Origin: Sneathiella glossodoripedis JCM 23214 | GTDB taxonomy: Bacteria; Pseudomonadota; Alphaproteobacteria; Sneathiellales; Sneathiellaceae | Assembly: GCF_000616095.1 (NCBI RefSeq) | Contig: NZ_BAMS01000001.1 | Coordinates: forward strand, 124,001-188,000 | Length of the DNA stretch: 64,000 nt | Direction of reading: 5' to 3' | Shown here: piece after piece, positions 1 through 64,000 of the stretch | How the letters are laid out: each line of letters starts with the position of its first letter | How positions within the stretch are numbered: position 1 is the stretch's first letter | Made by a program: the position numbers and the translations under genes | Notes under the pieces: model-generated | The model's database searches: none | The model's input: the letters and a program-made list of their open reading frames with translations, nothing else | What the model was told of the DNA's origin: nothing

Positions 1-404
1 GCGAAGGTGTGCCACTTGTTGTCATTGCGGGAAAGGAGTATGGCACTGGCTCGAGCCGCGACTGGGCAGCTAAAGGAACCCGCTTGCTCGGGATAAAAGC
101 AGTTATTGCCGAAAGCTTTGAACGAATTCACAGGTCCAATCTGGTCGGTATGGGCATACTACCTTTGCAATTTCCAGAGGGTGTGACCCGTAAGACCCTG
201 AAACTTGATGGGTCAGAAAAAGTGAGCATTACGAGCATAGCGAACGGAATATCACCGCGCATGACTATTCCGTGTTCAATCACACGACAGGATGGAAGCA
301 TTGAAAACATCAGCCTGCTGTGCCGTATAGATACGGAAGATGAAGTGGAATATTACCGACACGAAGGTATCTTGCAGTATGTCTTGAGAAATCTCTCTGC
401 TTAA
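1..404 (+). CDS. acnA: Aconitate hydratase A, C-terminal fragment (cut by window edge)
   Basis: This is the last 133 codons of an aconitase, open at the left edge of the window. Aconitase interconverts citrate and isocitrate in the TCA cycle with a [4Fe-4S] cluster. The visible part is the swivelling domain 4: it begins with [14 protein letters not shown] followed by [12 protein letters not shown], which carries the conserved substrate-binding Ser and Arg of the GSSRDW motif. It continues through [25 protein letters not shown] and the usual C-terminal segment. The cluster-binding cysteines lie outside the window. The GTG at position 9 is an internal valine codon, not a start. The match to the AcnA/IRP branch, rather than AcnB, is clear from domain order. 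Confidence 0.95.
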
Positions 405-515
405 AGCTTTAATCAAGCAGGGATCTACGAATAACGCTTGCGAACAAACTGGCGCTCAATACTGATCACTGAAGCTTGAATTGCGTGTGAGCGCAGTGCT
501 CGGTATTGTTCAGGA

Positions 516-1235
516 ATGCAGTCACATCTATTTTCCATATGCTTAGCCACGAGCCTTGTGCTATTTGCCGCAATTGGTCAGGCTCGTGATGCCAGGCAAG
601 TGGACACAGTCATCGAACTTTATACTTCCCAAGGATGCTCATCTTGCCCCCCCGCTGACCAGCTTATGGGAACACTTACTGAAAACACAAGCGTTCTTGG
701 ACTTTCGTTCTCCGTTACTTACTGGGATTACATAGGCTGGAAAGATACTTTTGCCGACCCTGAAAACGACTTGCGTCAAACACTATATCGGGATCAAATG
801 AATGAACGGTACGTTTACACTCCTCAGATGATTGTGGGAGGCATTTCTCATTTTGTTGGTTCCAGTAGTGAGCAACTTGAAACCCATCTGAAAACATTAA
901 AAGGTCATGCCCGTAAAATTAATTTGAGCTGGCGCTTTATAGATGGCGACATAGAAATCATTCTTCCCCAAACCTCCACTGGGGCGACTCTATGGCAAAT
1001 GGATGTCGATTATCGCAAGAAAGTGGACATAGGCCGCGGAGAGAACTCTGGGCGAAGTGTTACGTACCACAATATTGTTCGCAACATCGATAAACTGGGT
1101 GAGTGGGATGGCTCACCAACTACGTTGAGATTAAAACTCGACGATCTGCAGGCAAAGGGAAGAGATGCCTGCGCGCTCCTTGTTCAGGAACAAAATCATG
1201 GCCCGATCATTGGCGCTTTGATGATTGACCTTTAA
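516..1235 (+). CDS. DUF1223 family secreted thioredoxin-like protein
   Basis: A 239-residue protein with an N-terminal signal peptide (hydrophobic stretch about residues 5-22, ending near GQARDA), so it is probably periplasmic. The mature part opens with VIELYTSQGCSSCPPADQL, the hallmark of DUF1223. This family has a thioredoxin-like fold with a CxxC pair, here Cys41 and Cys44, at the position of a redox active site. The family's function is not established; a periplasmic thiol role is a guess from the fold. Length is normal for the family. It stands alone, 111 bp after aconitase and about 95 bp before the Nudix gene, all on the same strand. Confidence 0.85.
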   Translation: MQSHLFSICLATSLVLFAAIGQARDARQVDTVIELYTSQGCSSCPPADQLMGTLTENTSVLGLSFSVTYWDYIGWKDTFADPENDLRQTLYRDQMNERYVYTPQMIVGGISHFVGSSSEQLETHLKTLKGHARKINLSWRFIDGDIEIILPQTSTGATLWQMDVDYRKKVDIGRGENSGRSVTYHNIVRNIDKLGEWDGSPTTLRLKLDDLQAKGRDACALLVQEQNHGPIIGALMIDL

Positions 1236-1330
1236 CATCCCTGGAACAGCTTAGGCAAAATTATGGTTGATTGCCTTTTGCGATTACCGCAATCTAGTAT
1301 TTACGCACAAAAGCAAAAAGGAAAAGCGTA

Positions 1331-2158
1331 ATGACTAAAGATGCTGTGCCTCTAAAGCCCGCCGCCACCGTTCTTCTTGTTCGCGATAACATTACCGAAC
1401 TTGACAGGCTCGAGGTTTTTATGGTGGTTCGCCATCACCAAATTGATTTCGCCTCCGGCGCCCTTGTTTTTCCTGGTGGAAAGGTTGACAAAGCTGATCT
1501 TAAAAAAGAACTGGCCGACCACCTGCCTGCTGCACAACCACTAGATGATCCGCTATTGTCATTTAAGATTGCCGCCATCCGCGAAGCTTTTGAAGAATGT
1601 CATGTTCTCCTCGCACGTGACCGCAGTACCGGCCAATTGGTAAGTCCTGAAAAATTGGAGACTCTTACTGAAAAATATCGAAAAGACATGCAGGCAGGAG
1701 ATATTGATATCCTTAAAATGGCTGATGCTGAAGATTTGGAATTAGCGACAGAAATGCTCGCTCATTATTCACATTGGCTCACCCCAACTTTTATGCCCAA
1801 ACGTTTTGACACCCATTTCTTTATCGCTAAAGCTCCCCCGGAACAGTTGGCTGTCCACGATGGCGAAGAATCTGTCGATTCCGTCTGGATCGGCCCGCAT
1901 GCCGCCATGGAAGGGGCAAAAAACGGAAAATACACAGTCATTTTTCCAACACTGATGAATATCGAATATCTGGCAAAATACTCGAGTGCCGACGAAGCAA
2001 TCACAGATGCAAATCGCACCAAGACCGTTACAGTGTTGCCAAAACTTGAAAATACAGATGACGGGAAATTTCTGAACATTCCTGCAGAAGCGGGTTACAG
2101 CCTCACTCGCAGGAAAATTGACCCTATGATGGACCCAGATCAGAAAAGGAAGGCATAA
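1331..2158 (+). CDS. Nudix hydrolase with split Nudix box (NUDT19-like)
   Basis: A 275-residue Nudix-fold hydrolase, expected to cleave a nucleoside diphosphate linked to another moiety with Mg2+. The Nudix box is interrupted: the first half, LVFPGGKVD, lies near residues 45-53, and the second half, REAFEEC (catalytic RExxEE-type glutamates), lies near 84-90. About 30 residues separate them instead of the usual handful. The same architecture is known for the NUDT19 group (CoA diphosphatases in mammals), so a CoA or acyl-CoA substrate is possible here, but that is inference. The start has an AAGGAAAAG-like ribosome site. The gene is convergent with the 106-residue gene that ends 7 bp downstream on the other strand. 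Confidence 0.82.
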   Translation: MTKDAVPLKPAATVLLVRDNITELDRLEVFMVVRHHQIDFASGALVFPGGKVDKADLKKELADHLPAAQPLDDPLLSFKIAAIREAFEECHVLLARDRSTGQLVSPEKLETLTEKYRKDMQAGDIDILKMADAEDLELATEMLAHYSHWLTPTFMPKRFDTHFFIAKAPPEQLAVHDGEESVDSVWIGPHAAMEGAKNGKYTVIFPTLMNIEYLAKYSSADEAITDANRTKTVTVLPKLENTDDGKFLNIPAEAGYSLTRRKIDPMMDPDQKRKA

Positions 2159-2165
2159 ATCAGAA

Positions 2166-2486
2166 CTATATTATCGCGAGAACTGTTCTTAACCCCTTGA
2201 GGAGACCTTCCACAAACTCCCCGTTGCGTTGAGCAGACTTCGCCCAAGCTTCAATGATTTCAAAACTTGATCGGCTACGAGCAAGGTGCTCAGATAAAAC
2301 TTTATACTCCTGACTACGCTGGTGAAAAGGACTTGCCTGTAGTGCCTGAATTTCACTGTATATTGCCTGCTGGGCCTCAACAAGCTGCAGCTGCAAGTGT
2401 TTTGGCAGTTGAGGTGAATTTTTATCATCAATCAGGCGCTCTGCGTACCGAAGTTTCTCCAATGCCGTCATTTGATCAATTGTCAT
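2166..2486 (-). CDS. Small hypothetical protein, cotranscribed with the lipoprotein
   Basis: A 106-residue protein I do not recognise. It is predicted mostly helical, rich in Leu, Gln, Ala and charged residues (for example LRYAERLIDDKNSP then LQLQLVEAQQAIYSEIQAL), with no signal peptide or membrane segment. Its ATG overlaps the 3' end of the upstream lipoprotein gene by 11 bp, so the two are almost certainly one transcript with coupled translation. It may act with that lipoprotein, but nothing in the sequence says how. The coding assignment rests on that overlap, an uninterrupted frame and its fit between two genes. Confidence 0.6.
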   Translation of the reverse strand: MTIDQMTALEKLRYAERLIDDKNSPQLPKHLQLQLVEAQQAIYSEIQALQASPFHQRSQEYKVLSEHLARSRSSFEIIEAWAKSAQRNGEFVEGLLKGLRTVLAII

Positions 2487-3534
2487 GGATTTCTCCTCTC
2501 GTTAAATCTTTAAGCTTCGATCGCAACGCAGAAATATTCTTAACAAGATGTCGCTGGTTAGCTGGCAAATAGGTTGTCGCAACATTGGGAGACGGAAAGG
2601 AAAGATAGTCTTCACTTTTTTGAACTCTATCACTTGAAGAAGCAAGTAACCGTTTGAATTCGCTATGTAAAACTGCAAATTGCAGATATGAATCCCGTAG
2701 CTGCAGGAAGATCTGCTCAACCTCCTCTTGAAATCTCTCTAACCTATAAATTCGATCTAGAAGAAGCGGTCTGTTCGGCGACTCTTTCAGCTCTTTTGGA
2801 AGAGCCAGATTTATGCGTGTTCGCCATGTCTTGTTTATATGAAGAAGTGATTCATTGACCAACGCCCGCAAACCCGCTCGACAGGCTGGGATGGTGTTTA
2901 GTTTGATGGGAATGCTCGGATTAATTCTCGAAGTGTCACAGGATTTAGTGTCGCTCCGGACATCCCCTACATCTAAATACAACAAAAACACGATCCGCTG
3001 AATATCAGGATTTGCCTCGGACACAAGTTCCGCCAGTTTCGCAATTGTTTTTGGATAGTAAAAATATGAAGAAAATTGACCAATTTTATTCCCGATTATA
3101 TCCAGATGCTCTTCTGACAGATTCCCAAAACCCTTTAGATCAATATCTTTCATCCCTCCCAAATCCAGTGCTTTCGTCGGTTCGCTCAACTCACCCTCAA
3201 GCTGCAATGCGTTCAAAATATTTAAAGAATAGACTTGCAAGCTGTGGACCAACTGCCGTCGGAGACGTATATCATTCGCGGTAAACAGTGCTGGAAAGTT
3301 CGTATTTGGACGACCGCCCAGATCAAATTGCAAATTAAGATTGGTTTGCAGGGCGAGCCGGTTTGCCTCTTCAGAAAACTCCAACGAAATCTCGTGTAAT
3401 TCACCAATCAACTGCGCCGACTGCGAGAGATTTACCGCCATTTTTTGTAATTTCGGATCCGGAATATAACTGCAGGCTCCGGTCTGAAAGCAAATCAGTA
3501 ATCCAACGACTAGTTTTATGTAAAGGCCAGGCAT
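2476..3534 (-). CDS. Putative lipoprotein of unknown function
   Basis: A 352-residue protein with a lipoprotein signal: hydrophobic residues 6-17, then a lipobox TGAC with Cys21 as the likely lipidated residue. It is therefore probably anchored in the inner or outer membrane facing the periplasm. The mature protein is highly helical with many Leu/Arg/Glu heptad-like stretches (for example near residues 255-320). Two cysteines occur around DTKSCDTS and IPACRAG and could form a disulphide. I do not recognise a domain. It forms a two-gene unit with the overlapping small gene downstream. Confidence is high for the ORF and its lipoprotein nature, and nil for a specific function. Confidence 0.7.
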   Translation of the reverse strand: MPGLYIKLVVGLLICFQTGACSYIPDPKLQKMAVNLSQSAQLIGELHEISLEFSEEANRLALQTNLNLQFDLGGRPNTNFPALFTANDIRLRRQLVHSLQVYSLNILNALQLEGELSEPTKALDLGGMKDIDLKGFGNLSEEHLDIIGNKIGQFSSYFYYPKTIAKLAELVSEANPDIQRIVFLLYLDVGDVRSDTKSCDTSRINPSIPIKLNTIPACRAGLRALVNESLLHINKTWRTRINLALPKELKESPNRPLLLDRIYRLERFQEEVEQIFLQLRDSYLQFAVLHSEFKRLLASSSDRVQKSEDYLSFPSPNVATTYLPANQRHLVKNISALRSKLKDLTRGEIHDN

Positions 3535-3598
3535 TTGAGACGATCCAGCTAAAAAGTGTTTCTTCTAACAGACGTCTGGAATAATAGTTTGTGCCAAA

Positions 3599-3625
3599 CA
3601 AAAAGGGGCGGCTAAGGCCACCCCT
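3599..3625 (-). terminator. Rho-independent terminator of htpG
   Basis: Read on the minus strand, a GC-rich stem AGGGGTGGC/GCCGCCCCT (one G-U pair) with a very short loop is followed directly by TTTTTGTTT. It lies 20 bp beyond the htpG stop codon, the classic place for an intrinsic terminator, and separates htpG from the lipoprotein operon on the same strand. Confidence 0.8.
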
Positions 3626-3647
3626 AATTATCCATATGCTGTTAGAT

Positions 3648-5518
3648 TTATAATCCTTTAGCCATAAAGTTAGCCATTCGCTGCGAAAACGCTACGGGAT
3701 CGACAAGCTGTTCGCCTTCAATAATATACGCCTGGTCTAACAACAAGAGCGCAGCTTCACTCAACAGGTCCGATGTGCCTTTTTTCTCCGCCTTGCTCAT
3801 AAGCTTTTTGATCAGATCATGCTTTGGATTGATTTCCAGAATCCGCTGAGATGCACTACCCCCTAATTGTTTGTGAGCTTTGAGAATTTTCTCCAGATGC
3901 ATATCCATATCCCCTTCATCTGCGACAAGACAAACCGGGCTGTCTGTCAAGCGAGAAGAAGCGCGGATATCTTTTACCTTGTCTTTAAGCGACTGCCGAA
4001 AAGCACCGATTAGCAAATCCAACTTTGGTGCATCTGCTTTTTCCTCTTCTGTTTCCTCTTCAGCTTTGTCTTTGATGGCATCCAACTCCGCCGATCCTTG
4101 CGTGACAGATTTAAAGGACTTACCTTCAAATTCGCTCTGACGGCTCAGCCAGAAATTATCAACTGGATCGCTCAGCAACAAAACCTCAATTCCCTTCGCT
4201 TTGAAACCCTCAAGTTGCGGGCTTTTGCGAATGGCTTCCGCACTGTCACCTGTAATATAATAAATGTGCTTTTGATCTTCAGGCATTCTGCCAGGTAATC
4301 TGCCAAAGATGAGTAACTTTCGGAGTTGGTCGTTTTAAATACGGCCAATTTCAACAGCCGTTCTCCATACTCCATGTCCTCATAAATGCCTTCTTTGAGT
4401 ACAGCGCCAAAGTTATCCCAGAATATATGAAAAGCTTCCGCATCATCTTTGGCTTTCTTTTCAATCTCGGAAATAACTTTTTTGACAAGTCCTGATCGAA
4501 TTTTTCTAAGAACAGGATTGTTTTGCAGCATTTCCCGGCTAACATTCAGCGGTAAATCCTCTGAATCCACAATACCTTTCACGAAACGAAGATAAGCAGG
4601 AACCAGTTCCTCACAATCGTCCGTAATAAAAACACGCTTTACATATAACTTGAGTGACGATTTACGATCAGGATTAAACAGATCGAAAGGCTGTTGGGAT
4701 GGCAAAAACAGCAACATGCTGTATTCTAGAACACCTTCAACCTTGCTATGAATAATGCTCCAGGGTTCATCATACGCTTGACCAACATGGTGATAAAACT
4801 CTATATATTGCTCATCCGTAATCTCAGATTTTGGTCGCGTCCACAATGCACTCGCAGTATTAAGAGTCTCGTCTTCTGCCCCATCTTCTGTTGACGACAA
4901 AATAACAGGTAGTGCAATGTGATCTGCATACGTTCTTATAACTGACCGAATGCGATGCGCTTCCAAATACTCGCTGGCATCTTCTTTCAAGTGCAATGTT
5001 ATAGTTGTACCCCGCCCTTCACGAGAAGCCTCCGAAATCGTATAGCTGCCAGCGCCGTCAGAAGTCCATTTATGAGCTTCACTCTCACCTGCTTTGCGAC
5101 TAACAACTTCAACCTTGTGGGCGACCATGAAAGAAGAATAGAAACCAACACCGAATTGACCGATTACACTGACCGCCTTGTTATCATCTTCGGAAAGTTG
5201 TTCTACAAAATTTGATGTGCCCGAGCGAGCGATGGTGCCGAGGTTTTCAACCATCTCCTGCTTGGACATGCCAATACCGTTATCCGCGATGGTCAGGGTT
5301 TTCGCCTCTTTATCCACCGATAAGCGAACATCAAAGTCGCTATCACCCTCGGTCAGTGATGGTTCCGTCAAGGCCGCATATCGCAGCCTGTCGCATGCAT
5401 CAGAAGCGTTTGACACTAGCTCCCGCAGGAAAATCTCTTTTTCGCTGTAAAGTGAATGAGCAACAATATGCAATAGTTTGGCAACCTCTGCCTGAAACTC
5501 ATGCTTAGTCTCTGTCAT
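3648..5518 (-). CDS. htpG: Chaperone HtpG (Hsp90), interrupted by a frameshift
   Basis: Bacterial Hsp90, an ATP-driven dimeric cytosolic chaperone. The N-terminal GHKL ATPase domain is intact: EIFLRELVSNASDACDRLRY near residues 28-47, then DNGIGM (ATP lid) and GQFGVGFYS. The middle domain follows (FNPDRK, KLYVKRVFI, EDLPLNVSREMLQNN). At about 4287 the frame breaks just after SLADYLA and resumes in another frame as MPEDQKHIYYITGDSAEAI, the normal continuation, with the full C-terminal dimerisation domain through to 3648. One extra A (GAA ATG for GAATG) would give one open frame of about 623 residues, the usual HtpG length. The divided form could not dimerise normally. See the finding on recurrent one-base deletions. 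Confidence 0.9.
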
Positions 5519-5634
5519 TTTTCCGCAACCTCGTGGCTATCTGAATTTTGTAGCCTCTATATGACGGCAACATCACAGATGATCAAGGTCTAGGACTTAA
5601 AAATACTATTGGGTGGTATTAAGTCAGGAACATC

Positions 5635-5685
5635 AAAAATAAAAAGGCCCGCTCCGAGGGGCGCAAAAAATTCGAAGCAGGCCCT
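5635..5685 (-). terminator. Orphan intrinsic terminator upstream of htpG
   Basis: On the minus strand GGCCTGCTTCGA pairs with TCGGAGCGGGCC (12 pairs, two of them G-U), enclosing a loop with a T run, and is followed by TTTTTATTTTTG. The wobble pairs only work in the minus-strand RNA, which fixes the direction. No protein gene precedes it on that strand; it lies about 117 bp upstream of the htpG start. Confidence 0.65.
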
Positions 5686-5762
5686 AATGATCAGTAACCG
5701 ATGTGTGTAGATGGTTTCGATCAATGAAGTTAAGTATATTTATTTGGAATGGTCATTCAAGT
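5640..5762 (-). ncRNA. Candidate small RNA ending at the orphan terminator
   Basis: The 340 bp between htpG and the GntR regulator contains no convincing protein gene, yet carries a strong minus-strand terminator at 5635-5685. A TATAAT hexamer on the same strand at 5767-5772 could start a transcript of about 120 nt ending there; the matching -35 region is poor. The RNA would be fairly AU-rich before the terminator. I do not recognise it as 6S, 4.5S, tmRNA or RNase P RNA. It may equally be the leader of a longer htpG transcript with an attenuator. Confidence 0.3.
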
Positions 5763-5858
5763 AAAAATTATACTTGAATTATTGATCCCAGTGATCTTGC
5801 TCACAAAAACAATACTCCATGCGTCCTGTAGGTATCGAAAATCGCGCAGGGCAATAAA

Positions 5859-6593
5859 ATGGTAAAAACTGTATTTTCATCTCGACCAGCATCGGAATCC
5901 ACCACCCCCAAACCCCTGTATGAGCAGGTTAAATCGTATGTTATGGACAATATTCTTTCTGGCAATTGGCAAATCCATAGCCAGATTCCGTCGGAGCATA
6001 CTTTGGTAAGAGAACTTCGGATGTCTCGTATGACCATTCATCGAGCATTGCGTGAACTGACCGCAAATGGTTTTCTGAATAGAATTCAAGGTGTTGGGAC
6101 CTTTGTTGCCAACCCCAAAGAGGAAAAAACCTCTCTAAAACTAGCTGACATTAAGGATATGATTATCGCTCGGGGAAACCGATATGCTAGTGAGGTTAAG
6201 TTCCTACAGAGTGAACCGATTGAACCCGACATGGCTCCTCTCCTACAACTTGACACAGGCAGTACCGTATTCAGGTCTTATATAATCCATTGTCAAAATG
6301 ACCTGCCAGTTATACTTGAAGACAGGTTCACGAGTCCGGCGCTTGCGCCTGAATTGTTAAATCAGGATTTTTCCAAGCAGACAACTGAACACTACTTTAG
6401 GGAACAGTACAATTTACTGACCCACCAACACCAAATCTCTGCACAGCCTTCGACACCAGAGCACCACCATTTCTTAAGACTTGAACAGCCCGTCGCATGT
6501 GTTCAAATCATTCGCAAAAGCTGGATCGGCACCCAATTACTCTCCTATGCCAAATACACGCTTGCCGCGAACAGATTCCAACTTCACTGTTAA
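5859..6593 (+). CDS. GntR-family transcriptional regulator, HutC subfamily
   Basis: A 244-residue repressor with the two domains of the HutC branch. The N-terminal winged helix spans about residues 18-85 (PLYEQVKSYVMDNILSG, then the recognition helix region RMSRMTIHRALRELTANGFL and the wing IQGVGTFVAN). A C-terminal UTRA effector domain spans about 100-240. Such proteins bind small ligands, often intermediates of amino acid or amine catabolism. No hut genes or other obvious target flank it, so the effector is unknown. The start has an AGGG site 8 bp upstream. Its C-terminus (NRFQLHC) is a little shorter than the usual GSRYRLVGRF ending. Confidence 0.85.
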   Translation: MVKTVFSSRPASESTTPKPLYEQVKSYVMDNILSGNWQIHSQIPSEHTLVRELRMSRMTIHRALRELTANGFLNRIQGVGTFVANPKEEKTSLKLADIKDMIIARGNRYASEVKFLQSEPIEPDMAPLLQLDTGSTVFRSYIIHCQNDLPVILEDRFTSPALAPELLNQDFSKQTTEHYFREQYNLLTHQHQISAQPSTPEHHHFLRLEQPVACVQIIRKSWIGTQLLSYAKYTLAANRFQLHC

Positions 6594-6726
6594 GACGCAA
6601 CTAAAACTTGAAACCATGCTTCAAAAGTTAACAAAAGGTTAATTTACGATAATTCCATCTATGCAAATTTAACTAATTGTGGTACGTTAAGAAACCTTTT
6701 ATATATATTGTACTAATATAATAGTT

Positions 6727-7383
6727 ATGAAAATTTTTTTAGCCGACGATCACCCACTATACAGAATGGCTTTGTCAGGATTACTGGCACAGCTGGATAA
6801 CGAAGTAGAAGTCGTAGACTGCTGCGATTACCGGGAGTTAGGTGACGCATTGTCGGCCGCTACAATCAGGCCAGACCTCATTTTGCTGGATCTTTCCATG
6901 CCGGGGATGGACTATGAAATAGCTATTCCTGAATTGAAAAGAAGCTACCCAGATGTATCTCTGATTGTTGTCTCAGGAACAGAAGACACATCTGACATGT
7001 CACAAGTTTTAAACCTTGGTGCTGAAGGCTTTATCCCCAAATCATCAACTCGTGAAGTACTCTTGAGTGCAATACGTCTTGTACTCTCTGGCGGGAAATA
7101 CATCCCGTCGCAAATATTTAGCAAAGACGAAAGCACTGAAACAAAGTCCGGTGCTTTGAGCTCAACGCAAATTTTAGGCAAGGGCGATGTATCTACAAGT
7201 GCACTTACAAAGCGTCAGAGGAATGTACTGGATTTAATGGCGGAAGGTCTTTCCAATAGAGAAATAGCAAATGCCTTGAACCTTGCTGAAAGCACAGTCA
7301 AGGTGCACATTACGGCCATTTTCAGAATCTTGGGTGTATCCAATAGAACTCAAGCTGTCCTTCTTCTAAAAGAATACGCTTAA
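6727..7383 (+). CDS. Orphan NarL/FixJ-type response regulator
   Basis: A 218-residue two-component response regulator. The receiver domain spans residues 1-120, with the acidic pair Asp7-Asp8, the phosphoacceptor Asp55 (LILLDLSMPG) and Lys105 (GFIPKSS). A linker is followed by a LuxR-type helix-turn-helix at about 160-216 (LTKRQRNVLDLMAEGLSNREIA, then AESTVKVHITAIFRIL). No histidine kinase gene is adjacent, so the partner must be encoded elsewhere. The upstream 130 bp is very AT-rich and may hold its promoter. It is convergent with the AAA ATPase gene. Confidence 0.88.
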   Translation: MKIFLADDHPLYRMALSGLLAQLDNEVEVVDCCDYRELGDALSAATIRPDLILLDLSMPGMDYEIAIPELKRSYPDVSLIVVSGTEDTSDMSQVLNLGAEGFIPKSSTREVLLSAIRLVLSGGKYIPSQIFSKDESTETKSGALSSTQILGKGDVSTSALTKRQRNVLDLMAEGLSNREIANALNLAESTVKVHITAIFRILGVSNRTQAVLLLKEYA

Positions 7384-7410
7384 GTGTGCTATTAGGCATC
7401 ATCAAATTCA

Positions 7411-8906
7411 TTATCCAATAGCAGCGACATTTTCACTCCGAGGCTTAAGTGATTTTGCGGATGTAGCGCCTGTACCCGCCGCGTCAGAAGTATAAAGATT
7501 CTTAAGCGCATCGATGACCAATTCAACAGTAAAATGGGGCGGCTCACCCGTATATTTACAAGCCGAAACCACCTGATCAACAATAAATTTCGGTTGGTAG
7601 CAGGCAAGTTCGAAACTGTTTTTAACTTGTAATTCCTCAATCACGATATCCAGAATCTCCCGCGTCATTTCAAGGCCACGCGCACCAGCAACTGCCTTGA
7701 AAATTTCAAAATACTGCTCCTTGTTCGGACCGATTGTCTCAAGCTTATAGGGAATGCGTCGCAAGAAAGCAGGATCCATCAAATCATCAGGCGATAAATT
7801 TGTGGAGAAAATGACGAGCTCATCAAAGGGGAGCTGGAAACTTTTACCGGTGTGCAACTTCAAAAAATCTATGCGGCTCTCTAACGGAACAATCCAGCGG
7901 TTCAACAGCTCTTCGGGACTGACTAGCTGACGCCCGAAATCGTCAATAATAAATGTACCGTTTGAAGCTTTTACATGCAGCGGAGCTTCATAATAACGCG
8001 CGTTAGAATTATAGCTCAAGTCAAGCATTTCAAGGGTGAGTTCACCACCTGTAATAACAACTGGACGCTCGCAAGGCACCCACCTTCCATCAAACTCTTC
8101 GCGCCGCAGACCAGCACGGACCAATTCAGAGTCATCTGGCAGTACCGGTTTATGAATAGCAGGGTCGAATACTTTGATAATTTGACCATCTACTTCAAAG
8201 CAGTAGGGGATATAAATGATATTTGCAAAAATGTCGGCGACCTTCTCGGCAACCGTAGTCTTCCCGTTTCCCGGAGGCCATACAGCAAAATGCTTTTCCC
8301 TGAATTTATGCCAGGCCCCAGTCGACGGACAAAGTCATCAGCAATGACAAGGTTTTCGAAACTACTGGCAATTTTGTCAGGTGACACACGCTCGTTAGTT
8401 ATTTTTTGTTGCGATATCCGCTCTTGATAACTCTCAAGCGAAACAGGCGCAGGGCCCACATACTGATTTTGTTGCAGTGATTCCAAAGCAAAGCGCCTGC
8501 CCGTTTCCGTCATCACATAACGATTTTCAGAAAAGCTTGTTTGATCAGCAGTTCCCAAGGCTTCCAGGTATTTTCGATCTGCAGCATCCTGTATCAGACG
8601 ATTGATTACAGGGATCGGCAATTTTATCGCAGCAGAAAATTGTGACGCTGTTTCAAGACTATTTGTATAGATTGCCTTAAATAGAATTTTAAGAAGGTTG
8701 GATGTCGGAATACCGGTATCTGCTATTGTTTTAGGCGCATGCGGAGCTTCATAGATGACTTTTTCCACATCATCCTGACTCACAATGCCCAATGCAACCA
8801 AATTATCCCCCAGCTTGCCTCCATACTCCTTCTGACGGGCAAGCGCGAGTTCAATATCATCCTTGGTCACCAGCCCGTGGGCCATCAACAGGTCGCCGAT
8901 TAACAT
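7411..8906 (-). CDS. AAA-type ATPase with GspE/PilB-like N-terminal domain (frameshifted)
   Basis: After one base is restored this is a protein of about 498 residues. Its first 55 residues (IGDLLMAHGLVTKDDIELALARQ, then YGGKLGDNLVALGIVSQDDV) resemble the small N-terminal domain seen in GspE/PilB-type ATPases. A winged-helix-like stretch follows (SASQFSAAIKLPIPVINRLIQDAADRKYLE), then an AAA ATPase core: GKSILLYG, Walker A PPGNGKTT after repair, a Walker B-like DDFG, and a sensor segment DELVIFSTNL. The frame breaks at about 8276, inside Walker A (GGCCCT read as GGCCT). I chose the ATG at 8906, with GGAG 9 bp upstream, over a GTG further out. Function is unknown; it is not in a secretion or pilus operon. 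Confidence 0.75.
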
Positions 8907-9094
8907 CCTTCTGGTCTCCAGCGGAAATTGGGTATGTTGCAACCCTGAATTTAAAACTAGCCTCAAAAGGTACGCCTGTTTCGTTAACACGTGGTTAGAA
9001 ACTGCAAAAATTTTGATCTTTCTCTACTTCACGAAAACCACAAATATATGCTAATTCTGATATATCAAGTTACGCATAAAGCTGGAATATCATC

Positions 9095-9621
9095 ATGGCA
9101 ACTTACAAAGCGCTCTTAACTGTCTTCTCACCTGATCGAGTTGGTCTGATTTCAGAAGTAACTGGTTTGCTTTTTGATCATGGTGTTAATATTGGGGACA
9201 CCAGCTTTTCCATTTTGGGAAAAGGCGGCGGTTTCAACAGTATTGTTGAGATACCTCAAGATTTATCCGAACAGGATTTAATCAATGCCCTTAAGTCTCT
9301 CGCATCATTGATCGACGCTGATATTGATCTGAAACGGTTCAGCCTTCCTGATCAAGAAGCACCTCCTAAATCAGTTACTCACCAGATTTGGTTTGAAGGA
9401 AGTGATCAGCCGGTTTGCTAGCCCGTATTTCAGAGGTATTTACGGATTTTGGTGGCAATATTATCAGCCTTAAATCTGAACAGCGCCATAATCAAGATGA
9501 GCGCCTGTATATTACTCAGATTGATGCCAACATTCCGCCGGAGCGTGCCTCCAACTGTCTCGCAACCCTTGCCAACACAGCCGCGGGGCTCGGCCAAAAA
9601 ATATCAGCGCAACAACTGTAG
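9095..9621 (+). CDS. Tandem ACT-domain protein, GcvR-like (frameshifted)
   Basis: A predicted protein of about 175 residues with two ACT domains. The first begins KALLTVFSPDRVGLISEVTG, the second ARISEVFTDFGGNIISLKSEQ. This arrangement is that of glycine-cleavage repressor GcvR and related regulatory proteins, which bind amino acids and act through protein contacts rather than DNA. The frame is broken at about 9412 between GSDQP and LLARISE; a third G (CCGGGT for CCGGT) restores DQPGLLARISE. No gcv genes are nearby, so a link to glycine cleavage is only a family-level suggestion. It is divergent from the AAA ATPase and convergent with the chemoreceptor. Confidence 0.78.
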
Positions 9622-9641
9622 CGGTACAATAGCACCGCTAC
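9618..9641. terminator. Bidirectional hairpin between convergent genes
   Basis: A perfect 8-bp stem, GTAGCGGT/ACCGCTAC with an 8-nt loop, includes the stop codon of the ACT gene and lies 13 bp before the end of the convergent chemoreceptor gene. It is followed by an AT-rich stretch rather than a clean T run. It probably stops transcripts from both sides. Confidence 0.6.
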
Positions 9642-9653
9642 ATAGTTTAATAA

Positions 9654-12449
9654 TTATGCGGAACGAACATTCCTGAGGAAGCTTGAAACCTCTTCACTCA
9701 ATTCCGCAGACCTCTGCGCAAGGTTTGACGACTGCTCCAGAATTTGGCCTGCGGCGGCGCCAGTTTCTTCCGCTGAACGAGTCACATTGGAAATATTAGC
9801 CGTTACTTCACTAGTTCCGGTAGATGCATCCCCAGCACCTCTAGAAATTTCCTCAGTTGACGCAGATTGTTCTTCAATAGCAGCAGCAATCGCTGCAGAA
9901 ATCTCATCCATCTGACTTATAGTGGATGAAATTCCCTGAATTGCGTCTACAGATTGCTGTGTGGCCCCCTGAATTCCACTAATTTGGCTACTGATTTCGT
10001 CTGTAGCCTTAGCGGTTTGATTGGCAAGATTTTTCACTTCAGCTGCCACAACCGCAAATCCTTTACCCGCATCTCCAGCGCGCGCTGCTTCGATCGTCGC
10101 GTTTAGCGCAAGCAGGTTTGTTTGCTCAGCGATATCAGTGATCAGCTCTACGACTTCGCCAATTTTCTGGGCAGAATCTACAAGAAACTTGATTTGCTGA
10201 TGGGTATCTTCCGCCTGACGTACAGCATCACCTGCAACTCTGGTCGAATGTGACACTTGCGAACTGATCTCGCGAATTGAACTTGACATCTCATCAGCCG
10301 CAGCGGCCACAGCACGCACGTTTTCAGAGGCCTGCTCCGCCGACCCCAACGCGCTAGATGTTTGAGAGTTGGTCTCTTCAACAACTTTCAACATTTGCTC
10401 AGATGACGAATGCATGTCTCTCGCTGCTGTATCCACGGCGCCTGCAATACTGCCGACAGTTTTTTCGAACTCATCAGCAAGACGCATCAGATTTGCGCGG
10501 TTCTCTTCTTCCTGACGTTTACGCTCCTCAGCCGCTTGAGCTTCACGCCTACTTTCTTCTTCAGCTCGTTCTGCAGCCCGTTTCTGCTGTTCTGCTTCTG
10601 CTTTTGCTGCTTCTTCACGTAGTCTTTCAGCTTCAGTTGCATTCTCTTTAAAGACACGCATAGCTTTAGCCATTTCCCCGATTTCATCTTTTGTATCAGC
10701 TGATGGAACATCCGCATCAAGCTTACCATTGGCAAGCTCGTTCATCGCTGTTGTCATTTTACGTATAGGATTAGCAATGCCATTTCCGATACCAAGGGCC
10801 AGGAACAGGCCAATTACCACAGCGCCCAGCACACAAAGCGCGATAATGATGTAGGTATTTAACACTGTAGACTGCGCTGCTTCGCTCTTTTCAGCCATAA
10901 CCTGCTGCTCTACGCCCGTAAACTCACCCATCACGCTCAGAAATTCGTTGAAATATTTTTGGCCGCGGGCTTCACCCACCAAATCAGCCATATCATCCAT
11001 AGTCTTCGCGTCGCCAATGCTGCGACGCAAATCAATCATGCCCGAAACCACATCTTTTTGCCACGCCGCAACAGTTGCAGCCGCTTCTTCAAGCTTTTTA
11101 GCCTGTCCAGCATCGTCTTCCTTTACACGAGCAACCAGATCTGAAACCGCTTTTTTGAAAACTTTTTCACCTTCGGTATATGGCACGAGAAAGCTGTCCT
11201 GACCTGACAGAAGATACCCGCGCATACCGGTTTCCATATCCGTTGCTGCGGACAAAATATTCAAAGCAGCAGCAATGATCTCATAGCTTTCACTCACTTT
11301 TTCTTCATTAACGATCATCACAGCGATACCTGCATCGACCTTCTGTTCGGCCGCCAGTGCATCTGCTTTTCTAAAATGTATCCGTTCAGTTTCCGCCTGG
11401 GATACGCTGCCAATCGCTTCTTTGAATGCTTTTAGTGGCTCGTCCCTTTTCTTGCTTCCAATAAAGCCGTTTAGTTGCAGCAGGTTACCGGTGCCATTAT
11501 CCAGCGCTTCTCTAAATCCAATTGCCGGTTTAATGGATTCCTCAACCCAAGTATAAAGATGCTCTTCAGCTTCCAGTATCTTTTCAACGTGCTTTTCGTC
11601 CTGCTCAACCTCCAGACCAAGCACTTCAACTTCGGCAAATACTAAATCCTCAGCGCTTTTGTAGTTTTCAAGAAATTTACGGTTTCCACCAATCAGATAC
11701 CCCCGCAATTCTGCTTGCATCTTTACAATCAAATTATCTACACGCGACACTGCTGTTAAAATATTTTGTGTGTATTCAACGGCAGATGCTGTTTCCTGAA
11801 CAACCTTGAACTGCTCACGCACAGCGTCTTTCGCACTGGCAAACTCAACCTGCCGTTCTTGCAAGCGAGTGCGTTCCGCAGCAATAAACTCATTGATTTG
11901 TTTGCGGAATTTCTCGAAAAATACTTTACCTTTCGCTTCTCCCACCAACTTCGCCATATCATTCATGGTTGGTGCATCACCAATTTGACGGCGCAATTCT
12001 ATTGATGGCTCCGTCACATTCTCTTGCCATTCACGAAGGATCTGCTCCGTTCTGTTCAAGCGCTCAAGCTGTTCAGGGTTAGACGTGCCAATTGAGTCCC
12101 GAAGCCCCTGAATAAGTTCGTAGGTTTCAACTTCACCTTTTTTATATGGTTCTAGAAAACTCTCCCGACCTGCTAGCAGATAGCCGCGCATACCGGTTTC
12201 CATATTCAAGGCAGACGTTTCAATTGCGGTGGCACGTTCTGTAATGTCTCTCGATTGGTTCAACGTTACGCTTGTTTCAACAAGGCCGTTCACATTAAAG
12301 CCAGCAACCAGCCCCAAAACCAACAGCAGTACCAGCGGCGAACAGATACCGATCAGGATTTTTGTCTTGGTTTTCAGATTGGCAAATTTTCTTTCGATAC
12401 CTTTTACAAAGGCAGGCTTCATAGATTTGAGCTTTTTTTCTGCTCCCAT
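9654..12449 (-). CDS. Methyl-accepting chemotaxis protein with three CHASE3-like modules
   Basis: A 931-residue inner-membrane chemoreceptor, larger than typical. Transmembrane helix 1 is at about residues 31-52. The periplasmic part (about 53-527) contains three copies of a CHASE3-like unit, each with the signature MxxxxRGYLxxG: [11 protein letters not shown] at 84-94, [11 protein letters not shown] at 245-255, [11 protein letters not shown] at 406-416. The first and third copies also share RRxIGDAxTMxDMAxLVGEA. Helix 2 is at about 529-555, HAMP about 557-610, a charged coiled coil 605-655, and the signalling domain 670-925 with the conserved tip near [28 protein letters not shown]. The start is supported by GGAAG 5 bp upstream. 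The ligand is unknown; no che genes are adjacent. Confidence 0.93.
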
Positions 12450-12773
12450 AACACTTCCACGTCCTTATGCTACCGCATCACATGCCACACACCAGCATGT
12501 GCCTGCTTTCCATAAACTGGTCATTATCCAAGGCTGAAAAGAGACCAGGCCCCAATTTGTGGTTAATTTTTATCGCAATTAATTAATATGACCTTAAACG
12601 CATAAAAATTTTACCTGATGTAACAGCTCCACAACATCAAACTACACGTAAGTTATTGTTTTATATATTTTATTTATTAACTTTGATTGGGTAGTGGTCG
12701 ATTGCTATTGTATATGCGCCAGAAAAAAATAAAAAAATGAAAGGCATCAGCATTCACCTGATGAAGCGGATAC
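12450..12773. other. AT-rich divergent intergenic region
   Basis: This gap separates the divergently transcribed chemoreceptor and enoyl-CoA hydratase genes. It is strongly AT-rich, especially 12560-12740, and must contain both promoters. I see no convincing gene, repeat or RNA structure in it. Confidence 0.5.
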
Positions 12774-13562
12774 ATGAACAAAACTGATTACAAAACACTC
12801 AGGCTTGAGATCCAGGATGGAATTGCTCAAATTATTCTCAGCAGACCACCCGCAAACCTGATCGACTATGATCTGACCCACGAATATCTTTCCGCATTGG
12901 ATGCCGCTGATAACGATCATTCCGTTCGCGTAATCATATTGCGCGGTGAAGGAAAAGGACTGTCAGGGGGGGTAGACATACGGTTTCTAGAAAAATTCGG
13001 TCCAACCGAAATGAAAGAGTTTCTCTCTCTTTTTTATATCAAAACAGTGGAACGGGTTCGCGCATTGAATAAACCAATCATTGCGGCTGTGCACGGTTAC
13101 GCCCGTGAGGGAGCCTGCACTCTGGCCTTTGCATGCGATATGATCATCGCATCTGATGACGCAGATTTTGGATACCCCGGCGTTCCAAACCTTGCATCGC
13201 CTCCGGGAATGCATGTCTGGTTCCTACAAAAGTTAATTGGGCGGATGAAAGCAGCAAAACTGATTCTGACTGGGGATCCTATCTCCGCCAATGAAGCAAA
13301 CACACTTGGCCTTGTTACAGATGTCGTACCGAAAGAGCGGCTGCTCCAGCACACCATTACACTTTCGAAACGAATAGCTGAACACTCACCCCATGCGTTA
13401 AAAATTACCAGAGAGCTGATGTATCGCGTGGAGGATATGAGCTTTAATCAGGTCCCGCCCACAGCTTTGGATGCGATGGCGGTTGCATTCGGATCAGAAG
13501 ACAGCATCGAAGCTCGCAAAGCCTTCAACGAAAAAAGAAAACCGGTCTGGAAAAATACGTAA
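12774..13562 (+). CDS. Enoyl-CoA hydratase/isomerase family protein
   Basis: A 262-residue crotonase-fold protein. The fold is shown by IIILSRPPANLIDY-type opening, the oxyanion-hole loop GEGKGLSGGVDI near residues 59-71, the second loop AAVHGYAREGACTLAFACD near 104-122, and the C-terminal pattern AKLILTGDPISANEANTLGLV. Enoyl-CoA hydratases usually carry a catalytic Glu after the second loop; here the segment ASDDADFGYPGVPNLASPP has no Glu at the typical site, so the reaction may be a different crotonase reaction (isomerase, hydrolase or decarboxylase). It stands alone, with no catabolic neighbours, so the substrate is unknown. Confidence 0.8.
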   Translation: MNKTDYKTLRLEIQDGIAQIILSRPPANLIDYDLTHEYLSALDAADNDHSVRVIILRGEGKGLSGGVDIRFLEKFGPTEMKEFLSLFYIKTVERVRALNKPIIAAVHGYAREGACTLAFACDMIIASDDADFGYPGVPNLASPPGMHVWFLQKLIGRMKAAKLILTGDPISANEANTLGLVTDVVPKERLLQHTITLSKRIAEHSPHALKITRELMYRVEDMSFNQVPPTALDAMAVAFGSEDSIEARKAFNEKRKPVWKNT

Positions 13563-13919
13563 TCCACCTAGATTAGCCTGAGCTTTGAAAGCTGAAAATG
13601 CGGTTTAAAAATGTGACGTATGTACACAAAACGCGGGAAGCCACATCTGTAACATGAAAGCTTGTGTTCACGGTCACACAACCAACCTTGTCCATTCAAA
13701 TCATGTGTATATTTATGGAGTTCTCTCTTTGCAGAGAACTTCGAAATTTAGTCAATCCTCTTTAGAAATTGATTGGACTGCATATAGATTTATCAAAAGC
13801 CACCCACCTTTGGATATGCCAAAATACATGGATCTTTTGTAAATTCTGTCACAGACGCCACATCAATTTATCACTAAAAAGTCGTTAAATTATTTTATTA
13901 CACTAATCAGGTGGTAATT
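13563..13919. other. Gene-poor stretch upstream of the RND pump
   Basis: About 355 bp without a supported gene. A 62-codon open frame at 13654-13842 has no ribosome site and no recognisable content, so I do not call it. The region holds a perfect inverted repeat at 13719-13740, listed separately, and becomes AT-rich just before the pump genes. Confidence 0.5.
13719..13740. promoter_or_regulatory. 22-bp inverted repeat upstream of the RND pump
   Basis: AGTTCTCT and AGAGAACT form perfect 8-bp arms around a 6-bp centre, about 180 bp before the pump start. Size and spacing suit an operator for a dimeric repressor, for example TetR- or MarR-type, although no such regulator gene adjoins the pump. 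It could instead be a weak terminator for the upstream hydratase; there is no T run after it. Confidence 0.35.
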
Positions 13920-15094
13920 ATGCTTTCCGCTAAAAACAAAATTCTGCTATCTGTTGGCGCGCTAGTCGCCGTAATTGGTGGTGTTTCGGGTGTACGTAGT
14001 TATTTTGTCCAACCTGCTTTAGCGGAGACAACCACACAACAAGCGGCAGTACCTTTACGTCAAGTTTCAGTCAGCATCGCAAAAGTCAGTGACGTTCAAA
14101 TCTGGAATGAATTCTCGGCCCGACTTGAGCCCGTAGATTATGTTGAAATCAAACCGCAGGTAGGCGGTACAATCACCGAAGTAAATGTAACCGACGGACA
14201 GCGGGTTAATAAAGGCGATGTACTTTTTGTAATTGACCCACGGCCCTTCATTGCACAAGTCAATCAGGCAACCGCTGAAGTGCAGGCTGCAAAAAGTACT
14301 GTTACCTACTCCGAAAAAGAAGTGGAGCGGGCCGCGGGACTGATTAAACGCAAAAATATCTCCGAGCGGGTCTTCGATGAGCGCGCAAACGCACTTGCTC
14401 GTGCAAAAGCAGAACTGGAACGGTCGAAAGCCCGCTTAATGCAGCTCAGATAAATCTGGATCACGCCTATGTTAAAGCACCGATCTCAGGGCGCATCAGC
14501 CGCGCTGAAATCACCCTTGGCAATACTGTCGCAGCGGGCCCCTCTGCTCCTGTACTGACTTCAATTGTCTCCGATGCCGGAGTCTATGCAGACTTTGCTG
14601 TTGACGAGAATACATACCTAAAATTCATCCGTCCCGCCGCCCGTGATGTGCAAGGCGAGCGCACAATTCCTGTCAAATTGGCTTTGCGAAACGGAAACCG
14701 TCAATTTTCCGGTTTTGTACACAGTTTTGATAATCGATTGGATGTCACCACAGGAACTATTCGCGCTCGCGCATTCTTTAAAAATGAAAACAATGATCTG
14801 GTTCCGGGCATGTATGGCACCGTCCAGCTTGGTAGCGCAGTCAATCAACAAAACATCCTCATCAACGAAAAAGCCATAGGTACAAATCAGGATCGGAAAT
14901 TTGTCTATGTGCTGAGTGAAACCAACACGGTTACCTATCGAGAAGTCAAGCTGGGTGCCCGAGTTGGCGATCAGCGTGTTATTCTCGAGGGATTAAAAAT
15001 TGGCGATGTCGTAATTAATGAAGGAACGATTACGCTTCGCCCTGGAATGCAAGTTTCTCCTCAAGTGACTGCGAAAGTGGCTTCGTCCTCCTGA
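13920..15094 (+). CDS. RND efflux periplasmic adaptor, AcrA/MexA type (frameshifted)
   Basis: Membrane-fusion subunit of a tripartite efflux pump, linking the inner-membrane RND pump to an outer-membrane channel. It has an N-terminal membrane segment (about residues 7-24), a lipoyl half-motif EIKPQVGGTITEVNVTDGQ, an alpha-helical hairpin (QVNQATAEVQAAKS onward), then KAPISGRISRAEIT, the beta-barrel and membrane-proximal domains. The frame breaks at about 14444; adding one G (CAGGCT for CAGCT) gives RLMQAQINLDHAYVKAPISG and a protein of about 391 residues, normal for the family. The ATG at 13920 has AGGTGG upstream and is preferred over the GTG nine bases earlier. It is followed after 32 bp by the pump gene. 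Confidence 0.87.
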
Positions 15095-15126
15095 CGCTTG
15101 ATTTTCTCTTTTGAAAGTATACTGAA

Positions 15127-18100
15127 ATGAATATCGCCGGATATTTTATAAATCGGCCAATCATGGCGTCTGTTCTGTCCATTCTTATTTTTCTCTCAGG
15201 CCTTATCGCCCTAACACGGCTTCCTGTATCTGAATATCCCGAAGTATCACCACCTTCTATTGTCGTGAATGCACGTTTTCCAGGTGCCAATCCAGCTGTA
15301 GTCGCAGAGACTGTTGCCACTCCCCTTGAGGAGCAAATCAATGGCGTGGAAAACATGCTCTATTTGAACTCACTTGCCAGTTCGGACGGCACCTTGCAAC
15401 TGCGTGTGACGTTTGCGATCGGAACAGACCCTGATTTGGCCCAACAACTTGTTCAAAACCGCGTCTCGCAAGCCCTTCCAAGACTTCCCGCCGTGACTCG
15501 TAATCTTGGGGTAACCGTCACAAAAAGCTCACCAGACCTGACAATGGTGGTTCATCTACGCTCACCTAACAACAGTTATGACATGCTGTATTTGCGAAAC
15601 TACGCCACGCTGAACGTCAAAGATGAGTTGGCGAAAATTCAAGGTGTAGGCGAGGTCGGCCTGTTTGGCTCGGGTGACTATGCGATGCGGATTTGGCTTA
15701 ACCCAAACCTTGCGGCGGAACGCAACCTGACCGCCAGAGAGATCGTTGAGGCCATTCGCCGGCAGAATGTACAAGTGGCCGCAGGTGTCGTTGGTGGCCC
15801 GCCATATGATACGGGTGTGCAGGTTCAAATGCCATTAAATGTTCAAGGGCGGCTTTCTAATCCGGAAGAATTTGCAAACATCATCGTCAAGCGCGATGAA
15901 AATGGCACCATCACTCGCCTTTCTGACATTGCCCGTATAGAGCTCGACGCACAGACATACTCTTTACGGTCTTTATTGAATAATCAGCAAGCAGTAGCCA
16001 TACCGATTTTCGCATCCCCCGGGGCCAATGCGCTGGATATATCCTCAAACGTTCGGCAGACAATGGCTGAATTAAAGGAAAACATGCCCGCGGACGTTGA
16101 CTACTCCATCGTCTATGATCCAACAGTATTTGTAAGCGATTCCATCAAAGCAGTGATCAAAACGCTCCTTGAAGCTGTGGCACTTGTCGTTTTGGTCGTG
16201 ATCATTTTCCTGCAAACATGGAGGGCTTCAATCATTCCGCTGCTGGCGGTGCCCGTGTCCATCGTTGGCACCTTTGCTTTTATGTATTTGTTCGGATTTT
16301 CTATCAATGTTCTGTCCCTATTCGGTTTAATTCTGGCAATCGGGATCGTTGTCGATGATGCAATCGTTGTTGTAGAAAATGTGGAACGAAACGTTGAAGA
16401 AGGCAAAACTCCGCGTGAAGCAACTATTCAAGCTATGAAAGAAGTAACCGGCCCGATCATTGCCACGTCTCTCGTCTTGGTTGGTGTCTTTGTCCCGATC
16501 GCTTTTGTAAGCGGCTTAACGGGACAGTTTTATTTGCAATTTGCCCTTACAATTGCAATCGCTACGGTCATTTCAACAATCAATTCCCTTACACTAAGTC
16601 CTGCCATGGCGGCAATTTTATTAAAACCGAAGCATGAGCAGAAAGACTGGTTAACCAGACTAGTAAACCTCATCATGGGACGTTTTTTCAGTCTGTTTAA
16701 CCGGGGATTTAATCGAAGCCAAAATGGTTACGCCGGATCTGTTAAAATATTCGCTAGCCGTAAATTTATGATGATGCTTGTGTTTGGCGGCTTGCTCGCA
16801 CTGACCGGCCATATATTTAACCTTGTCCCTAAGGGGTTCGTACCTGCACAGGACAAAGGTTACCTGATCAGTTTCGCCCAACTCCCCCCGGGAGCTACCC
16901 TTGAGCGTACTGAGAATGTTATTCGGAAAATGGCTAGCATCGCAGTCAAACAAGAAGGTGTTTCCGATGCAGTGCAATTTCCGGGACTATCGATCAATGG
17001 TTTCGTAGACAGCCCTGCTTCTGGCATTGTTTTTGTACCGCTGGATGATTTTAGTGAAAGAACTGAACCCCACTTGAACGGCTTTGCAATTGCCCAGCAA
17101 CTGCAACAGAAATATGCAGCAATTGACGAAGCCTTTATCGCCATTTTTCCAGCACCTCCCGTAAGTGGTCTTGGAAATACTGGTGGCTTTAAACTACAAA
17201 TTCAGGATCGCACAGATCAGGGATATGAGGCCCTTGCAACTGCTGTCCAGAAAGTCTTGCAAAAAGCTCAGTCATCGCCAGAGCTTATGAGCGTCTATTC
17301 CAATTATAATATCAGCTACCCACAACTATTTGCCAATATTGATCGAACGAAGGCCGAACAGCTGGGTGTATCTGTAGACGAAATCTTCACAGCTTTGCAA
17401 ACGTATCTGGGGTCGATGTATGTGAATGACTTCAATCGCTTTGGAAGAACCTATCAAGTGGTTGCGCAAGCAGATAAGGAATTTCGCGCTGAGCCATCCG
17501 ATATAGGAAATTTGCAGGTTCGCAATCTGAACGGTCAAATGATCCCGCTTGGGACCATGCTAAGTGTGGAAGAGACTTTTGGCCCTGAAATCGCGTCTCG
17601 ATACAATGCGTTCCGTGCCGCGGATATTAATGGCGACGCTGCGCCAGGTTACTCTTCGGTACAGGCACAGGAAGCGATTACAAAAATCCTGAAGGAAAAT
17701 CTCCCCCCCGGGATTGACTTCTCATGGACTGAACTCACCTATCAGCAGATTTTGGCAGGAAATACAGCAATCTATATTTTTCCGCTCTGTCTTCTGCTGG
17801 TATTCCTGGTTCTCGCAGCCCAATACGAAAGCCTGACATTACCGTTAGCAATTATATCAATTGTACCAATGGCCATTCTATCGGCGTTGCTGGGTATCTA
17901 TTTATCCGGGGGAGATAACAATATCTTTACTCAAATATCACTGTTTGTTTTAGCGGGACTAGCGTCAAAAAATGCAATTCTGATTGTTGAATTTGCCAAA
18001 GAGTTGGAAAAGAATGGCAAAACTATTGTTGCCGCTGCTGTTGAAGCTTCACGCTTGCGTCTGCGGCCAATCTTGATGACCTCGATTGCGTTCATCATGG

Positions 18101-18273
18101 GAGTTTTGCCTCTCGTTCTCAGTCAGGGAGCCGGTGCTGAAATGCGGCAGGCTATCGGTATTGCCGTTTTTTATGGAATGATCGGCGTCACATTCTTTGG
18201 CCTGATTTTCACGCCGGTTTTCTACGTACTTTTCCGAACTCTTGAAGCAAAACTGAGCACGAAAGCAGTTTAA
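15127..18273 (+). CDS. RND efflux pump, HAE1 (AcrB/MexB) family
   Basis: A 1048-residue proton-driven trimeric inner-membrane exporter of hydrophobic compounds. The N-terminus is typical (ISGYFINRPIMASVLS-like, first membrane helix 9-29), followed by two large periplasmic loops and twelve membrane helices in two halves. Helix 4 carries the conserved proton-relay acidic pair in LILAIGIVVDDAIVVVENVERN (about residues 401-422), and motif GLTGQFYLQFALTIA follows. The second half has the matching VLAGLASKNAILIVEFAKE. Full length and intact. No outer-membrane channel gene or local regulator accompanies the pair, so a shared TolC-like channel encoded elsewhere is likely. Confidence 0.93.
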   Translation: MNIAGYFINRPIMASVLSILIFLSGLIALTRLPVSEYPEVSPPSIVVNARFPGANPAVVAETVATPLEEQINGVENMLYLNSLASSDGTLQLRVTFAIGTDPDLAQQLVQNRVSQALPRLPAVTRNLGVTVTKSSPDLTMVVHLRSPNNSYDMLYLRNYATLNVKDELAKIQGVGEVGLFGSGDYAMRIWLNPNLAAERNLTAREIVEAIRRQNVQVAAGVVGGPPYDTGVQVQMPLNVQGRLSNPEEFANIIVKRDENGTITRLSDIARIELDAQTYSLRSLLNNQQAVAIPIFASPGANALDISSNVRQTMAELKENMPADVDYSIVYDPTVFVSDSIKAVIKTLLEAVALVVLVVIIFLQTWRASIIPLLAVPVSIVGTFAFMYLFGFSINVLSLFGLILAIGIVVDDAIVVVENVERNVEEGKTPREATIQAMKEVTGPIIATSLVLVGVFVPIAFVSGLTGQFYLQFALTIAIATVISTINSLTLSPAMAAILLKPKHEQKDWLTRLVNLIMGRFFSLFNRGFNRSQNGYAGSVKIFASRKFMMMLVFGGLLALTGHIFNLVPKGFVPAQDKGYLISFAQLPPGATLERTENVIRKMASIAVKQEGVSDAVQFPGLSINGFVDSPASGIVFVPLDDFSERTEPHLNGFAIAQQLQQKYAAIDEAFIAIFPAPPVSGLGNTGGFKLQIQDRTDQGYEALATAVQKVLQKAQSSPELMSVYSNYNISYPQLFANIDRTKAEQLGVSVDEIFTALQTYLGSMYVNDFNRFGRTYQVVAQADKEFRAEPSDIGNLQVRNLNGQMIPLGTMLSVEETFGPEIASRYNAFRAADINGDAAPGYSSVQAQEAITKILKENLPPGIDFSWTELTYQQILAGNTAIYIFPLCLLLVFLVLAAQYESLTLPLAIISIVPMAILSALLGIYLSGGDNNIFTQISLFVLAGLASKNAILIVEFAKELEKNGKTIVAAAVEASRLRLRPILMTSIAFIMGVLPLVLSQGAGAEMRQAIGIAVFYGMIGVTFFGLIFTPVFYVLFRTLEAKLSTKAV

Positions 18274-18302
18274 TTTCTACGCTGAATACCACCAATTCCA
18301 AT

Positions 18303-18344
18303 AAAACCCAGCGCCCATTAGTCGATAGATGGGAGTTGGGTTTT
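18303..18344 (+). terminator. Terminator hairpin after the RND pump
   Basis: A long stem begins AAAACCCA and closes with TGGGTTTT; inner pairs continue through CCCAT/ATGGG with one mismatch and one wobble. It lies 30 bp after the pump stop codon. The T run is part of the stem, and the symmetry means it could work in both directions. Confidence 0.7.
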
Positions 18345-18477
18345 CGATACACAACAGCATTTCAGTACCATTAAAGGTATCTCTCAACCCACAACCTCAA
18401 AAGTTTTTACCCTCACACTCTAAATTAACCCTCTTAAAAGAATTTAACAGTATTCTATAGTTTGAGAGGGGAAATCA

Positions 18478-19050
18478 TTGAATAATCCAAAGCCCGAAAT
18501 ATCCGTGAGGCTAATAAGGCCCATTGATTGCTCAGCGCAACTGATTGACGCGTATAAAACGCTATTGCTAGCTCATACGAGCGTAAAAGATAGTCATTTC
18601 AGGCAAGGGCTTGCAGGGGTCGAACAGTTCGTAATCGCGGTTGCTGATAATGCAAAACTCGTTGGGACGGCGTGCCTTAAATATCAATCACGTAAATACC
18701 AACAATATCTGTTCAAACAAGCTGGTGTTCCTGAAATGTACAACCCCGATAGCATCGAGTCCGCATGGGTCTGCGTTCACCCAGATTTCAGGGGTATGGG
18801 GATCTGGAATAAAATGCATGAAATAAGGTCTTCCTACTTGGGAAATCGCCCCTATCACGCGACCCACAGAGTTGAAAACCATCCGGTATCAAAACGAACT
18901 GAGCGCAGAGATGGTTACCGCCAGGCTGGCAAAGATTTCAATTCAGTGACAAGCGAGTACAAATTGCGCCTGGTAGTTGCTAATCATGATCTAGTATATG
19001 ATCCTGTAAAAAAACTCATTTATGGCACCCTTCCCGAAAAAGGAAATTAG
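18478..19050 (+). CDS. GNAT-like protein, first of three tandem paralogues
   Basis: A 190-residue protein with the outline of a GNAT acyltransferase: beta strand VVAVADNAKLVGTACLKY-like, then motif A region SAWVCVHPDFRGMGIWNKMHEIR (about residues 98-120) with the acyl-CoA-binding turn RGMGIW. It shares with the next two genes the opening RPIDCS, the block KAGVPEMYNP/QAGVPEMYNP, and the end HDLVYDPVKKL. It uses a TTG start, supported by GAGAGGGGAAA just upstream. The gene is the most divergent of the three and has a longer C-terminus. I do not know its substrate. One base separates it from the next gene, so the three form an operon. Confidence 0.65.
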   Translation: MNNPKPEISVRLIRPIDCSAQLIDAYKTLLLAHTSVKDSHFRQGLAGVEQFVIAVADNAKLVGTACLKYQSRKYQQYLFKQAGVPEMYNPDSIESAWVCVHPDFRGMGIWNKMHEIRSSYLGNRPYHATHRVENHPVSKRTERRDGYRQAGKDFNSVTSEYKLRLVVANHDLVYDPVKKLIYGTLPEKGN

Positions 19051-19051
19051 C

Positions 19052-19594
19052 ATGAGCGAAGAAAACGAAAAATTTCACGCATCCATGTTTCGACCAATAG
19101 ATTGTTCCGACAAAACACTCAACGCATTTGCCAAAATTGTACTCGCAAATGGCGAAGTGCCTGCAGAAAATCTCCAACGAGGAATACCAACAGCGGAAAT
19201 GCTGTTTTTTTGCAGCATTGGTAGAAAACTTGTGGGCGTCAGTTGTGCTCGTTTTCAAAACACCTCATTTCATAAATTATTATTTGACCGAGCTGGTGTT
19301 CCCCAAATGTATAACCCGTTCAGCGTTGAAATCTGCTGGCTATCGGTACTTCCTAAATATCAGGGAAAAGGAGCATGGTCAGCAATCTATGAAATTCGCC
19401 GAAAATATTTAAAGGACCGTCCAGCGCACGGCATTACTCGCGTAGAAAACAAACGCGTTGCTGACGTTGCACGGTATGGATACCAACAAGTCGGAGAGCC
19501 TTTCAAATTGGATAATGAGGATCACTTCATCCGACTTGTCGTGAAGGACCATGACCCTGTTTTTAATCCTTCAAAACGACTGAGATATTGCTAG
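19052..19594 (+). CDS. GNAT-like protein, second of three tandem paralogues
   Basis: A 180-residue protein with a clear GNAT motif A: ICWLSVLPKYQGKGAWSAIYEIRRKYL, where QGKGA is the pyrophosphate-binding turn. It shares long blocks with the third copy: LANGEVP, RGIP, VGVS, GVP.MYNP, CWLSVLP, DRP.HGITR, HDPVF.P and LRYC at the C-terminus. By eye about half of the positions match between copies two and three. ATG start with AAAGGAAA upstream, one base after the previous stop. The strict conservation of the segment around GVPxMYNPxS, which is not part of generic GNAT motifs, suggests a family-specific substrate pocket. Function unknown. Confidence 0.65.
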   Translation: MSEENEKFHASMFRPIDCSDKTLNAFAKIVLANGEVPAENLQRGIPTAEMLFFCSIGRKLVGVSCARFQNTSFHKLLFDRAGVPQMYNPFSVEICWLSVLPKYQGKGAWSAIYEIRRKYLKDRPAHGITRVENKRVADVARYGYQQVGEPFKLDNEDHFIRLVVKDHDPVFNPSKRLRYC

Positions 19595-19623
19595 TTCAAC
19601 AAGAAAAGTACAAGGAGTTTGAA

Positions 19624-20166
19624 GTGCCAAAAACTACCTCAAACCTAAGGGTCGTTATGCGAAGACCCATCGACTGTTCGCCCGAAATGCTCAATAACTT
19701 CGGCCGAGTTGTGCTTGCAAATGGGGAAGTACCCATTGCCAATCTGAAACGCGGCATTCCGCGCTCAGATATGCTCTTCTATTGCATCAAAGACGACCAA
19801 GTTGTTGGCGTCAGTGCTGTCAGGTACCAGAATAGGGTTTTTCACAAACACCTTTTTGAAAAAGCCGGTGTTCCAGAAATGTATAACCCTCATAGTTTAG
19901 AATGGTGTTGGCTGTCAGTGTTACCTGAATTTCAGCGGGGAGGTGTGTTAAGAGCGATACATTTAGCGCGAGAAGACTATATGGCTGACAGACCCTGCCA
20001 TGGTATAACCCGAGCTGATAACGAAAAAGTCGATGATGATAAAAAATTCGGATTTGAATATATAGGCAAGCCATTTAAAGCTGAAACCAGCGATAATTTT
20101 ATTCGTCTTGGTGTGAGCAACCACGATCCGGTTTTTGATCCCAACAAGAAACTTCGCTATTGCTAA
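19624..20166 (+). CDS. GNAT-like protein, third of three tandem paralogues
   Basis: A 180-residue paralogue of the preceding gene. I chose the GTG at 19624 because AAGGAG sits six bases before it and the resulting N-terminus (MPKTTSNLRVVMRRPIDCS) aligns with the other two copies; the frame is open back to 19588. Motif A is altered: WCWLSVLPEFQRGGVLRAIHLA, with RGG where the second copy has GKG, so CoA binding may be changed. The C-terminus DHDPVFDPNKKLRYC-like ending is conserved. A strong terminator follows at 20297, closing the three-gene unit. Confidence 0.65.
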   Translation: MPKTTSNLRVVMRRPIDCSPEMLNNFGRVVLANGEVPIANLKRGIPRSDMLFYCIKDDQVVGVSAVRYQNRVFHKHLFEKAGVPEMYNPHSLEWCWLSVLPEFQRGGVLRAIHLAREDYMADRPCHGITRADNEKVDDDKKFGFEYIGKPFKAETSDNFIRLGVSNHDPVFDPNKKLRYC

Positions 20167-20296
20167 TCAACAAATTTATGAATTATTCGGCATAAAAGCC
20201 CATGAATAGGCAGCAACAATGAGGAGTTGAAGCCAAATTTATTTCGCATCCAATATAAATTCCGCTTGACGATCTAAGCCTCAGAGCCACCGACGA

Positions 20297-20335
20297 CAGC
20301 CACTTGTTAAACAATAAGTGGCTGTAATATTTTTT
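20297..20335 (+). terminator. Rho-independent terminator of the GNAT-like operon
   Basis: Perfect 9-bp stem CAGCCACTT/AAGTGGCTG with a 10-nt loop, followed by TAATATTTTTT on the plus strand. It overlaps the last codons of the convergent dehydrogenase gene, whose stop codon lies in the loop. Confidence 0.85.
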
Positions 20336-21380
20336 GCCCATCGGCACTACTTGCTGAAATCAGAGTAACACTCTCAAATAATTGCTCAAGCCCAACCTTT
20401 CGGCGGCTTTCACTAAACTGATCACATCCTTGATACATTAATGCGGCTCGAATAACTTCATCAATTTGTCCAAGAGGTTTCTCATATTTTTCGAGCAACG
20501 ATCGTACAAACAAAATTCGCTCAGACGGTTGAAGTTTCACCTCCGGATTTCGAGCAACCCTTTTTATGGGGTCCCATAGGTTTTTGTTTCGGAACCGTTT
20601 TATTTCTTTCTGAGTATATTGTTGCAAAAACTCGTCTGTCAGATTGTATTCTTGAGCTAATACCTCGCCAATCAAGCTCACAAGAACAAAAACAAGTGAC
20701 TCAATCGCTTCATCGCGGGCGGCTTGGTGAATGTAGTCATATCCCTTTTGCGCCCCCAAATACGCAAGCGCTGCATGAGGTGTATTATGCAAGTATTTTT
20801 TAGCCAGCCAATGCTGTCTCACATATTCATCATCATATTGGAACTCATTGAGTGTAAGCAATTGCCCTTCCAGATAAATCTCTCCAACCTCTGAGGCCAC
20901 ACAGGCGCGATCAATATCCAGTAATTCTGCAGGTGCAGACGAACTTGTGATGACATCAGGTACGCAGAAAAAGCATGGGCCCGCTTCACCTAAAATCTCC
21001 TTAAGAACTTCCACAGTTTTTGGCTCATTTTCCAGTGAATAAATCGCCTTCAACTTCACCCCTTCAGGTAATTGATCCCTGACAGAACACGCAGCGCTGG
21101 CGACTTCTTTAACCCCAACACAGAAAAACAGAAGATCGGGTATCTGATCTTCAAAATTAAGCTCGTTGATGTGACAACAGCAGCTATAGGGGACTTCAAG
21201 CATTTCATAACCATCTTCCAGCGCGGTCGCCGTCTGATAGGTTCTTTTCCGCCGCGAACCCAGTAGTTCCACCAAACTTGAACTGGCATCTGCGAATGAA
21301 ATTTCTATACCATTTTCAACCAACCTTGGCGCCAGAAACCCCCTGCCGATTGCACCTGCTCCGATAATAAGTGCCTTCAT
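20307..21380 (-). CDS. Mannitol-1-phosphate dehydrogenase-family (alditol-phosphate) oxidoreductase
   Basis: An NAD(P)-dependent dehydrogenase of the long-chain mannitol dehydrogenase superfamily, about 357 residues from this start. The Rossmann motif is MKALIIGAGAIGRGF, the standard beginning of the mannitol-1-phosphate 5-dehydrogenase family; the frame is also open to ATGs at 21404 and 21419, overlapping the upstream gene. The C-terminal catalytic part includes KKYLHNTPHAALAYLGAQKGY, with the catalytic Lys and the conserved NTxHA signature. Here it sits directly behind a cytidylyltransferase and a CDP-glycerol-type phosphotransferase, so it more likely makes an alditol phosphate (as TarJ does for ribitol phosphate) than degrades mannitol. 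The substrate is not established. Confidence 0.75.
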   Translation of the reverse strand: MKALIIGAGAIGRGFLAPRLVENGIEISFADASSSLVELLGSRRKRTYQTATALEDGYEMLEVPYSCCCHINELNFEDQIPDLLFFCVGVKEVASAACSVRDQLPEGVKLKAIYSLENEPKTVEVLKEILGEAGPCFFCVPDVITSSSAPAELLDIDRACVASEVGEIYLEGQLLTLNEFQYDDEYVRQHWLAKKYLHNTPHAALAYLGAQKGYDYIHQAARDEAIESLVFVLVSLIGEVLAQEYNLTDEFLQQYTQKEIKRFRNKNLWDPIKRVARNPEVKLQPSERILFVRSLLEKYEKPLGQIDEVIRAALMYQGCDQFSESRRKVGLEQLFESVTLISASSADGQKILQPLIV

Positions 21381-21390
21381 TGTTGGTTGA

Positions 21391-22101
21391 TTATTGGCCG
21401 CCATGCAACTTTCGCTCATTGTTTAAACGCTCACTGGCGATCCTGTTTACTGTTTCAATGTCTTCTGGATACGTTACTTTTATATTGCTAAGTTCTCCGG
21501 GAACAGGGAACACATTAACGCCAGCTTTTTTGGCAAGAGCAACGTGACTGTTTTCAACCCACCCCTGTTCACGGGCTTTATGCATCATCGCCTGTAACAC
21601 GGGTAACTTGAAGGCTTGTGGTGTTTGCAACAGTACCAATTTGTCTCTTGGCAGGATTTCTCCAATCTCTTGCTCCGCCTGCAACGCAACTGAATCCCTC
21701 ACAGGAATGGAAACAGTACTAACAACCACATCATGATCTTTGACAGCAGCCAAAATCCGACTAATCAGTTCTTCACTTACTAGTGGACGAGCGACTTCAT
21801 GGAGCAGAACAGTCTGCACATCCCTTGGTATAGCCGCCATCGCCTGCTCAAACGACGCCTGTCTTGTCTCACCCCCCACAACATATGTGCAGTGCAGCGC
21901 CCTTTGCTCGTCCGTTAATATCTCCAGATCGGAGTTGGAGATAGCAACAACTATGTGCGGTGAAAATCTCGACAACAGCGTCACAATATGATCCAGGTAA
22001 CGCACTCCGTTTATTCGTAAATCAAGTTTGCGCTGCCCCCCTAGCCTCACCCCTTGACCCGCAGCAAGCAGAATTATTGCTAAATCTTGATCAGCCTGCA
22101 T
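21391..22101 (-). CDS. IspD/TarI-family cytidylyltransferase
   Basis: A nucleotidyltransferase of about 236 residues that should couple CTP to an alditol phosphate. It has the N-terminal CTP-binding loop LLAAGQGVRLGGQRKLDL and the segment VLLHEVARPLVSEELISRI, where family members usually have HDAARP or HDAVRP; the Asp is Glu here. The C-terminus KVTYPEDIETVNRIA fits the family. IspD of isoprenoid synthesis has the same fold, but the neighbours (alditol-phosphate dehydrogenase and CDP-glycerol phosphotransferase domain) favour a TarI-like role in making a CDP-alditol. The ATG at 22101 is preferred; a GTG 12 bases earlier is possible. It overlaps the upstream gene by 11 bp. Confidence 0.75.
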   Translation of the reverse strand: MQADQDLAIILLAAGQGVRLGGQRKLDLRINGVRYLDHIVTLLSRFSPHIVVAISNSDLEILTDEQRALHCTYVVGGETRQASFEQAMAAIPRDVQTVLLHEVARPLVSEELISRILAAVKDHDVVVSTVSIPVRDSVALQAEQEIGEILPRDKLVLLQTPQAFKLPVLQAMMHKAREQGWVENSHVALAKKAGVNVFPVPGELSNIKVTYPEDIETVNRIASERLNNERKLHGGQ

Positions 22102-23598
22102 GATGGCCCCCACGTCGCGCCAATAAAGCTTCTACTTCTTTGCGAATATAGAACCCCGTGCGCCCTTCAGTTCTCGTACCAAAAAGACGTTGGGCATATT
22201 TGGCTCTGATTTCCTGCTTTTCTTGAGGGTTGCGAAGGCATTGATCCAGAACGTTAGGTAATTCTTCAATGACGTCCACTTCGTGCGTCATGTTACGCCA
22301 TCGCCATTCAATACCGTCAACATCATATCGGGGAGAGTCAAAACGCTGAGGGTTATTAATTGCGATCACAGGCCGATCCAACGCCAGATATTCAAACATG
22401 ACACTTGATGCATCTGAGATCAACACATCAGCCAATTGCAAATATGGTGTCACGTCCTCTCCGGGATTATCAACAAAATGCACATTTTCCCGACTGTTGG
22501 CATATTCTTTTAGACGCGCCATAAAAACTTTTTGTGTTCGAAAACTCAAAGGATGTGGCTTAATAACAAATTCCCGTCCTTGGTCGAGCTTTCCACTTTC
22601 GATAAGTGGTGTCATTTCGGGAACCGAAGAAATCCCGTCTGTAAATGTTGGCGCATAAAGCACCCGCGCCGCGCCTTCAGACAAAACTAAAGAGTGGCGC
22701 AATGGATTCCCGTTAAACAGTGGATCCATTTGAGAATAGCCTGTTACCCACAACTGCCTCGAAGAGAATCCCCCCTCTTCAATATACTGTTGGCGAATAT
22801 CCTCGCTCGGCATACACACGTAGTCACATGTTCTAGCTGCGTCATACGCAAAATTTTTACTTATCAGCCCGTGGCGAGTGTAAATAAACATCGCCGAAGG
22901 AAAAATATCACGCAACCTTTTCGCCTGTGAATTGGCAACGAAGATCACGTCTGGTTTGAACCAGCTTAAATAAGTAGGTGAGTCACAAATCAATACCGGA
23001 TAATCGTCTTTGAACTCATCAAATATGGGTTTCATAATGCTATAGTGAAACCTTCATTCATATGGAAGGCAATTCGCGGCCGATCTGAAGCTGAATGATC
23101 AAACCCCAAAGCCTGCAACGCCCGCATTGATTCAAACACCGCCTTGATATACTTGTTTTTTGGCTCTTTTCGGCGCGCGCGGGTAATACTGGCGGCGCAA
23201 CGTTGATGGTTGCCTCTCATATGAAAATAAATGGCGCAGACAAGGTCATATTGCGCATTTGTACCCTTCAGATCCGCGTATTTTTCCACAAGGGCACTAA
23301 ATTCTTTATGATTTTCAGTTCGTGAAAGAGCCAGAACCAGTTTATTTATCAACTTGACGGATCGACGGCCGAGCATGAAGGCGTTCTTCAAATACTTAGC
23401 CGCTTTATCAAATTGGCTAATTTGCAGATAGACACTTCCGATACCTTCATGAAGATAGGCATTTCTCGGCATTTCGGATAGCGCCGCTTGATACAGCTTG
23501 ATTGCCTCGTCTACACGACCATTGCGCATCAGATGATTTCCAGACTGAACTATTTTTTCTGTCTTTTGTTTTATATCAATTGATGAAATGGACGACAT
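22091..23598 (-). CDS. TPR domain plus CDP-glycerol glycerophosphotransferase-type protein (frameshifted)
   Basis: With one base restored this encodes about 502 residues: an N-terminal set of tetratricopeptide repeats (for example AIKLYQAALSEMPRNAYLHEGIGSVYLQ and FDKAAKYLKNAF), then a TagB/TagF-like polymerase domain. The latter shows IYTRHGLISKNFAY, VIKPHPLSF and PYLQLADVLISDASSVMFEYL, matching the conserved HG, HP and SDxSS elements of this phosphotransferase family, which transfers alditol phosphate from a CDP-activated donor. The break is at about 23048: the first frame ends FHMNEGFTIAL, while adding one T gives NEGFHYSIMKPIFDEF, a typical junction. ATG at 23598 chosen; the frame extends to a TTG without support. 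Probably cytoplasmic or membrane-peripheral. Confidence 0.75.
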
Positions 23599-23697
23599 AA
23601 ACACGGGCCCCCGCCCCGATTCCCATATTTGCAATTCGCTGCACAGACAGTTAATAATATAGCTTCTGAAAATATGGTTAATCCACAACTATTCCCT

Positions 23698-23712
23698 CGT
23701 GAATTTTTCACG
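23698..23712. promoter_or_regulatory. Short inverted repeat between divergent genes
   Basis: CGTGAA and TTCACG form perfect arms around TTT in the 166-bp gap between the TPR/phosphotransferase gene and the divergent SDR gene. It could be an operator or a chance palindrome; nothing further supports it. Confidence 0.25.
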
Positions 23713-23764
23713 CACGAGAACTGCAGTCACTCTCAATACCCAATCAGAATATTTGGATCAAAAC

Positions 23765-24529
23765 ATGAATGAACTTGAAAATAGCGTCGCGCTTATTACA
23801 GGCGCCAGTAAAGGCATTGGTGCCGCCACGGCGAGAGAATTTGCTCGTCAGGGTGCGAAAGTTGTCCTAGCCGCTCGAAGTGAAGATAGCCTCAAAACTC
23901 TTGCTGAAGAAATTAACTCATCCGGCGGGCAAGCAATTGCCATCGCTTGTGACGTAGCAGACTTTGACAATGTTTCCAAGGCTGTAGAACTGGCGGTCAA
24001 AACATATGGCCGAATTGACATTCTTATCAACAATGCAGGGTTAATCGACCCTATTGCAACAATTGCGAATTCTGACCCTCAAGAATGGGCAAAGGCGGCG
24101 GACGTTAATTACAAAGGGGTTTATTTTGGATTACGCGCCGCAATACCCAAAATGCTGGAGCAAGGCAAAGGCACTATTGTTAATGTTAGTTCAGGCGCAG
24201 CTACTGGCGCACTTGAAGGATGGAGTCATTATTGTTCTTCGAAAGCCGCCGCTCTATCCCTTACCAAATGCGCTCATGTTGAATATGCGGACAAAGGTAT
24301 AACCGTTGTGGGGATGAGCCCGGGAACTGTTGCAACAGGAATGCAGATCAGCATCAAGGCATCAGGCATAAACCCTGTTAGTCAACTGGATCCATCCGTT
24401 CACATCCCTGCGGAGTGGCCAGCAAAAGCAATTTCTTTTCTCTGTACCGAGCGAGGCAAGGATTATGCTGGGACTGATTTTTCACTCAAAACCGAAGAAG
24501 GACGAAGGGTTGTTGGCTTGATAGATTAA
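23765..24529 (+). CDS. Short-chain dehydrogenase/reductase
   Basis: A 254-residue NAD(P)-dependent SDR oxidoreductase. The cofactor motif TGASKGIG is at about residues 13-20, NNAG near 88-91, the catalytic Ser in NVSSGAA, and the catalytic YxxxK in YCSSK. The ATG at 23765 is preferred to a GTG 66 bases upstream because it gives the usual SDR N-terminus. The substrate is unknown. It lies on the opposite strand to, and converges on, the RidA-like gene of the aromatic operon, so it is probably not part of that pathway. Confidence 0.88.
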   Translation: MNELENSVALITGASKGIGAATAREFARQGAKVVLAARSEDSLKTLAEEINSSGGQAIAIACDVADFDNVSKAVELAVKTYGRIDILINNAGLIDPIATIANSDPQEWAKAADVNYKGVYFGLRAAIPKMLEQGKGTIVNVSSGAATGALEGWSHYCSSKAAALSLTKCAHVEYADKGITVVGMSPGTVATGMQISIKASGINPVSQLDPSVHIPAEWPAKAISFLCTERGKDYAGTDFSLKTEEGRRVVGLID

Positions 24530-25023
24530 CAGTATCCTCGCTGGAGTGACCCAAAAATGGATCGCTCCAGCTCTCCGATCTTTGAAGTGCCATGAAGGGT
24601 ACACAGCAGCTCAAAGATGCACATATCAAGCAAGACTGCCGTTCCTTCAATTTCGACAAGCGCCTCATCTTCCATCAGCGCAGATACCTGAACAACTGCC
24701 ATCGCTGGAAAATGGCGGCCCATAACACGTCGATAAGCCTGACCACATTCTTTTTGGCGCGCCAGATATTCCTTCTTGTCGGTTATATACCAGGTTAAAC
24801 GTGTAATATGGCTGGCTTGACCACCAGCTTCTTCAACCACCGCCAATACATTTTTCAATGTCTGTTCAAATTGACCGATGAAGTCATCCGTTTCAAACAC
24901 CTGTTCTGCATTCCAGCCAATTTGACCGCCGATATAAACGGTTCGACTACCACTTGCGATCATGCCGTTGGCATATCCTTTGGCCGCTTTCCAGCCTTTT
25001 GGGTGAATTGTTTCAATTGTCAT
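24526..25023 (-). CDS. RidA-family (YjgF) protein, probable enamine/imine deaminase; aberrant C-terminus
   Basis: RidA-type proteins hydrolyse reactive enamines or imines to ketones and ammonia. The sequence matches the family over about 130 residues: IASGSRTVYIGGQIGWNAE, QFEQTLKNVLAVVEEAGG, ITRLTWYITDKKEY, the substrate Arg in YRRVMGRHFPAMAVVQVSAL, and EALVEIEGTAV. RidA proteins normally stop just after this strand, but here the frame runs 34 residues further, through a terminator-like hairpin. One extra C near 24630 (TTG CCT TGA for TTG CTT GA) gives the expected end at about 24626. It is the last gene of the aromatic operon, and its ATGA start overlaps the thioesterase stop. A deaminase fits a pathway whose ring-reduction product is an enamine (2-aminobenzoyl-CoA route). 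Confidence 0.78.
   Translation of the reverse strand: MTIETIHPKGWKAAKGYANGMIASGSRTVYIGGQIGWNAEQVFETDDFIGQFEQTLKNVLAVVEEAGGQASHITRLTWYITDKKEYLARQKECGQAYRRVMGRHFPAMAVVQVSALMEDEALVEIEGTAVLLDMCIFELLCTLHGTSKIGELERSIFGSLQRGYC
24540..24571. terminator. Hairpin between the SDR and the aromatic operon end
   Basis: GCTGGAG and CTCCAGC form a perfect 7-bp outer stem that continues inward with a G-U pair, further pairs and one mismatch. It lies 11 bp after the SDR stop and, on the other strand, about 55 bp after the position where the RidA-like gene should end. There is no T run. It probably ends transcription from both sides. Confidence 0.5.
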
Positions 25024-25439
25024 GGGGTTTCTTTCACAAGTTTTTCAACAGTCTCACGAACCCCTTGGGGCCAGCGAGTTGGTTTGATTTCCTGTTTTGA
25101 GACACATACAAGCGTCACATCTGCTTCAAATCGAATTTCTTCACGGCAAAGCGCCTTAACTTTCAGGTTCAGACTACTCCCACCCAGCTTTTGAACATCA
25201 AGGGTAAGAGACAACATCTCTCCCAATCGGCTGGGGGCACGAAAGTCCGTCTTGATACTAACCGTTGGCACAGCCAAGTTATGCTCAAAATGAAGCTGGG
25301 CAAACGACAGGTCCAGCTCTTCTTCAAACCAGCTTTCCACAACCGCATTTACCATTTCGAAATATCGAGGATAAAATACAATTCCGGCTGGGTCACAATG
25401 CTGAAAGAGCACCTTTTGCTTCATTACAAACTGGGCCAA
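25020..25439 (-). CDS. Hot-dog acyl-CoA thioesterase, 4-hydroxybenzoyl-CoA thioesterase type
   Basis: A 139-residue single hot-dog domain enzyme that hydrolyses acyl- or aroyl-CoA. The catalytic segment FQHCDPAGIVFYPRYFEM contains the conserved Asp of the Pseudomonas 4-hydroxybenzoyl-CoA thioesterase/YbgC type (HxDPAGxVFYPRY). In an aromatic-CoA operon it may release CoA from dead-end or overaccumulated aroyl-CoA. Its start is close to the end of livF and its stop overlaps the RidA-like start, so it is cotranscribed. Whether it acts on 2-aminobenzoyl-CoA or a later intermediate cannot be told. Confidence 0.88.
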   Translation of the reverse strand: MAQFVMKQKVLFQHCDPAGIVFYPRYFEMVNAVVESWFEEELDLSFAQLHFEHNLAVPTVSIKTDFRAPSRLGEMLSLTLDVQKLGGSSLNLKVKALCREEIRFEADVTLVCVSKQEIKPTRWPQGVRETVEKLVKETP

Positions 25440-25442
25440 TGT

Positions 25443-26131
25443 TTAGACTCCCAGATATCTATCTTCCAGATCGCTGGTAAGTTCACCCGGAGGCCCCTGC
25501 CAAACAGTAAGACCTTTCTCCAAAATGACACAGCGATCTGCAATGGGCAAAAGCTCGGACAGTGTTTTGTCTACAATCAGAATGGATTGGCCAGCTTCTT
25601 TCAGGCCACGCACGGCTTGCCAGATTTCCTGTCTGATTACCGGAGCCAATCCTTCAGTTGCTTCATCCAGCAGAACAAGCTCTGGATTTGTCATGAGCGC
25701 TCTTGCAATTGACAGCATTTGTTGCTCACCACCTGACAAAGTATTCGCATACTGGTCCCGGCGCTCTTCAAGACGGGGAAAGAAGTCAAAAACCCGTTGT
25801 AATGTCCAATCGCCATCACGCGCTGCTGCGATCAGATTTTCATATACAGTCAGGTTTGGAAAACATCGGCGTCCCTCTGGAACCAGACCCAACCCAAGTC
25901 GCGCTATCTTGAAGGACGGCATACCAGTCAGGTCTTGTCCCTTGAAACTGACGCGCCCTTTGGCATAAGGGACCAAGCCGCAAATGGAAGAAATGGTCGT
26001 TGTTTTACCCATTCCGTTGCGCCCCATCAAGCAACAACCTGCCCTTCGCCAACAGATAAATCGACTCCAAACAAGGCTTGGGACGGACCATAGAAAGTCT
26101 CCAGCGCCGAAACTTCAAGTAGCAGGCTCAT
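25443..26131 (-). CDS. livF: Branched-chain-type ABC transporter ATPase LivF (frameshifted)
   Basis: Second ATPase subunit of the importer, about 229 residues after repair. From the ATG at 26131 (overlapping the LivG stop as ATGA) the frame reads SLLLEVSALETFYGPSQAL, breaks at about 26029 just before Walker A, and resumes as MGRNGMGKTTTISSI. A third T (GCTTTG for GCTTG) joins them as VVALMGRNGMGKTT. The signature LSGGEQQMLSIARAL and Walker B LVLLDEATEGL are intact. As found, the protein would lack its first strand or need an internal start. LivF-type subunits pair with LivG to power LivH/LivM. Confidence 0.88.
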
Positions 26132-26886
26132 GCTTCCTCTCCCAAATAGGCTTCGCGCACAAGAGGATTATTACGAATTTCCTCAACAGTGCCCGTCGCA
26201 ACCACTTGCCCATAAACCAGTACTGAAATTCTGTCAGCGAGCGCAAAAACAGCATCCATATCATGTTCCACAAGCAAGATGGGTGCCTCCACTTTCAAGG
26301 TATTGAGAAAGCCGGTCAAATTTCGGGATCCTTCAGGTCCCATGCCAGCCATTGGCTCATCCAGCAAGAACGCTTTGGGTTTCAGTGCAAGTGCAATGGC
26401 GATTTCCAACTGACGCCTTTCGCCATGCGATAGCTCCGCGGCGGGTACATGCTGCCTGTCCAGCAATCCCACACGATCAAGCATCGTTCTTGCCCCTTCC
26501 AGTAACTCCTGATCCTTCATCACAGGTTTAAAAAACCGAAAACTACTTCCCGATTTCGCCTGAACAGCCAGCATGACATTCCTAAGTGCCGAAAACTCTA
26601 GCGCCAAAGAAGAGATTTGAAACGTACGCCCCAATCCTTTTTGCGCGCGATCCGCCACGCCTAGCCCCTTCATGTTTTCACCCATGAAATGAATTTCACC
26701 GGAATCCTGCTCATACTCACCGCAAATCTGTTTGATCAGGGTGGATTTTCCAGCGCCATTTGGACCAATCAATGCATGGATTTCACCTGAATACAGGTCC
26801 AGTGAAACATTGTCTGTAGCCTTCAGTGCGCCGAATGATTTGTTGAGATTGCGAATTTGCAAAACCACTGAATTCTGATCAACCAT
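26128..26886 (-). CDS. livG: Branched-chain-type ABC transporter ATPase LivG
   Basis: A 252-residue ATP-binding subunit. Walker A is GPNGAGKST (about residues 38-46), the signature is LSHGERRQLEIAIAL, Walker B is KAFLLDEPMAGM, and the H-loop is LLVEHDMD. The C-terminal YGQVVATGTVEEIRNNPLVREAYLG is the characteristic LivG ending. Both ends overlap neighbours by a few bases. In this operon the importer most likely brings in the aromatic acid rather than leucine, as is common for aromatic catabolic operons. Confidence 0.93.
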   Translation of the reverse strand: MVDQNSVVLQIRNLNKSFGALKATDNVSLDLYSGEIHALIGPNGAGKSTLIKQICGEYEQDSGEIHFMGENMKGLGVADRAQKGLGRTFQISSLALEFSALRNVMLAVQAKSGSSFRFFKPVMKDQELLEGARTMLDRVGLLDRQHVPAAELSHGERRQLEIAIALALKPKAFLLDEPMAGMGPEGSRNLTGFLNTLKVEAPILLVEHDMDAVFALADRISVLVYGQVVATGTVEEIRNNPLVREAYLGEEA

Positions 26887-27867
26887 GCCGTTCCTTTCCG
26901 GCTATAAATCCAATTAGCCCCCCTCTTGCAAATAACACTACAGCAAGCAGAACAAGCCCCAGGAAAAACATCCAGTGTTCGGTAAGGCCGCCAAATAAAA
27001 ACTCAAATAAAATAAACATGGCCGCACCGGCAACAGGCCCGAACAATCGTCCGACCCCTCCCAAAATGATGAAGATCATTATCTCACCTGAAGTGTGCCA
27101 GGAGAGCATACTAGGGCTGACAAATCGGTTGAGATCAGCGAACAGTGCACCGGCAAAACCTGTAATCATTGCCGAAATCACGAAAGCGGTTAATTGAATA
27201 TTGAACGGCTTGATACCAACCGTGGATAAGCGATCCATATTCTGCCGTGCCGCTTGTAAAGCTGCGCCGAAGCGACTGTTTTTTAGAACTGCGACAAGTG
27301 CTATTCCGGCTACCAGCGCGCCGAAACATATCAGGAAGAAATTAATTGGAATAAGAGTATTCACTCCGGGAAACTGGCTTCTCACATAAATGCTGAGCCC
27401 GTCCTCACCGCCATATGCGGGCCACGAAATACTGAAATAATACAGCATTTGGGCAAAGGCGAGTGTAATCATGATAAAATACACACCGCTGGTGCGCAGC
27501 GAGAAAAACCCGATGATCAAAGCGACAAGACCACTGGAAATTATGGCAACCGGCCATAAAATCAACATTTGCGTGGTCCCGTTAAGCTCAAACGGTGAGG
27601 TCATCAATGGCTCATAGGTAAGAGCATGACTGGCCAAAATACCAAGGCATATCCACCAATTCCAAAGAAGGCCGCATGACCGAATGAAACCAGACCGCCT
27701 AATCCAAGCGCCAGATTAAGGCCAACGCCTGCCAATGCAAGAATGGCAACTCGTGTTGCTAACGTAATGTAAAACGGCTCATCAATTGCCAAGGCAATGA
27801 AAGGCACCACAAGCAATGCAAGCAACAATCCCCCGTTGAGGATATTTTCAGCAGATAACTTAACCAT
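26879..27867 (-). CDS. livM: Branched-chain-type ABC transporter permease LivM (frameshifted)
   Basis: Membrane permease of about 329 residues after repair. The N-terminal part (ILNGGLLLALLVVPFIALAI, then GVGLNLALGLGGLVSFGHAAFFGIGGYAL) ends in a wrong frame at about 27642; one more G (TTGGGT for TTGGT) gives GGYALGILASHALTYEP and joins the second part, which holds the remaining helices and the conserved EMIIFIILGGVGRLFGPVAGA coupling segment. About nine hydrophobic segments are visible. It overlaps livH by 8 bp and livG by 8 bp. Confidence 0.9.
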
Positions 27868-28780
27868 TTGCGGGGAACAATCCTCTTGGTTTAACCACCA
27901 GGATGATGGCCATCAGGATATAGATCAACATGGACGCGAGCGCAGAACCAACAGATGTAGCTGCGGAATTTTCCATGAATAGTTTAAAGGCGGCTGGCAA
28001 TAGGAAGCGGCCCATAGTATCAACAACACCCACCAAAATAGCACCGATTAATGCCCCTTTGATAGATCCGATACCACCGATCACAATCACTACAAAGGCT
28101 AGAATAAGAACGGGCTCTCCCATGCCCACCTGAACAGATTGAATTGCTCCAACCAGTGCGCCTGCAAATCCGGCTAACGCCGCACCCAACGCGAATACCA
28201 CCGTATAGAGCATTCGAATATCAATACCCAATGCAGCGATCATTTCACGATCAGATTCACCGGCTCTGATCCGCACCCCAAGACGTGTTTTCGAAATCAG
28301 CAGATAAAGACCAATGGCCACAAGGAAACCGATCACTATTAATGCGAAACGGTACATCGGATATTGCAAACCACCGGGCAGCGTAATTGGGCCCGCCAAT
28401 ATCTCGGGTACATTCAGATACAGGGGAAAAGACCCAAACACCCAACGTGTCCCTTCTGAAAAAATCAGAATGAGTGCAAATGTTGCCAGCACCTGATCAA
28501 GATGATCTCGCTTATAGAGCCGCCGAATGACCAGCATTTCAACAAGAGTTCCGGCGAAAGCCGCGGCGATCAGGCTTGCAACTATACCAATCCAGAAAGA
28601 GCCGGTTGCAGTTGCAACTGTGGCGCAGGCAAAAGCTCCGACCATATAAAGCGCACCATGCGCCAGATTGATCAGACCCATCACCCCAAAAACCAGTGTC
28701 AGGCCTGCAGCCATCAGGAACAGCATAACACCGAACTGCAAGCCGTTCAGCAACTGCTCGATCAGAAGTGTTGACGTCAT
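27860..28780 (-). CDS. livH: Branched-chain-type ABC transporter permease LivH
   Basis: Membrane permease of 306 residues from the ATG at 28780, which gives the typical MTSTLLIEQLLNGLQFGVMLFLMAAGL start; the longer open frame to 28837 lacks support. Further family landmarks are GLINLAHGALYMVGAF, and VFALGAALAGFAGALVGAIQSV followed by GGIGSIKGALIGAILVGVVDT. About eight hydrophobic helices. It is separated from the substrate-binding protein gene by 65 bp that contain a hairpin. Confidence 0.92.
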   Translation of the reverse strand: MTSTLLIEQLLNGLQFGVMLFLMAAGLTLVFGVMGLINLAHGALYMVGAFACATVATATGSFWIGIVASLIAAAFAGTLVEMLVIRRLYKRDHLDQVLATFALILIFSEGTRWVFGSFPLYLNVPEILAGPITLPGGLQYPMYRFALIVIGFLVAIGLYLLISKTRLGVRIRAGESDREMIAALGIDIRMLYTVVFALGAALAGFAGALVGAIQSVQVGMGEPVLILAFVVIVIGGIGSIKGALIGAILVGVVDTMGRFLLPAAFKLFMENSAATSVGSALASMLIYILMAIILVVKPRGLFPANG

Positions 28781-28802
28781 TAAATTTACTTTCGGAAAAA
28801 TA

Positions 28803-28834
28803 ACGGGTGCGAACCATCCCGGCTCAACACCCGT
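28803..28834 (-). terminator. Intergenic hairpin between the binding-protein gene and livH
   Basis: ACGGGTG/CACCCGT arms of 7 bp around an 18-nt loop, followed on the minus strand by TTATTTTTCC. Placed 12 bp after the substrate-binding protein stop, it probably stops part of the transcripts and protects the upstream message, giving more binding protein than permease. Confidence 0.55.
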
Positions 28835-28845
28835 CAATACATCAC

Positions 28846-29990
28846 TTACATTTTACAATCAGACGCGTAAGCATCCTGATGGTTTTCAAGGGCAGCACCA
28901 ACAATCTTGTTGGTATAAACATCACCTTCCTTGATCACTTCACGGACGTAAATGGTCTGGATAGGGTGCTGGTTATTTCCAAATTTGAATGAACCGCGAG
29001 GAGAAGCAATATCTCCTGCTTTCAACGCAGCACGGAATGCATCAGCATCTTTTACACTGGCCTTGCCCATCGCAGACAGGATCAGATTTGCAGTGTCAAA
29101 TCCCTGAACGGCATAGAGCGAGGGAAGACGGCCGTATTCAGCCTGGAAGCTTTCCACAAATGCCTTGTTGGCCGCGTTGTCCAGATCTTTTGACCAATGT
29201 GAAGAGTTCTTAACCCCAACCGCAGTTGGCCCGACAGCTTTCAGAATTCCCTGATCGAAGGAAAAAGCTGGCCCCATAACCGGCACATCAACACCTGATT
29301 GGGCATATTGCTTCATAAACGCAATTCCCATACCACCGGGTAAGAACACAAACACGCTATCAGCACCGGATGCGCGAATTTGTGCAATCTCAGCCGCATA
29401 ATCTTTTTGGCCAAGTTTAGTGTAAACCTCACCCGCCAAGTCACCTTTATAGAAGCGCTTGTAACCTGTCAGTGCGTCTTTACCTGCAGGATAGTTTGGC
29501 GCCATGATGAAGGATTTTTTAAAGCCTGCTTTAGTTGCATATGCGCCCATTCCCTCATGTAAATTATCATTCTGGAAAGCCGCATTGAAATAGTTAGCGT
29601 TGCATCCCTTGCCAGCTAACGCTGAAGGGCCTGCATTTGGCGAAATATAGAATTTCCCTTGCGCAACAGTGCTTGGTACCACAGCCATTGCCAAATTTGA
29701 CCAGATAATTCCGGTCAAGATATCAACTTTTTCACTCTGTATCATCTTGTCAGCAATCTGCACGGCCAGATCTGGTTTACGTGCATCATCTTCGATGACG
29801 ACTTCCAGATCCTTGTTCCCCGCCTGTTTGACAGCAAGCATAAAGCCATCACGAACATCAATGCCCAAACCTGAACCACCACCGGTCAAAGTGGTAATCA
29901 TGCCGACCTTGACAGGTTCCGCTGTCGCTGCACCCGCCAGACACATACCAAGCCAACCAGCCCCGCTTTAATTAAATTCCGTGTTTTCAC
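28846..29990 (-). CDS. Branched-chain-type ABC transporter substrate-binding protein (frameshifted signal peptide)
   Basis: Periplasmic LivK-like receptor. The mature domain is intact (VKVGMITTLTGGGSGLGIDVRDGFMLAVKQ, then the hinge region SPNAGPSALAGKGCN). The signal peptide is split: from a GTG at 29990 with GGGAG seven bases upstream, the frame reads MKTRNLIKAGLVGL, then one G is missing at about 29948 (TTGGGTATG seen as TTGGTATG) before MCLAGAATAEPVKVG. Repaired, it gives a standard Sec signal peptide with cleavage near ATA-EP and a protein of about 381 residues. The ligand is likely the aromatic acid that the operon degrades. Confidence 0.88.
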
Positions 29991-30082
29991 AATACGTCTC
30001 CCATTGTTATACTTAACTGGCAGCAAAAAACATGCTGCGCTTCCTGTACTGTACTCTTCCCAAAGCGAACTCACGATACCCT

Positions 30083-31711
30083 TTACGCGCCTCCATCACG
30101 CAAGCGAAACCGCTGAATTTTTCCCGTCTGGGTTTTGGGCAGTTCTGCCACAAACTTCACTCGGCGCGGATATTTATATGGCGCCAGTGTTGCCTTCACA
30201 TGATCCTGCAGGATTTTCACTGTCTCATCAACAGCTTCATGAGTGTCTGCCAAAACTACATGCGCTTCAACGATTTGTCCGCGCTCTTCATCGGGTGAGC
30301 CGATAACCGCACATTCAACCACGGCAGGGTGTGCCAGCAAAGCGGCCTCAACTTCGGGTCCGGCGATGTTATATCCTGATGATATGATCATATCGTCTGA
30401 GCGGGCTGCGAAATGATAGTATCCCTGTTCATCCTGATAGAAGGAATCTCCTGTCAGGTTCCAACCATCGCGAACATATTTTTTTTGTCTCTCATCAGCC
30501 AGATACCTGCATCCGGTAGGCCCACGAACCGCAAGATATCCAATCTCCCCAACCGCAACATCCTTCATGTTTTCATCGACAATGCGCGCCACATATCCGG
30601 TAACCGGCTTCCCGGTGCAAGCTGCCTTGGAATCCCCAAACCGGTTGGAGATGAAAATATGCAGCATTTCCGTTGCACCAATGCCATCAAGCATGGGTTT
30701 TCCGGTTTTGGCTAACCACTCTTCATATACCGGGGCAGGAAGCGTTTCTCCCGCGGACACAGCAGCGCGCAAAGACGTCAAATCAGCCCCTTCATCCATA
30801 GCACGCAGCATTACTCTGTACGCGGTTGGAGCTGTAAAACAAATGGTAGCCTTATATTTTTCAATAATCTTGATCATTTCGGGTGGTGATGCGCTTTCAA
30901 GAAGCGTAGCCGCTGCGCCAAACCGAAGGGGGAAAATCGCCAAACCACCCAGCCCAAAGGTAAAGGCAAGAGGCGGGGAGCCAACGAACACATCCTCAGA
31001 CGTGACCCCCAAGACCTCTTTAGCATAGCCATCTGCAATGGCCAGTAAATCGCGATGAAAATGCATTGTAGCTTTTGGCTCACCTGTTGTACCTGATGTG
31101 AAACCCAACAAAGCGACATCATCACGCCCCGTCTTGACTGCATCAAAACGAACAGGCTTATCCAGTGCGATCCGGTCCAGCTCCGCGTCGAAATTAGCTG
31201 TTCCATCGAAACCGACAACTTTTTCCAGAAATTTATTGGCCTTTGATGCGGTGATTAACTCATCCATAAGTCTGGTATCACAAAGCGCAACAGAAATTTC
31301 AGCTTTATCAATAATCTTGGTAAGCTCTGCTGCGCGCAGCATAGGCATTGTATTGACCACAACAGCGCCAGCTTTAGTGGCTGCAAGCCAGCAAGCAACC
31401 ATAGCCGGATTATTTGCTGACCTGATCAAAACTCGGTTTCCGGGCTTGACGCCATAATCCTCAACCAGCGCATGAGCCAGACGATTGCTCCAGTCTGCAA
31501 GCTCTTTATATGTTCTGCGACGTCCGTTGCCGATCAAAGCTGTATGATCACCAAACCCCTTTTCAACCATGACGTCCGTCAATTCAACAGCCGCATTTAA
31601 ATATTCAGGATACTCAAATCCTTCCAAATTCATATCCGGCCACTGATCAAACGGGGGCAGGTTATCCCTCGTAAAACTGTCACTATGTGCAGTTGGTCCC
31701 AGCATTTCCAT
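30083..31711 (-). CDS. 2-aminobenzoate/benzoate-type CoA ligase
   Basis: AMP-forming acyl-CoA synthetase, 542 residues from the ATG at 31711 (AGGAG five bases upstream). It activates an aromatic acid to its CoA thioester, the entry step of the pathway. Motifs: ATP loop GFTSGTTGEPKATMHF, DGIGATEMLHIFISNR (the TEML segment typical of benzoate and 2-aminobenzoate ligases), the YLAVRGPTGCRYLAD hinge region, and the C-terminal catalytic Lys in PKTQTGKIQRF. The neighbouring monooxygenase/reductase and RidA gene favour 2-aminobenzoate (AbmG-like), though benzoate, salicylate or another benzoate cannot be excluded. Confidence 0.82.
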   Translation of the reverse strand: MEMLGPTAHSDSFTRDNLPPFDQWPDMNLEGFEYPEYLNAAVELTDVMVEKGFGDHTALIGNGRRRTYKELADWSNRLAHALVEDYGVKPGNRVLIRSANNPAMVACWLAATKAGAVVVNTMPMLRAAELTKIIDKAEISVALCDTRLMDELITASKANKFLEKVVGFDGTANFDAELDRIALDKPVRFDAVKTGRDDVALLGFTSGTTGEPKATMHFHRDLLAIADGYAKEVLGVTSEDVFVGSPPLAFTFGLGGLAIFPLRFGAAATLLESASPPEMIKIIEKYKATICFTAPTAYRVMLRAMDEGADLTSLRAAVSAGETLPAPVYEEWLAKTGKPMLDGIGATEMLHIFISNRFGDSKAACTGKPVTGYVARIVDENMKDVAVGEIGYLAVRGPTGCRYLADERQKKYVRDGWNLTGDSFYQDEQGYYHFAARSDDMIISSGYNIAGPEVEAALLAHPAVVECAVIGSPDEERGQIVEAHVVLADTHEAVDETVKILQDHVKATLAPYKYPRRVKFVAELPKTQTGKIQRFRLRDGGA

Positions 31712-31740
31712 CTCCACTCCTGTTAGCTGGCAGGTAACGG

Positions 31741-32889
31741 TTATCCTCCGTTTAAAGCCTGCCGGGCAATGACTACTTTTTGTACGTCTGAAGCCCCTTC
31801 ATAAATACGAAGTGCCCGTATCTCCCTATACAGGCCCTCAACAACCGATCCTCTGCGAACTCCATCACCACCATGAATTTGGACCGCTTTATCGATGACT
31901 TCCTGCGCCTTGTCAGTTGCATATAATTTTGCCATCGCGGCTTCTCGGGTGACACGTGCGGCTCCAGTATCCTTTGTCCATGCGGCCCGGTAAACTAGAA
32001 GGGCCGCAGCGTCCACATCCAGCGCCATATCCGCCACGTGCCCCTGCACCATCTGCAGGTCAAAAAGAGGCGCTCCAAACAACTCCCGGCTCTGAACCCT
32101 GTTCAGGGTTTCATCCAACGCGCGACGCGCAAATCCAAGTGCCGCTGCGCCAACAGTGGATCTAAATACATCCAGAACAGACATGGACAGTTTAAATCCG
32201 GCGCCTGCATCACCAATTAGAGCGGATTTCGGCAAACGTACATTTTCAAACTTCAATGTCGCCAACGGATGGGGCGCAATTACCTCCAACCTCTCGCTGA
32301 TGCTTAAACCTTTAACCGTAGCGGGAACAACAAAGGCTGAAATTCCTTTTGCACCCGGTGCCTCTCCGGTACGGGCGAAAACACAGTAAACATCCGCAAT
32401 TCCACCGTTAGAAATCCAGGTTTTTTCACCATTGAGTATATATTCCTCGCCATCCAGCACTGCCGTCATATCCATGTTCGCAACATCTGAGCCAGAACGA
32501 GGCTCAGAAAGTGCGAAAGCAGATAATGCCTCTCCTTTACGGGTTTTAAGCAGCCATTTTTGCTGTTCAGGTGTTCCAAACAGGCTCAATGCACCGGTAC
32601 CAAGGCCTTGCATGGCAAAAGAAAAATCTGCCAGTCCATCGTGCCGTGCCAGTGTTTCGCGGATTAAACATAATGACCTGACATCCAGCGCCTTGGGATC
32701 ATCCGGATCAATTGCTGAATAAGTCAGAAAACCGGCGGCTCCCAGGTCGCGCACAAGCTTGACGCAGGCTGCATCCACATCACTATGATCAACTGGTAAA
32801 TTCTTTGAACACCATGCTTCCAGCTGATCAGCCAGTTCACGGTGCTTGGTTTCAAAAAATGGCCAATTTAAAAAGCTCTTATCGGCCAT
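31741..32889 (-). CDS. Acyl-CoA dehydrogenase
   Basis: FAD-dependent acyl-CoA dehydrogenase of 382 residues, with the ATG at 32889 preceded by GGGGG. Family segments: [19 protein letters not shown] (FAD/substrate loop), [51 protein letters not shown] and [34 protein letters not shown], with the catalytic Glu in YEGAS. It probably oxidises a ring or chain CoA intermediate after ring reduction. The start lies 2 bp after the hydratase stop. Confidence 0.9.
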
Positions 32890-32891
32890 AA

Positions 32892-33704
32892 TCAATCCCC
32901 CTTGAAATCAGGTTTTTCTTTAGCCACGAAAGCATGATAAGCACGATGAAAATCCTGCGTCTGCATGCAGATAGCCTGCGCTTGCGCCTCTGCTTCGATG
33001 GCCTGATCAAGGCTCATTGACCATTCGTGATTTAGTTGTGTCTTGGTGATGGAATGGGCGAAATTCGGTCCAGCCGCAATTCGCTGTGCCATGTTCAACG
33101 CCTCGTCGCGGAGTTTATCGGTGTCAATCAGTCGGCTATAATAGCCCCAACGCTCTCCTTCTTCAGCGCTCATGACGCGCCCGGTATAAAGCAGGTCAGC
33201 TGCCCGGCCTTGCCCGATGATACGCGGCAACATGGCACAAGCCCCCATATCGCACCCTGCTAAACCAACACGGGTAAATAGAAATGCTGTTTTTGCATCC
33301 GGTGTCGCAATCCGCATATCAGATGCCATTGTTATTATGGCTCCGGCACCGACGGCCACACCATCCACAGCAGACAGAACTGGTTTGCCGCAAGCAAGCA
33401 TGGCCTTAACCAAATCTCCAGTCATTCGTGTGAAACGCAATAGCCCTTTCATGTCCATTTTTGTAAGGGGCCCAATAATGTCATGGACATCACCACCTGA
33501 ACAGAAATTGCCTCCATTCGGTAAAAACACGACCGCATCTACATCTTCGGCATAATGTAGATCCCGGAAAGTATCCCTTAGCTCTGCATAGCTTTCGAAT
33601 GTGAGTGGATTTTTACGGTCAGGATTGTCGAGTTGAATAATTGCGACGCTCCCAGCCATTTCCCATTTAAAATGCGTTGGCTTTAATCCTGCCATTTCTG
33701 TCAT
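32892..33704 (-). CDS. Enoyl-CoA hydratase family protein of the aromatic operon
   Basis: A 270-residue crotonase. The oxyanion loop [14 protein letters not shown] (about residues 63-76) and the second loop [27 protein letters not shown] are clear; downstream come [38 protein letters not shown]-type elements. It should hydrate an enoyl-CoA, or cleave the ring as related BadI-type hydrolases do. Its start overlaps the MarR stop (ATGA), which ties regulator and enzyme to one transcript. Confidence 0.88.
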
Positions 33705-34201
33705 TTATTTTCTCCATCTTTGGGGCCACCATCGCTCACTAACCCCATGTCCAATAGCTGACTGATTAGCTCTGCATCCGCTGCATCAATTCCAGCCAGT
33801 AATTCATTAATCCATCCTCGATGGACTTCCGCCATATGGGAAAAGTCAGAACGCCCTTCTTTGGTCAGCTTCACCCGCATGGCTCGCCTGTCACCCGGAA
33901 TTGCTTCACGCTCTACCAACCCTTCACCAACCAGCCGTTCGATAATTCCAGTTACATTCCCATTTGAAACCCGGAGCGCTGATGAAAGCTCACTCATTTT
34001 CAATCCAGTATCGCTTCTAAATAGCGCAGCCAAAACATCGAACCGTGGCAGAGTAGACCCGAATTGCCGCCTCAATCTTTCACGAAGTTCGCCCTCAATA
34101 TGTCTCGATACTTTCAACAAGCGTAACCACAAGCGAAGGCGTTGTTTCTCATCACTGTCAATCGCTTCGCTTTCTGAGATTCCGGCGTGCAGATCAATCA
34201 T
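33701..34201 (-). CDS. MarR-family regulator within the aromatic operon
   Basis: A 166-residue MarR-type winged-helix protein. The DNA-binding part is [65 protein letters not shown], with the wing at PGDRRAM. Such regulators in aromatic operons usually repress until an aroyl-CoA binds. It is encoded inside the operon (overlaps on both sides), which would give autoregulation through the promoter near 37300. A tandem palindrome at 37315-37342 is the best candidate operator. Confidence 0.9.
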
Positions 34202-34959
34202 ACCTCACCTCCAGAAACCGAAATGGCTTGTCCGGTGATAGATTGCGAATTCGGACCGATTAACCACTTTATGGTCTGTACTATCTCGGCAGGCTGAATA
34301 AAACGGCCCATGGGGTTGGATTGGCTCAACGCGGCTCTTGCCGCTTCGCGGTCCATTCCTGTTTTAGCCTGTATATTTTCAATTGACCTCTCAAGCATGG
34401 GTGTCTCTGTAAAGCCGGGGCATATCGCATTTACCGTTACACCTGTCCTCGCGCATTCAAGCGCCAACGACTTTGTCAGACCAACAACCCCATGCTTTGC
34501 TGCAGTATAATGGCTGACATAGGCATAGCCTTTCAGCCCGGCCGTCGACGCAATAGCGATCAGACGCCCCCAACCGGCCTTGGTCATATCTTCCAGACTG
34601 GCTTTGTAGCAGTGAAACACACCACTTAGATTCACATCAATTGAGTGCTGCCATTGATCTGCGGTCATTTTTGAAAAAGGATAACCGTCTGCTGTACCCG
34701 CATTCGCAATTGTAATAGCGACAGGACCAAATTCGTCGCGGGCTTTTTCAAAAGCCTCATGTACCGACACGCTGCTTGCAACATCACACACGACTGCACG
34801 TATATTCGAGTGCCCAGCCGTCACCTGCTCCAAAGCCTCAAGGCGACGTCCCATTACTGTCACCCGATACCCTGCAACAGCCAGTTCCTGCGCAATTGCC
34901 GCGCCGACACCAGAGCCTCCTCCTGTTACGACAACATGCTTTGCTTCTTTTTCGTCCAT
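34198..34959 (-). CDS. Short-chain dehydrogenase of the aromatic operon
   Basis: A 253-residue SDR. Cofactor motif TGGGSGVG near residues 12-19, NAGTA near 84-88, catalytic Ser in AIAST, and YTAAK as the catalytic YxxxK. It ends with [15 protein letters not shown], the standard SDR C-terminus. Homologues such as BadH oxidise 2-hydroxycyclohexanecarboxyl-CoA; a similar alcohol to ketone step on a ring intermediate is likely here, by context. It starts 5 bp after the monooxygenase/reductase gene. Confidence 0.88.
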   Translation of the reverse strand: MDEKEAKHVVVTGGGSGVGAAIAQELAVAGYRVTVMGRRLEALEQVTAGHSNIRAVVCDVASSVSVHEAFEKARDEFGPVAITIANAGTADGYPFSKMTADQWQHSIDVNLSGVFHCYKASLEDMTKAGWGRLIAIASTAGLKGYAYVSHYTAAKHGVVGLTKSLALECARTGVTVNAICPGFTETPMLERSIENIQAKTGMDREAARAALSQSNPMGRFIQPAEIVQTIKWLIGPNSQSITGQAISVSGGEV

Positions 34960-34964
34960 AGCCG

Positions 34965-37258
34965 TTAGACCTTCAAACCCTGAACATCGCCGCGCTCCGC
35001 TAGACGTTTCATCTGCTCAGCGCCAGCCTCATATGGTAGCGGCCACTGTTCATGTTGATCCTGCAAAGTTACCGCCGCATGCAAGGTCCAATACGGATTA
35101 GAAAGATGTGGACGCGCCAAGCAGACCAAGTCAGCCCGACCCGCCAGAAGAATTGAGTTCACATGATCAGGCTCGTAAATATTCCCAACTGCCATTGTAG
35201 CATATCAGCCTCGTTTCGAATTCTGTCAGAAAAAGGGGTCTGAAACATTCGACCATATACAGGTTTCGCATCAGGTGTTGTCTGCCCTGCAGACACATCA
35301 CAAATATCCACACCAGCCTGTTTGAAAGCACGCGCTATCTCCACAGCTTCTTCTGGTGTCACACCTTCGTCACCCATCCAGTCGTTAGCTGATACGCGTA
35401 CTGACATTGGCTTGTTTTCCGGCCATACATTCCGCATGGCTTTAAACACTTCTAATGGATAGCGAAGCCTGTTTTCAAGCGAACCGCCATATTCATCCTT
35501 CCGCTTGTTCGTCACCGGACTAATAAAGGACGAAATCAGATAGCCGTGAGCCGCATGTAGCTCGACCATATCGAAACCCGCATCTATTGCCCGTTTAGTG
35601 GCGCTCACAAACTGCTGCAGCACCATTTCCATATCGTCAACGGTCATGGCTTTTGGCGTTTGATTTTCAGCCTTCCACGGAATAGCGGAAGCTGACATGA
35701 TTGGCCAATTCCCTTCCGTAAGCGGCGCATCCATTTCATCCCAGCCAAGCTGGGTAGATCCCTTTCGACCAGAATGACCTAACTGGGCACAAACTTTTGC
35801 GTCAGTTTCAGCGTGAATGAAGTCTGTGATCCGCTTCCAGGCTGCGACCTGCTCATCATTATACAACCCCGGACAACCCGGTGTTATCCGCCCTTCAGGA
35901 CTTACGCAGGTCATTTCAACATAGACAAGTCCAGCGCCCCCCTTGGCACGCTCAGCGTAGTGCACCAAATGCCAATCAGTCGGACAGCCGTCGACCGCCT
36001 TGTATTGCGCCATCGGGGAGACAACAATCCGGTTTTTCAACGTCATATCCCGCAACTTATACGGTGCAAACATTGGGGCGCGATCCCGCAAATCTGCAGG
36101 AGCACCCGCTTTTTTCTGAAACCACTTTTCGGCTCCCTTAAGCCAATCGGGATCCCTAAGACGCAAGTTTTCATGGGAAATTCGCTGAGATCTGGTCAAC
36201 AGAGAATAGTTAAACTGCACCGGATCCAAATCCAGATACCTCTCCACCTCCTCAAACCATTCGAGCGAGTTGCGGGCCGCCGATTGAAGCTTCAAGACTT
36301 CAAGTCGCCGCGCGTCCTCGTACTTAGCGAATGCCGCCTGCATACTCGGCTCACTATGAAGATAATCAGCAAGTGCGATTGCGCTTTCCAATGCCAGTTT
36401 GGTACCTGAACCAATGGAAAAATGCGCGCTGGCAGCAGCATCACCCATCAATACCAGATTTTCGTGAGACCATCGCTCACATAACACTCTGGGGAAATTG
36501 ATCCAGGCTGATCCGCGAATATGATTTGCATTACTCATCAGGCCATGACCGCCCAGATACTTTTCAAATATCTTCTCGCAGGTTGCCATGCTTTCCTGTT
36601 GACTCATTTCGCCAAAGCCAAACTTCTCATAAGTCTCTTCGGAGCACTCAACGATAAAAGTCGCCGTATCATCATCAAACTGATAGGCGTGCACCCAAAT
36701 CCAGCCTTTATCAGTTTTTTCAAAAATAAACGTAAAGGCGTCATCAAACTTCTGATGCGTTCCCAGCCAGACAAACTTACACTTTCTCGTATCGATATCT
36801 GGGCGGAACTCGCTCTCAAAGCGCGTCCTTGATTTTGAATTAAGTCCATCAGACGCCAGCACCAGATCATAGTCGCGCATTAAGGCGTCAATATCATCTA
36901 CTTCCGTTTCGAACTGCAGCTTAACTCCAAGCTCTTTAGCACGCTCCTGCAGCAATAAAAGGAACTGTTTCCGGCCGATACCGCAAAAACCATGTCCCGT
37001 AGACAGTGTCCGCTGCCCCTTGTGGAATACAGCAATGTCGTCCCAATATGCGAAATGCTCACGCACCTTTTCCGCACTGACGGGATCGTTTGCCTGAAGG
37101 TTTTCGAGGGTTTCATCAGACAGCACCACTCCCCATCCAAAGGTATCATCCGCGCGATTTCGCTCAATCACGGTGATATCATGCTCTGGATTGCGCAGCT
37201 TCATACTGATCGCAAAATATAGCCCTGAAGGGCCGCCCCCTAGACAGACAATCTTCAT
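34965..37258 (-). CDS. 2-aminobenzoyl-CoA monooxygenase/reductase-type fusion (or salicylyl-CoA 5-hydroxylase) (frameshifted)
   Basis: A two-domain flavoenzyme of about 764 residues after repair. The N-terminal half is an FAD monooxygenase: [17 protein letters not shown] at the start (GxGxxG FAD site), [13 protein letters not shown] and [24 protein letters not shown]. The C-terminal half, from about residue 405, is an old-yellow-enzyme-type FMN reductase: [45 protein letters not shown] and the final [11 protein letters not shown]. In 2-aminobenzoyl-CoA monooxygenase/reductase (AbmA) the two activities hydroxylate and then reduce the ring. At about 35200 one C is missing; adding it gives [24 protein letters not shown] at 37258 has GGGAC upstream. 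First gene of the operon. Confidence 0.85.
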
Positions 37259-37291
37259 AACTGTCCCTTTGTTTTTAAATTCCCTAATAAA

Positions 37292-37342
37292 AACTATGGC
37301 ACAGTAAAAATTTATTTCAAGCATAAAATTTTAAGCTTAAAA
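37292..37342 (-). promoter_or_regulatory. Promoter and tandem palindromic operator of the aromatic operon
   Basis: A perfect 14-bp palindrome TTTTAAGCTTAAAA (37329-37342) is directly abutted by a near copy, TTTCAAGCATAAAA (37315-37328), differing at two positions. On the minus strand a possible -35 TTGAAA (37315-37320) lies inside the second copy, with ATAGTT (37292-37297) 17 bp downstream as -10. A repressor bound here would block RNA polymerase. The MarR protein encoded in the operon is the obvious candidate ligand. Confidence 0.5.
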
Positions 37343-37399
37343 CATTTATGGATAAAACCTTTTCCTGTTGCATGTCTTATCGTCTAGGCTTCTTAAGAA

Positions 37400-37426
37400 A
37401 GAAAAAGCCAGCTTTTACACCGGCTT
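37400..37426 (-). terminator. Terminator after the secreted coiled-coil protein gene
   Basis: On the minus strand AAGCCGG pairs with CTGGCTT (one G-U pair) and is followed by TTTTCTTTC. It lies 27 bp beyond the stop of the coiled-coil gene and separates that gene from the aromatic operon promoter. Confidence 0.65.
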
Positions 37427-37452
37427 CTCCAAATCATACTTTTAATAAGACG

Positions 37453-37932
37453 TTAGTTTGAACGCGTACCTTCATCAGCGTCCTGCCATGCGGTTTTCAA
37501 ATCACGCCAAGCCTGTGCAAAACCATCCTTGATTTCTTCCCAGGCACTGTCGCTACTTTGTTGCAGAGCGCCGAACTTTTCTGCCAACGCATTTCGCTGG
37601 CTACGCACCTCACTTAAGGCGGCAGCAGTTTGCTCACGGGTTTCCACTTTCATTTCCGCCCAATTTTCACGGGTCCGAGCTTCAAGCGCCTCGATCTCTT
37701 CATCGATCTCATTGAGCGCTTCTCTGGTGCTCGCAATCGCTTCGTCACGCTGTTCAGCGCTATAATCAGCGATGCTGTTAAAGGTTTTATTCAGTTTTTT
37801 CTGGACCTGCTCTACAGTGATTGCATCATCGCTCGATCCAGATGTACTATTTGAAGCGAGCGCCATAGCTGGTGTAGATGCAAGAATTGCAGCCACAGTA
37901 CCTGTCAAAAGCTTTTTACGTAATACAGTCAT
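37453..37932 (-). CDS. Secreted coiled-coil protein (stress-response-like)
   Basis: A 159-residue protein with a Sec signal peptide (LRKKLLTGTVAAILASTPAMALA, cleavage near ALA-SN), hence periplasmic. The ATG at 37932 has AGGAG seven bases upstream and is chosen over longer frames. The mature part is one long amphipathic helix pair: KLNKTFNSIADYSAEQRDEAI, IDEEIEALEARTRENWAEMK, and SAWEEIKDGFAQAWRDLKTAW. The W/E/I/K/F spacing resembles small coiled-coil proteins annotated as sll1863-type stress proteins; this is a resemblance only. It is a paralogue of the next gene, which lacks a signal peptide. Confidence 0.65.
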   Translation of the reverse strand: MTVLRKKLLTGTVAAILASTPAMALASNSTSGSSDDAITVEQVQKKLNKTFNSIADYSAEQRDEAIASTREALNEIDEEIEALEARTRENWAEMKVETREQTAAALSEVRSQRNALAEKFGALQQSSDSAWEEIKDGFAQAWRDLKTAWQDADEGTRSN

Positions 37933-38018
37933 TTTTCTACTCCTGTTCAGAATTTTCAAATCATTCTCGTGAGTTACCCACCGTCTCATCAGCACTGGTG
38001 GGCGAACTGTATTTGGCT

Positions 38019-38404
38019 CTAGTGAACAGACCCGCTTTTCTCATCTGCACTCCGCCATGCGGACTTTAGCTGTTTGAACGCAGTTTCAAATCCGGATTTA
38101 ATTTCATCCCAGCTTTTTCGCCGCCTGCTTTCATTGCGCCCAACTTTTCACCCATTTCGTTACGACGATCTTTCAACTGCCGTAGCGAACTTGAGGTTGC
38201 CTGCTTTGTCTCATCGCTCATGGTATTCCAATTTTCGCGAACACGGTTTTCCATGCGATCAATTTCTGCATCAAGTTCATCCAAAGCGTTTTGAAATTCC
38301 TTGATTGCCTGATCCCGTTGATGCGCGGAATAGTTGCCAACCGCTTCAAAAGCATCTGCAAATTTCTTCTGTACCTGTTCCATTGAAGTTACTGGATTTG
38401 TCAT
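38019..38404 (-). CDS. Cytoplasmic paralogue of the coiled-coil protein (frameshifted C-terminus)
   Basis: From the ATG at 38404 (GGAGG six bases upstream) the protein starts MTNPVTSMEQVQKKFADAF and matches the downstream paralogue through EIDRMENRVRENWNTM and RRNEMGEKLGAMK. As read it ends at 38066 with an unrelated tail (KLNPDLKLRSNS). Adding one T at about 38111 (GCTTGGG for GCTGGG) instead gives KAWDEIKSGFETAFKQLKSAW, which lines up with the paralogue's AWEEIKDGFAQAWRDLKTAW, and a stop at 38019, for about 128 residues. No signal peptide, so cytosolic. Function unknown. The 250 bp upstream, to boxR, holds nothing I can identify. Confidence 0.6.
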
Positions 38405-38655
38405 CTCTACCTCCATTAACAGTTTAACGAAGACGCACCTGAACAACCGCCAAAATTGACAGTATTTTCAATGCATTTGGTGATTGATCTATCGGAAGGA
38501 ACTGATACTTGCTACAACTTCCGATGCGGCTGGTCCTCAGCCGTACCCGACCTCGAGCCTGTCACATTGAATGGGTCACATTCTTCAATTTTCGTTTCCA
38601 ACGCATTATCATGTAGGTTGAAAATTCAGATTGTTAACCCCCATGCCAAAATTTT

Positions 38656-39576
38656 TTATACTTTCGCAAAATTCCAATCGCGAATTAGTGATAACAATTC
38701 GTCTAGCGACTGCGCTTCTGCTTTACCAGTCGTATCCAGTATTGCGTCAGCCTGAGCATACATAGCCTCACGGCTTTTCAACAACGACTTCAAATGTTCC
38801 ATCGCCTCAGGATAGCCGTTCATGGGACGCTCATCCCCTTGCGCGCGGACCCGCGACATATGTTCATCCGGTGCCGCTTTAACCCAAATGGTATTAAAGT
38901 TATGCATTAGGGTATTAAAGGTACCCGGATCGGAGACAATTCCGCCCGCAACCGCCAGAATTACATTATCATAAGTCGCCACAATCTGTTCAATTGCCTG
39001 AGCTTCAAGCTTGCGATAGCCTTCCTGCCCATAAAGAGCAATAACCTCAGAGACAGGCATGCCACTTTGATCCTCAATCGCACTATTCAGCTCTACGAAT
39101 GGCAATCCCAGCTCACGGCCAGCCTTTCGCCCCAGTGTGGACTTTCCGGCACCGCGCAATCCAATCAAACAAATTCGACTGGCTTTTTGCTCTCGGCGAG
39201 ATTCTGGATTTAGCAGTCGTAAAACAGCCTGCTGGACATCTGCGGTTGCAGATCTATACATATCTGCGATCCGAATACTGTCTGAATCCCACGGATCTTC
39301 TTCGCCAACAAACCATTCAATTTTATAATCAAGCGCCAACGCCACACGCTTGAGCAACCCGATAGAGATATTTCCTGAACCTGTTTCGAGCTGAGCCAGA
39401 TAACGTGGAGATACACCAGACATTTCAGACAGGACCCGTCTTGGGATCCCCTTGCTCTCACGCGCTTTTCGGACCCGCTCACCAACAACAGAAATCAAAT
39501 CATCGACAGCCTGTTCTGCCAATTGTTCTTTTTCCGTGACCCGGACATCGCCCCTAAAATTGGTAATTTCTGCCAT
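38656..39576 (-). CDS. boxR: Benzoyl-CoA-responsive regulator BoxR (XRE plus shikimate-kinase-like)
   Basis: A 306-residue regulator of the BzdR/BoxR type. The N-terminal XRE helix-turn-helix (about residues 27-85: VRKARESKGIPRRVLSEMSG, SPRYLAQLETGSGNISIGLL) is joined to a shikimate-kinase-like domain from about 135 with the P-loop GLRGAGKSTLG. In characterised members that domain binds benzoyl-CoA instead of shikimate, releasing the repressor from TGCA-containing operators. It lies at the 3' end of the box genes, 91 bp after boxA, and that gap contains TGCA repeats, consistent with separate or autoregulated expression. Confidence 0.92.
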   Translation of the reverse strand: MAEITNFRGDVRVTEKEQLAEQAVDDLISVVGERVRKARESKGIPRRVLSEMSGVSPRYLAQLETGSGNISIGLLKRVALALDYKIEWFVGEEDPWDSDSIRIADMYRSATADVQQAVLRLLNPESRREQKASRICLIGLRGAGKSTLGRKAGRELGLPFVELNSAIEDQSGMPVSEVIALYGQEGYRKLEAQAIEQIVATYDNVILAVAGGIVSDPGTFNTLMHNFNTIWVKAAPDEHMSRVRAQGDERPMNGYPEAMEHLKSLLKSREAMYAQADAILDTTGKAEAQSLDELLSLIRDWNFAKV

Positions 39577-39601
39577 TCAGTTCTTCCGTTGAGAAATATA
39601 G

Positions 39602-39646
39602 TGCACAATTTACCCTGCACACTGGAGAAACTCAATCAAGGATGCA
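39602..39646 (-). promoter_or_regulatory. TGCA repeats upstream of boxR
   Basis: Three TGCA tetramers occur in the 91-bp gap before boxR: 39602-39605, 39616-39619 (10-bp spacer) and 39643-39646. On the minus strand a possible -35 TTGAGT and -10 TAAATT with a 17-bp spacer overlap them. BzdR/BoxR-family operators are built on TGCA repeats, so this is a candidate autoregulatory site. Confidence 0.45.
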
Positions 39647-39667
39647 AACTTGCCGTGCGCCAGATAG

Positions 39668-40864
39668 CTAATAGGTTTCCACATGATAGCGACCCTCTTC
39701 ACGCATGGCATCTCGCAATGTTGTCCACTGCAAGCCGATGCTTTCGGCTATGCTGGTGAAAGAGCGCTCAATCCCCTCCTCCATTCCGCGGAGCCCGCAG
39801 ATATAGATGTAACAATTGGGATCGCTTAGTAACTCCGCGACATCTTCCTGTTCTGAAAGAAGTCGATCCTGGACATACTCTTTCGCTTGTCCCGGGACGC
39901 GGCTAAAAACCATATGCTTCTTTAAGAGTTTCTCAGGAACTTTATTCAGGGGTCCAAAATACGGTAAAGTGTCGGACGAACGCGCCCCAAAAAACAGCGT
40001 CATCCCCCCAGACTTTTCACCAACTGTTCGTTGACGTCGCATCGTAAAAGCACGCATGGGGGCAGATCCGGTTCCAGTACAGATCATTAGAAGCCGAGCC
40101 TGCGGGTCTTCCGGCAACAAAAAAGTTGCCCCAAATGGCCCCGTCACATCAACAGTATCACCCGACTTTAGATCACAGACATAGTTTGAACAGACACCGC
40201 CGTCTTCACGCTTCACTGTCAGAGAAATATTATTAAAATTGGGTCTCTCACCGTCACGAGGGGAAGATACTGAGTAAAGACGCGGCAAATAAGGGTTCCC
40301 CTGCTCATCCAGCCCCGGCGGAATAATACCCACACTTTGCCCTTCCAATACTGGAAACTTATCGCTTTCAAAGCTCAAAATAATATGCCGTACATCGGAA
40401 TCACTATCTTGTGCTGTTAACCGATAGTTTCCTTGCACAGTCGCTTTTGCCGGCTTGCCAATTGTATGCAAATTGATAACTGGCTTTGCCGCGCTGGCAG
40501 GAGCAACGGCCTTGCCCCCAGCACCCTTATGCGCTTCTGCCAACAAGGCCGCCATTTCCGGATCAAGTGCCTCAATTCCTGTTTCACTCTCATTTGCAGA
40601 AGAAGGAAAGTCTTCCTGCGCAGGAAGTTCAGTCCACTCATATTGATCTTCAAGACTGTAAGGAGTTGAGACAACACGCCACTCATCAATCGAACCTGTT
40701 GGACAAACAGGAATACAATCCATACAGAAATTACATATGTCGGCATTTACAACTACGTTGTTATCATCATGCTCAATGGCCCCAATGGGGCATGTCATCT
40801 CGCAGGTATAACAGCGAATACAAATTTCGGGATCAATCAAATGCTGCTTGCTCGCAACTGTCAT
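39668..40864 (-). CDS. boxA: Benzoyl-CoA 2,3-epoxidase reductase component BoxA
   Basis: A 398-residue flavo-iron-sulfur protein that passes electrons from NADPH to the diiron epoxidase BoxB. Two 4Fe-4S motifs are at the N-terminus: CIRCYTCEMTCP (about residues 16-27) and CNFCMDCIPVCP. After a linker comes a ferredoxin-NADP reductase module: PRLYSVSSPRDGE (FAD), GGVCSNYVCDL, ICTGTGSAPMRAF (NADP) and YICGLRGMEEG near the end. The C-terminus REEGRYHVETY is the usual one. Start supported by AAGGAG. An 80-bp gap with a hairpin separates it from boxB. Confidence 0.95.
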   Translation of the reverse strand: MTVASKQHLIDPEICIRCYTCEMTCPIGAIEHDDNNVVVNADICNFCMDCIPVCPTGSIDEWRVVSTPYSLEDQYEWTELPAQEDFPSSANESETGIEALDPEMAALLAEAHKGAGGKAVAPASAAKPVINLHTIGKPAKATVQGNYRLTAQDSDSDVRHIILSFESDKFPVLEGQSVGIIPPGLDEQGNPYLPRLYSVSSPRDGERPNFNNISLTVKREDGGVCSNYVCDLKSGDTVDVTGPFGATFLLPEDPQARLLMICTGTGSAPMRAFTMRRQRTVGEKSGGMTLFFGARSSDTLPYFGPLNKVPEKLLKKHMVFSRVPGQAKEYVQDRLLSEQEDVAELLSDPNCYIYICGLRGMEEGIERSFTSIAESIGLQWTTLRDAMREEGRYHVETY

Positions 40865-40891
40865 AAGACAACTCCTTCACGGGTTGGCTCT

Positions 40892-40915
40892 TTCGGGCGA
40901 ACATATTTGCCCGAA
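40892..40915 (-). other. Intergenic hairpin between boxB and boxA
   Basis: TTCGGGC/GCCCGAA, a perfect 7-bp stem with a 10-nt loop, in the 80-bp gap. There is no T run on the minus strand, so it may be an mRNA stability element setting the boxB to boxA ratio rather than a terminator. Confidence 0.4.
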
Positions 40916-40944
40916 GGGTACATACACGTTAAATAGACAGTGTA

Positions 40945-42396
40945 TTATGCCATATGGAGCTTAACATACTCAAAGTCACCGGGCTTGCTGTCAATGCCAA
41001 CCTTGGGTGGTGATATCCAGCCTGCATATTTACCGGGTTCGCTAACGGGTACCATTAGTGACTGAATAAAATCACCATCAGATTTATTGGGCAGCCATTG
41101 AGGTACGCCCGCCTTATACTCTTCATCAGACAGCAGATTGCCTTCGGGATCAAAATTCAGATTGGCGAACACACCAATTTTACGATTGAAGGCTTCATGA
41201 GGAAGCTTCATTTCGAACTCAATTCCCGCTTTTTCAATAATTTTGTTCCAGCGACCAATACCACCGGCAGCATCACGAACATAATCATCGCGAAGACGCA
41301 TATTTATAGCTGTAAGAGCCGGCACTTCATGGTGAGTAAGTTTACCATCAACCAGATCCCAGACCTTGTATGTATCGTTCGTCAATTGATGATCATCGTC
41401 AATCCGCGGCTCCATATACCGACCCTTGATACCGGCATTAAACGCATTGGCAGCGTTTGTAGAAACTTCCTGACCGAACAAATCAAGCGAAAGGGTGTAG
41501 TGCAGGTTCAGTTTCTTTTGCATGGTTGGAAGGTCGATAACGCCCAATTCGCGAATGCGATTAATGTCATACGGGTCCGTAATGCCATTTTCATTCATGA
41601 CCTGGCAGGTTCTATCGATCGTACGTCCGATCCCGGTTTCACCCACAAACATGTGATGGGCTTCTTCTGTCAGCATGAAACGGCAAGTTCTGGACAATGG
41701 ATCAAACCCAGACTGAGCCAATGATTCCAGCTGCATTTTCCCATCACGGTCAGTGAAATAGGTAAACATGAAGAACGACAACCAGTCGGGCGTTTCCTCA
41801 TTAAACGCACCTAACATACGCGGCGCTTCGTCACTGCCTGAGCTTCTTCTCAACAAATCATCGGCTTCTTCACGACCATCCTTGCCAAAATATTTATGAA
41901 GAAGATAAACCATAGCCCATAAATGGCGCCCCTCCTCCACATTCACCTGAAACAGATTCCTAAGATCGTAAAGCGAAGGTGCTGTAAGACCCAGAAATCT
42001 TTGTTGTTCAACGGAACCCGGTTCCGTATCCCCTTGAATGACAATGAGTCTTTTGAGCATATTTCGATATTCACCGGGAACTTCTTGCCACGCAGGTTCC
42101 CCTTTATGCTCACCAAACGGAATTTTTCGGTCTTCTACTTGAGGAGCCAGCAGGACACCCCAACGATATTCAGGCATATTTACATAACCAAAACTCGCCC
42201 AACCCTTAGGGTCAACACTTACTGCTGTTCTCAGATAGACCTGTGATTTTTGAAACTGTTCCGGGATCAGGCCATTCCACCAATTAATATACCCCGGATG
42301 CCATTTTTCCAGCGCTTTTAAAACCTTGCGATCTTCGCTTAACCCAACATTGTTGGGGATCTGGGTATCGTAGCTTACATTAATGAGATCAACCAT
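40945..42396 (-). CDS. boxB: Benzoyl-CoA 2,3-epoxidase, diiron component BoxB
   Basis: A 483-residue oxygenase that epoxidises benzoyl-CoA to 2,3-epoxybenzoyl-CoA with O2 and electrons from BoxA. The diiron ligands fit the four-helix pattern: NVEEGRHLWAM (ExxxRH, about residues 147-157) and LTEEAHHMFVGETG (EExxH). The N-terminus (VDLINVSYDTQIPNNVGL) and the C-terminus are typical of BoxB, and the length matches the family. AGGAG precedes the ATG. It follows boxC by 29 bp. Confidence 0.96.
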   Translation of the reverse strand: MVDLINVSYDTQIPNNVGLSEDRKVLKALEKWHPGYINWWNGLIPEQFQKSQVYLRTAVSVDPKGWASFGYVNMPEYRWGVLLAPQVEDRKIPFGEHKGEPAWQEVPGEYRNMLKRLIVIQGDTEPGSVEQQRFLGLTAPSLYDLRNLFQVNVEEGRHLWAMVYLLHKYFGKDGREEADDLLRRSSGSDEAPRMLGAFNEETPDWLSFFMFTYFTDRDGKMQLESLAQSGFDPLSRTCRFMLTEEAHHMFVGETGIGRTIDRTCQVMNENGITDPYDINRIRELGVIDLPTMQKKLNLHYTLSLDLFGQEVSTNAANAFNAGIKGRYMEPRIDDDHQLTNDTYKVWDLVDGKLTHHEVPALTAINMRLRDDYVRDAAGGIGRWNKIIEKAGIEFEMKLPHEAFNRKIGVFANLNFDPEGNLLSDEEYKAGVPQWLPNKSDGDFIQSLMVPVSEPGKYAGWISPPKVGIDSKPGDFEYVKLHMA

Positions 42397-42425
42397 TTAT
42401 CTCTCCTATTTTATCTGGCCCAGAG

Positions 42426-44087
42426 TTACACGCGCTCTTTGTTGTAAACACCACGCTTGCCTGTTCCGTAGCGCTGCAAAGCGCCGTCTTCCCCAACTGC
42501 GTTCGGACGATTGAAAATCCAGTTCTGCCATGCTGTAAGCCTGCCAAATATGCGTGTTTCCATAGTTTCCGGCCCCGCAAAGCGTAAATTCGCCTCCATA
42601 CCGGTCATCGCGTCTGGTGAGAAGGACACTCTCTCTTCCATAAAAATGCGAATTTCATCGTCCCAATCGATATCATCCAATATCATCGTCACAAGCCCAA
42701 GCTCTTCCGCTTCTGCAGCTTCAAGAGCTTCTCCAACCCGATCTTTGGCACTATCAATTGATGCTGGATCTCCCAAAAACCTGGTTTCCAGGCGAGTCAG
42801 ATCATTGCTCATGGGGAACAGGCCAAAATTTGACTGACTGAGGGTAATTGTCGCAAGCGGCCGGTTGTCTCCTTCGAATTCGTCTTCCATCATGTAACTA
42901 CGGTCGACTGAAAACAAAAGCTCGGCAAGAACGCCCGCAAAACAGGATCCATGTTCCACCAGAGCAATCATTGAACGGGAAGTTAAATCAACGCGCTTCA
43001 ATACCCGCTTCCAGTAGCAAAGAATCTCATTGGCAAGCCAGTGGTTCTGATTTTCGTTAAGTAGTTTTTCGTGAGCCAGCAAACAGTCAGGATCACCTTG
43101 ACTTTTGAACACCAGAAGACCTATTTCCATCTCATTCAAACGCAGATGTAAAATTGCATCATCCAGTTCACGAGCGAGTTTCAACAGGTATGCTTGATCG
43201 CCCTGTTCAACCAGCTCGTCAATTGTTGTCGGTGCATCTGCATCCGGCCCACTGATTGAAATATATGCAACTTGAGCTTCCCGATCGATTGTAACCTCAA
43301 CTAGTGAGTAACTGACGGATCCATCTTCGCTAAATGTCCTTGAAAGCGGACCAAGATGGATGCCTTTTTCCACATCAGACTTTTGCGACTGCTCTGCAAA
43401 CTGCTTTGCCCGTTCCTCAACCACATCATCAAACTTTGAATTGGGAACAACCTCATCCACCAACTTCCAGTCTTTTGCTTTCTTACCTTTAACACCCTCT
43501 TCGGTGGAGCAGAAAACGTCCGCCAAATCACGCCGAACTTTGCGTTTATCGGTTACTCTGGTAAGACCACCAGTCCCGGGCAGCACAGCCAGCAACGGCA
43601 CTTCGGGAAGCGCTACAGAAGATGTGCTATCATCGGTTAAAATAATATAATTGCAGGCAAGTGCCAGCTCATACCCGCCACCAGCACAGGCACCTTTCAC
43701 AGCAGCAATATATTTTTGTCCGCTATCTTTTTCAGCGGCTTCAAATGTGTTGCGTGTTTCATTTGTGAATTTGCAGAAATTGACCTTGTGACTATGCGCT
43801 GCTCCACCCAGCATACGAATATTGGCTCCAGCGCAAAAAACATTCTCTTTGGCTGAACGCATCACAACTGTCTTCACTTCCGGGTGCTCAAAGCGCATAC
43901 GCTGCACAATATCAGCCAGCTCAATATCTACACCAAGATCATAGGAATTCAGCTTCAGCTCATATCCGTCAAAGAGACCGCCTTTTTCATCAACGTCCAT
44001 ATACAAATTGGCAATCGCCCCATCATAAGTCACTTTCCAGTGCCGATATTTTGAAGGATCAGTTTGAAAATCGATCAGCTTGCTCAT
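42426..44087 (-). CDS. boxC: 2,3-epoxybenzoyl-CoA dihydrolase BoxC
   Basis: A 553-residue crotonase-family ring-cleaving enzyme. It opens the ring of 2,3-epoxybenzoyl-CoA to 3,4-didehydroadipyl-CoA semialdehyde and formate. It is about twice the size of ordinary crotonases, as known for BoxC. Crotonase loops: ENVFCAGANIRML (about residues 106-118) and AAVKGACAGGGYELALACNYI (132-152), with PEVPLLAVLPGTGGLTR in the catalytic region. The next step, the semialdehyde dehydrogenase BoxD, is not in this window. It heads the boxCBA block and has a likely promoter with TGCA repeats upstream. Confidence 0.96.
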   Translation of the reverse strand: MSKLIDFQTDPSKYRHWKVTYDGAIANLYMDVDEKGGLFDGYELKLNSYDLGVDIELADIVQRMRFEHPEVKTVVMRSAKENVFCAGANIRMLGGAAHSHKVNFCKFTNETRNTFEAAEKDSGQKYIAAVKGACAGGGYELALACNYIILTDDSTSSVALPEVPLLAVLPGTGGLTRVTDKRKVRRDLADVFCSTEEGVKGKKAKDWKLVDEVVPNSKFDDVVEERAKQFAEQSQKSDVEKGIHLGPLSRTFSEDGSVSYSLVEVTIDREAQVAYISISGPDADAPTTIDELVEQGDQAYLLKLARELDDAILHLRLNEMEIGLLVFKSQGDPDCLLAHEKLLNENQNHWLANEILCYWKRVLKRVDLTSRSMIALVEHGSCFAGVLAELLFSVDRSYMMEDEFEGDNRPLATITLSQSNFGLFPMSNDLTRLETRFLGDPASIDSAKDRVGEALEAAEAEELGLVTMILDDIDWDDEIRIFMEERVSFSPDAMTGMEANLRFAGPETMETRIFGRLTAWQNWIFNRPNAVGEDGALQRYGTGKRGVYNKERV

Positions 44088-44115
44088 AAAAAGGTCTCCT
44101 CATCCTATAAATCGG

Positions 44116-44167
44116 AAAATAGTGCACTATAATTCATTTGTAAAGCCAGAAAATGCACGATTATGCA
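44116..44167 (-). promoter_or_regulatory. boxC promoter with BoxR-type TGCA-N6-TGCA operator
   Basis: In the 89 bp upstream of boxC the minus strand carries TTTACA (44139-44144) and TATTTT (44116-44121) with a 17-bp spacer, a plausible sigma-70 promoter. TGCA at 44123-44126 abuts the -10. Upstream of the -35 lies TGCA-N6-TGCA (44154-44157 and 44164-44167). The same TGCA-N6-TGCA occurs upstream of the ligase gene at 47141. Confidence 0.55.
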
Positions 44168-44176
44168 TTATTGTGC

Positions 44177-44614
44177 TTATTTTATCTGCTCACTTGCAAC
44201 TAGAGCTGACAATTTGGTGAAGTGATGTAATGCATAATCAGGAAGTTGGTTTACGACACATGCTTGTCCATGCAACTCCTGAGAAATTAAAAGTAAACGT
44301 CTGACAGCGTTTTCCCTACCCATTCTTGCTTTCAGGCCCGCATTCGCGAGCTGAATAAGGGACTGCAAATGCAGCTTTTCCGAGCTCCCCTGTTTAGACA
44401 CCATCCATAGCGGCTCCAATAATTCGTGGCACTCCCAAAAATATCTATGAAGCCCAATACGCACTGCAGTAGTGTAAAGATTACTGTTTTGTAAATCTGC
44501 AAAACTAATGTGCTGCGGGCAAGTGCTGGTCAGAAACTCAAAATACCCCTCTTCATGCCGCGGCGTTTCCCCCGGAATATGAGCGAATTCTGGCAGCCAG
44601 CGATCAATATCCAT
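44177..44614 (-). CDS. DUF309 family protein in the box operon
   Basis: A 145-residue all-helical protein with the DUF309 signature GLHRYFWECHELLEPLW (about residues 52-68), whose His and Glu/Cys-His pattern suggests a metal or ligand site, followed by QSLIQLANAGLKARMG. The family has no established function. It sits between the alpha/beta hydrolase (whose end it overlaps) and boxC, so it belongs to the benzoate genes by context; a role in benzoyl-CoA metabolism is inference. Confidence 0.8.
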   Translation of the reverse strand: MDIDRWLPEFAHIPGETPRHEEGYFEFLTSTCPQHISFADLQNSNLYTTAVRIGLHRYFWECHELLEPLWMVSKQGSSEKLHLQSLIQLANAGLKARMGRENAVRRLLLISQELHGQACVVNQLPDYALHHFTKLSALVASEQIK

Positions 44615-45428
44615 TATTGCCCTGCCCGGTTAGCTTTATTTGTGAAGCTATAAAGTCTCTGATCATCGTCAGAACTTTGTCCGGCTCTTCCAAAAATGGT
44701 GAATGTCCACAATTTTCCAAAACCTGAAGAGAGACTGAATTTTGGCATCTATTCATAATCTCACCAAGCTGGATCAAGCTGCCATAACTATCACTTCTCC
44801 CTTGAATAGCTAAAACAGGCACATTAATAGAGTTTAGACATTCCGCTACATTCCAATTCCTGAAATCCGGATGCAGCCAACTGTCCGACCACCCATAGAA
44901 AGCAACGTCTGGATCCTTGTGGTACCTCCCAAGTCGGCTTTTTAGGTCGGTGCATTTATAGTCTTTGGTAATTTTCTCGATTTCCGACAACCCGCATTCT
45001 TCGGCAAAAAAATGGGGTGCCATCAACACTGCTCCCATCAACCGATCGTCGGCTCTATGTCCGCTAAAGAGGGCGGCGATTGTCGCCCCATCAGAGTGAC
45101 CAACCAAAATGAATTGATCGATACCTGCTTTAGCCAACAGTTCTGGAAAAATCTCATTCGCCTCAATACTCATATAATCAAGTGGCCGAGGGAGATTTAT
45201 GGAACTGGATTGGCCATAGCCTGCGCGCGAATACGCAAAAACACCCAAACCTGTCGCTTGCGCCAGCCGAAGTGGAAAGTCCCTCCACAACCGAACACAA
45301 CCAAGGCCCTCATGCAGCAAAATCAATGTTGGCGCCTCCTGCGGGGGCGGACCCAGACATATATATTCGAGCTCATGCACACCAACCTTGAGCGGTTTTA
45401 CAGGATTGTCAGTCCAATCCAGCGTCAA
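44604..45428 (-). CDS. Alpha/beta-fold hydrolase of the box operon
   Basis: A 274-residue alpha/beta hydrolase. The oxyanion region is LILLHEGLGCVRLWRDFP, the nucleophile elbow is GHSDGAT (Ser near residue 112), the acid is probably in VLAIQGRSDSYG, and the catalytic His is in ENCGHSPFLEEP. It begins with TTG one base after the ligase stop, preceded by GGGGG. Possible roles are hydrolysis of a CoA thioester or of a lactone formed from the epoxide, but no substrate can be assigned from sequence. Confidence 0.85.
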   Translation of the reverse strand: MTLDWTDNPVKPLKVGVHELEYICLGPPPQEAPTLILLHEGLGCVRLWRDFPLRLAQATGLGVFAYSRAGYGQSSSINLPRPLDYMSIEANEIFPELLAKAGIDQFILVGHSDGATIAALFSGHRADDRLMGAVLMAPHFFAEECGLSEIEKITKDYKCTDLKSRLGRYHKDPDVAFYGWSDSWLHPDFRNWNVAECLNSINVPVLAIQGRSDSYGSLIQLGEIMNRCQNSVSLQVLENCGHSPFLEEPDKVLTMIRDFIASQIKLTGQGNNGY

Positions 45429-45429
45429 T

Positions 45430-46971
45430 TCAAGCCCCCTGCCTTAGTTTAAAGCGCTGAATTTTACCTGTTGCAGTCTTGGGAAGCTCCCGTACCGTCT
45501 CAATCCAACGGGGATATTTCCATTTACCAATTTTGTCCTGAACATGCTGTTTCAATTCATGTTCATCGACGGAAACTACTGTCTCTTTCAAAACGATATA
45601 GGCTTTCGGTTTCTCAAGGCCATCCTCATCAGCCCAAGGCACCACAGCCGCCTCAAGAACAGCAGAATGTTCGATCAAAGCCTGCTCAACCTCAAATGGG
45701 GAAACCCAAATTCCAGAAACCTTGAACATGTCATCTGTTCGCCCACAATAAATGTAGCGGCCGCTATCGGTTCGCTCATATTTATCACCTGTTCGCGTCC
45801 AGTGCCCTTGAAACGTATCCAGTGATTTCTGGCGCCGGTTCCAATAACCTTCTGCAGCTGATGGCCCCTTGACCAACAACTCACCAATTTCACCAACGGT
45901 CACCTCCTGATCATTTTCGTCCACCAGGCGAACTTCATACCCCGGCACAGCAACCCCGGACGTGCCATAAACTACGTCACCAGGCCGGTTAGAAAGGAAG
46001 ATATGCAACATTTCGGTTGAACCGACACCGTCAATAATCTCAACCTTTCGCGTGCGATACCACGCCTCACCAATTTCTTTGGGCAGCGCCTCTCCTGCAG
46101 ACAAGCAAATTCTTAAACTTTTACTTTGCCCTCTCTCAGGATTGGCATCCTGCGCCGCAACCAAAGCCGCATATAACGTCGGAACACCACAAAAAACAGT
46201 TGGATCTTCAGCCTCAAAAACGTCAAATACAACATCTGGCGTAGGCCTGCCTGAGTACAATATTGTTGTCGCACCTACCGACAATGGGAAAGACATGGCG
46301 TTTCCCAAACCATATGCAAAGAAAATTTTGGCAACTGAGAAAACAACATCTTCTTCGCGAATACCCAGCACCTGTTGACCAAACGTATCAGCAGTCGCCT
46401 TCAAACTCGAATGGATGTGCTTCACACCTTTTGGCTGCCCTGTGGAGCCTGAAGAATATAACCAGAATGCCATCTCATCTTCACTGACTTGCACGGCAGG
46501 ATTGACCGGCGCACCATCCATGAATTCCTCGAAGGTGACTGCTCCGTCTTCTTTGCCGCCGACCATCACAACTGTTTTGATGAAATCATTACCCGCTAAG
46601 GCCGGCTCAACTACGGGCCACAATGCCTTCGATACAAATAAAATGCTTGCCCGACTATCGCTTAGGATGGTTTTGTACACATCAGTTGAAAGCAAAGTGT
46701 TAATGGGTACGGGAACCACTCCCTGTTTTAACGCACCCCAAAAAGCGACTGGATATTCAATCTGATCCAGCAAAATCATTGCGGCTCGCTCTTCCCGTCG
46801 CAATCCAGCGCGCTGCAAGGCGCCAGCAAACTGACTGGACTGCTCCGCCAGCCGGGCGTATGTCAGTTCGCGCCTTTCGCCATCTGCTTCACGAAAGGCA
46901 ACTTTGCCAGCCCTGCCCTCATCAATATGTCGATCGACAAAATACGTTGCGGCATTTCCCGATAGAGCCAT
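45430..46971 (-). CDS. Benzoate-CoA ligase
   Basis: AMP-forming ligase of 513 residues that converts benzoate, ATP and CoA to benzoyl-CoA, the substrate of BoxAB. Motifs: WLYSSGSTGQPKGVKHIHSS (ATP loop), DGVGSTEMLHIFLSNRP (TEML segment of benzoate ligases), ELLVKGPSAAEGYWN, and the C-terminal Lys in PKTATGKIQRFKL. I use the ATG at 46971 because AAGGAGG lies five bases upstream; the GTG at 46986 has none. It is cotranscribed with the alpha/beta hydrolase and DUF309 genes. Confidence 0.92.
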   Translation of the reverse strand: MALSGNAATYFVDRHIDEGRAGKVAFREADGERRELTYARLAEQSSQFAGALQRAGLRREERAAMILLDQIEYPVAFWGALKQGVVPVPINTLLSTDVYKTILSDSRASILFVSKALWPVVEPALAGNDFIKTVVMVGGKEDGAVTFEEFMDGAPVNPAVQVSEDEMAFWLYSSGSTGQPKGVKHIHSSLKATADTFGQQVLGIREEDVVFSVAKIFFAYGLGNAMSFPLSVGATTILYSGRPTPDVVFDVFEAEDPTVFCGVPTLYAALVAAQDANPERGQSKSLRICLSAGEALPKEIGEAWYRTRKVEIIDGVGSTEMLHIFLSNRPGDVVYGTSGVAVPGYEVRLVDENDQEVTVGEIGELLVKGPSAAEGYWNRRQKSLDTFQGHWTRTGDKYERTDSGRYIYCGRTDDMFKVSGIWVSPFEVEQALIEHSAVLEAAVVPWADEDGLEKPKAYIVLKETVVSVDEHELKQHVQDKIGKWKYPRWIETVRELPKTATGKIQRFKLRQGA

Positions 46972-47090
46972 CACATCCTCCTTCACTCCACCCTTAGCGT
47001 CCAGCCCACCAATCCTGTTGGCGGTCTGAAACTTAGCTGGCTTACAGAGGTGCTTTTCTTTTTATATCAGTCCCTCACCAGCATTTATGT

Positions 47091-47154
47091 TTTATAATGC
47101 ATAAGCCTGCCGAATGACGCAACGATTTTGTCCTACAATGTGCATTTTTTTGCA
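47091..47154 (-). promoter_or_regulatory. TGCA-N6-TGCA operator upstream of the benzoate-CoA ligase
   Basis: TGCA at 47141-47144 and 47151-47154 with a 6-bp spacer, and a further TGCA at 47098-47101 directly next to a TATAAA (minus strand, 47091-47096). This reproduces the arrangement at boxC: one TGCA beside the -10 and a TGCA-N6-TGCA pair upstream. No clear -35 is visible. Confidence 0.5.
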
Positions 47155-47157
47155 TAT

Positions 47158-48473
47158 TTATGTAGGTAAAAGAAACAAAGTGATTGCTGGAAACGCAACA
47201 AGCAGGACAACACGAACCAAGTCAGATGTTACAAAATACACAACTGCTTTATAGGTTTCCAGAATGGGTGTCTCTTTCTCCATTGCGTTTATAATGAAGA
47301 GGTTCATTCCAACGGGTGGCGTAATCAAGCCACTTCCACTACGATAAGAACCAGAATACCAAACCAGATAGCGACATGCTCGGCACTCATTCCAAAATCC
47401 AGAACACTAATCACCGGAAAAAAGATTGGTATCGTGAGCAAAATCATGGAAACACTATCCATAAGACAGCCAAACACCAGGTAGAATACAAGGATTAGGG
47501 ACAGCACTAACCAAGGGCTAAAGCCTTGACTAACAACAAAGTTCGACAGCTCCTGCGGCACCTGTGTGAGGGCTAGAAATCCGTTATAAAAAGCCGCGCC
47601 CAAAATGATGAAAAATACCATCCCGGTAGATTTTCCTGCGACCAGAAAACTGTCTATTAACGTGTTCCAAGTCAGCCCTTTATTCAGGTAAGCGATCAAC
47701 CCGGTTCCAAAAGCCCCAACAGCAGCCGCTTCAGTCGGTGTAAACCAACCCAAATAAATGCCTCCAACCACAAGGGCGAACACTACAAGAACTGGCCACA
47801 CATCCTTAAGCAGCATAAAGCGTTCCCGATAAGGAACAACAGGACGCGTTCCTGCAGAACCGGGATTCAAACGTACATAAATTGAAACGGCAATTACATA
47901 GCCCAATGCGGCCAACAGGCCCGGAATAAAAGCTGCCAAAAAGAGTTTTGCAATATTTTGCTCAGTCAAAATAGCATAAATCACCAAAACGACAGACGGT
48001 GGTATCAAAATACCAAGGGTTCCGCCAGCCGCCAGTGTTGCGGTCGAAAAGCCACCAGCATAGCCATATTGCTTCAATTCCGGCAATGCCACGCGGCCCA
48101 TGGTTGCGGCCGTCGCTAGTGAGCTACCACAAATAGCACCAAAACCGGCACAAGCCCCAATCGCAGCCATAGCAACACCACCCTTGCGGTGTCCTAAAAA
48201 TCCCTCTGCAGCCTTAAACAGGGCCGAGCTCATTCCACCAAGACTGGCGAATTGCCCCATGAGCAAAAACATCGGAATGATGGATAAAGAATAGGATGAA
48301 AAAGTGGTGTAAGTTTCATTTTTAAGGCGAGCAAAAGCAATATTGGTGTTTCCAGTAACCAGTATCAAGCCAACAAGCCCCACTAAAAACATCGCAAGAC
48401 CAATTGGGACTCTCAAAAAAATGAGAACCATTAGCGCAGGAAAGGATGCTATTCCAATTTCAAGGGCACTCAT
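47158..48473 (-). CDS. TRAP transporter large permease DctM type (frameshifted near the end)
   Basis: Large membrane subunit of a TRAP transporter, about 438 residues after repair, with some 12 hydrophobic segments (LMGQFASLGGMSSALFKAAEG, GFGAICGSSLATAATMGRVALPELKQYGY and LIPPSVVLVIYAILTEQ are family blocks). The frame ends early at 47325 with LVIVVEVA-like residues. Adding one G at about 47330 (GTGGGC for GTGGC) gives VVEVGLITPPVGMNLFIINA, the strongly conserved DctM C-terminal motif, and runs to a stop at 47158. It follows the small permease by overlap. Confidence 0.9.
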
Positions 48474-49054
48474 AACTCTGCCTCCGCGCCTTCACTCACG
48501 TAAATTCTTCGGGTAAAAAATTCGAGTATCCGAATACCCGCCATGTAACAACCGACTAAAGCCGCTGTAATTGCGCCTATCAGGCTTGCCAAATAGGCCC
48601 ACCAGATCGGGAACTGCAACAGGAATGTGGTTTCTCCGTATCGCATTTTGGACTGCAGACCCTCGAACAAACGCCAAGCAATAAGTACAAGAACTGCCGC
48701 GAACACAATTTCAATAACCATGCGCAGGAACCGGTTTACGCTTTTAGGAAACATGTTCGTAAAAATATCGACGGAAGCGTGACCTGCTGTCATTTGACAA
48801 ATGGGGATAAAAGCAAAAATGGCGAAAGCGACCCCGGCTTCTACAACTTCAAAATCACCATTAACAGGTCCGACACCAAGCTCAATCATCCAGTTGGAAA
48901 AACCAGGTGCAATATCTTGCAACAGAGAGCTGTGAAAAACGCCGTTCAACAATCGTCCCAATATTGAGACACACGTCAGCAGGATCAGTAATGTAAGAAC
49001 AATCCCCCCAAGAATCGCCATAAACCTGGCCAGCTTCATCATGACTTTGGTCAT
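48470..49054 (-). CDS. TRAP transporter small permease DctQ type
   Basis: A 194-residue protein with four hydrophobic helices (about residues 10-32, 68-88, 105-125, 145-170), matching the DctQ subunit. Its stop overlaps the DctM start as ATGA. Together with DctM and the binding protein it forms an ion-driven importer; benzoate or a related aromatic acid is the likely cargo because the operon continues into benzoate-CoA ligase. Confidence 0.88.
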   Translation of the reverse strand: MTKVMMKLARFMAILGGIVLTLLILLTCVSILGRLLNGVFHSSLLQDIAPGFSNWMIELGVGPVNGDFEVVEAGVAFAIFAFIPICQMTAGHASVDIFTNMFPKSVNRFLRMVIEIVFAAVLVLIAWRLFEGLQSKMRYGETTFLLQFPIWWAYLASLIGAITAALVGCYMAGIRILEFFTRRIYVSEGAEAEL

Positions 49055-49091
49055 TGAAATACATGCTCCGGGACTGGGTAAACATAAAAAT

Positions 49092-49119
49092 CAGGCCGCG
49101 ATGACATCACCGCGGCCTG
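49092..49119 (-). terminator. Hairpin after the TRAP binding-protein gene
   Basis: CAGGCCGCG/CGCGGCCTG, a perfect 9-bp stem with a 10-nt loop, followed on the minus strand by ATTTTTATG. It lies 15 bp after the binding-protein stop and 38 bp before the DctQ start, so it probably attenuates read-through into the permease genes. Confidence 0.65.
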
Positions 49120-49133
49120 CGGAGGCTAAGGTC

Positions 49134-50180
49134 TTATTTGCTGTATTTATCGATGAGCATTTTTGCTTCATCGATCAGCGCCTGACCGTCAATTCCTTTG
49201 GACTTCATATCAGCAACCCACTCGTCATAAATCGGTTGAGCCAGTTTGCGCCATTCAGCTGTCTGCGCCTCATCGATCGTGATGATGTTGTTACCGGCAT
49301 CCACCGCTTTTTGTCGTGCTGGACCATCTGAATCTGCCTGAGTACCGCCCGCAAAGACAGAAAATTCAAGCCCGGAATTTTTATCAATAACCTTTTTCAG
49401 ATCATCAGGGAGGCTTTCATATTTGTCTTTGTTCATTGCCAGAACAAACGTCAGAGTATAAAGCGCCTTGCCAGAAAATTCCGTGTGATTTTTGACCAGC
49501 TCAGGAACCTTGAGTGCTGCGGTCACTTCCCAAGGGATAGTTGTCCCGTCAATAACCCCTTTTGACAATCCTTCAGGGACTGCCGGTACAGGCATACCAA
49601 CTGGTGTCGCACCAAGCTTCGTCAACAAAGAGTTCACCGAACGCGAGCCACCTCGAATTTTCATTCCTTGCAGATCGGAAGGTTTGGACACCGGATCTTT
49701 TGTATGGATCATGCCCGGACCGTGTACCCACGTACCAAGAATATGCACATCCTTGAACTCGGTATCTTTCATGTGCTTTTCAAACATTTCCCAGTATGCG
49801 CGACTGGCGGCGCGGGCGTTTGTCATCATGAAAGGCAACTCAAACACCTCAGTGGATGGAAAACGGCCTGGCGTATAACCAACAACTGTCCACACGATGT
49901 CAGCAACACCGTCAATGGCCTGGTCCATCAGTTCAGGTGGCTTGCCACCCAATTGCATGGACGGATAACGATCAACCTTGATACGGCCACCCGAATCTTT
50001 TTCAACATTATCGGCCCAAACATCGAGCACCAACTTTGGTACATTTGCCTGCGCTGGCAAAAACTGATGCAAAGTCAGCGTTACATCAGCTGCCAATGCA
50101 GATCCGGTTAAAAAGCCTGCAGTGGCAGCGGCAGCAACAGTTCCGCCCACCCAGGACATTAAGGTTCTACGTTTGATCAT
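49134..50180 (-). CDS. TRAP transporter solute-binding protein DctP type
   Basis: A 348-residue periplasmic receptor with a signal peptide (KRRTLMSWVGGTVAAAATAGFLTGSALA). Family landmarks: FAFPSTEVFELPFM-like GRFPSTEVFELPFMMTNA, GMKIRGGSRSVNSLLTKLGATPVGMPV with the conserved Arg that binds the carboxylate, and GVIDGTTIPWEV. It should bind a carboxylic acid, by context benzoate or a similar aromatic acid. First gene of the minus-strand run to boxR. Confidence 0.92.
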   Translation of the reverse strand: MIKRRTLMSWVGGTVAAAATAGFLTGSALAADVTLTLHQFLPAQANVPKLVLDVWADNVEKDSGGRIKVDRYPSMQLGGKPPELMDQAIDGVADIVWTVVGYTPGRFPSTEVFELPFMMTNARAASRAYWEMFEKHMKDTEFKDVHILGTWVHGPGMIHTKDPVSKPSDLQGMKIRGGSRSVNSLLTKLGATPVGMPVPAVPEGLSKGVIDGTTIPWEVTAALKVPELVKNHTEFSGKALYTLTFVLAMNKDKYESLPDDLKKVIDKNSGLEFSVFAGGTQADSDGPARQKAVDAGNNIITIDEAQTAEWRKLAQPIYDEWVADMKSKGIDGQALIDEAKMLIDKYSK

Positions 50181-50200
50181 TATTCATCCTCCCAAAGACG

Positions 50201-50271
50201 CTTAGCATTATAATGCCAATTATTGTCACAGTATGCATGATAATGCCAGTGCAATTTCTTATTTGATTGCA
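50201..50271 (-). promoter_or_regulatory. Candidate promoter/operator region of the TRAP operon
   Basis: Upstream of the binding-protein gene the minus strand contains TATAAT near 50208-50213, two direct GGCATTAT repeats, and TGCA at 50234-50237, 50250-50253 and 50268-50271. The spacing is not the TGCA-N6-TGCA seen at boxC and the ligase, so BoxR control is less certain here. The rest of the 50181-50459 gap is AT-rich with no gene. Confidence 0.35.
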
Positions 50272-50459
50272 ACACAGGGTTTATTTTTCTGGCACGCTAT
50301 GTATATCAAAACACTTTTTTATAGATAGTTGCAAGATGAAACTATTCTTCAATGCCCTATCAAAGTTAAAAATCAACTTTATTGCTATTTTGCTGACTTA
50401 ACAAGGCTCTCAGGTTCTTCTGTTGCCGAATTCAAGCCTTAAACATCAGCTTGCCTCAG

Positions 50460-51176
50460 ATGAAAGATCAATTATCCTTCGCATTCATACACATTCTAAG
50501 CGGACGGGCTATTTTGGATACTTTCTACAAATTAAGAGAAAACCTCATCTCTACCGTTCTAAAAATGAACGAGTTGGGCATCAATCAAGGAACCGCAGGA
50601 AATGCGTCCGTAAGAGTTGATGGGGGTTTTCTAATCACCCCTTCGGGTATGAAGTATGAAGAATTAACACCAGAAGACATCGTCTTTAAGAAATTTGATG
50701 GCCCATATGAAAGCCTCAAAGAAAACAGAAAGCCCTCCAGTGAATGGCAATTTCATGAAGATATTCTTGTCAATAGAAAGGAGATAAGCGCAGTAATTCA
50801 CACTCATGGAAAAGCAGCCATGACAATCGCTTGCCTGGGAAAAGACATACCGCCGTTTCACTACATGATCGGAATTGCAGGCGGCTCAACAATCCGCTGC
50901 GCTCCATACCACACCTTTGGAACCAAAGCTTTATCTCTAGCCGCCTTAGACGCACTGAACGAACGCAAAGCATGCCTGCTCGCCAACCACGGGCAAATAG
51001 CGCTAGGCTCTTCACTGCAACAGGCACTGGATCTTGCAATGGAAGTCGAAACTCTCTGCGATGTATACTGGCGCACTCTTGCTGTGGGAGGCCCAGCGCT
51101 TCTCGATGAAGCACAAATGGGTGAAGTATTTGAACAATTCGGCAAGGGTTACGGGCAAAATCCCAAGGACAATTAA
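50460..51176 (+). CDS. Class II aldolase/adducin family protein (FucA-like)
   Basis: A protein of about 238 residues with the zinc-dependent class II aldolase fold. Visible landmarks: MNELGINQGTAGNASVRVDGGFLITPSG-type opening, PSSEWQFHEDI, the zinc histidines in AVIHTHGKA, IPPFHYMIGIAGG, and ACLLANHGQIALG with the third His. It should cleave or epimerise a phosphorylated sugar, as L-fuculose-phosphate aldolase does; the substrate is unknown. The start is uncertain (ATG 50460, or TTG 50451); neither has a strong ribosome site. It is divergent from the TRAP operon and probably unrelated to benzoate. Confidence 0.82.
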   Translation: MKDQLSFAFIHILSGRAILDTFYKLRENLISTVLKMNELGINQGTAGNASVRVDGGFLITPSGMKYEELTPEDIVFKKFDGPYESLKENRKPSSEWQFHEDILVNRKEISAVIHTHGKAAMTIACLGKDIPPFHYMIGIAGGSTIRCAPYHTFGTKALSLAALDALNERKACLLANHGQIALGSSLQQALDLAMEVETLCDVYWRTLAVGGPALLDEAQMGEVFEQFGKGYGQNPKDN

Positions 51177-51304
51177 GCCTATCGTGTTATTTAACCTAAA
51201 ATATAGGTTATTCAAGGGTTTACCTGCGAAGCTGCTGGCAAATCCATATCTGTTGAACTATACAGTTTGCTCCACATGAACATTTCGAGCAAAATTGAGA
51301 AGCA

Positions 51305-52738
51305 ATGCCAACTCTACCCGATAGACACGCAAAAATCATAGCAACACTGGGTCCCTCCTCCTCTAGCTTTGAAAGCATTCTCGCACTCGCAAAAGCAGGT
51401 GCCAATGTTTTTCGCCTGAATTTCTCACATGGTAGTTATGAAGAACATTCTGCGCGGATTGAAGCGGTACGCCATGCGGAAGCAGAATTAGGTCATCCGC
51501 TGGGCCTTTTTCTGGATCTGCAAGGCCCAAAATTCAGACTAGGCAACTTTGAAGAAGGCAAGATCAAGCTTGAAGCGGAACAGCTTTTTAGATTTGATCT
51601 TGATGTAAAGAAACTTGGTGACGAAAAGCGTGTAGGCCTACCACATCCAGAAATCATCGAAGCTCTTGAGGTTGGACACCGGCTATTAATTGACGATGGT
51701 AAAATGATCATGACCGTCACGGAAGTCGCCGATCAGTACATCATCGCAAAAGCTGACGTAAAAGGCACTCTATCTGATCGAAAAGGCATGAGTCTGCCCG
51801 ATGCTGAGATCAACGTCTCGGCCCTTACTGACAAAGATAAAAACGACCTGGCATTTGGACTCTCTCAAGGTATTCAAAGTGTTGCTCTCTCATTTGTGCA
51901 ACGTGCAGACGACCTTCTGGAACTGCGGGAACTTGCTGGTCCGCGCGCGCAACTGATTGCAAAAATTGAAAAGCCTACTGCCCTACAACATCTGGAAGCG
52001 ATTGTTCGCCAAAGTGATGCTGTTATGGTTGCCCGTGGAGACTTGGGGGTTGAACTACCGCCCGAGAAAGTACCTGCGGTTCAAAAAAGAATAGTGTCCA
52101 TGGCCCGCAGTTACGGTCGTCCGGTTATCGTCGCCACACAAATGCTTGAAACGATGATCTCCAGCCCCACACCAACACGTGCCGAGGCATCTGATGTGGC
52201 AACGGCGGTATATGATGGTGTTGATGCTGTAATGCTATCAGCGGAAACCGCAGCTGGTGATTACCCGATAGAGGCCGTGTCACTGATGTCACGTATCATC
52301 TGTGAGGTAGAGCATGATCCACTGCACCGTCGGTTAATGGAAGCCTCACAACAGACAACCGAAAACACAAACACAGATGCGATAAGCACCGCGGCCCGTC
52401 AAGTCGCAACAACATTGGATGCTGCAGCCATCATCTGTTATTCAACATCAGGTAAAACTGCCTTGAGGGCAGCTCGTGAGAGACCGGAAAGCCAAATTAT
52501 AGCGCTCACCGCGGATGCACAGGTTGCCAGAGCCTTGAACCTAGTCTGGGGAATACAGCCTGTTGTCTGCGCCGACGCCAATCACATGAATGAAATGGTC
52601 AACATCGCACTATCGGTGACGCAGGAAAAAGGGCTCGTCGAAGATGGCGACACTGTTGTCATTACTGCAGGTGTTCCATTTGGGAATGCAGGCTCCACCA
52701 ATATTTTGCGCATTGCAAAGGTAGGTACCAAGGTATAA
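51305..52738 (+). CDS. pyk: Pyruvate kinase
   Basis: A 477-residue glycolytic enzyme transferring phosphate from phosphoenolpyruvate to ADP. It opens with RHAKIIATLGPSS and has VFRLNFSHG, GLFLDLQGPKFRLG, LIAKIEKPTALQHLEAI (catalytic Lys), SDAVMVARGDLGVELP (metal site) and VATQMLETMISSPTPTRAEASDVATAVYDG. The C-terminal regulatory domain (AISTAARQVATTLDAAAII onward) is complete. Intact, single gene with its own start; the class II aldolase gene precedes it by about 130 bp and purU follows by about 92 bp. Confidence 0.96.
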   Translation: MPTLPDRHAKIIATLGPSSSSFESILALAKAGANVFRLNFSHGSYEEHSARIEAVRHAEAELGHPLGLFLDLQGPKFRLGNFEEGKIKLEAEQLFRFDLDVKKLGDEKRVGLPHPEIIEALEVGHRLLIDDGKMIMTVTEVADQYIIAKADVKGTLSDRKGMSLPDAEINVSALTDKDKNDLAFGLSQGIQSVALSFVQRADDLLELRELAGPRAQLIAKIEKPTALQHLEAIVRQSDAVMVARGDLGVELPPEKVPAVQKRIVSMARSYGRPVIVATQMLETMISSPTPTRAEASDVATAVYDGVDAVMLSAETAAGDYPIEAVSLMSRIICEVEHDPLHRRLMEASQQTTENTNTDAISTAARQVATTLDAAAIICYSTSGKTALRAARERPESQIIALTADAQVARALNLVWGIQPVVCADANHMNEMVNIALSVTQEKGLVEDGDTVVITAGVPFGNAGSTNILRIAKVGTKV

Positions 52739-52830
52739 GAAATTAACTCTCATCTGTTTCGAAGCCGGAACATTGCTTTGTAAATCAACAGACAATATTG
52801 GGTTTATTCCGATCGTGCACGGAGACACTA

Positions 52831-53688
52831 ATGACATTACCCTATACGCTTACCCTCTCCTGTATTAATCATCCGGGAATTGTTGCCGATGTAGCCAGTT
52901 ATCTGGCGAAGAATGGCGCCAATATTGTTGAAGCTGCACAATTTGACGACCCTGAAACAGGTCGATTTTTTATGCGACTTGCATTCAATTTTCTGGGTGA
53001 CGATCATTTTGATCAAATTAAAAATGGATTTAGTGACATAGCGAATACCCATGGTATGGACTATCACTTGCGTTCACCCAAAGAAAAGAAACGGGTCCTA
53101 ATTCTGGTCAGCAAGTTTGACCACTGCCTTGTTGATCTATTGTATCGTTACAGAACAGGTGAGTTGCCGATGGAACTGGTAGGTGTTGCCGGAAACCATC
53201 CGATAGAAGTTCTCAACAAAGTTGATTTACAGGGAATTCCCTATACTCATTTGCCAATTAGCGAAGAGACAAAATCGGAACAGGAAACACGCCTGAAAGA
53301 GCTGATCACAAAGAATGACGTGGATCTGATTATCCTCGCCCGCTACATGCAAATTTTATCTGATGACATGTCGGAATTTGTGTCAGGTAGATGCATCAAC
53401 ATACATCATTCGTTCCTACCCGGCTTCAAGGGTGCAAAACCCTATCACCAAGCGCATGAACGCGGCGTTAAACTGATTGGAGCAACGGCCCATTTCGTCA
53501 CGTCAGATTTGGATGAAGGGCCCATAATTGAGCAGGATGTGGAAAGAATAAACCATTTTGACAGTCCAGATGACCTGATTAAAAAAGGTCGTGATATCGA
53601 ACGTCGCGTGTTGGCCAGGGCAATTTCCTATTATTTGGAAGACCGGGTTTTACTTAACGGATCCAAAACTGTCGTTTTCAGCCGGTAA
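52831..53688 (+). CDS. purU: Formyltetrahydrofolate deformylase
   Basis: PurU, 285 residues, hydrolyses 10-formyl-tetrahydrofolate to tetrahydrofolate and formate, balancing one-carbon pools. The N-terminal ACT domain (TLSCINHPGIVADVASYLAKNGANIVEA) is followed by the formyltransferase fold with KKRVLILVSKFDHCLVDLLYRY, VGVAGNHPI, the catalytic INIHHSFLPGFKGAKPY (Asn-His) and THFVTSDLDEGPIIEQ with the catalytic Asp. The ATG at 52831 with GGAG upstream is preferred over an upstream frame extension. Confidence 0.95.
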   Translation: MTLPYTLTLSCINHPGIVADVASYLAKNGANIVEAAQFDDPETGRFFMRLAFNFLGDDHFDQIKNGFSDIANTHGMDYHLRSPKEKKRVLILVSKFDHCLVDLLYRYRTGELPMELVGVAGNHPIEVLNKVDLQGIPYTHLPISEETKSEQETRLKELITKNDVDLIILARYMQILSDDMSEFVSGRCINIHHSFLPGFKGAKPYHQAHERGVKLIGATAHFVTSDLDEGPIIEQDVERINHFDSPDDLIKKGRDIERRVLARAISYYLEDRVLLNGSKTVVFSR

Positions 53689-53776
53689 GCACAAAAATTC
53701 AGTTTAGCTCTGTTTTTGCCACAATTGGCTATAATATGCCAAAAGTCATAAATCTTATGCAGGGGGATCGTCAAAA

Positions 53777-54814
53777 ATGAAGGGGGCAACTTACCTTTTC
53801 ACAGTGTTCTTGGCAGTGTTTGCTTTTTCCTTGCCAACATTCGCGGACGAGAAAGGACATATCCCTGCGCCACCCAAATCTGAAGATACCATCATAACAG
53901 TCATTATTGAAAACGACTCGATCGGCACCCGGGGTACCGACAAAAATTACACCAGTGGTGTTCGGCTGGGCTATTACGACATAAATGCTGAACTTCCAGA
54001 AATAGCTTACATCATCGATGACTATATCCCCACATTTGAAATCACCAAACGATCCAGCGTTTTTTATTCTCTTGGGCAAAATTTATACACCCCGCAGGAC
54101 ATTACCCAGACGGCTCATGACCCGGATGACCGTCCCTGGGCGGCTCATTTATATGGATCGATGGGGCTAGTAACACAGACCGACAATCACCTTGATGAAC
54201 TCGAAGTCTCCATCGGCGTGGTCGGGCCTGCCGCTCTTGGCGAACAGGCGCAAAAATTTGTTCATAAATATGTTACACCTGATAGTCCGACACCAAAAGG
54301 TTGGTCTCATCAGTTAAAAAATGAACCAGCACTCATGATTGGGTGGCAACGCAGATATTATCCAGAAAGTCTGTCAGCGGAAATATTTGGACTATCTGCT
54401 TCTGCATCACCCTACTTTGGCGCCACACTCGGAAATGTTCATACTTTTGCGAATGCAGGTCTCAATTTTCGCCTGACACCATATGAAGAAACGCGGCAGG
54501 ATGCGCCTATGAGAGTGCGACCTGCGTTACCGGGCACAGGGTATTTCGAACCACCCAAAGATAGCTGGAGCTGGTATGCCTTTGCAGGGATTGAAACACG
54601 GGCAGTAGCCAGAAACATATTTCTGGACGGCAATACACTCGCTGACTCCCATTCAGTAGACAAAAAATATCTGGTTGCAGATGCCAACGCCGGACTTGCG
54701 CTAACCTATGATCGCTATCGTATTAGTTATACGTTGGTTTATCGCACTAGAGAATTTGATGGACAGGATGAGCCGTCAGTATTTGGCGCACTTACTTTTG
54801 GATACCGCTTCTAA
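53777..54814 (+). CDS. LpxR-family (DUF2219) outer-membrane lipid A deacylase-like protein
   Basis: A 345-residue protein with a signal peptide (FTVFLAVFAFSLPTFA). The mature N-terminus TVIIENDSIGTRGTDKNYTSGVRLGYY matches the LpxR signature, with the conserved Asn-Asp pair and the DxxYTxG segment, and YSLGQNLYTPQDI follows. LpxR is an outer-membrane beta-barrel that removes the 3'-acyloxyacyl chain from lipid A; this gene may do so, but the catalytic His was not verified by alignment. The C-terminus ends in Phe (FGALTFGYRF), as expected for an outer-membrane barrel. Convergent with the nitrilase gene, 6 bp apart. Confidence 0.82.
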   Translation: MKGATYLFTVFLAVFAFSLPTFADEKGHIPAPPKSEDTIITVIIENDSIGTRGTDKNYTSGVRLGYYDINAELPEIAYIIDDYIPTFEITKRSSVFYSLGQNLYTPQDITQTAHDPDDRPWAAHLYGSMGLVTQTDNHLDELEVSIGVVGPAALGEQAQKFVHKYVTPDSPTPKGWSHQLKNEPALMIGWQRRYYPESLSAEIFGLSASASPYFGATLGNVHTFANAGLNFRLTPYEETRQDAPMRVRPALPGTGYFEPPKDSWSWYAFAGIETRAVARNIFLDGNTLADSHSVDKKYLVADANAGLALTYDRYRISYTLVYRTREFDGQDEPSVFGALTFGYRF

Positions 54815-54820
54815 GTTACC

Positions 54821-55585
54821 TTACAGATCAGCCAAATAGCTGTTTTCTTCACGCGATTTGGAAAATGCAGCAGGATCAATCGTTGCAAAAATGAGTTCAG
54901 GCGCATCAGTTGCAAGGGCCAGCCCCTCGCCAGAGGGGGCAAAAATGCCAGAGTAACCAAAATATTTGAAGCGCTCGTCAGAGCCACAAAGATTGGCATA
55001 TGCGACAAACACCTGATTTTCAAAGGCGCGCACCGGAACAAGCTTTCTGGCAATGAATTCAGCGTGATCACTCAAGGGAAGGGCGGTCGGTACCAAAACA
55101 ACATCTACACCAGCAAGGGCCAGCCGACGCACATTTTCAGGGAATTCAACATCATAACAAATCAGAAACCCAATTTTGACACCTGCTATACTCAAAACAA
55201 GGGACTCAGGGTCCGCGGCGGTAAACAGCCCTTTTTCATAGCCTCCATACAAATGGGATTTACGGTAAATTTCCGGCTTCTCGTGAGGCCTTATGCAGAC
55301 CGCACTATTGAAAAGGCTTTGGACATTGACTTCCGCAATGCCAGCAACAATCACTATGGTGAATTCGTCGGCCATCAATTGCAGTTGCTCAATCTGATCA
55401 TTCTCAGCGGAGGTGCTTAAAGAGCTCATCTTTTCAGCTGCGCCGTAACCTGGAACTGCCAGTTCAGGAAATACAATAACCTGAGCTCCTTGATCAGCAG
55501 CTATGCGAGCCTGAGATCTGATTGTATCCAAATTATTCTGCACATTACCTGTTTCTGACTGCATTTGATAAAGTGCCAGTTTCAT
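54821..55585 (-). CDS. Nitrilase-superfamily omega-amidase
   Basis: A 254-residue carbon-nitrogen hydrolase. The catalytic triad is visible: Glu in VIVFPELAVPGYG, Lys in IYRKSHLYGGYEKGLF and Cys in FLICYDVEFPENVRRLALAG. The overall pattern (short form, KxHLYG..ExGLF) resembles 5-aminopentanamidase and 4-guanidinobutyramide amidases. It ends the operon with the ureohydrolase and a polyamine-type importer, overlapping the permease start. Hydrolysis of 4-guanidinobutyramide to 4-guanidinobutyrate would feed the ureohydrolase; that assignment is inference from context. Confidence 0.8.
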   Translation of the reverse strand: MKLALYQMQSETGNVQNNLDTIRSQARIAADQGAQVIVFPELAVPGYGAAEKMSSLSTSAENDQIEQLQLMADEFTIVIVAGIAEVNVQSLFNSAVCIRPHEKPEIYRKSHLYGGYEKGLFTAADPESLVLSIAGVKIGFLICYDVEFPENVRRLALAGVDVVLVPTALPLSDHAEFIARKLVPVRAFENQVFVAYANLCGSDERFKYFGYSGIFAPSGEGLALATDAPELIFATIDPAAFSKSREENSYLADL

Positions 55586-56385
55586 TGCTTGTTCCCCTCA
55601 GTCAAATTTCCAAGCAATTTGGGTAAATTTCCAAATTTAGCAATAAAAGCAAATACCAGCGCAGCAACCAAAACAAATAACACTGAAACCGAAGCCATAG
55701 TCGGTGTATACCCATATCGCAAAGCGTTAAAAATCTTAATGGGTAGTGTTTCCATTGTGAAACCCACGGTCATATACGCGACAATATATTCGTTCAGTGA
55801 CAGCACGAAGCTAAACGCAAATCCGGAAATCACATAAGGCAGGATAAGCGGTAGCACGATTGTCCTAAAGACCGTTCGATCATTCGCTCCCATCGTTGAA
55901 GCTGCTTCAATCAAATCAGCATCAATGGAAGTAAAGCCAAGCGTGATCGTCACAAGAGGTAACGTCACAAAAAATATGCCATGGCTGATGATAGCAGTAT
56001 ACGGTTCGCCGTAACCGCCAGTGGTAGCCCAAAAAGCTAAGAATCCAAGGGCAGTAATAACTGGTGGCAGAATGAAGGGCGCCACACCTAACAAGCGGAA
56101 AACCTGCGCCCAAGGGGCATAATAGCGCCACAGAAACCAGGCCAGAGGCAAGGCAACAGATACCGCTAAAAAGGCTGAACCTATCGCAAGGCCCAAAGAA
56201 TTGAAAAGCGCGCTTCGCCACTCACTATCAGTGAAAATCTGCCAATACCAATTCATTGAGAAACCTTGAGGAGGAAAAGCAAGGGACTGCTTCTCGTTCA
56301 CCGAGACTCCAACGACAACCACAAGAGGAGCAATCAGAAAAACCGCTACCAGAGTAAAATACAAAACTGTCAGTTTCTTACTCAT
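55582..56385 (-). CDS. Spermidine/putrescine-type ABC permease (PotC/PotI-like)
   Basis: A 267-residue inner-membrane permease with six hydrophobic helices and the EAA coupling loop IDADLIEAASTMGANDRTVFRTIVLPLI (about residues 172-199). The order in the operon and the small size match the second permease of PotABCD/PotFGHI-type importers. It overlaps the first permease and the nitrilase gene by 4 bp each (ATGA), so translation is coupled. Confidence 0.9.
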   Translation of the reverse strand: MSKKLTVLYFTLVAVFLIAPLVVVVGVSVNEKQSLAFPPQGFSMNWYWQIFTDSEWRSALFNSLGLAIGSAFLAVSVALPLAWFLWRYYAPWAQVFRLLGVAPFILPPVITALGFLAFWATTGGYGEPYTAIISHGIFFVTLPLVTITLGFTSIDADLIEAASTMGANDRTVFRTIVLPLILPYVISGFAFSFVLSLNEYIVAYMTVGFTMETLPIKIFNALRYGYTPTMASVSVLFVLVAALVFAFIAKFGNLPKLLGNLTEGNKQ

Positions 56386-57239
56386 GCGGGCGCCTCCGAT
56401 TTACGGCCAATCAATAGAGTAAGACCCACAAGCGCTAATGACATCAACACCAGAAATACTGCCATTGCAGCTGCAAAGGGCATGTTGGACTGATAGATGG
56501 CTTGATCGGTAATCAGCACTGAAAGTGTCCAGTGCTGGGGGCGTCCCAATATCTGTGGCAACAGATAGGAGCCAAGAGCAAACACAAACACCATTATAAC
56601 CGTAGCCAAAATAGTATTGCGCTGCACTGGAATCAAAACGTTCAAAAATGCTCTCACTGGTGAAGCGCCCATTGTTTTAGCGGCTTCCAGAAAGCTTGTA
56701 TCAAACCGCGATAACGAGGGATACAAAACCAGCACAGTGTAGGGCAGTGCCTGATAAACCATAGCAGTCAGCACTGCCCCAAATCCCGGATATAGTGCTG
56801 TCGATTTTTCTGCCACCCCAAGCCAAACAAGGATATTACCGATACCTGCCGTTCTGGAAAACAGTGTCGACCATGCAAATCCGATAATTACTTCTGAAAG
56901 CGACAGGACCGATAGAATTACAATCAGCCAGATAATTTGCGTCTTACGTTCGCAACGTGTGAGCAAATAGGTAAAAGGGAAAGAGATCGTTACGCAAATC
57001 AGAGATACAAGCATTGCCAGAGACAAGGAAAAACCCAGGATTTTTGCAAAGAACAGACTAAAAAATCGCTCATAGTTATCCCAGACAAAATCAGGGGTAT
57101 AAAAGCCACCAACGTCCCGCTGAAAGAAACTGACCGCCATCATGGTCCCAAAAGGAATCACAAAAAACACCATCAGCATTAATGCTGGATAAAACAACGG
57201 TGTATAATCTGCCAAACTTTGCGGTTTTCTCTGAGTCAT
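56382..57239 (-). CDS. Spermidine/putrescine-type ABC permease (PotB/PotH-like)
   Basis: A permease of 285 residues from the ATG at 57239, which overlaps the ATPase stop as ATGA; an upstream GTG is possible. Six hydrophobic helices and the coupling loop FDTSFLEAAKTMGASPVRAFLNVLIP are clear, as is the typical periplasmic segment QRDVGGFYTPDFVWDNYERFF before helix 2. Pairs with the next permease. Confidence 0.9.
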   Translation of the reverse strand: MTQRKPQSLADYTPLFYPALMLMVFFVIPFGTMMAVSFFQRDVGGFYTPDFVWDNYERFFSLFFAKILGFSLSLAMLVSLICVTISFPFTYLLTRCERKTQIIWLIVILSVLSLSEVIIGFAWSTLFSRTAGIGNILVWLGVAEKSTALYPGFGAVLTAMVYQALPYTVLVLYPSLSRFDTSFLEAAKTMGASPVRAFLNVLIPVQRNTILATVIMVFVFALGSYLLPQILGRPQHWTLSVLITDQAIYQSNMPFAAAMAVFLVLMSLALVGLTLLIGRKSEAPA

Positions 57240-58269
57240 TTGGTGAGCACCACACACTGCTCGGCTGGTAATTGCAGACCAATATTTTGGCCAACGCTCA
57301 AATCCTGGCGCTCCCGCGGAGATGTAACCGCTACAATCATCGTGCCCTCCACATCGATGAATGTTTCCACGCTACTGCCAAGGTCTCTGATAAAGGTTAC
57401 CTTACCTTTAAGTTGCCCGGCATCCTCACCAACCATATGAACATCTTCCGGTCGGACAGACAGTGTTGCCTCAGTGATATTTTCGGGACAAGCAATATGG
57501 GGCAAATGAAAATTCTCGAATACCGACCTGAGCCGTTCGCCTTGATGGTTAATAGGTTGGTAGCGCCAATAAAATCAGCGACAAATTTATCCGCAGGCTT
57601 TCGGTATATGTCTACTGGGCTGGCTGCCTGACGAATTCGCCCCTCACCCATTACAACAACCAAATCAGCCATGGTCATAGCTTCTCGCTGGTCGTGCGTA
57701 ACCACGATTGTTGTAATTCCAAGCTGTTGCTGCAGTTGTCTTAACTCCACCTGCATCGCCTCACGCAACTTTGCATCTAGCGCAGATAACGGCTCATCCA
57801 GCAAAAACAATGTTGGTGACAAGGCCAATGCACGTGCTATTGCAACGCGTTGCCGTTGCCCGCCTGAAAGCTGACTGACCGCCCGCTCCTCATATCCCGG
57901 CAGATGTATCAAAGAGAGAAGCTCGTTTACGCGTTGTCGCTGCTCGGCTTTGGATTTACCCCGAATGCGCAACGAATACGCGATATTTTCAGCTACAGTG
58001 AGATGAGGAAACAGTGCGAGGGACTGAAACACCATACCCAAACTTCTCTCATGGGTTGGAATATTTGTAATATCCTCGCCATCGATCAGAATGTCTCCCT
58101 CAGTCGGTTGCTCCAACCCTGCGATCATACGCAGTAACGTTGTTTTTCCGCATCCAGACGGACCTAACAAGCACACAAAGCTTCCGTTAGGTATGGACAA
58201 ATTCACGTCATTTACGGCTACGAAAGAGCCAAATTCCTTGCGAATTCCTGCCAGGGTCAATCCAGACAT
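57236..58269 (-). CDS. Spermidine/putrescine-type ABC ATPase (PotA/PotG-like) (frameshifted)
   Basis: An ATPase of about 344 residues after repair, energising the two permeases. Walker A GPSGCGKTT, signature LSGGQRQRVAIARAL, Walker B LFLLDEPLSALDAKLRE, H-loop VVTHDQREAM, and DFIGATNLL at the start of the C-terminal TOBE-like domain. The frame then breaks at about 57540: adding one G (AAGGGC for AAGGC) gives TIKGERLRSVFENFHLPHI and joins the C-terminal segment EATLSVRPEDVHMVGE. The ATG at 58269 has GAGG five bases upstream. Confidence 0.9.
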
Positions 58270-58291
58270 TCGCACCTCACTCTAATTAAGC

Positions 58292-58319
58292 GAACTGGCT
58301 GACTAAAGTCAGCCAGTTC
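58292..58319 (-). terminator. Perfect 12-bp hairpin after the binding-protein gene
   Basis: GAACTGGCTGAC/GTCAGCCAGTTC with a 4-nt loop lies 40 bp beyond the binding-protein stop and 23 bp before the ATPase start. The T run (TTTTT) follows on the plus strand only, so on the coding strand it is more likely an mRNA stabiliser or partial block than a full terminator. Confidence 0.55.
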
Positions 58320-58358
58320 TTTTTACCAAATTTCAGGTCCAGACAAAATTCTGGAACT

Positions 58359-59447
58359 CTAACCTACAATCAACTCTGTCCATTTCTGGTTCAACCAGTC
58401 TGATCTGTTCTGGTACATGTCGTAACGCGGTATGATTGGATCAATCTCAGATGACACTGATGCAAATTCTTCTGGGGTCAGATCCAGCAGAGACCGTTTT
58501 ACCGTCGGAGCAGTTCCCACTTTTCGGGACATATTCGACTGAACCTCTGGCTGGCTCATATAGTTCATGAATATATGGGCTTCTTCGACCTTGTCAGAAG
58601 CTCTCGACAATGCCCAGCTCCCGCTATCAAGTATCCCGCCTTCTTTGGGAAACGTAGAGCGAACCGGATGACCATCAGCAATCGCAAGGCCAGTCACATC
58701 GTGATAATATTGGCCCATTGGGATTTCACCCGATTTCAAGCCCTGTTCAAACTGCGCTTCATCGCGATACCAAAGGCGTACGTTGTCTTTCAATTCAGAA
58801 AGCTTGTCAAACGCCTTGAGAATACCCTCTTCCGTAACCAGCGCACTTGTACCGCCCATAAATGTCTTTGCTGTGACTTCAAGCAGGAATGAGTTTGACA
58901 CCAGCGCCAGCAATCCGAGCTGATCTTTGCGTGCTTCATCCCAAAGAGCCGCCCAGGAGGTAGGTTCTTCTTTAATCACGTCAGTATTTGACACGAGGTT
59001 CACATACCAGGAGACAGCCCCAATACCAGCAACCCGGCCATCCTCATATTTGTTAATGAAGTTACCGAGCAAATTGGCGCTGTTAGGAATTTTCGAAAGA
59101 TCCAGTGCTGCCCAAAGATTTGTGGTCTGCCCTTTCAAAAGAGCCACTTGAGACATCATGGAAACATCCGCTGGAGCCCTTTTCGCACGCGCTGCCTGTT
59201 CCAGCTGTACCAGCCAGGCTTCACCAGTTGGCTCTGCGACAGATTCAACTTTGATCCCTGTCGCTTCTGTAAATGCAGGGAAAATGTGCGTATCGAAGGA
59301 TTTCTTGAAATAGCCGCCGTAAACACCGACTTTTAACGACCGTTCATCCGCACGCAGGATGCCCGGCATGGACAAGGCGGCTACACTAGCGGCACTTGCA
59401 CCAAGAACCGTACGCCGGCTTATCCGGCTCTGATTAATTTTTGACAT
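58359..59447 (-). CDS. Polyamine-type ABC transporter substrate-binding protein (Tat signal)
   Basis: A 362-residue periplasmic receptor of the PotD/PotF class. The ATG at 59447 has GAGGAG upstream and yields a twin-arginine signal, ISRRTVLGASAASVAALSMPGILRA-type, so export by Tat is likely. The mature part opens LKVGVYGGYFKKSFDTHIFPAFTEATGIKVE, a standard start for this family, and includes YEDGRVAGIGAVSWYVNLVSNTDVI. With the ureohydrolase upstream, a guanidino compound or polyamine is the expected ligand; this is not shown by sequence. Confidence 0.87.
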   Translation of the reverse strand: MSKINQSRISRRTVLGASAASVAALSMPGILRADERSLKVGVYGGYFKKSFDTHIFPAFTEATGIKVESVAEPTGEAWLVQLEQAARAKRAPADVSMMSQVALLKGQTTNLWAALDLSKIPNSANLLGNFINKYEDGRVAGIGAVSWYVNLVSNTDVIKEEPTSWAALWDEARKDQLGLLALVSNSFLLEVTAKTFMGGTSALVTEEGILKAFDKLSELKDNVRLWYRDEAQFEQGLKSGEIPMGQYYHDVTGLAIADGHPVRSTFPKEGGILDSGSWALSRASDKVEEAHIFMNYMSQPEVQSNMSRKVGTAPTVKRSLLDLTPEEFASVSSEIDPIIPRYDMYQNRSDWLNQKWTELIVG

Positions 59448-59500
59448 AACTTGCTCCTCTGTTAGAACCTGTACACACAAGGTATTCCTCGCTTCTTATC

Positions 59501-60565
59501 CTATTTATTGCCCTTTATACAGGGGCTGAACCTGATCAGACTTAAAATCTCAAACAGAACCTGTGCTCCGACATGCGCGGAATTGGTTGTTGGATCATAT
59601 TGTGGTGCAACTTCCACCACATCTCCACCACAGATATTCAGGCCCTTTAGCCCCCTTAAGAATTCCAACACCTCTCGTGTTGTAAGCCCACCCACCTCAG
59701 GTGTTCCTGTTCCCGGTGCAAAGGATGGATCTATTCCGTCAATGTCAAAAGACACATACACCGGCCCGTCGCCAACCACTTCACGGGCTTTTGCAATGAC
59801 AGCTTCAATGCCCATTTTGGGGACTTCTTCTGCATGAATAACTGTCATTCCCGATTGCTCAGAAAATTCCCACAAATACTCTGCTGATCCGCGAATACCA
59901 ACTTGAATGGTTCTTGTTGGATCAAGCACTCCATCCAGAACTGCGTTCCTGAAAGGTCCACCGTGATGAAACTTAGTCTCATCGAAAGCACCGCCCGTAT
60001 CACAGTGCGCGTCAATATGTATAAGCCCAACCGGGGTTTCGCTACCAATGGCTTTCAAAATCGGATGAGTAACTGAATGATCACCACCTACAGACAAAGG
60101 GATCACACCGGCAGAAACGACTTTGCGCATATATGCCTCAATATTCTCAAGGCTTTTCTCCAGTCGATACCGACTGCCAAAAGGTATATCCCCGATATCT
60201 TCGACCTTTAGTTCCTGTACTGGGGCACATTTGAGTACATGATTATAAGGCCCAATACGTTCAATTGCACGCAGTGCCCTCGGACCAAAACGGGCACCGG
60301 GACGATTGGTGACACCCAAATCCATTGGAATGCCAATAAGCGCAACCTGCAAATCTTCCAGCTCTGATCCCGGATCAGTAACATGCCTGTAGGGCGCATC
60401 AAGAAAAGTTGGAATTCCGGAAAAAGGTGCCAGCCGGGTACCACTACCGGAAAAGATTTTATCAGCAACCTTACGAAATTCAGGATCGTGCAGTTCCCCA
60501 CCATGGGCATCGCCAAATTTGGCCTTGAGCTCAGCAAGTTTTTCAGGACCCCATGATTTAGACAT
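59501..60565 (-). CDS. Ureohydrolase (agmatinase/guanidinobutyrase family)
   Basis: A 354-residue manganese ureohydrolase that removes urea from a guanidino substrate. The metal ligands are His163 (GGDHS), Asp185, His187 and Asp189 (IHIDAHCDTG), and Asp274 and Asp276 (VSFDIDGIDPSFAPGTGTPEVGG). The long N-terminus and the sequence style suit the guanidinobutyrase/guanidinopropionase branch at least as well as agmatinase. It is the first gene of the importer and amidase operon and is divergent from a LysR gene that may control it. Confidence 0.9.
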   Translation of the reverse strand: MSKSWGPEKLAELKAKFGDAHGGELHDPEFRKVADKIFSGSGTRLAPFSGIPTFLDAPYRHVTDPGSELEDLQVALIGIPMDLGVTNRPGARFGPRALRAIERIGPYNHVLKCAPVQELKVEDIGDIPFGSRYRLEKSLENIEAYMRKVVSAGVIPLSVGGDHSVTHPILKAIGSETPVGLIHIDAHCDTGGAFDETKFHHGGPFRNAVLDGVLDPTRTIQVGIRGSAEYLWEFSEQSGMTVIHAEEVPKMGIEAVIAKAREVVGDGPVYVSFDIDGIDPSFAPGTGTPEVGGLTTREVLEFLRGLKGLNICGGDVVEVAPQYDPTTNSAHVGAQVLFEILSLIRFSPCIKGNK

Positions 60566-60782
60566 TTGCCACCTATCTGTATTTTTTTCACATACTATAT
60601 AGATTTATATAATTCTCAATCACTGCAACAAACAGCTTCCTCAACCCGAAACCCTTTAAAATCTGTCATTGACGGATTGACGAGTTAGATTGTTGTGAAT
60701 AACATCAGAAAAAGCAATTGATATGTTATCTGCAATCATGTGAATTTTTTTCACACCTAATTTTTCAAAACCGGAACGACTG

Positions 60783-61733
60783 ATGGCCACCCCACTCCCC
60801 CCTCTCAAGCCCCTCCGCGCATTTGAGGCTACGGCTCGGGCGGGAAGTGTCACAGCTGCGGCTGAGGAACTTAACGTCACACATAGCGCCATCAGCCATC
60901 AGATCAAGGCATTGGAAAAATCACTTGGAATGAAACTGTTTGAGCGACAAGCAGCGGGCCTTAAATTAACTGCGGAAGGGAATCTTCTATTGCCAGCCGT
61001 CACAGTTGCTTTCAAGGAAATAGCATCCGCGGCCGCACGAATGAGCAGACCAACTACCAGCGGAAAATTATCAATCGCATGTCCACCCGCACTGCTTTCA
61101 TTTTGGCTCATGCCGCGGATCAATCAATTTTCTGATCAGTATCCAAACATACAATTGCAGTTCACGTCATCAGTCGACAAATCACTTTTGTTCACACCAA
61201 ATGTCGATGTGGCAATTTTATACGGCGATGCCCCCAGAAGAGATTGCTGGTTAAGCCACTGGGCCCAGTTTGATCTGTTTCCGGTTACCTCTCCCACACA
61301 CCTGAACAGACACTCCATGAGGGATGTATCTGATTTAAGTGACCACGTATTACTGCATGCAGACGATGGTCGCGAGTGGCAAACCTGGTTTGGAACGGCT
61401 GGGGCACTGGATATAAAACCAAGACAGGAACATTACATGGGAGATGCGCGCCTAGCCCTTGACGCTGCCCTTCAGGGGCAGGGCATTGCACTTGGTGACA
61501 CGCTGACGGCCAGTAATCTTCTCGGCACCGGTGATCTTGTGGTCCCTTTTGACCTTGCAGTGCCAGCCAATGACGCCTTTTATATTGCCTGCAAACATGA
61601 AATCAGATCGACACCTATTGTGGACGTGTTTATAGAATGGCTCTTTCGCACTTTGTCCGAAGATCAAAGCAAACTTCCTGTTCCAAACTCGGAAAAAACT
61701 GGACTGGTTCGCAAGCGCAAGCGTAAAAGCTGA
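60783..61733 (+). CDS. LysR-family regulator, GcvA type
   Basis: A 316-residue LysR regulator. The N-terminal helix-turn-helix PLKPLRAFEATARAGSVTAAAEELNVTHSAISHQIKALEKSLGMKLFERQ is characteristic of the GcvA branch, and the effector domain covers about residues 90-300. It is transcribed away from the ureohydrolase operon with 217 bp between them, the usual arrangement for a LysR regulator and its target. The gap is AT-rich and must hold both promoters; I could not single out a T-N11-A site with confidence. Confidence 0.9.
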   Translation: MATPLPPLKPLRAFEATARAGSVTAAAEELNVTHSAISHQIKALEKSLGMKLFERQAAGLKLTAEGNLLLPAVTVAFKEIASAAARMSRPTTSGKLSIACPPALLSFWLMPRINQFSDQYPNIQLQFTSSVDKSLLFTPNVDVAILYGDAPRRDCWLSHWAQFDLFPVTSPTHLNRHSMRDVSDLSDHVLLHADDGREWQTWFGTAGALDIKPRQEHYMGDARLALDAALQGQGIALGDTLTASNLLGTGDLVVPFDLAVPANDAFYIACKHEIRSTPIVDVFIEWLFRTLSEDQSKLPVPNSEKTGLVRKRKRKS

Positions 61734-61774
61734 TACATACCCATTAAAATATCTAACTTAAAATTGACTTCACT

Positions 61775-62949
61775 ATGACCGCTGCCTCTTATAATTCTGC
61801 CGTTCAGTCACTCTCATTGCCCCCTATTCCTATGGTTCATAAATGGGCAGGCAACTATAATGGAAAATACGGGGAGATGCTGGACATGTCGCAAGCGGTG
61901 CCCGGTTATCCGCCGCCTCAACTCTTGCTGGACTGGTTGGTAAAGCTGCACAGAACGCCAAAATGACCGGATATGGGCCCATTGAAGGTGAACCGATTTT
62001 GCGACATGCTTATTGTGAACACGTGGGTGGGCTATATGAAAGCAAGCTCAAACCAGAGCAAATTCAGATCACTTCTGGATGTAATCAGGCATTTATCGCA
62101 AGTGTTATGGCGATCGCCGGGGCTGGCGACTCTGTGCTCGTCAGCAATCCATTTTATTTCAATCACGCAACAACTCTTGCCATGCTCGGCATTACCTGCA
62201 AAGAATTTGATTTGCGGGCCGAAAACGGTTTTCTTCCTGATGTCGAGGATATTCGGCAGAAAATCGACCCCTCTGTAAAAGCTGTCTTACTTGTTAGCCC
62301 CAACAACCCGACGGGCGCAGTCTATCCACCCAACTTACTTGACGCCATATTTGAACTCTGTCGGGAATTTGGAATTTGGCTCATTCTTGATGAAACATAT
62401 CGTGACTTCCTGCCTCTGGGCCAAAAACAGCCGCACTCCATATTCGGGATCCAAGACTGGCAGGAGAACTTCATCCAACTTTACAGCTTTTCCAAATCAT
62501 TCTGCATACCTGGACATCGATTGGGAGCAATTACCACTGGCGAGCAAACCGTCGTGCAAATCGCAAAAGTGATGGACAATCTGCAGATATGTGCCCCTCG
62601 CCCTCCTCAGGAAGCAATCGCTTATGCGATACCCAGATTAGGAAGCTGGCAGGCTGATAACCGACGTGAGATAGCAACTCGGGCGGACACATTGAAAACC
62701 ACGTTAAGTCCGCTCGAAAATTGGCAAATCAGCTCAATTGGCGCCTATTTTTCATACATCAAACATGGTTTTGACGGAGTTTCCTCGGAAATAGTCGCCC
62801 GCGAACTGGGCCAGAATATGGGAATATCCGTACTTCCAGGTACTTTTTTCGGTAGCAATCAAGAACAATATCTACGCTTCGCATTTGCAAATGTTGATTG
62901 CGACAAAATCCAGCTTTTGGGATCCAGACTAGCCGAATTTACTCTTTGA
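61775..62949 (+). CDS. PLP-dependent aminotransferase, class I/II (frameshifted)
   Basis: A fold-type I aminotransferase of about 391 residues after repair. The first frame (MVHKWAGNYNGKYGEMLDMSQAVPGYPPPQ) breaks at about 61939; adding one G (TTGGGT for TTGGT) gives LLDWLGKAAQNAKMTGYGPIEGEPILR, the normal continuation. Then come ITSGCNQAF, LVSPNNPTGAVYP (cofactor Asn), LILDETYRDFLP (Asp/Tyr) and YSFSKSFCIPGHRLGA with the PLP-binding Lys. It follows the LysR gene by 41 bp. Its 3' end overlaps the convergent LysR gene by 11 bp. The amino donor is unknown. Confidence 0.88.
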
Positions 62950-63889
62950 TCGCCAGCTTCTCACCGCTATTAAGAGGACGCATCAAACCGATGATCTGAC
63001 TTCTCATCCATCCATGAAAAGGTGAATTTCTGTGCCGTCGATGCCACAAAGCAACAATCAAAGGAGTTGGAATTTCCATTGGCGGCTGGTAAAGCGACAA
63101 TCCAACTTGCGGCGCCATTTTTTCGGCAAGTTGGCGTGGGACCAGGGCAATCAGATCACTCTCTGCTACCGCGCGGCAAACGCCTGAAAAAACAGGCAAC
63201 GTCATAATAACCTGGCGTTCTTTTCCGACAGCCGCCAGCGCTGCATCTCCCATTGCAGCAAAATTTCCTTCAGGTGAAAAAAGCACATGACCCAATTCGC
63301 AAAATAGATCCAACGGCACTACTTCGCCCTCTTTAAGCTCATTCAGCAACGAGTGGTTAGTCCGCGCAATGACAGCAAAACTGGAATAGAAAAGCTCTGC
63401 TCGATCCACCCAATCAGGAGTGGCCTGATCGGGAACTAGCGCGATGTCTGCGCTATATTTTTCGAGACTGTCAACATAGCTATCCGGCACCAGATCGACA
63501 AGCTGAACCTTAACCCCTGGTGCCTCCTTTCGGAGCAGGTCCGCCAAGGGAGGCATTAACATTTCAGCAAAAAAATCACTTGCAGAAATTCGATAAACCC
63601 CTGACCAGGTTTTCGGATCAAAAACGACAGGTGGCATGAACAGCATTTCAAGCCGTTCAATTTCTTCCCGAAGTCTAAATTCAAGTGATTTCGCGTATTC
63701 TGTAGGGACCAGCCTATTGCCTTGTCGTACAAACAATTCATCATTTAAGGCATGTCTAAGACGCCCAAGTGCACCGGAAACAGATGATTGGGACATGTTC
63801 AGTTTTTTTGCCGTCCGAACCGTTGACTTTTCCCGAAGCATCACATCAAGAACACGCATCAGGTTGAGGTCAAAATTTGCAAAATTCAA
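62939..63889 (-). CDS. LysR-family regulator, NodD/LinR-like
   Basis: A LysR regulator of about 316 residues. The DNA-binding helices are FDLNLMRVLDVMLREKSTVRTAKKLNMSQSSVSGALGRLRHAL then ELFVRQGNRLVPT, in the style of the NodD/PcpR/LinR branch that often responds to aromatic compounds. The start is uncertain: the frame is open to a TTG at 63997, but a TTG at 63889 places the helix-turn-helix at the usual distance from the N-terminus and has GGGAT upstream. No obvious target is visible within the window. Confidence 0.82.
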   Translation of the reverse strand: MNFANFDLNLMRVLDVMLREKSTVRTAKKLNMSQSSVSGALGRLRHALNDELFVRQGNRLVPTEYAKSLEFRLREEIERLEMLFMPPVVFDPKTWSGVYRISASDFFAEMLMPPLADLLRKEAPGVKVQLVDLVPDSYVDSLEKYSADIALVPDQATPDWVDRAELFYSSFAVIARTNHSLLNELKEGEVVPLDLFCELGHVLFSPEGNFAAMGDAALAAVGKERQVIMTLPVFSGVCRAVAESDLIALVPRQLAEKMAPQVGLSLYQPPMEIPTPLIVALWHRRHRNSPFHGWMRSQIIGLMRPLNSGEKLAIKE

Positions 63890-64000
63890 TTTACCGATAT
63901 CCCTTATCGTTATTATCGTTTCGCGCGATAATGATGCATAAGATATACATAATGCAACTAAGTTTTTAGCGACCTTGCAAGGATTGCCAGATGCCAAAAC

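Follow-up and report, generated by a model that had tools for sequence, protein, structure and literature searches.

The window analysed here, a stretch of 64,000 nucleotides from Sneathiella glossodoripedis, contains on its minus strand an open reading frame of 931 amino acids (9654-12449) that starts with an ATG; the plus strand of the same segment, read in the same register, had stops throughout. Hydropathy maxima were found at residues 31-49 and 534-552, and these two strongly hydrophobic segments bracket an array of three CHASE3 units, designated U1, U2 and U3 (Table 1). Possession of two transmembrane helices, a HAMP domain and an MCPsignal domain gives the protein the makeup of a transmembrane methyl-accepting chemotaxis protein, and its MCP domain would control the CheA kinase. 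A preliminary description of the locus had placed the array between the two membrane helices of a chemoreceptor, and the hydropathy segments together with the HAMP and MCP matches agree with that placement.

Table 1. Features of the triple-CHASE3 chemoreceptor gene, in window coordinates
Feature	Residues	Position	Strand	Basis
Chemoreceptor gene, TM1 - CHASE3 x3 - TM2 - HAMP - MCP signalling domain	931 aa	9654..12449	minus	ORF + Pfam
Transmembrane helix 1	~31-51	12297..12359	minus	Hydropathy
CHASE3 unit 1 (U1)	63-200	11850..12263	minus	Pfam match, 112.1 bits
Cap block of U1, between helices 3 and 4, predicted swap joint		11925..11984	minus	Alignment + AlphaFold2
Predicted continuous junction helix B, 82 residues, U1 helix 4 into U2 helix 1	173-254	11688..11933	minus	AlphaFold2
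CHASE3 unit 2 (U2), predicted distal tip bundle closed on itself	221-356	11382..11789	minus	Pfam match, 50.3 bits; 3va9 match
Eroded cap block of U2		11442..11501	minus	Block conservation
Predicted continuous junction helix C, 83 residues, U2 helix 4 into U3 helix 1	333-415	11205..11453	minus	AlphaFold2
CHASE3 unit 3 (U3)	382-523	10881..11306	minus	Pfam match, 104.1 bits
Cap block of U3, predicted swap joint		10959..11018	minus	Alignment + AlphaFold2
Transmembrane helix 2	~534-552	10794..10850	minus	Hydropathy
HAMP domain	557-603	10641..10781	minus	PF00672
MCP signalling domain	735-895	9765..10247	minus	PF00015

At the seven same-genus loci L021-L027 and at L032-L034, genes for an ACT-domain protein and an AAA ATPase lie on one side of the receptor gene and an enoyl-CoA hydratase gene on the other; L032 and L033, the latter from a Sneathiella chinensis record, repeat L025 and L027, and the frame length and domain coordinates of L033 equal those of the same-genus locus L027. 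Among same-genus genomes without the receptor gene, the enoyl-CoA hydratase was found in 8 of 11 (62-64% identical) with no other gene of the locus within about 1.5 kb, and hence no clean absence at the locus was seen. Rfam gave no match at 6500-16000, and promoter and terminator scans yielded fewer sites than were obtained with shuffled sequences. Two nearby genes, named by eye in the second case, are broken. The AAA-type ATPase gene (7411-8990, minus strand) has a frameshift near what we take to be the Walker A motif, possibly a sequencing error or the mark of a pseudogene; in L032, L033 and L034 both halves of this gene lie, by their coordinates, in one reading frame. The membrane-fusion protein gene (13911-15094, plus strand), upstream of an RND efflux pump gene (15127-18273), has a frameshift near 14450. 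The closeness of the two broken genes hints at sequencing errors in the assembly.

All three units exceeded the curated cut-off of 28 bits for the Pfam CHASE3 family (PF05227), and they were the only CHASE3 matches in the whole genome at E <= 0.001. The motif RGYL occurs at residues 88, 249 and 410, an exact period of 161 residues, and ungapped self-comparison over offsets 20-329 gave positive scores only at 322 (+236) and 161 (+120), the next score being -41; the recurrence that had been described from this motif is thus borne out by the self-comparison and by the three family matches. Local alignments, each compared with 500 shuffles, gave 54 of 137 positions identical for U1 and U3 (39%, z 43), 34 of 152 for U1 and U2 (22%, z 17), and 29 of 139 for U2 and U3 (21%, z 11). 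Invariant columns in the 22-sequence alignment used for modeling numbered 33 in U1, 8 in U2, and 26 in U3. The preliminary description also noted a block, RRxIGDAxTMxDMAxLVGEA, shared by U1 and U3 and missing from U2. The sharing is confirmed, but the block is not missing: a stretch of equal length, eroded in sequence, stands at the same place in U2 and the period of 161 is unchanged. Deletion was therefore rejected and we conclude that the block, referred to below as the cap block, has eroded in U2.

A single chain of the receptor was modeled with AlphaFold2 from 22 sequences, and the best of five models was used (model number equals residue number minus 14). Mean pLDDT was 81.3 and pTM 0.51. 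Helices were predicted at model positions 13-79, 82-109, 111-142, 146-156, 159-240, 243-266, and 271-303 in the first part, and at 309-316, 319-401, 404-429, 433-464, 468-478, and 481-559 in the second. The junction helices at 159-240 and 319-401 were uninterrupted, with ten-residue pLDDT blocks mostly between 84 and 93 and one of 76 at the end of helix C, while the lowest values in the sensor were found where the chain is predicted to pass between bundles (blocks of 56 and 56 at 141-160, and of 59 and 50 at 461-480). The topology described below was read from helix boundaries and from the first and last aligned residues of structural matches, not from coordinates.

The CHASE3 structure 3va9 matched U2 alone (model 213-346; Z 16.3, rmsd 1.9, 127/127 residues), and this four-helix fold was present in the model in U2 by itself and in U1 and U3 only as hybrids. 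The NarQ structure that includes TM1, the sensor, TM2 and HAMP (5jgp) aligned over model 9-594 (Z 10.6, rmsd 2.6, 207/226 residues), a span that fits only if the fourth helix comes from U3; another NarQ entry, 5jeq, aligned differently, with an rmsd of 31.6. TorS (3i9w, residues 118-274) aligned over 150-462, that is, with U1 helix 4 plus U3 (Z 8.7, rmsd 2.2, 137 residues). By the tool's own statement, the Z values of 8.7-10.6 for TorS and NarQ lie in a range common for helical bundles. With moderate confidence we read the model as a periplasmic tower of three storeys, each a four-helix bundle, in which U1 and U3 would exchange their fourth helices and U2 would form the tip. A long stacked helical sensor had been anticipated in the preliminary description and the model predicts one; in the model, however, the stacked modules do not coincide with the units, since the two lower bundles are U1/U3 hybrids. 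With 42 residues of helix 1 above the membrane followed by the 82-residue helix, and an alpha-helical rise of 1.5 A per residue, the tower would stand about 186 A (about 19 nm) high.

In the arrangement that we favor, helices 1-3 of U1 would stand at the membrane as part of the lowest storey and the chain, instead of folding back, would climb, so that U1 helix 4 would form part of the second storey and continue straight as U2 helix 1. U2 would close on itself as the tip bundle. Its helix 4 would then descend straight into U3 helix 1, with helices 1-3 of U3 completing the second storey, and U3 helix 4 would drop into the first storey and continue as membrane helix 2. The conserved cap block would be the joint at which helices 3 and 4 separate.

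Each unit might instead fold as its own four-helix bundle, giving a string of three beads that lie next to one another or form a loose stack, and this we consider unlikely, although several observations speak for it. Every unit is a complete Pfam CHASE3 match, and a single CHASE3 folds alone (3va9). Furthermore, U1 and U3 are similar enough (39% identical) that AlphaFold2 may have exchanged them mistakenly, and it was least sure at the very joints where the exchange is predicted. The geometry is harder to reconcile with independent bundles. If U1 were closed on itself both its ends would lie at the membrane, and the straight 82-residue helix would then drive U2 into the membrane; the helix-swapped tower was the sole path found in the model that leaves the whole sensor in the periplasm. 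The NarQ and TorS matches also cover nonadjacent segments of the chain at 2.2-2.6 A, and the two-unit receptor described next behaves likewise. On the strength of the models, a string of independent beads is probably the wrong picture of the repeats. A covariation analysis of 29 triple sequences, comparing helix 4 in cis with helix 4 swapped, gave no clear signal even for the contacts expected inside a unit.

As a control we modeled a two-unit receptor, L054 from Desulfobacterales, whose linker between units is 14 residues long as in the triple receptors (AlphaFold2, single chain, 29 sequences). Mean pLDDT was 85.6, pTM 0.70, and pLDDT at the swap joints 72-79. Despite the 14-residue linker, the junction helix was broken at 198-202 (helices 162-197 and 203-243). 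3va9 aligned with 127/127 residues at 2.2 A over a span of model 56-348, and TorS 3i9w with 133 residues at 2.0 A over 158-303. In this model the proximal bundle is predicted to take its fourth helix from the last unit, with the linker as the tip of a hairpin. A side-by-side arrangement had been expected for two-unit receptors; this was overturned by the L054 model, in which the swap was seen again. The two-unit receptor would thus be the same tower minus its top storey, with the inter-unit loop as the tip.

These models also bear on a further alternative, that the helix exchange is real but occurs in the receptor dimer, one chain trading helices with its partner, and not within one chain. Chemoreceptors are dimers, the predictions were of monomers, and exchange sites of either kind would look alike in sequence. 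Nevertheless, one chain was enough to build all three bundles in the triple model, the two-unit control does the same, and we regard exchange between chains as very improbable.

If linkers are tips in two-unit receptors, but lie inside paired straight helices in triple receptors, their length should vary in the former and be fixed in the latter. The linker was 14 residues long in all 60 junctions of 30 triple proteins (in one of them, L053, the first unit is split over two frames), whereas the 44 measurable junctions of two-unit proteins showed 11 different lengths (-2, 9, 10, 11, 13, 14, 21, 24, 28, 35, and 43), nine doubles having been left out of this count where domain ends were not reached. 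An additional triple, L142, had linkers of 14 and 14, and additional doubles had linkers of 14, 24, and 25. Heptad spacing of the double linkers was considered and rejected, as the lengths do not fall cleanly in steps of seven. Proline was present in 1 of 58 triple junction windows compared with 13 of 53 double ones. Windows free of both glycine and proline made up 16 of 29 first triple junctions, 4 of 29 second triple junctions, and 10 of 53 double junctions, so that the second triple junction is not clean by this measure. Independent bundles leave the contrast between fixed and variable linkers unexplained.

A second prediction of the swapped tower is that the cap block, lying between helices 3 and 4, is needed only in units that send these two helices into different bundles. 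At least half identity to the block consensus was found in 163 of 174 units predicted to swap (51/57 and 52/57 units of doubles; 30/30 and 30/30 outer units of triples), in 2 of 30 middle units of triples, and in 6 of 50 measurable single CHASE3 domains, the consensus having been derived from the outer units themselves so that the counts favor them. Because of this bias, a fairer sign is that middle units keep the rest of their sequence better than the block: in the triples with MCP domains, conservation in the middle unit was 0.67 for the turn between helices 1 and 2, 0.40 for the rest, and 0.24 for the block. Mean block conservation over 29 triples was 0.86 in U1, 0.38 in U2, and 0.92 in U3. 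In single chemoreceptors the block (0.33) was no worse conserved than the rest (0.34). Among the six singles with the block, L091, L094 and L149 are cut by a contig start or frame break and may be pieces of multi-unit receptors, and L134 aligned only in part; the remaining two, L167 and L103, are genuine single-CHASE3 chemoreceptors and run contrary to the rule. Overall, the cap block tends to mark units whose helix 4 is predicted to cross between bundles, and its loss from U2 is left unexplained by independently folded units. Multi-unit receptors are mutually related and the counts are therefore not independent; repeat loci of an identical protein were dropped with a hand-made list, and near-copies stay in (L073/L126, L130/L131).

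The preliminary description stated that CHASE3 normally occurs once, and a survey of repeat number agreed: among 47 frames with CHASE3 above the cut-off in 144 alphaproteobacterial genomes, 38 were single, 6 triple and 1 double, and in the remaining 2 a single domain had been split by the search. Three of the six triples belong to this genus. A search of 337 alphaproteobacterial genomes with the sensor (E <= 1e-45) matched 9 genomes, with 8 triple and 2 double frames, the query itself favoring triples. In a survey of the phylum, the matches listed, counted by eye, held at least 15 frames with two or more CHASE3 domains (at least 13 doubles and at least 2 triples); doubles outnumbered triples among these matches, the reverse of the survey of the class. 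In named genomes we found 63 related loci. Triples occurred in records titled Alphaproteobacteria, Rhodospirillales, Rhizobiaceae, Roseibium, and Kordiimonadaceae, and also Desulfobacteraceae, Vibrio, Phycisphaerae, and Lentisphaeraceae. Many of these records, several outside Pseudomonadota among them, are metagenome assemblies, in which stray contigs are possible. A simple MCP motif pattern was found in 19 of 22 triple and 33 of 39 double frames of the 63 loci; the triples without it were L035, cut by a contig end, and L043 and L044, which end in histidine-kinase-like domains. Two membrane helices around the array were predicted in 15 of 17 multi-unit frames of L098-L137, and one in L099 and in the interrupted L125.

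Comparison of units among distant triples gave 60.1% identity for U1 with U1, 59.6% for U3 with U3, and 54.1% for U1 with U3; U2 was the outlier, at 44-45% to all units. The first unit of doubles was nearest to U1 (53.8%) and the last nearest to U3 (52.8%). In a tree of 209 units, which carried a long-branch warning and in which 35 of 204 inner branches were starred, most middle units grouped together (6 changes against a shuffled mean of 28), a measure of label clustering only that gives no order of duplication. Since units at equal positions correspond among distant triples, one private duplication was rejected; the outer units have their counterparts in the two units of doubles, and so U2 looks added. 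The simplest history looks like that of a double receptor that gained a middle unit inserted at its tip. Of the earlier proposal that the array arose by duplication with a diverged middle unit, the divergence of U2 stands, whereas a private duplication does not.

That the array is a recent, lineage-specific duplication acting as a spacer of little functional meaning seems hardly credible: U2 is strongly diverged in this genus (that of the window shows 20-23% identity to the units of 21 distant triples, whichever is compared, and is too diverged to place) and, of 23 same-genus genomes, not all of them complete, 7 have a near full-length relative (66-75% identical) and 2 others have pieces, but triples with the same linkers and positionally orthologous units are found in records titled Alphaproteobacteria, Desulfobacteraceae, Vibrio, Phycisphaerae, and Lentisphaeraceae.

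Among known structures, the closest analogue is 8f7n, the ligand-sensing domain of McpZ from Sinorhizobium meliloti with its 'helical tri-modular' fold; it headed the Foldseek matches to the whole sensor (E 3.5e-5), and no other was at or below 0.001. McpZ reportedly has three stacked four-helix bundles between two membrane helices and is said to have originated within Rhizobiales. The overall superposition was weak (TM-scores 0.16 and 0.24, rmsd 22.8), and 8f7n was absent both from the 50 structural matches listed (VIA) for the triple model and from the 24 PDB sequences that the 22-sequence profile listed at E <= 0.1 in the database copy searched. The McpZ chain is also shorter, at 364 residues compared with about 480 in the Sneathiella sensor. 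The Sneathiella-type sensor would build its storeys from three recognizable CHASE3 repeats and is found in records of several phyla.

The sensors of the HBM type, McpS (2yfa/2yfb) and TorS (3i9w), have two storeys compared with the three predicted here. Part of TorS superposed on storey 2 of the triple and on the distal storey of the two-unit CHASE3 receptor, whereas McpS aligned to both models only at a large rmsd (22-35 A). No HBM match was present among the seven Pfam families listed at E <= 1 for the 931-residue protein, which sets it apart from that family. McpS is described as two stacked bundles in PMC6381276, which also reports the CHASE3 structure 3va9 as the nearest structural neighbor of the sensor from McpN, a PilJ-type chemoreceptor. 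CHASE3 is counted among four-helix-bundle chemoreceptor sensors in PMC7390727. HK9 of Rhodopseudomonas palustris (3va9), with the same four-helix unit, ranked first among the PDB sequences matched by the profile (E 1.2e-14). Single CHASE3 sensors have one unit and no swap, and usually lack the IGDAxTMxDM block; NarQ, a general four-helix sensor with transmembrane helices and HAMP, likewise has one unit and no swap. The two-unit CHASE3 chemoreceptors (L054 from Desulfobacterales, L064 from Oceanospirillum, and L079 from Pseudophaeobacter) share the unit family and the cap blocks, but have a hairpin tip with a linker of variable length and no third bundle; the swap is predicted for L054. A tandem-CHASE3 receptor appeared in no title found in the open-licence literature on CHASE3, stacked sensors and McpZ or tri-modular folds. 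As judged from the models, the triple receptor would be a new variant of the stacked-bundle sensor.

By analogy with chemoreceptors in general, output of the triple receptor presumably runs from U3 helix 4 into membrane helix 2 and then by way of HAMP to the MCP domain. A ligand or partner would act on the tower, the variable tip and the conserved joint of the first and second storeys being the likeliest sites, and would shift U3 helix 4 and membrane helix 2, from which HAMP would relay the signal to the MCP domain that controls CheA. Conservation of the lower two storeys and variability of the tip would fit a common transmission shaft with a changing tip. The CHASE3 kinases RsfS, CfcA and KipF have been linked to ionic strength (PMC10950880), which makes salt a first guess for the ligand.

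The known stacked helical sensors, such as HBM and McpZ, are fixed folds. In the CHASE3 receptors the sequence still shows the repeats, which allows single, double and triple forms to be compared in number of units, length of linker and state of the cap block, and the comparison provides a testable rule for the evolution of sensor height. It suggests how bacteria may make taller sensors through copying of a part. A height of about 186 A would reach beyond the peptidoglycan. Tentatively, and with more doubt than confidence, we propose that each tandem CHASE3 copy enters at the tip and neighboring storeys share helices, so that the tower automatically becomes taller; that HBM- and McpZ-type folds are perhaps diverged products of such growth; and that the fast-diverging tip, past the peptidoglycan and near the outer membrane, may recognize a partner at that level and not a free ligand close to the inner membrane. 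The receptor is in any case predicted to be long enough to ask about chemotactic sensing at the peptidoglycan or outer membrane. The model also carries a warning that 'one repeat = one domain' can be wrong, which affects the choice of domain boundaries for ligand screening, as U1 or U3 alone would lack its true fourth helix.

Several related loci showed variations of their own. L043 and L044 carry triple CHASE3 arrays on histidine-kinase-like outputs with no MCP domain, as though the tower had been reused with another output, and in Shewanella two frames with kinase motifs and two CHASE3 units each, L071 (1715 residues) and L084 (1603 residues), look like hybrid sensors of very large size. L124, L130 and L131 are short frames (about 350 residues) in which two predicted membrane helices enclose two CHASE3-like units; a motif pattern scan recognized no output motif in them, and they are possibly stand-alone sensors. 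Finally, one alphaproteobacterial genome (G159) contains two different triple-CHASE3 chemoreceptors, L098 and L099.
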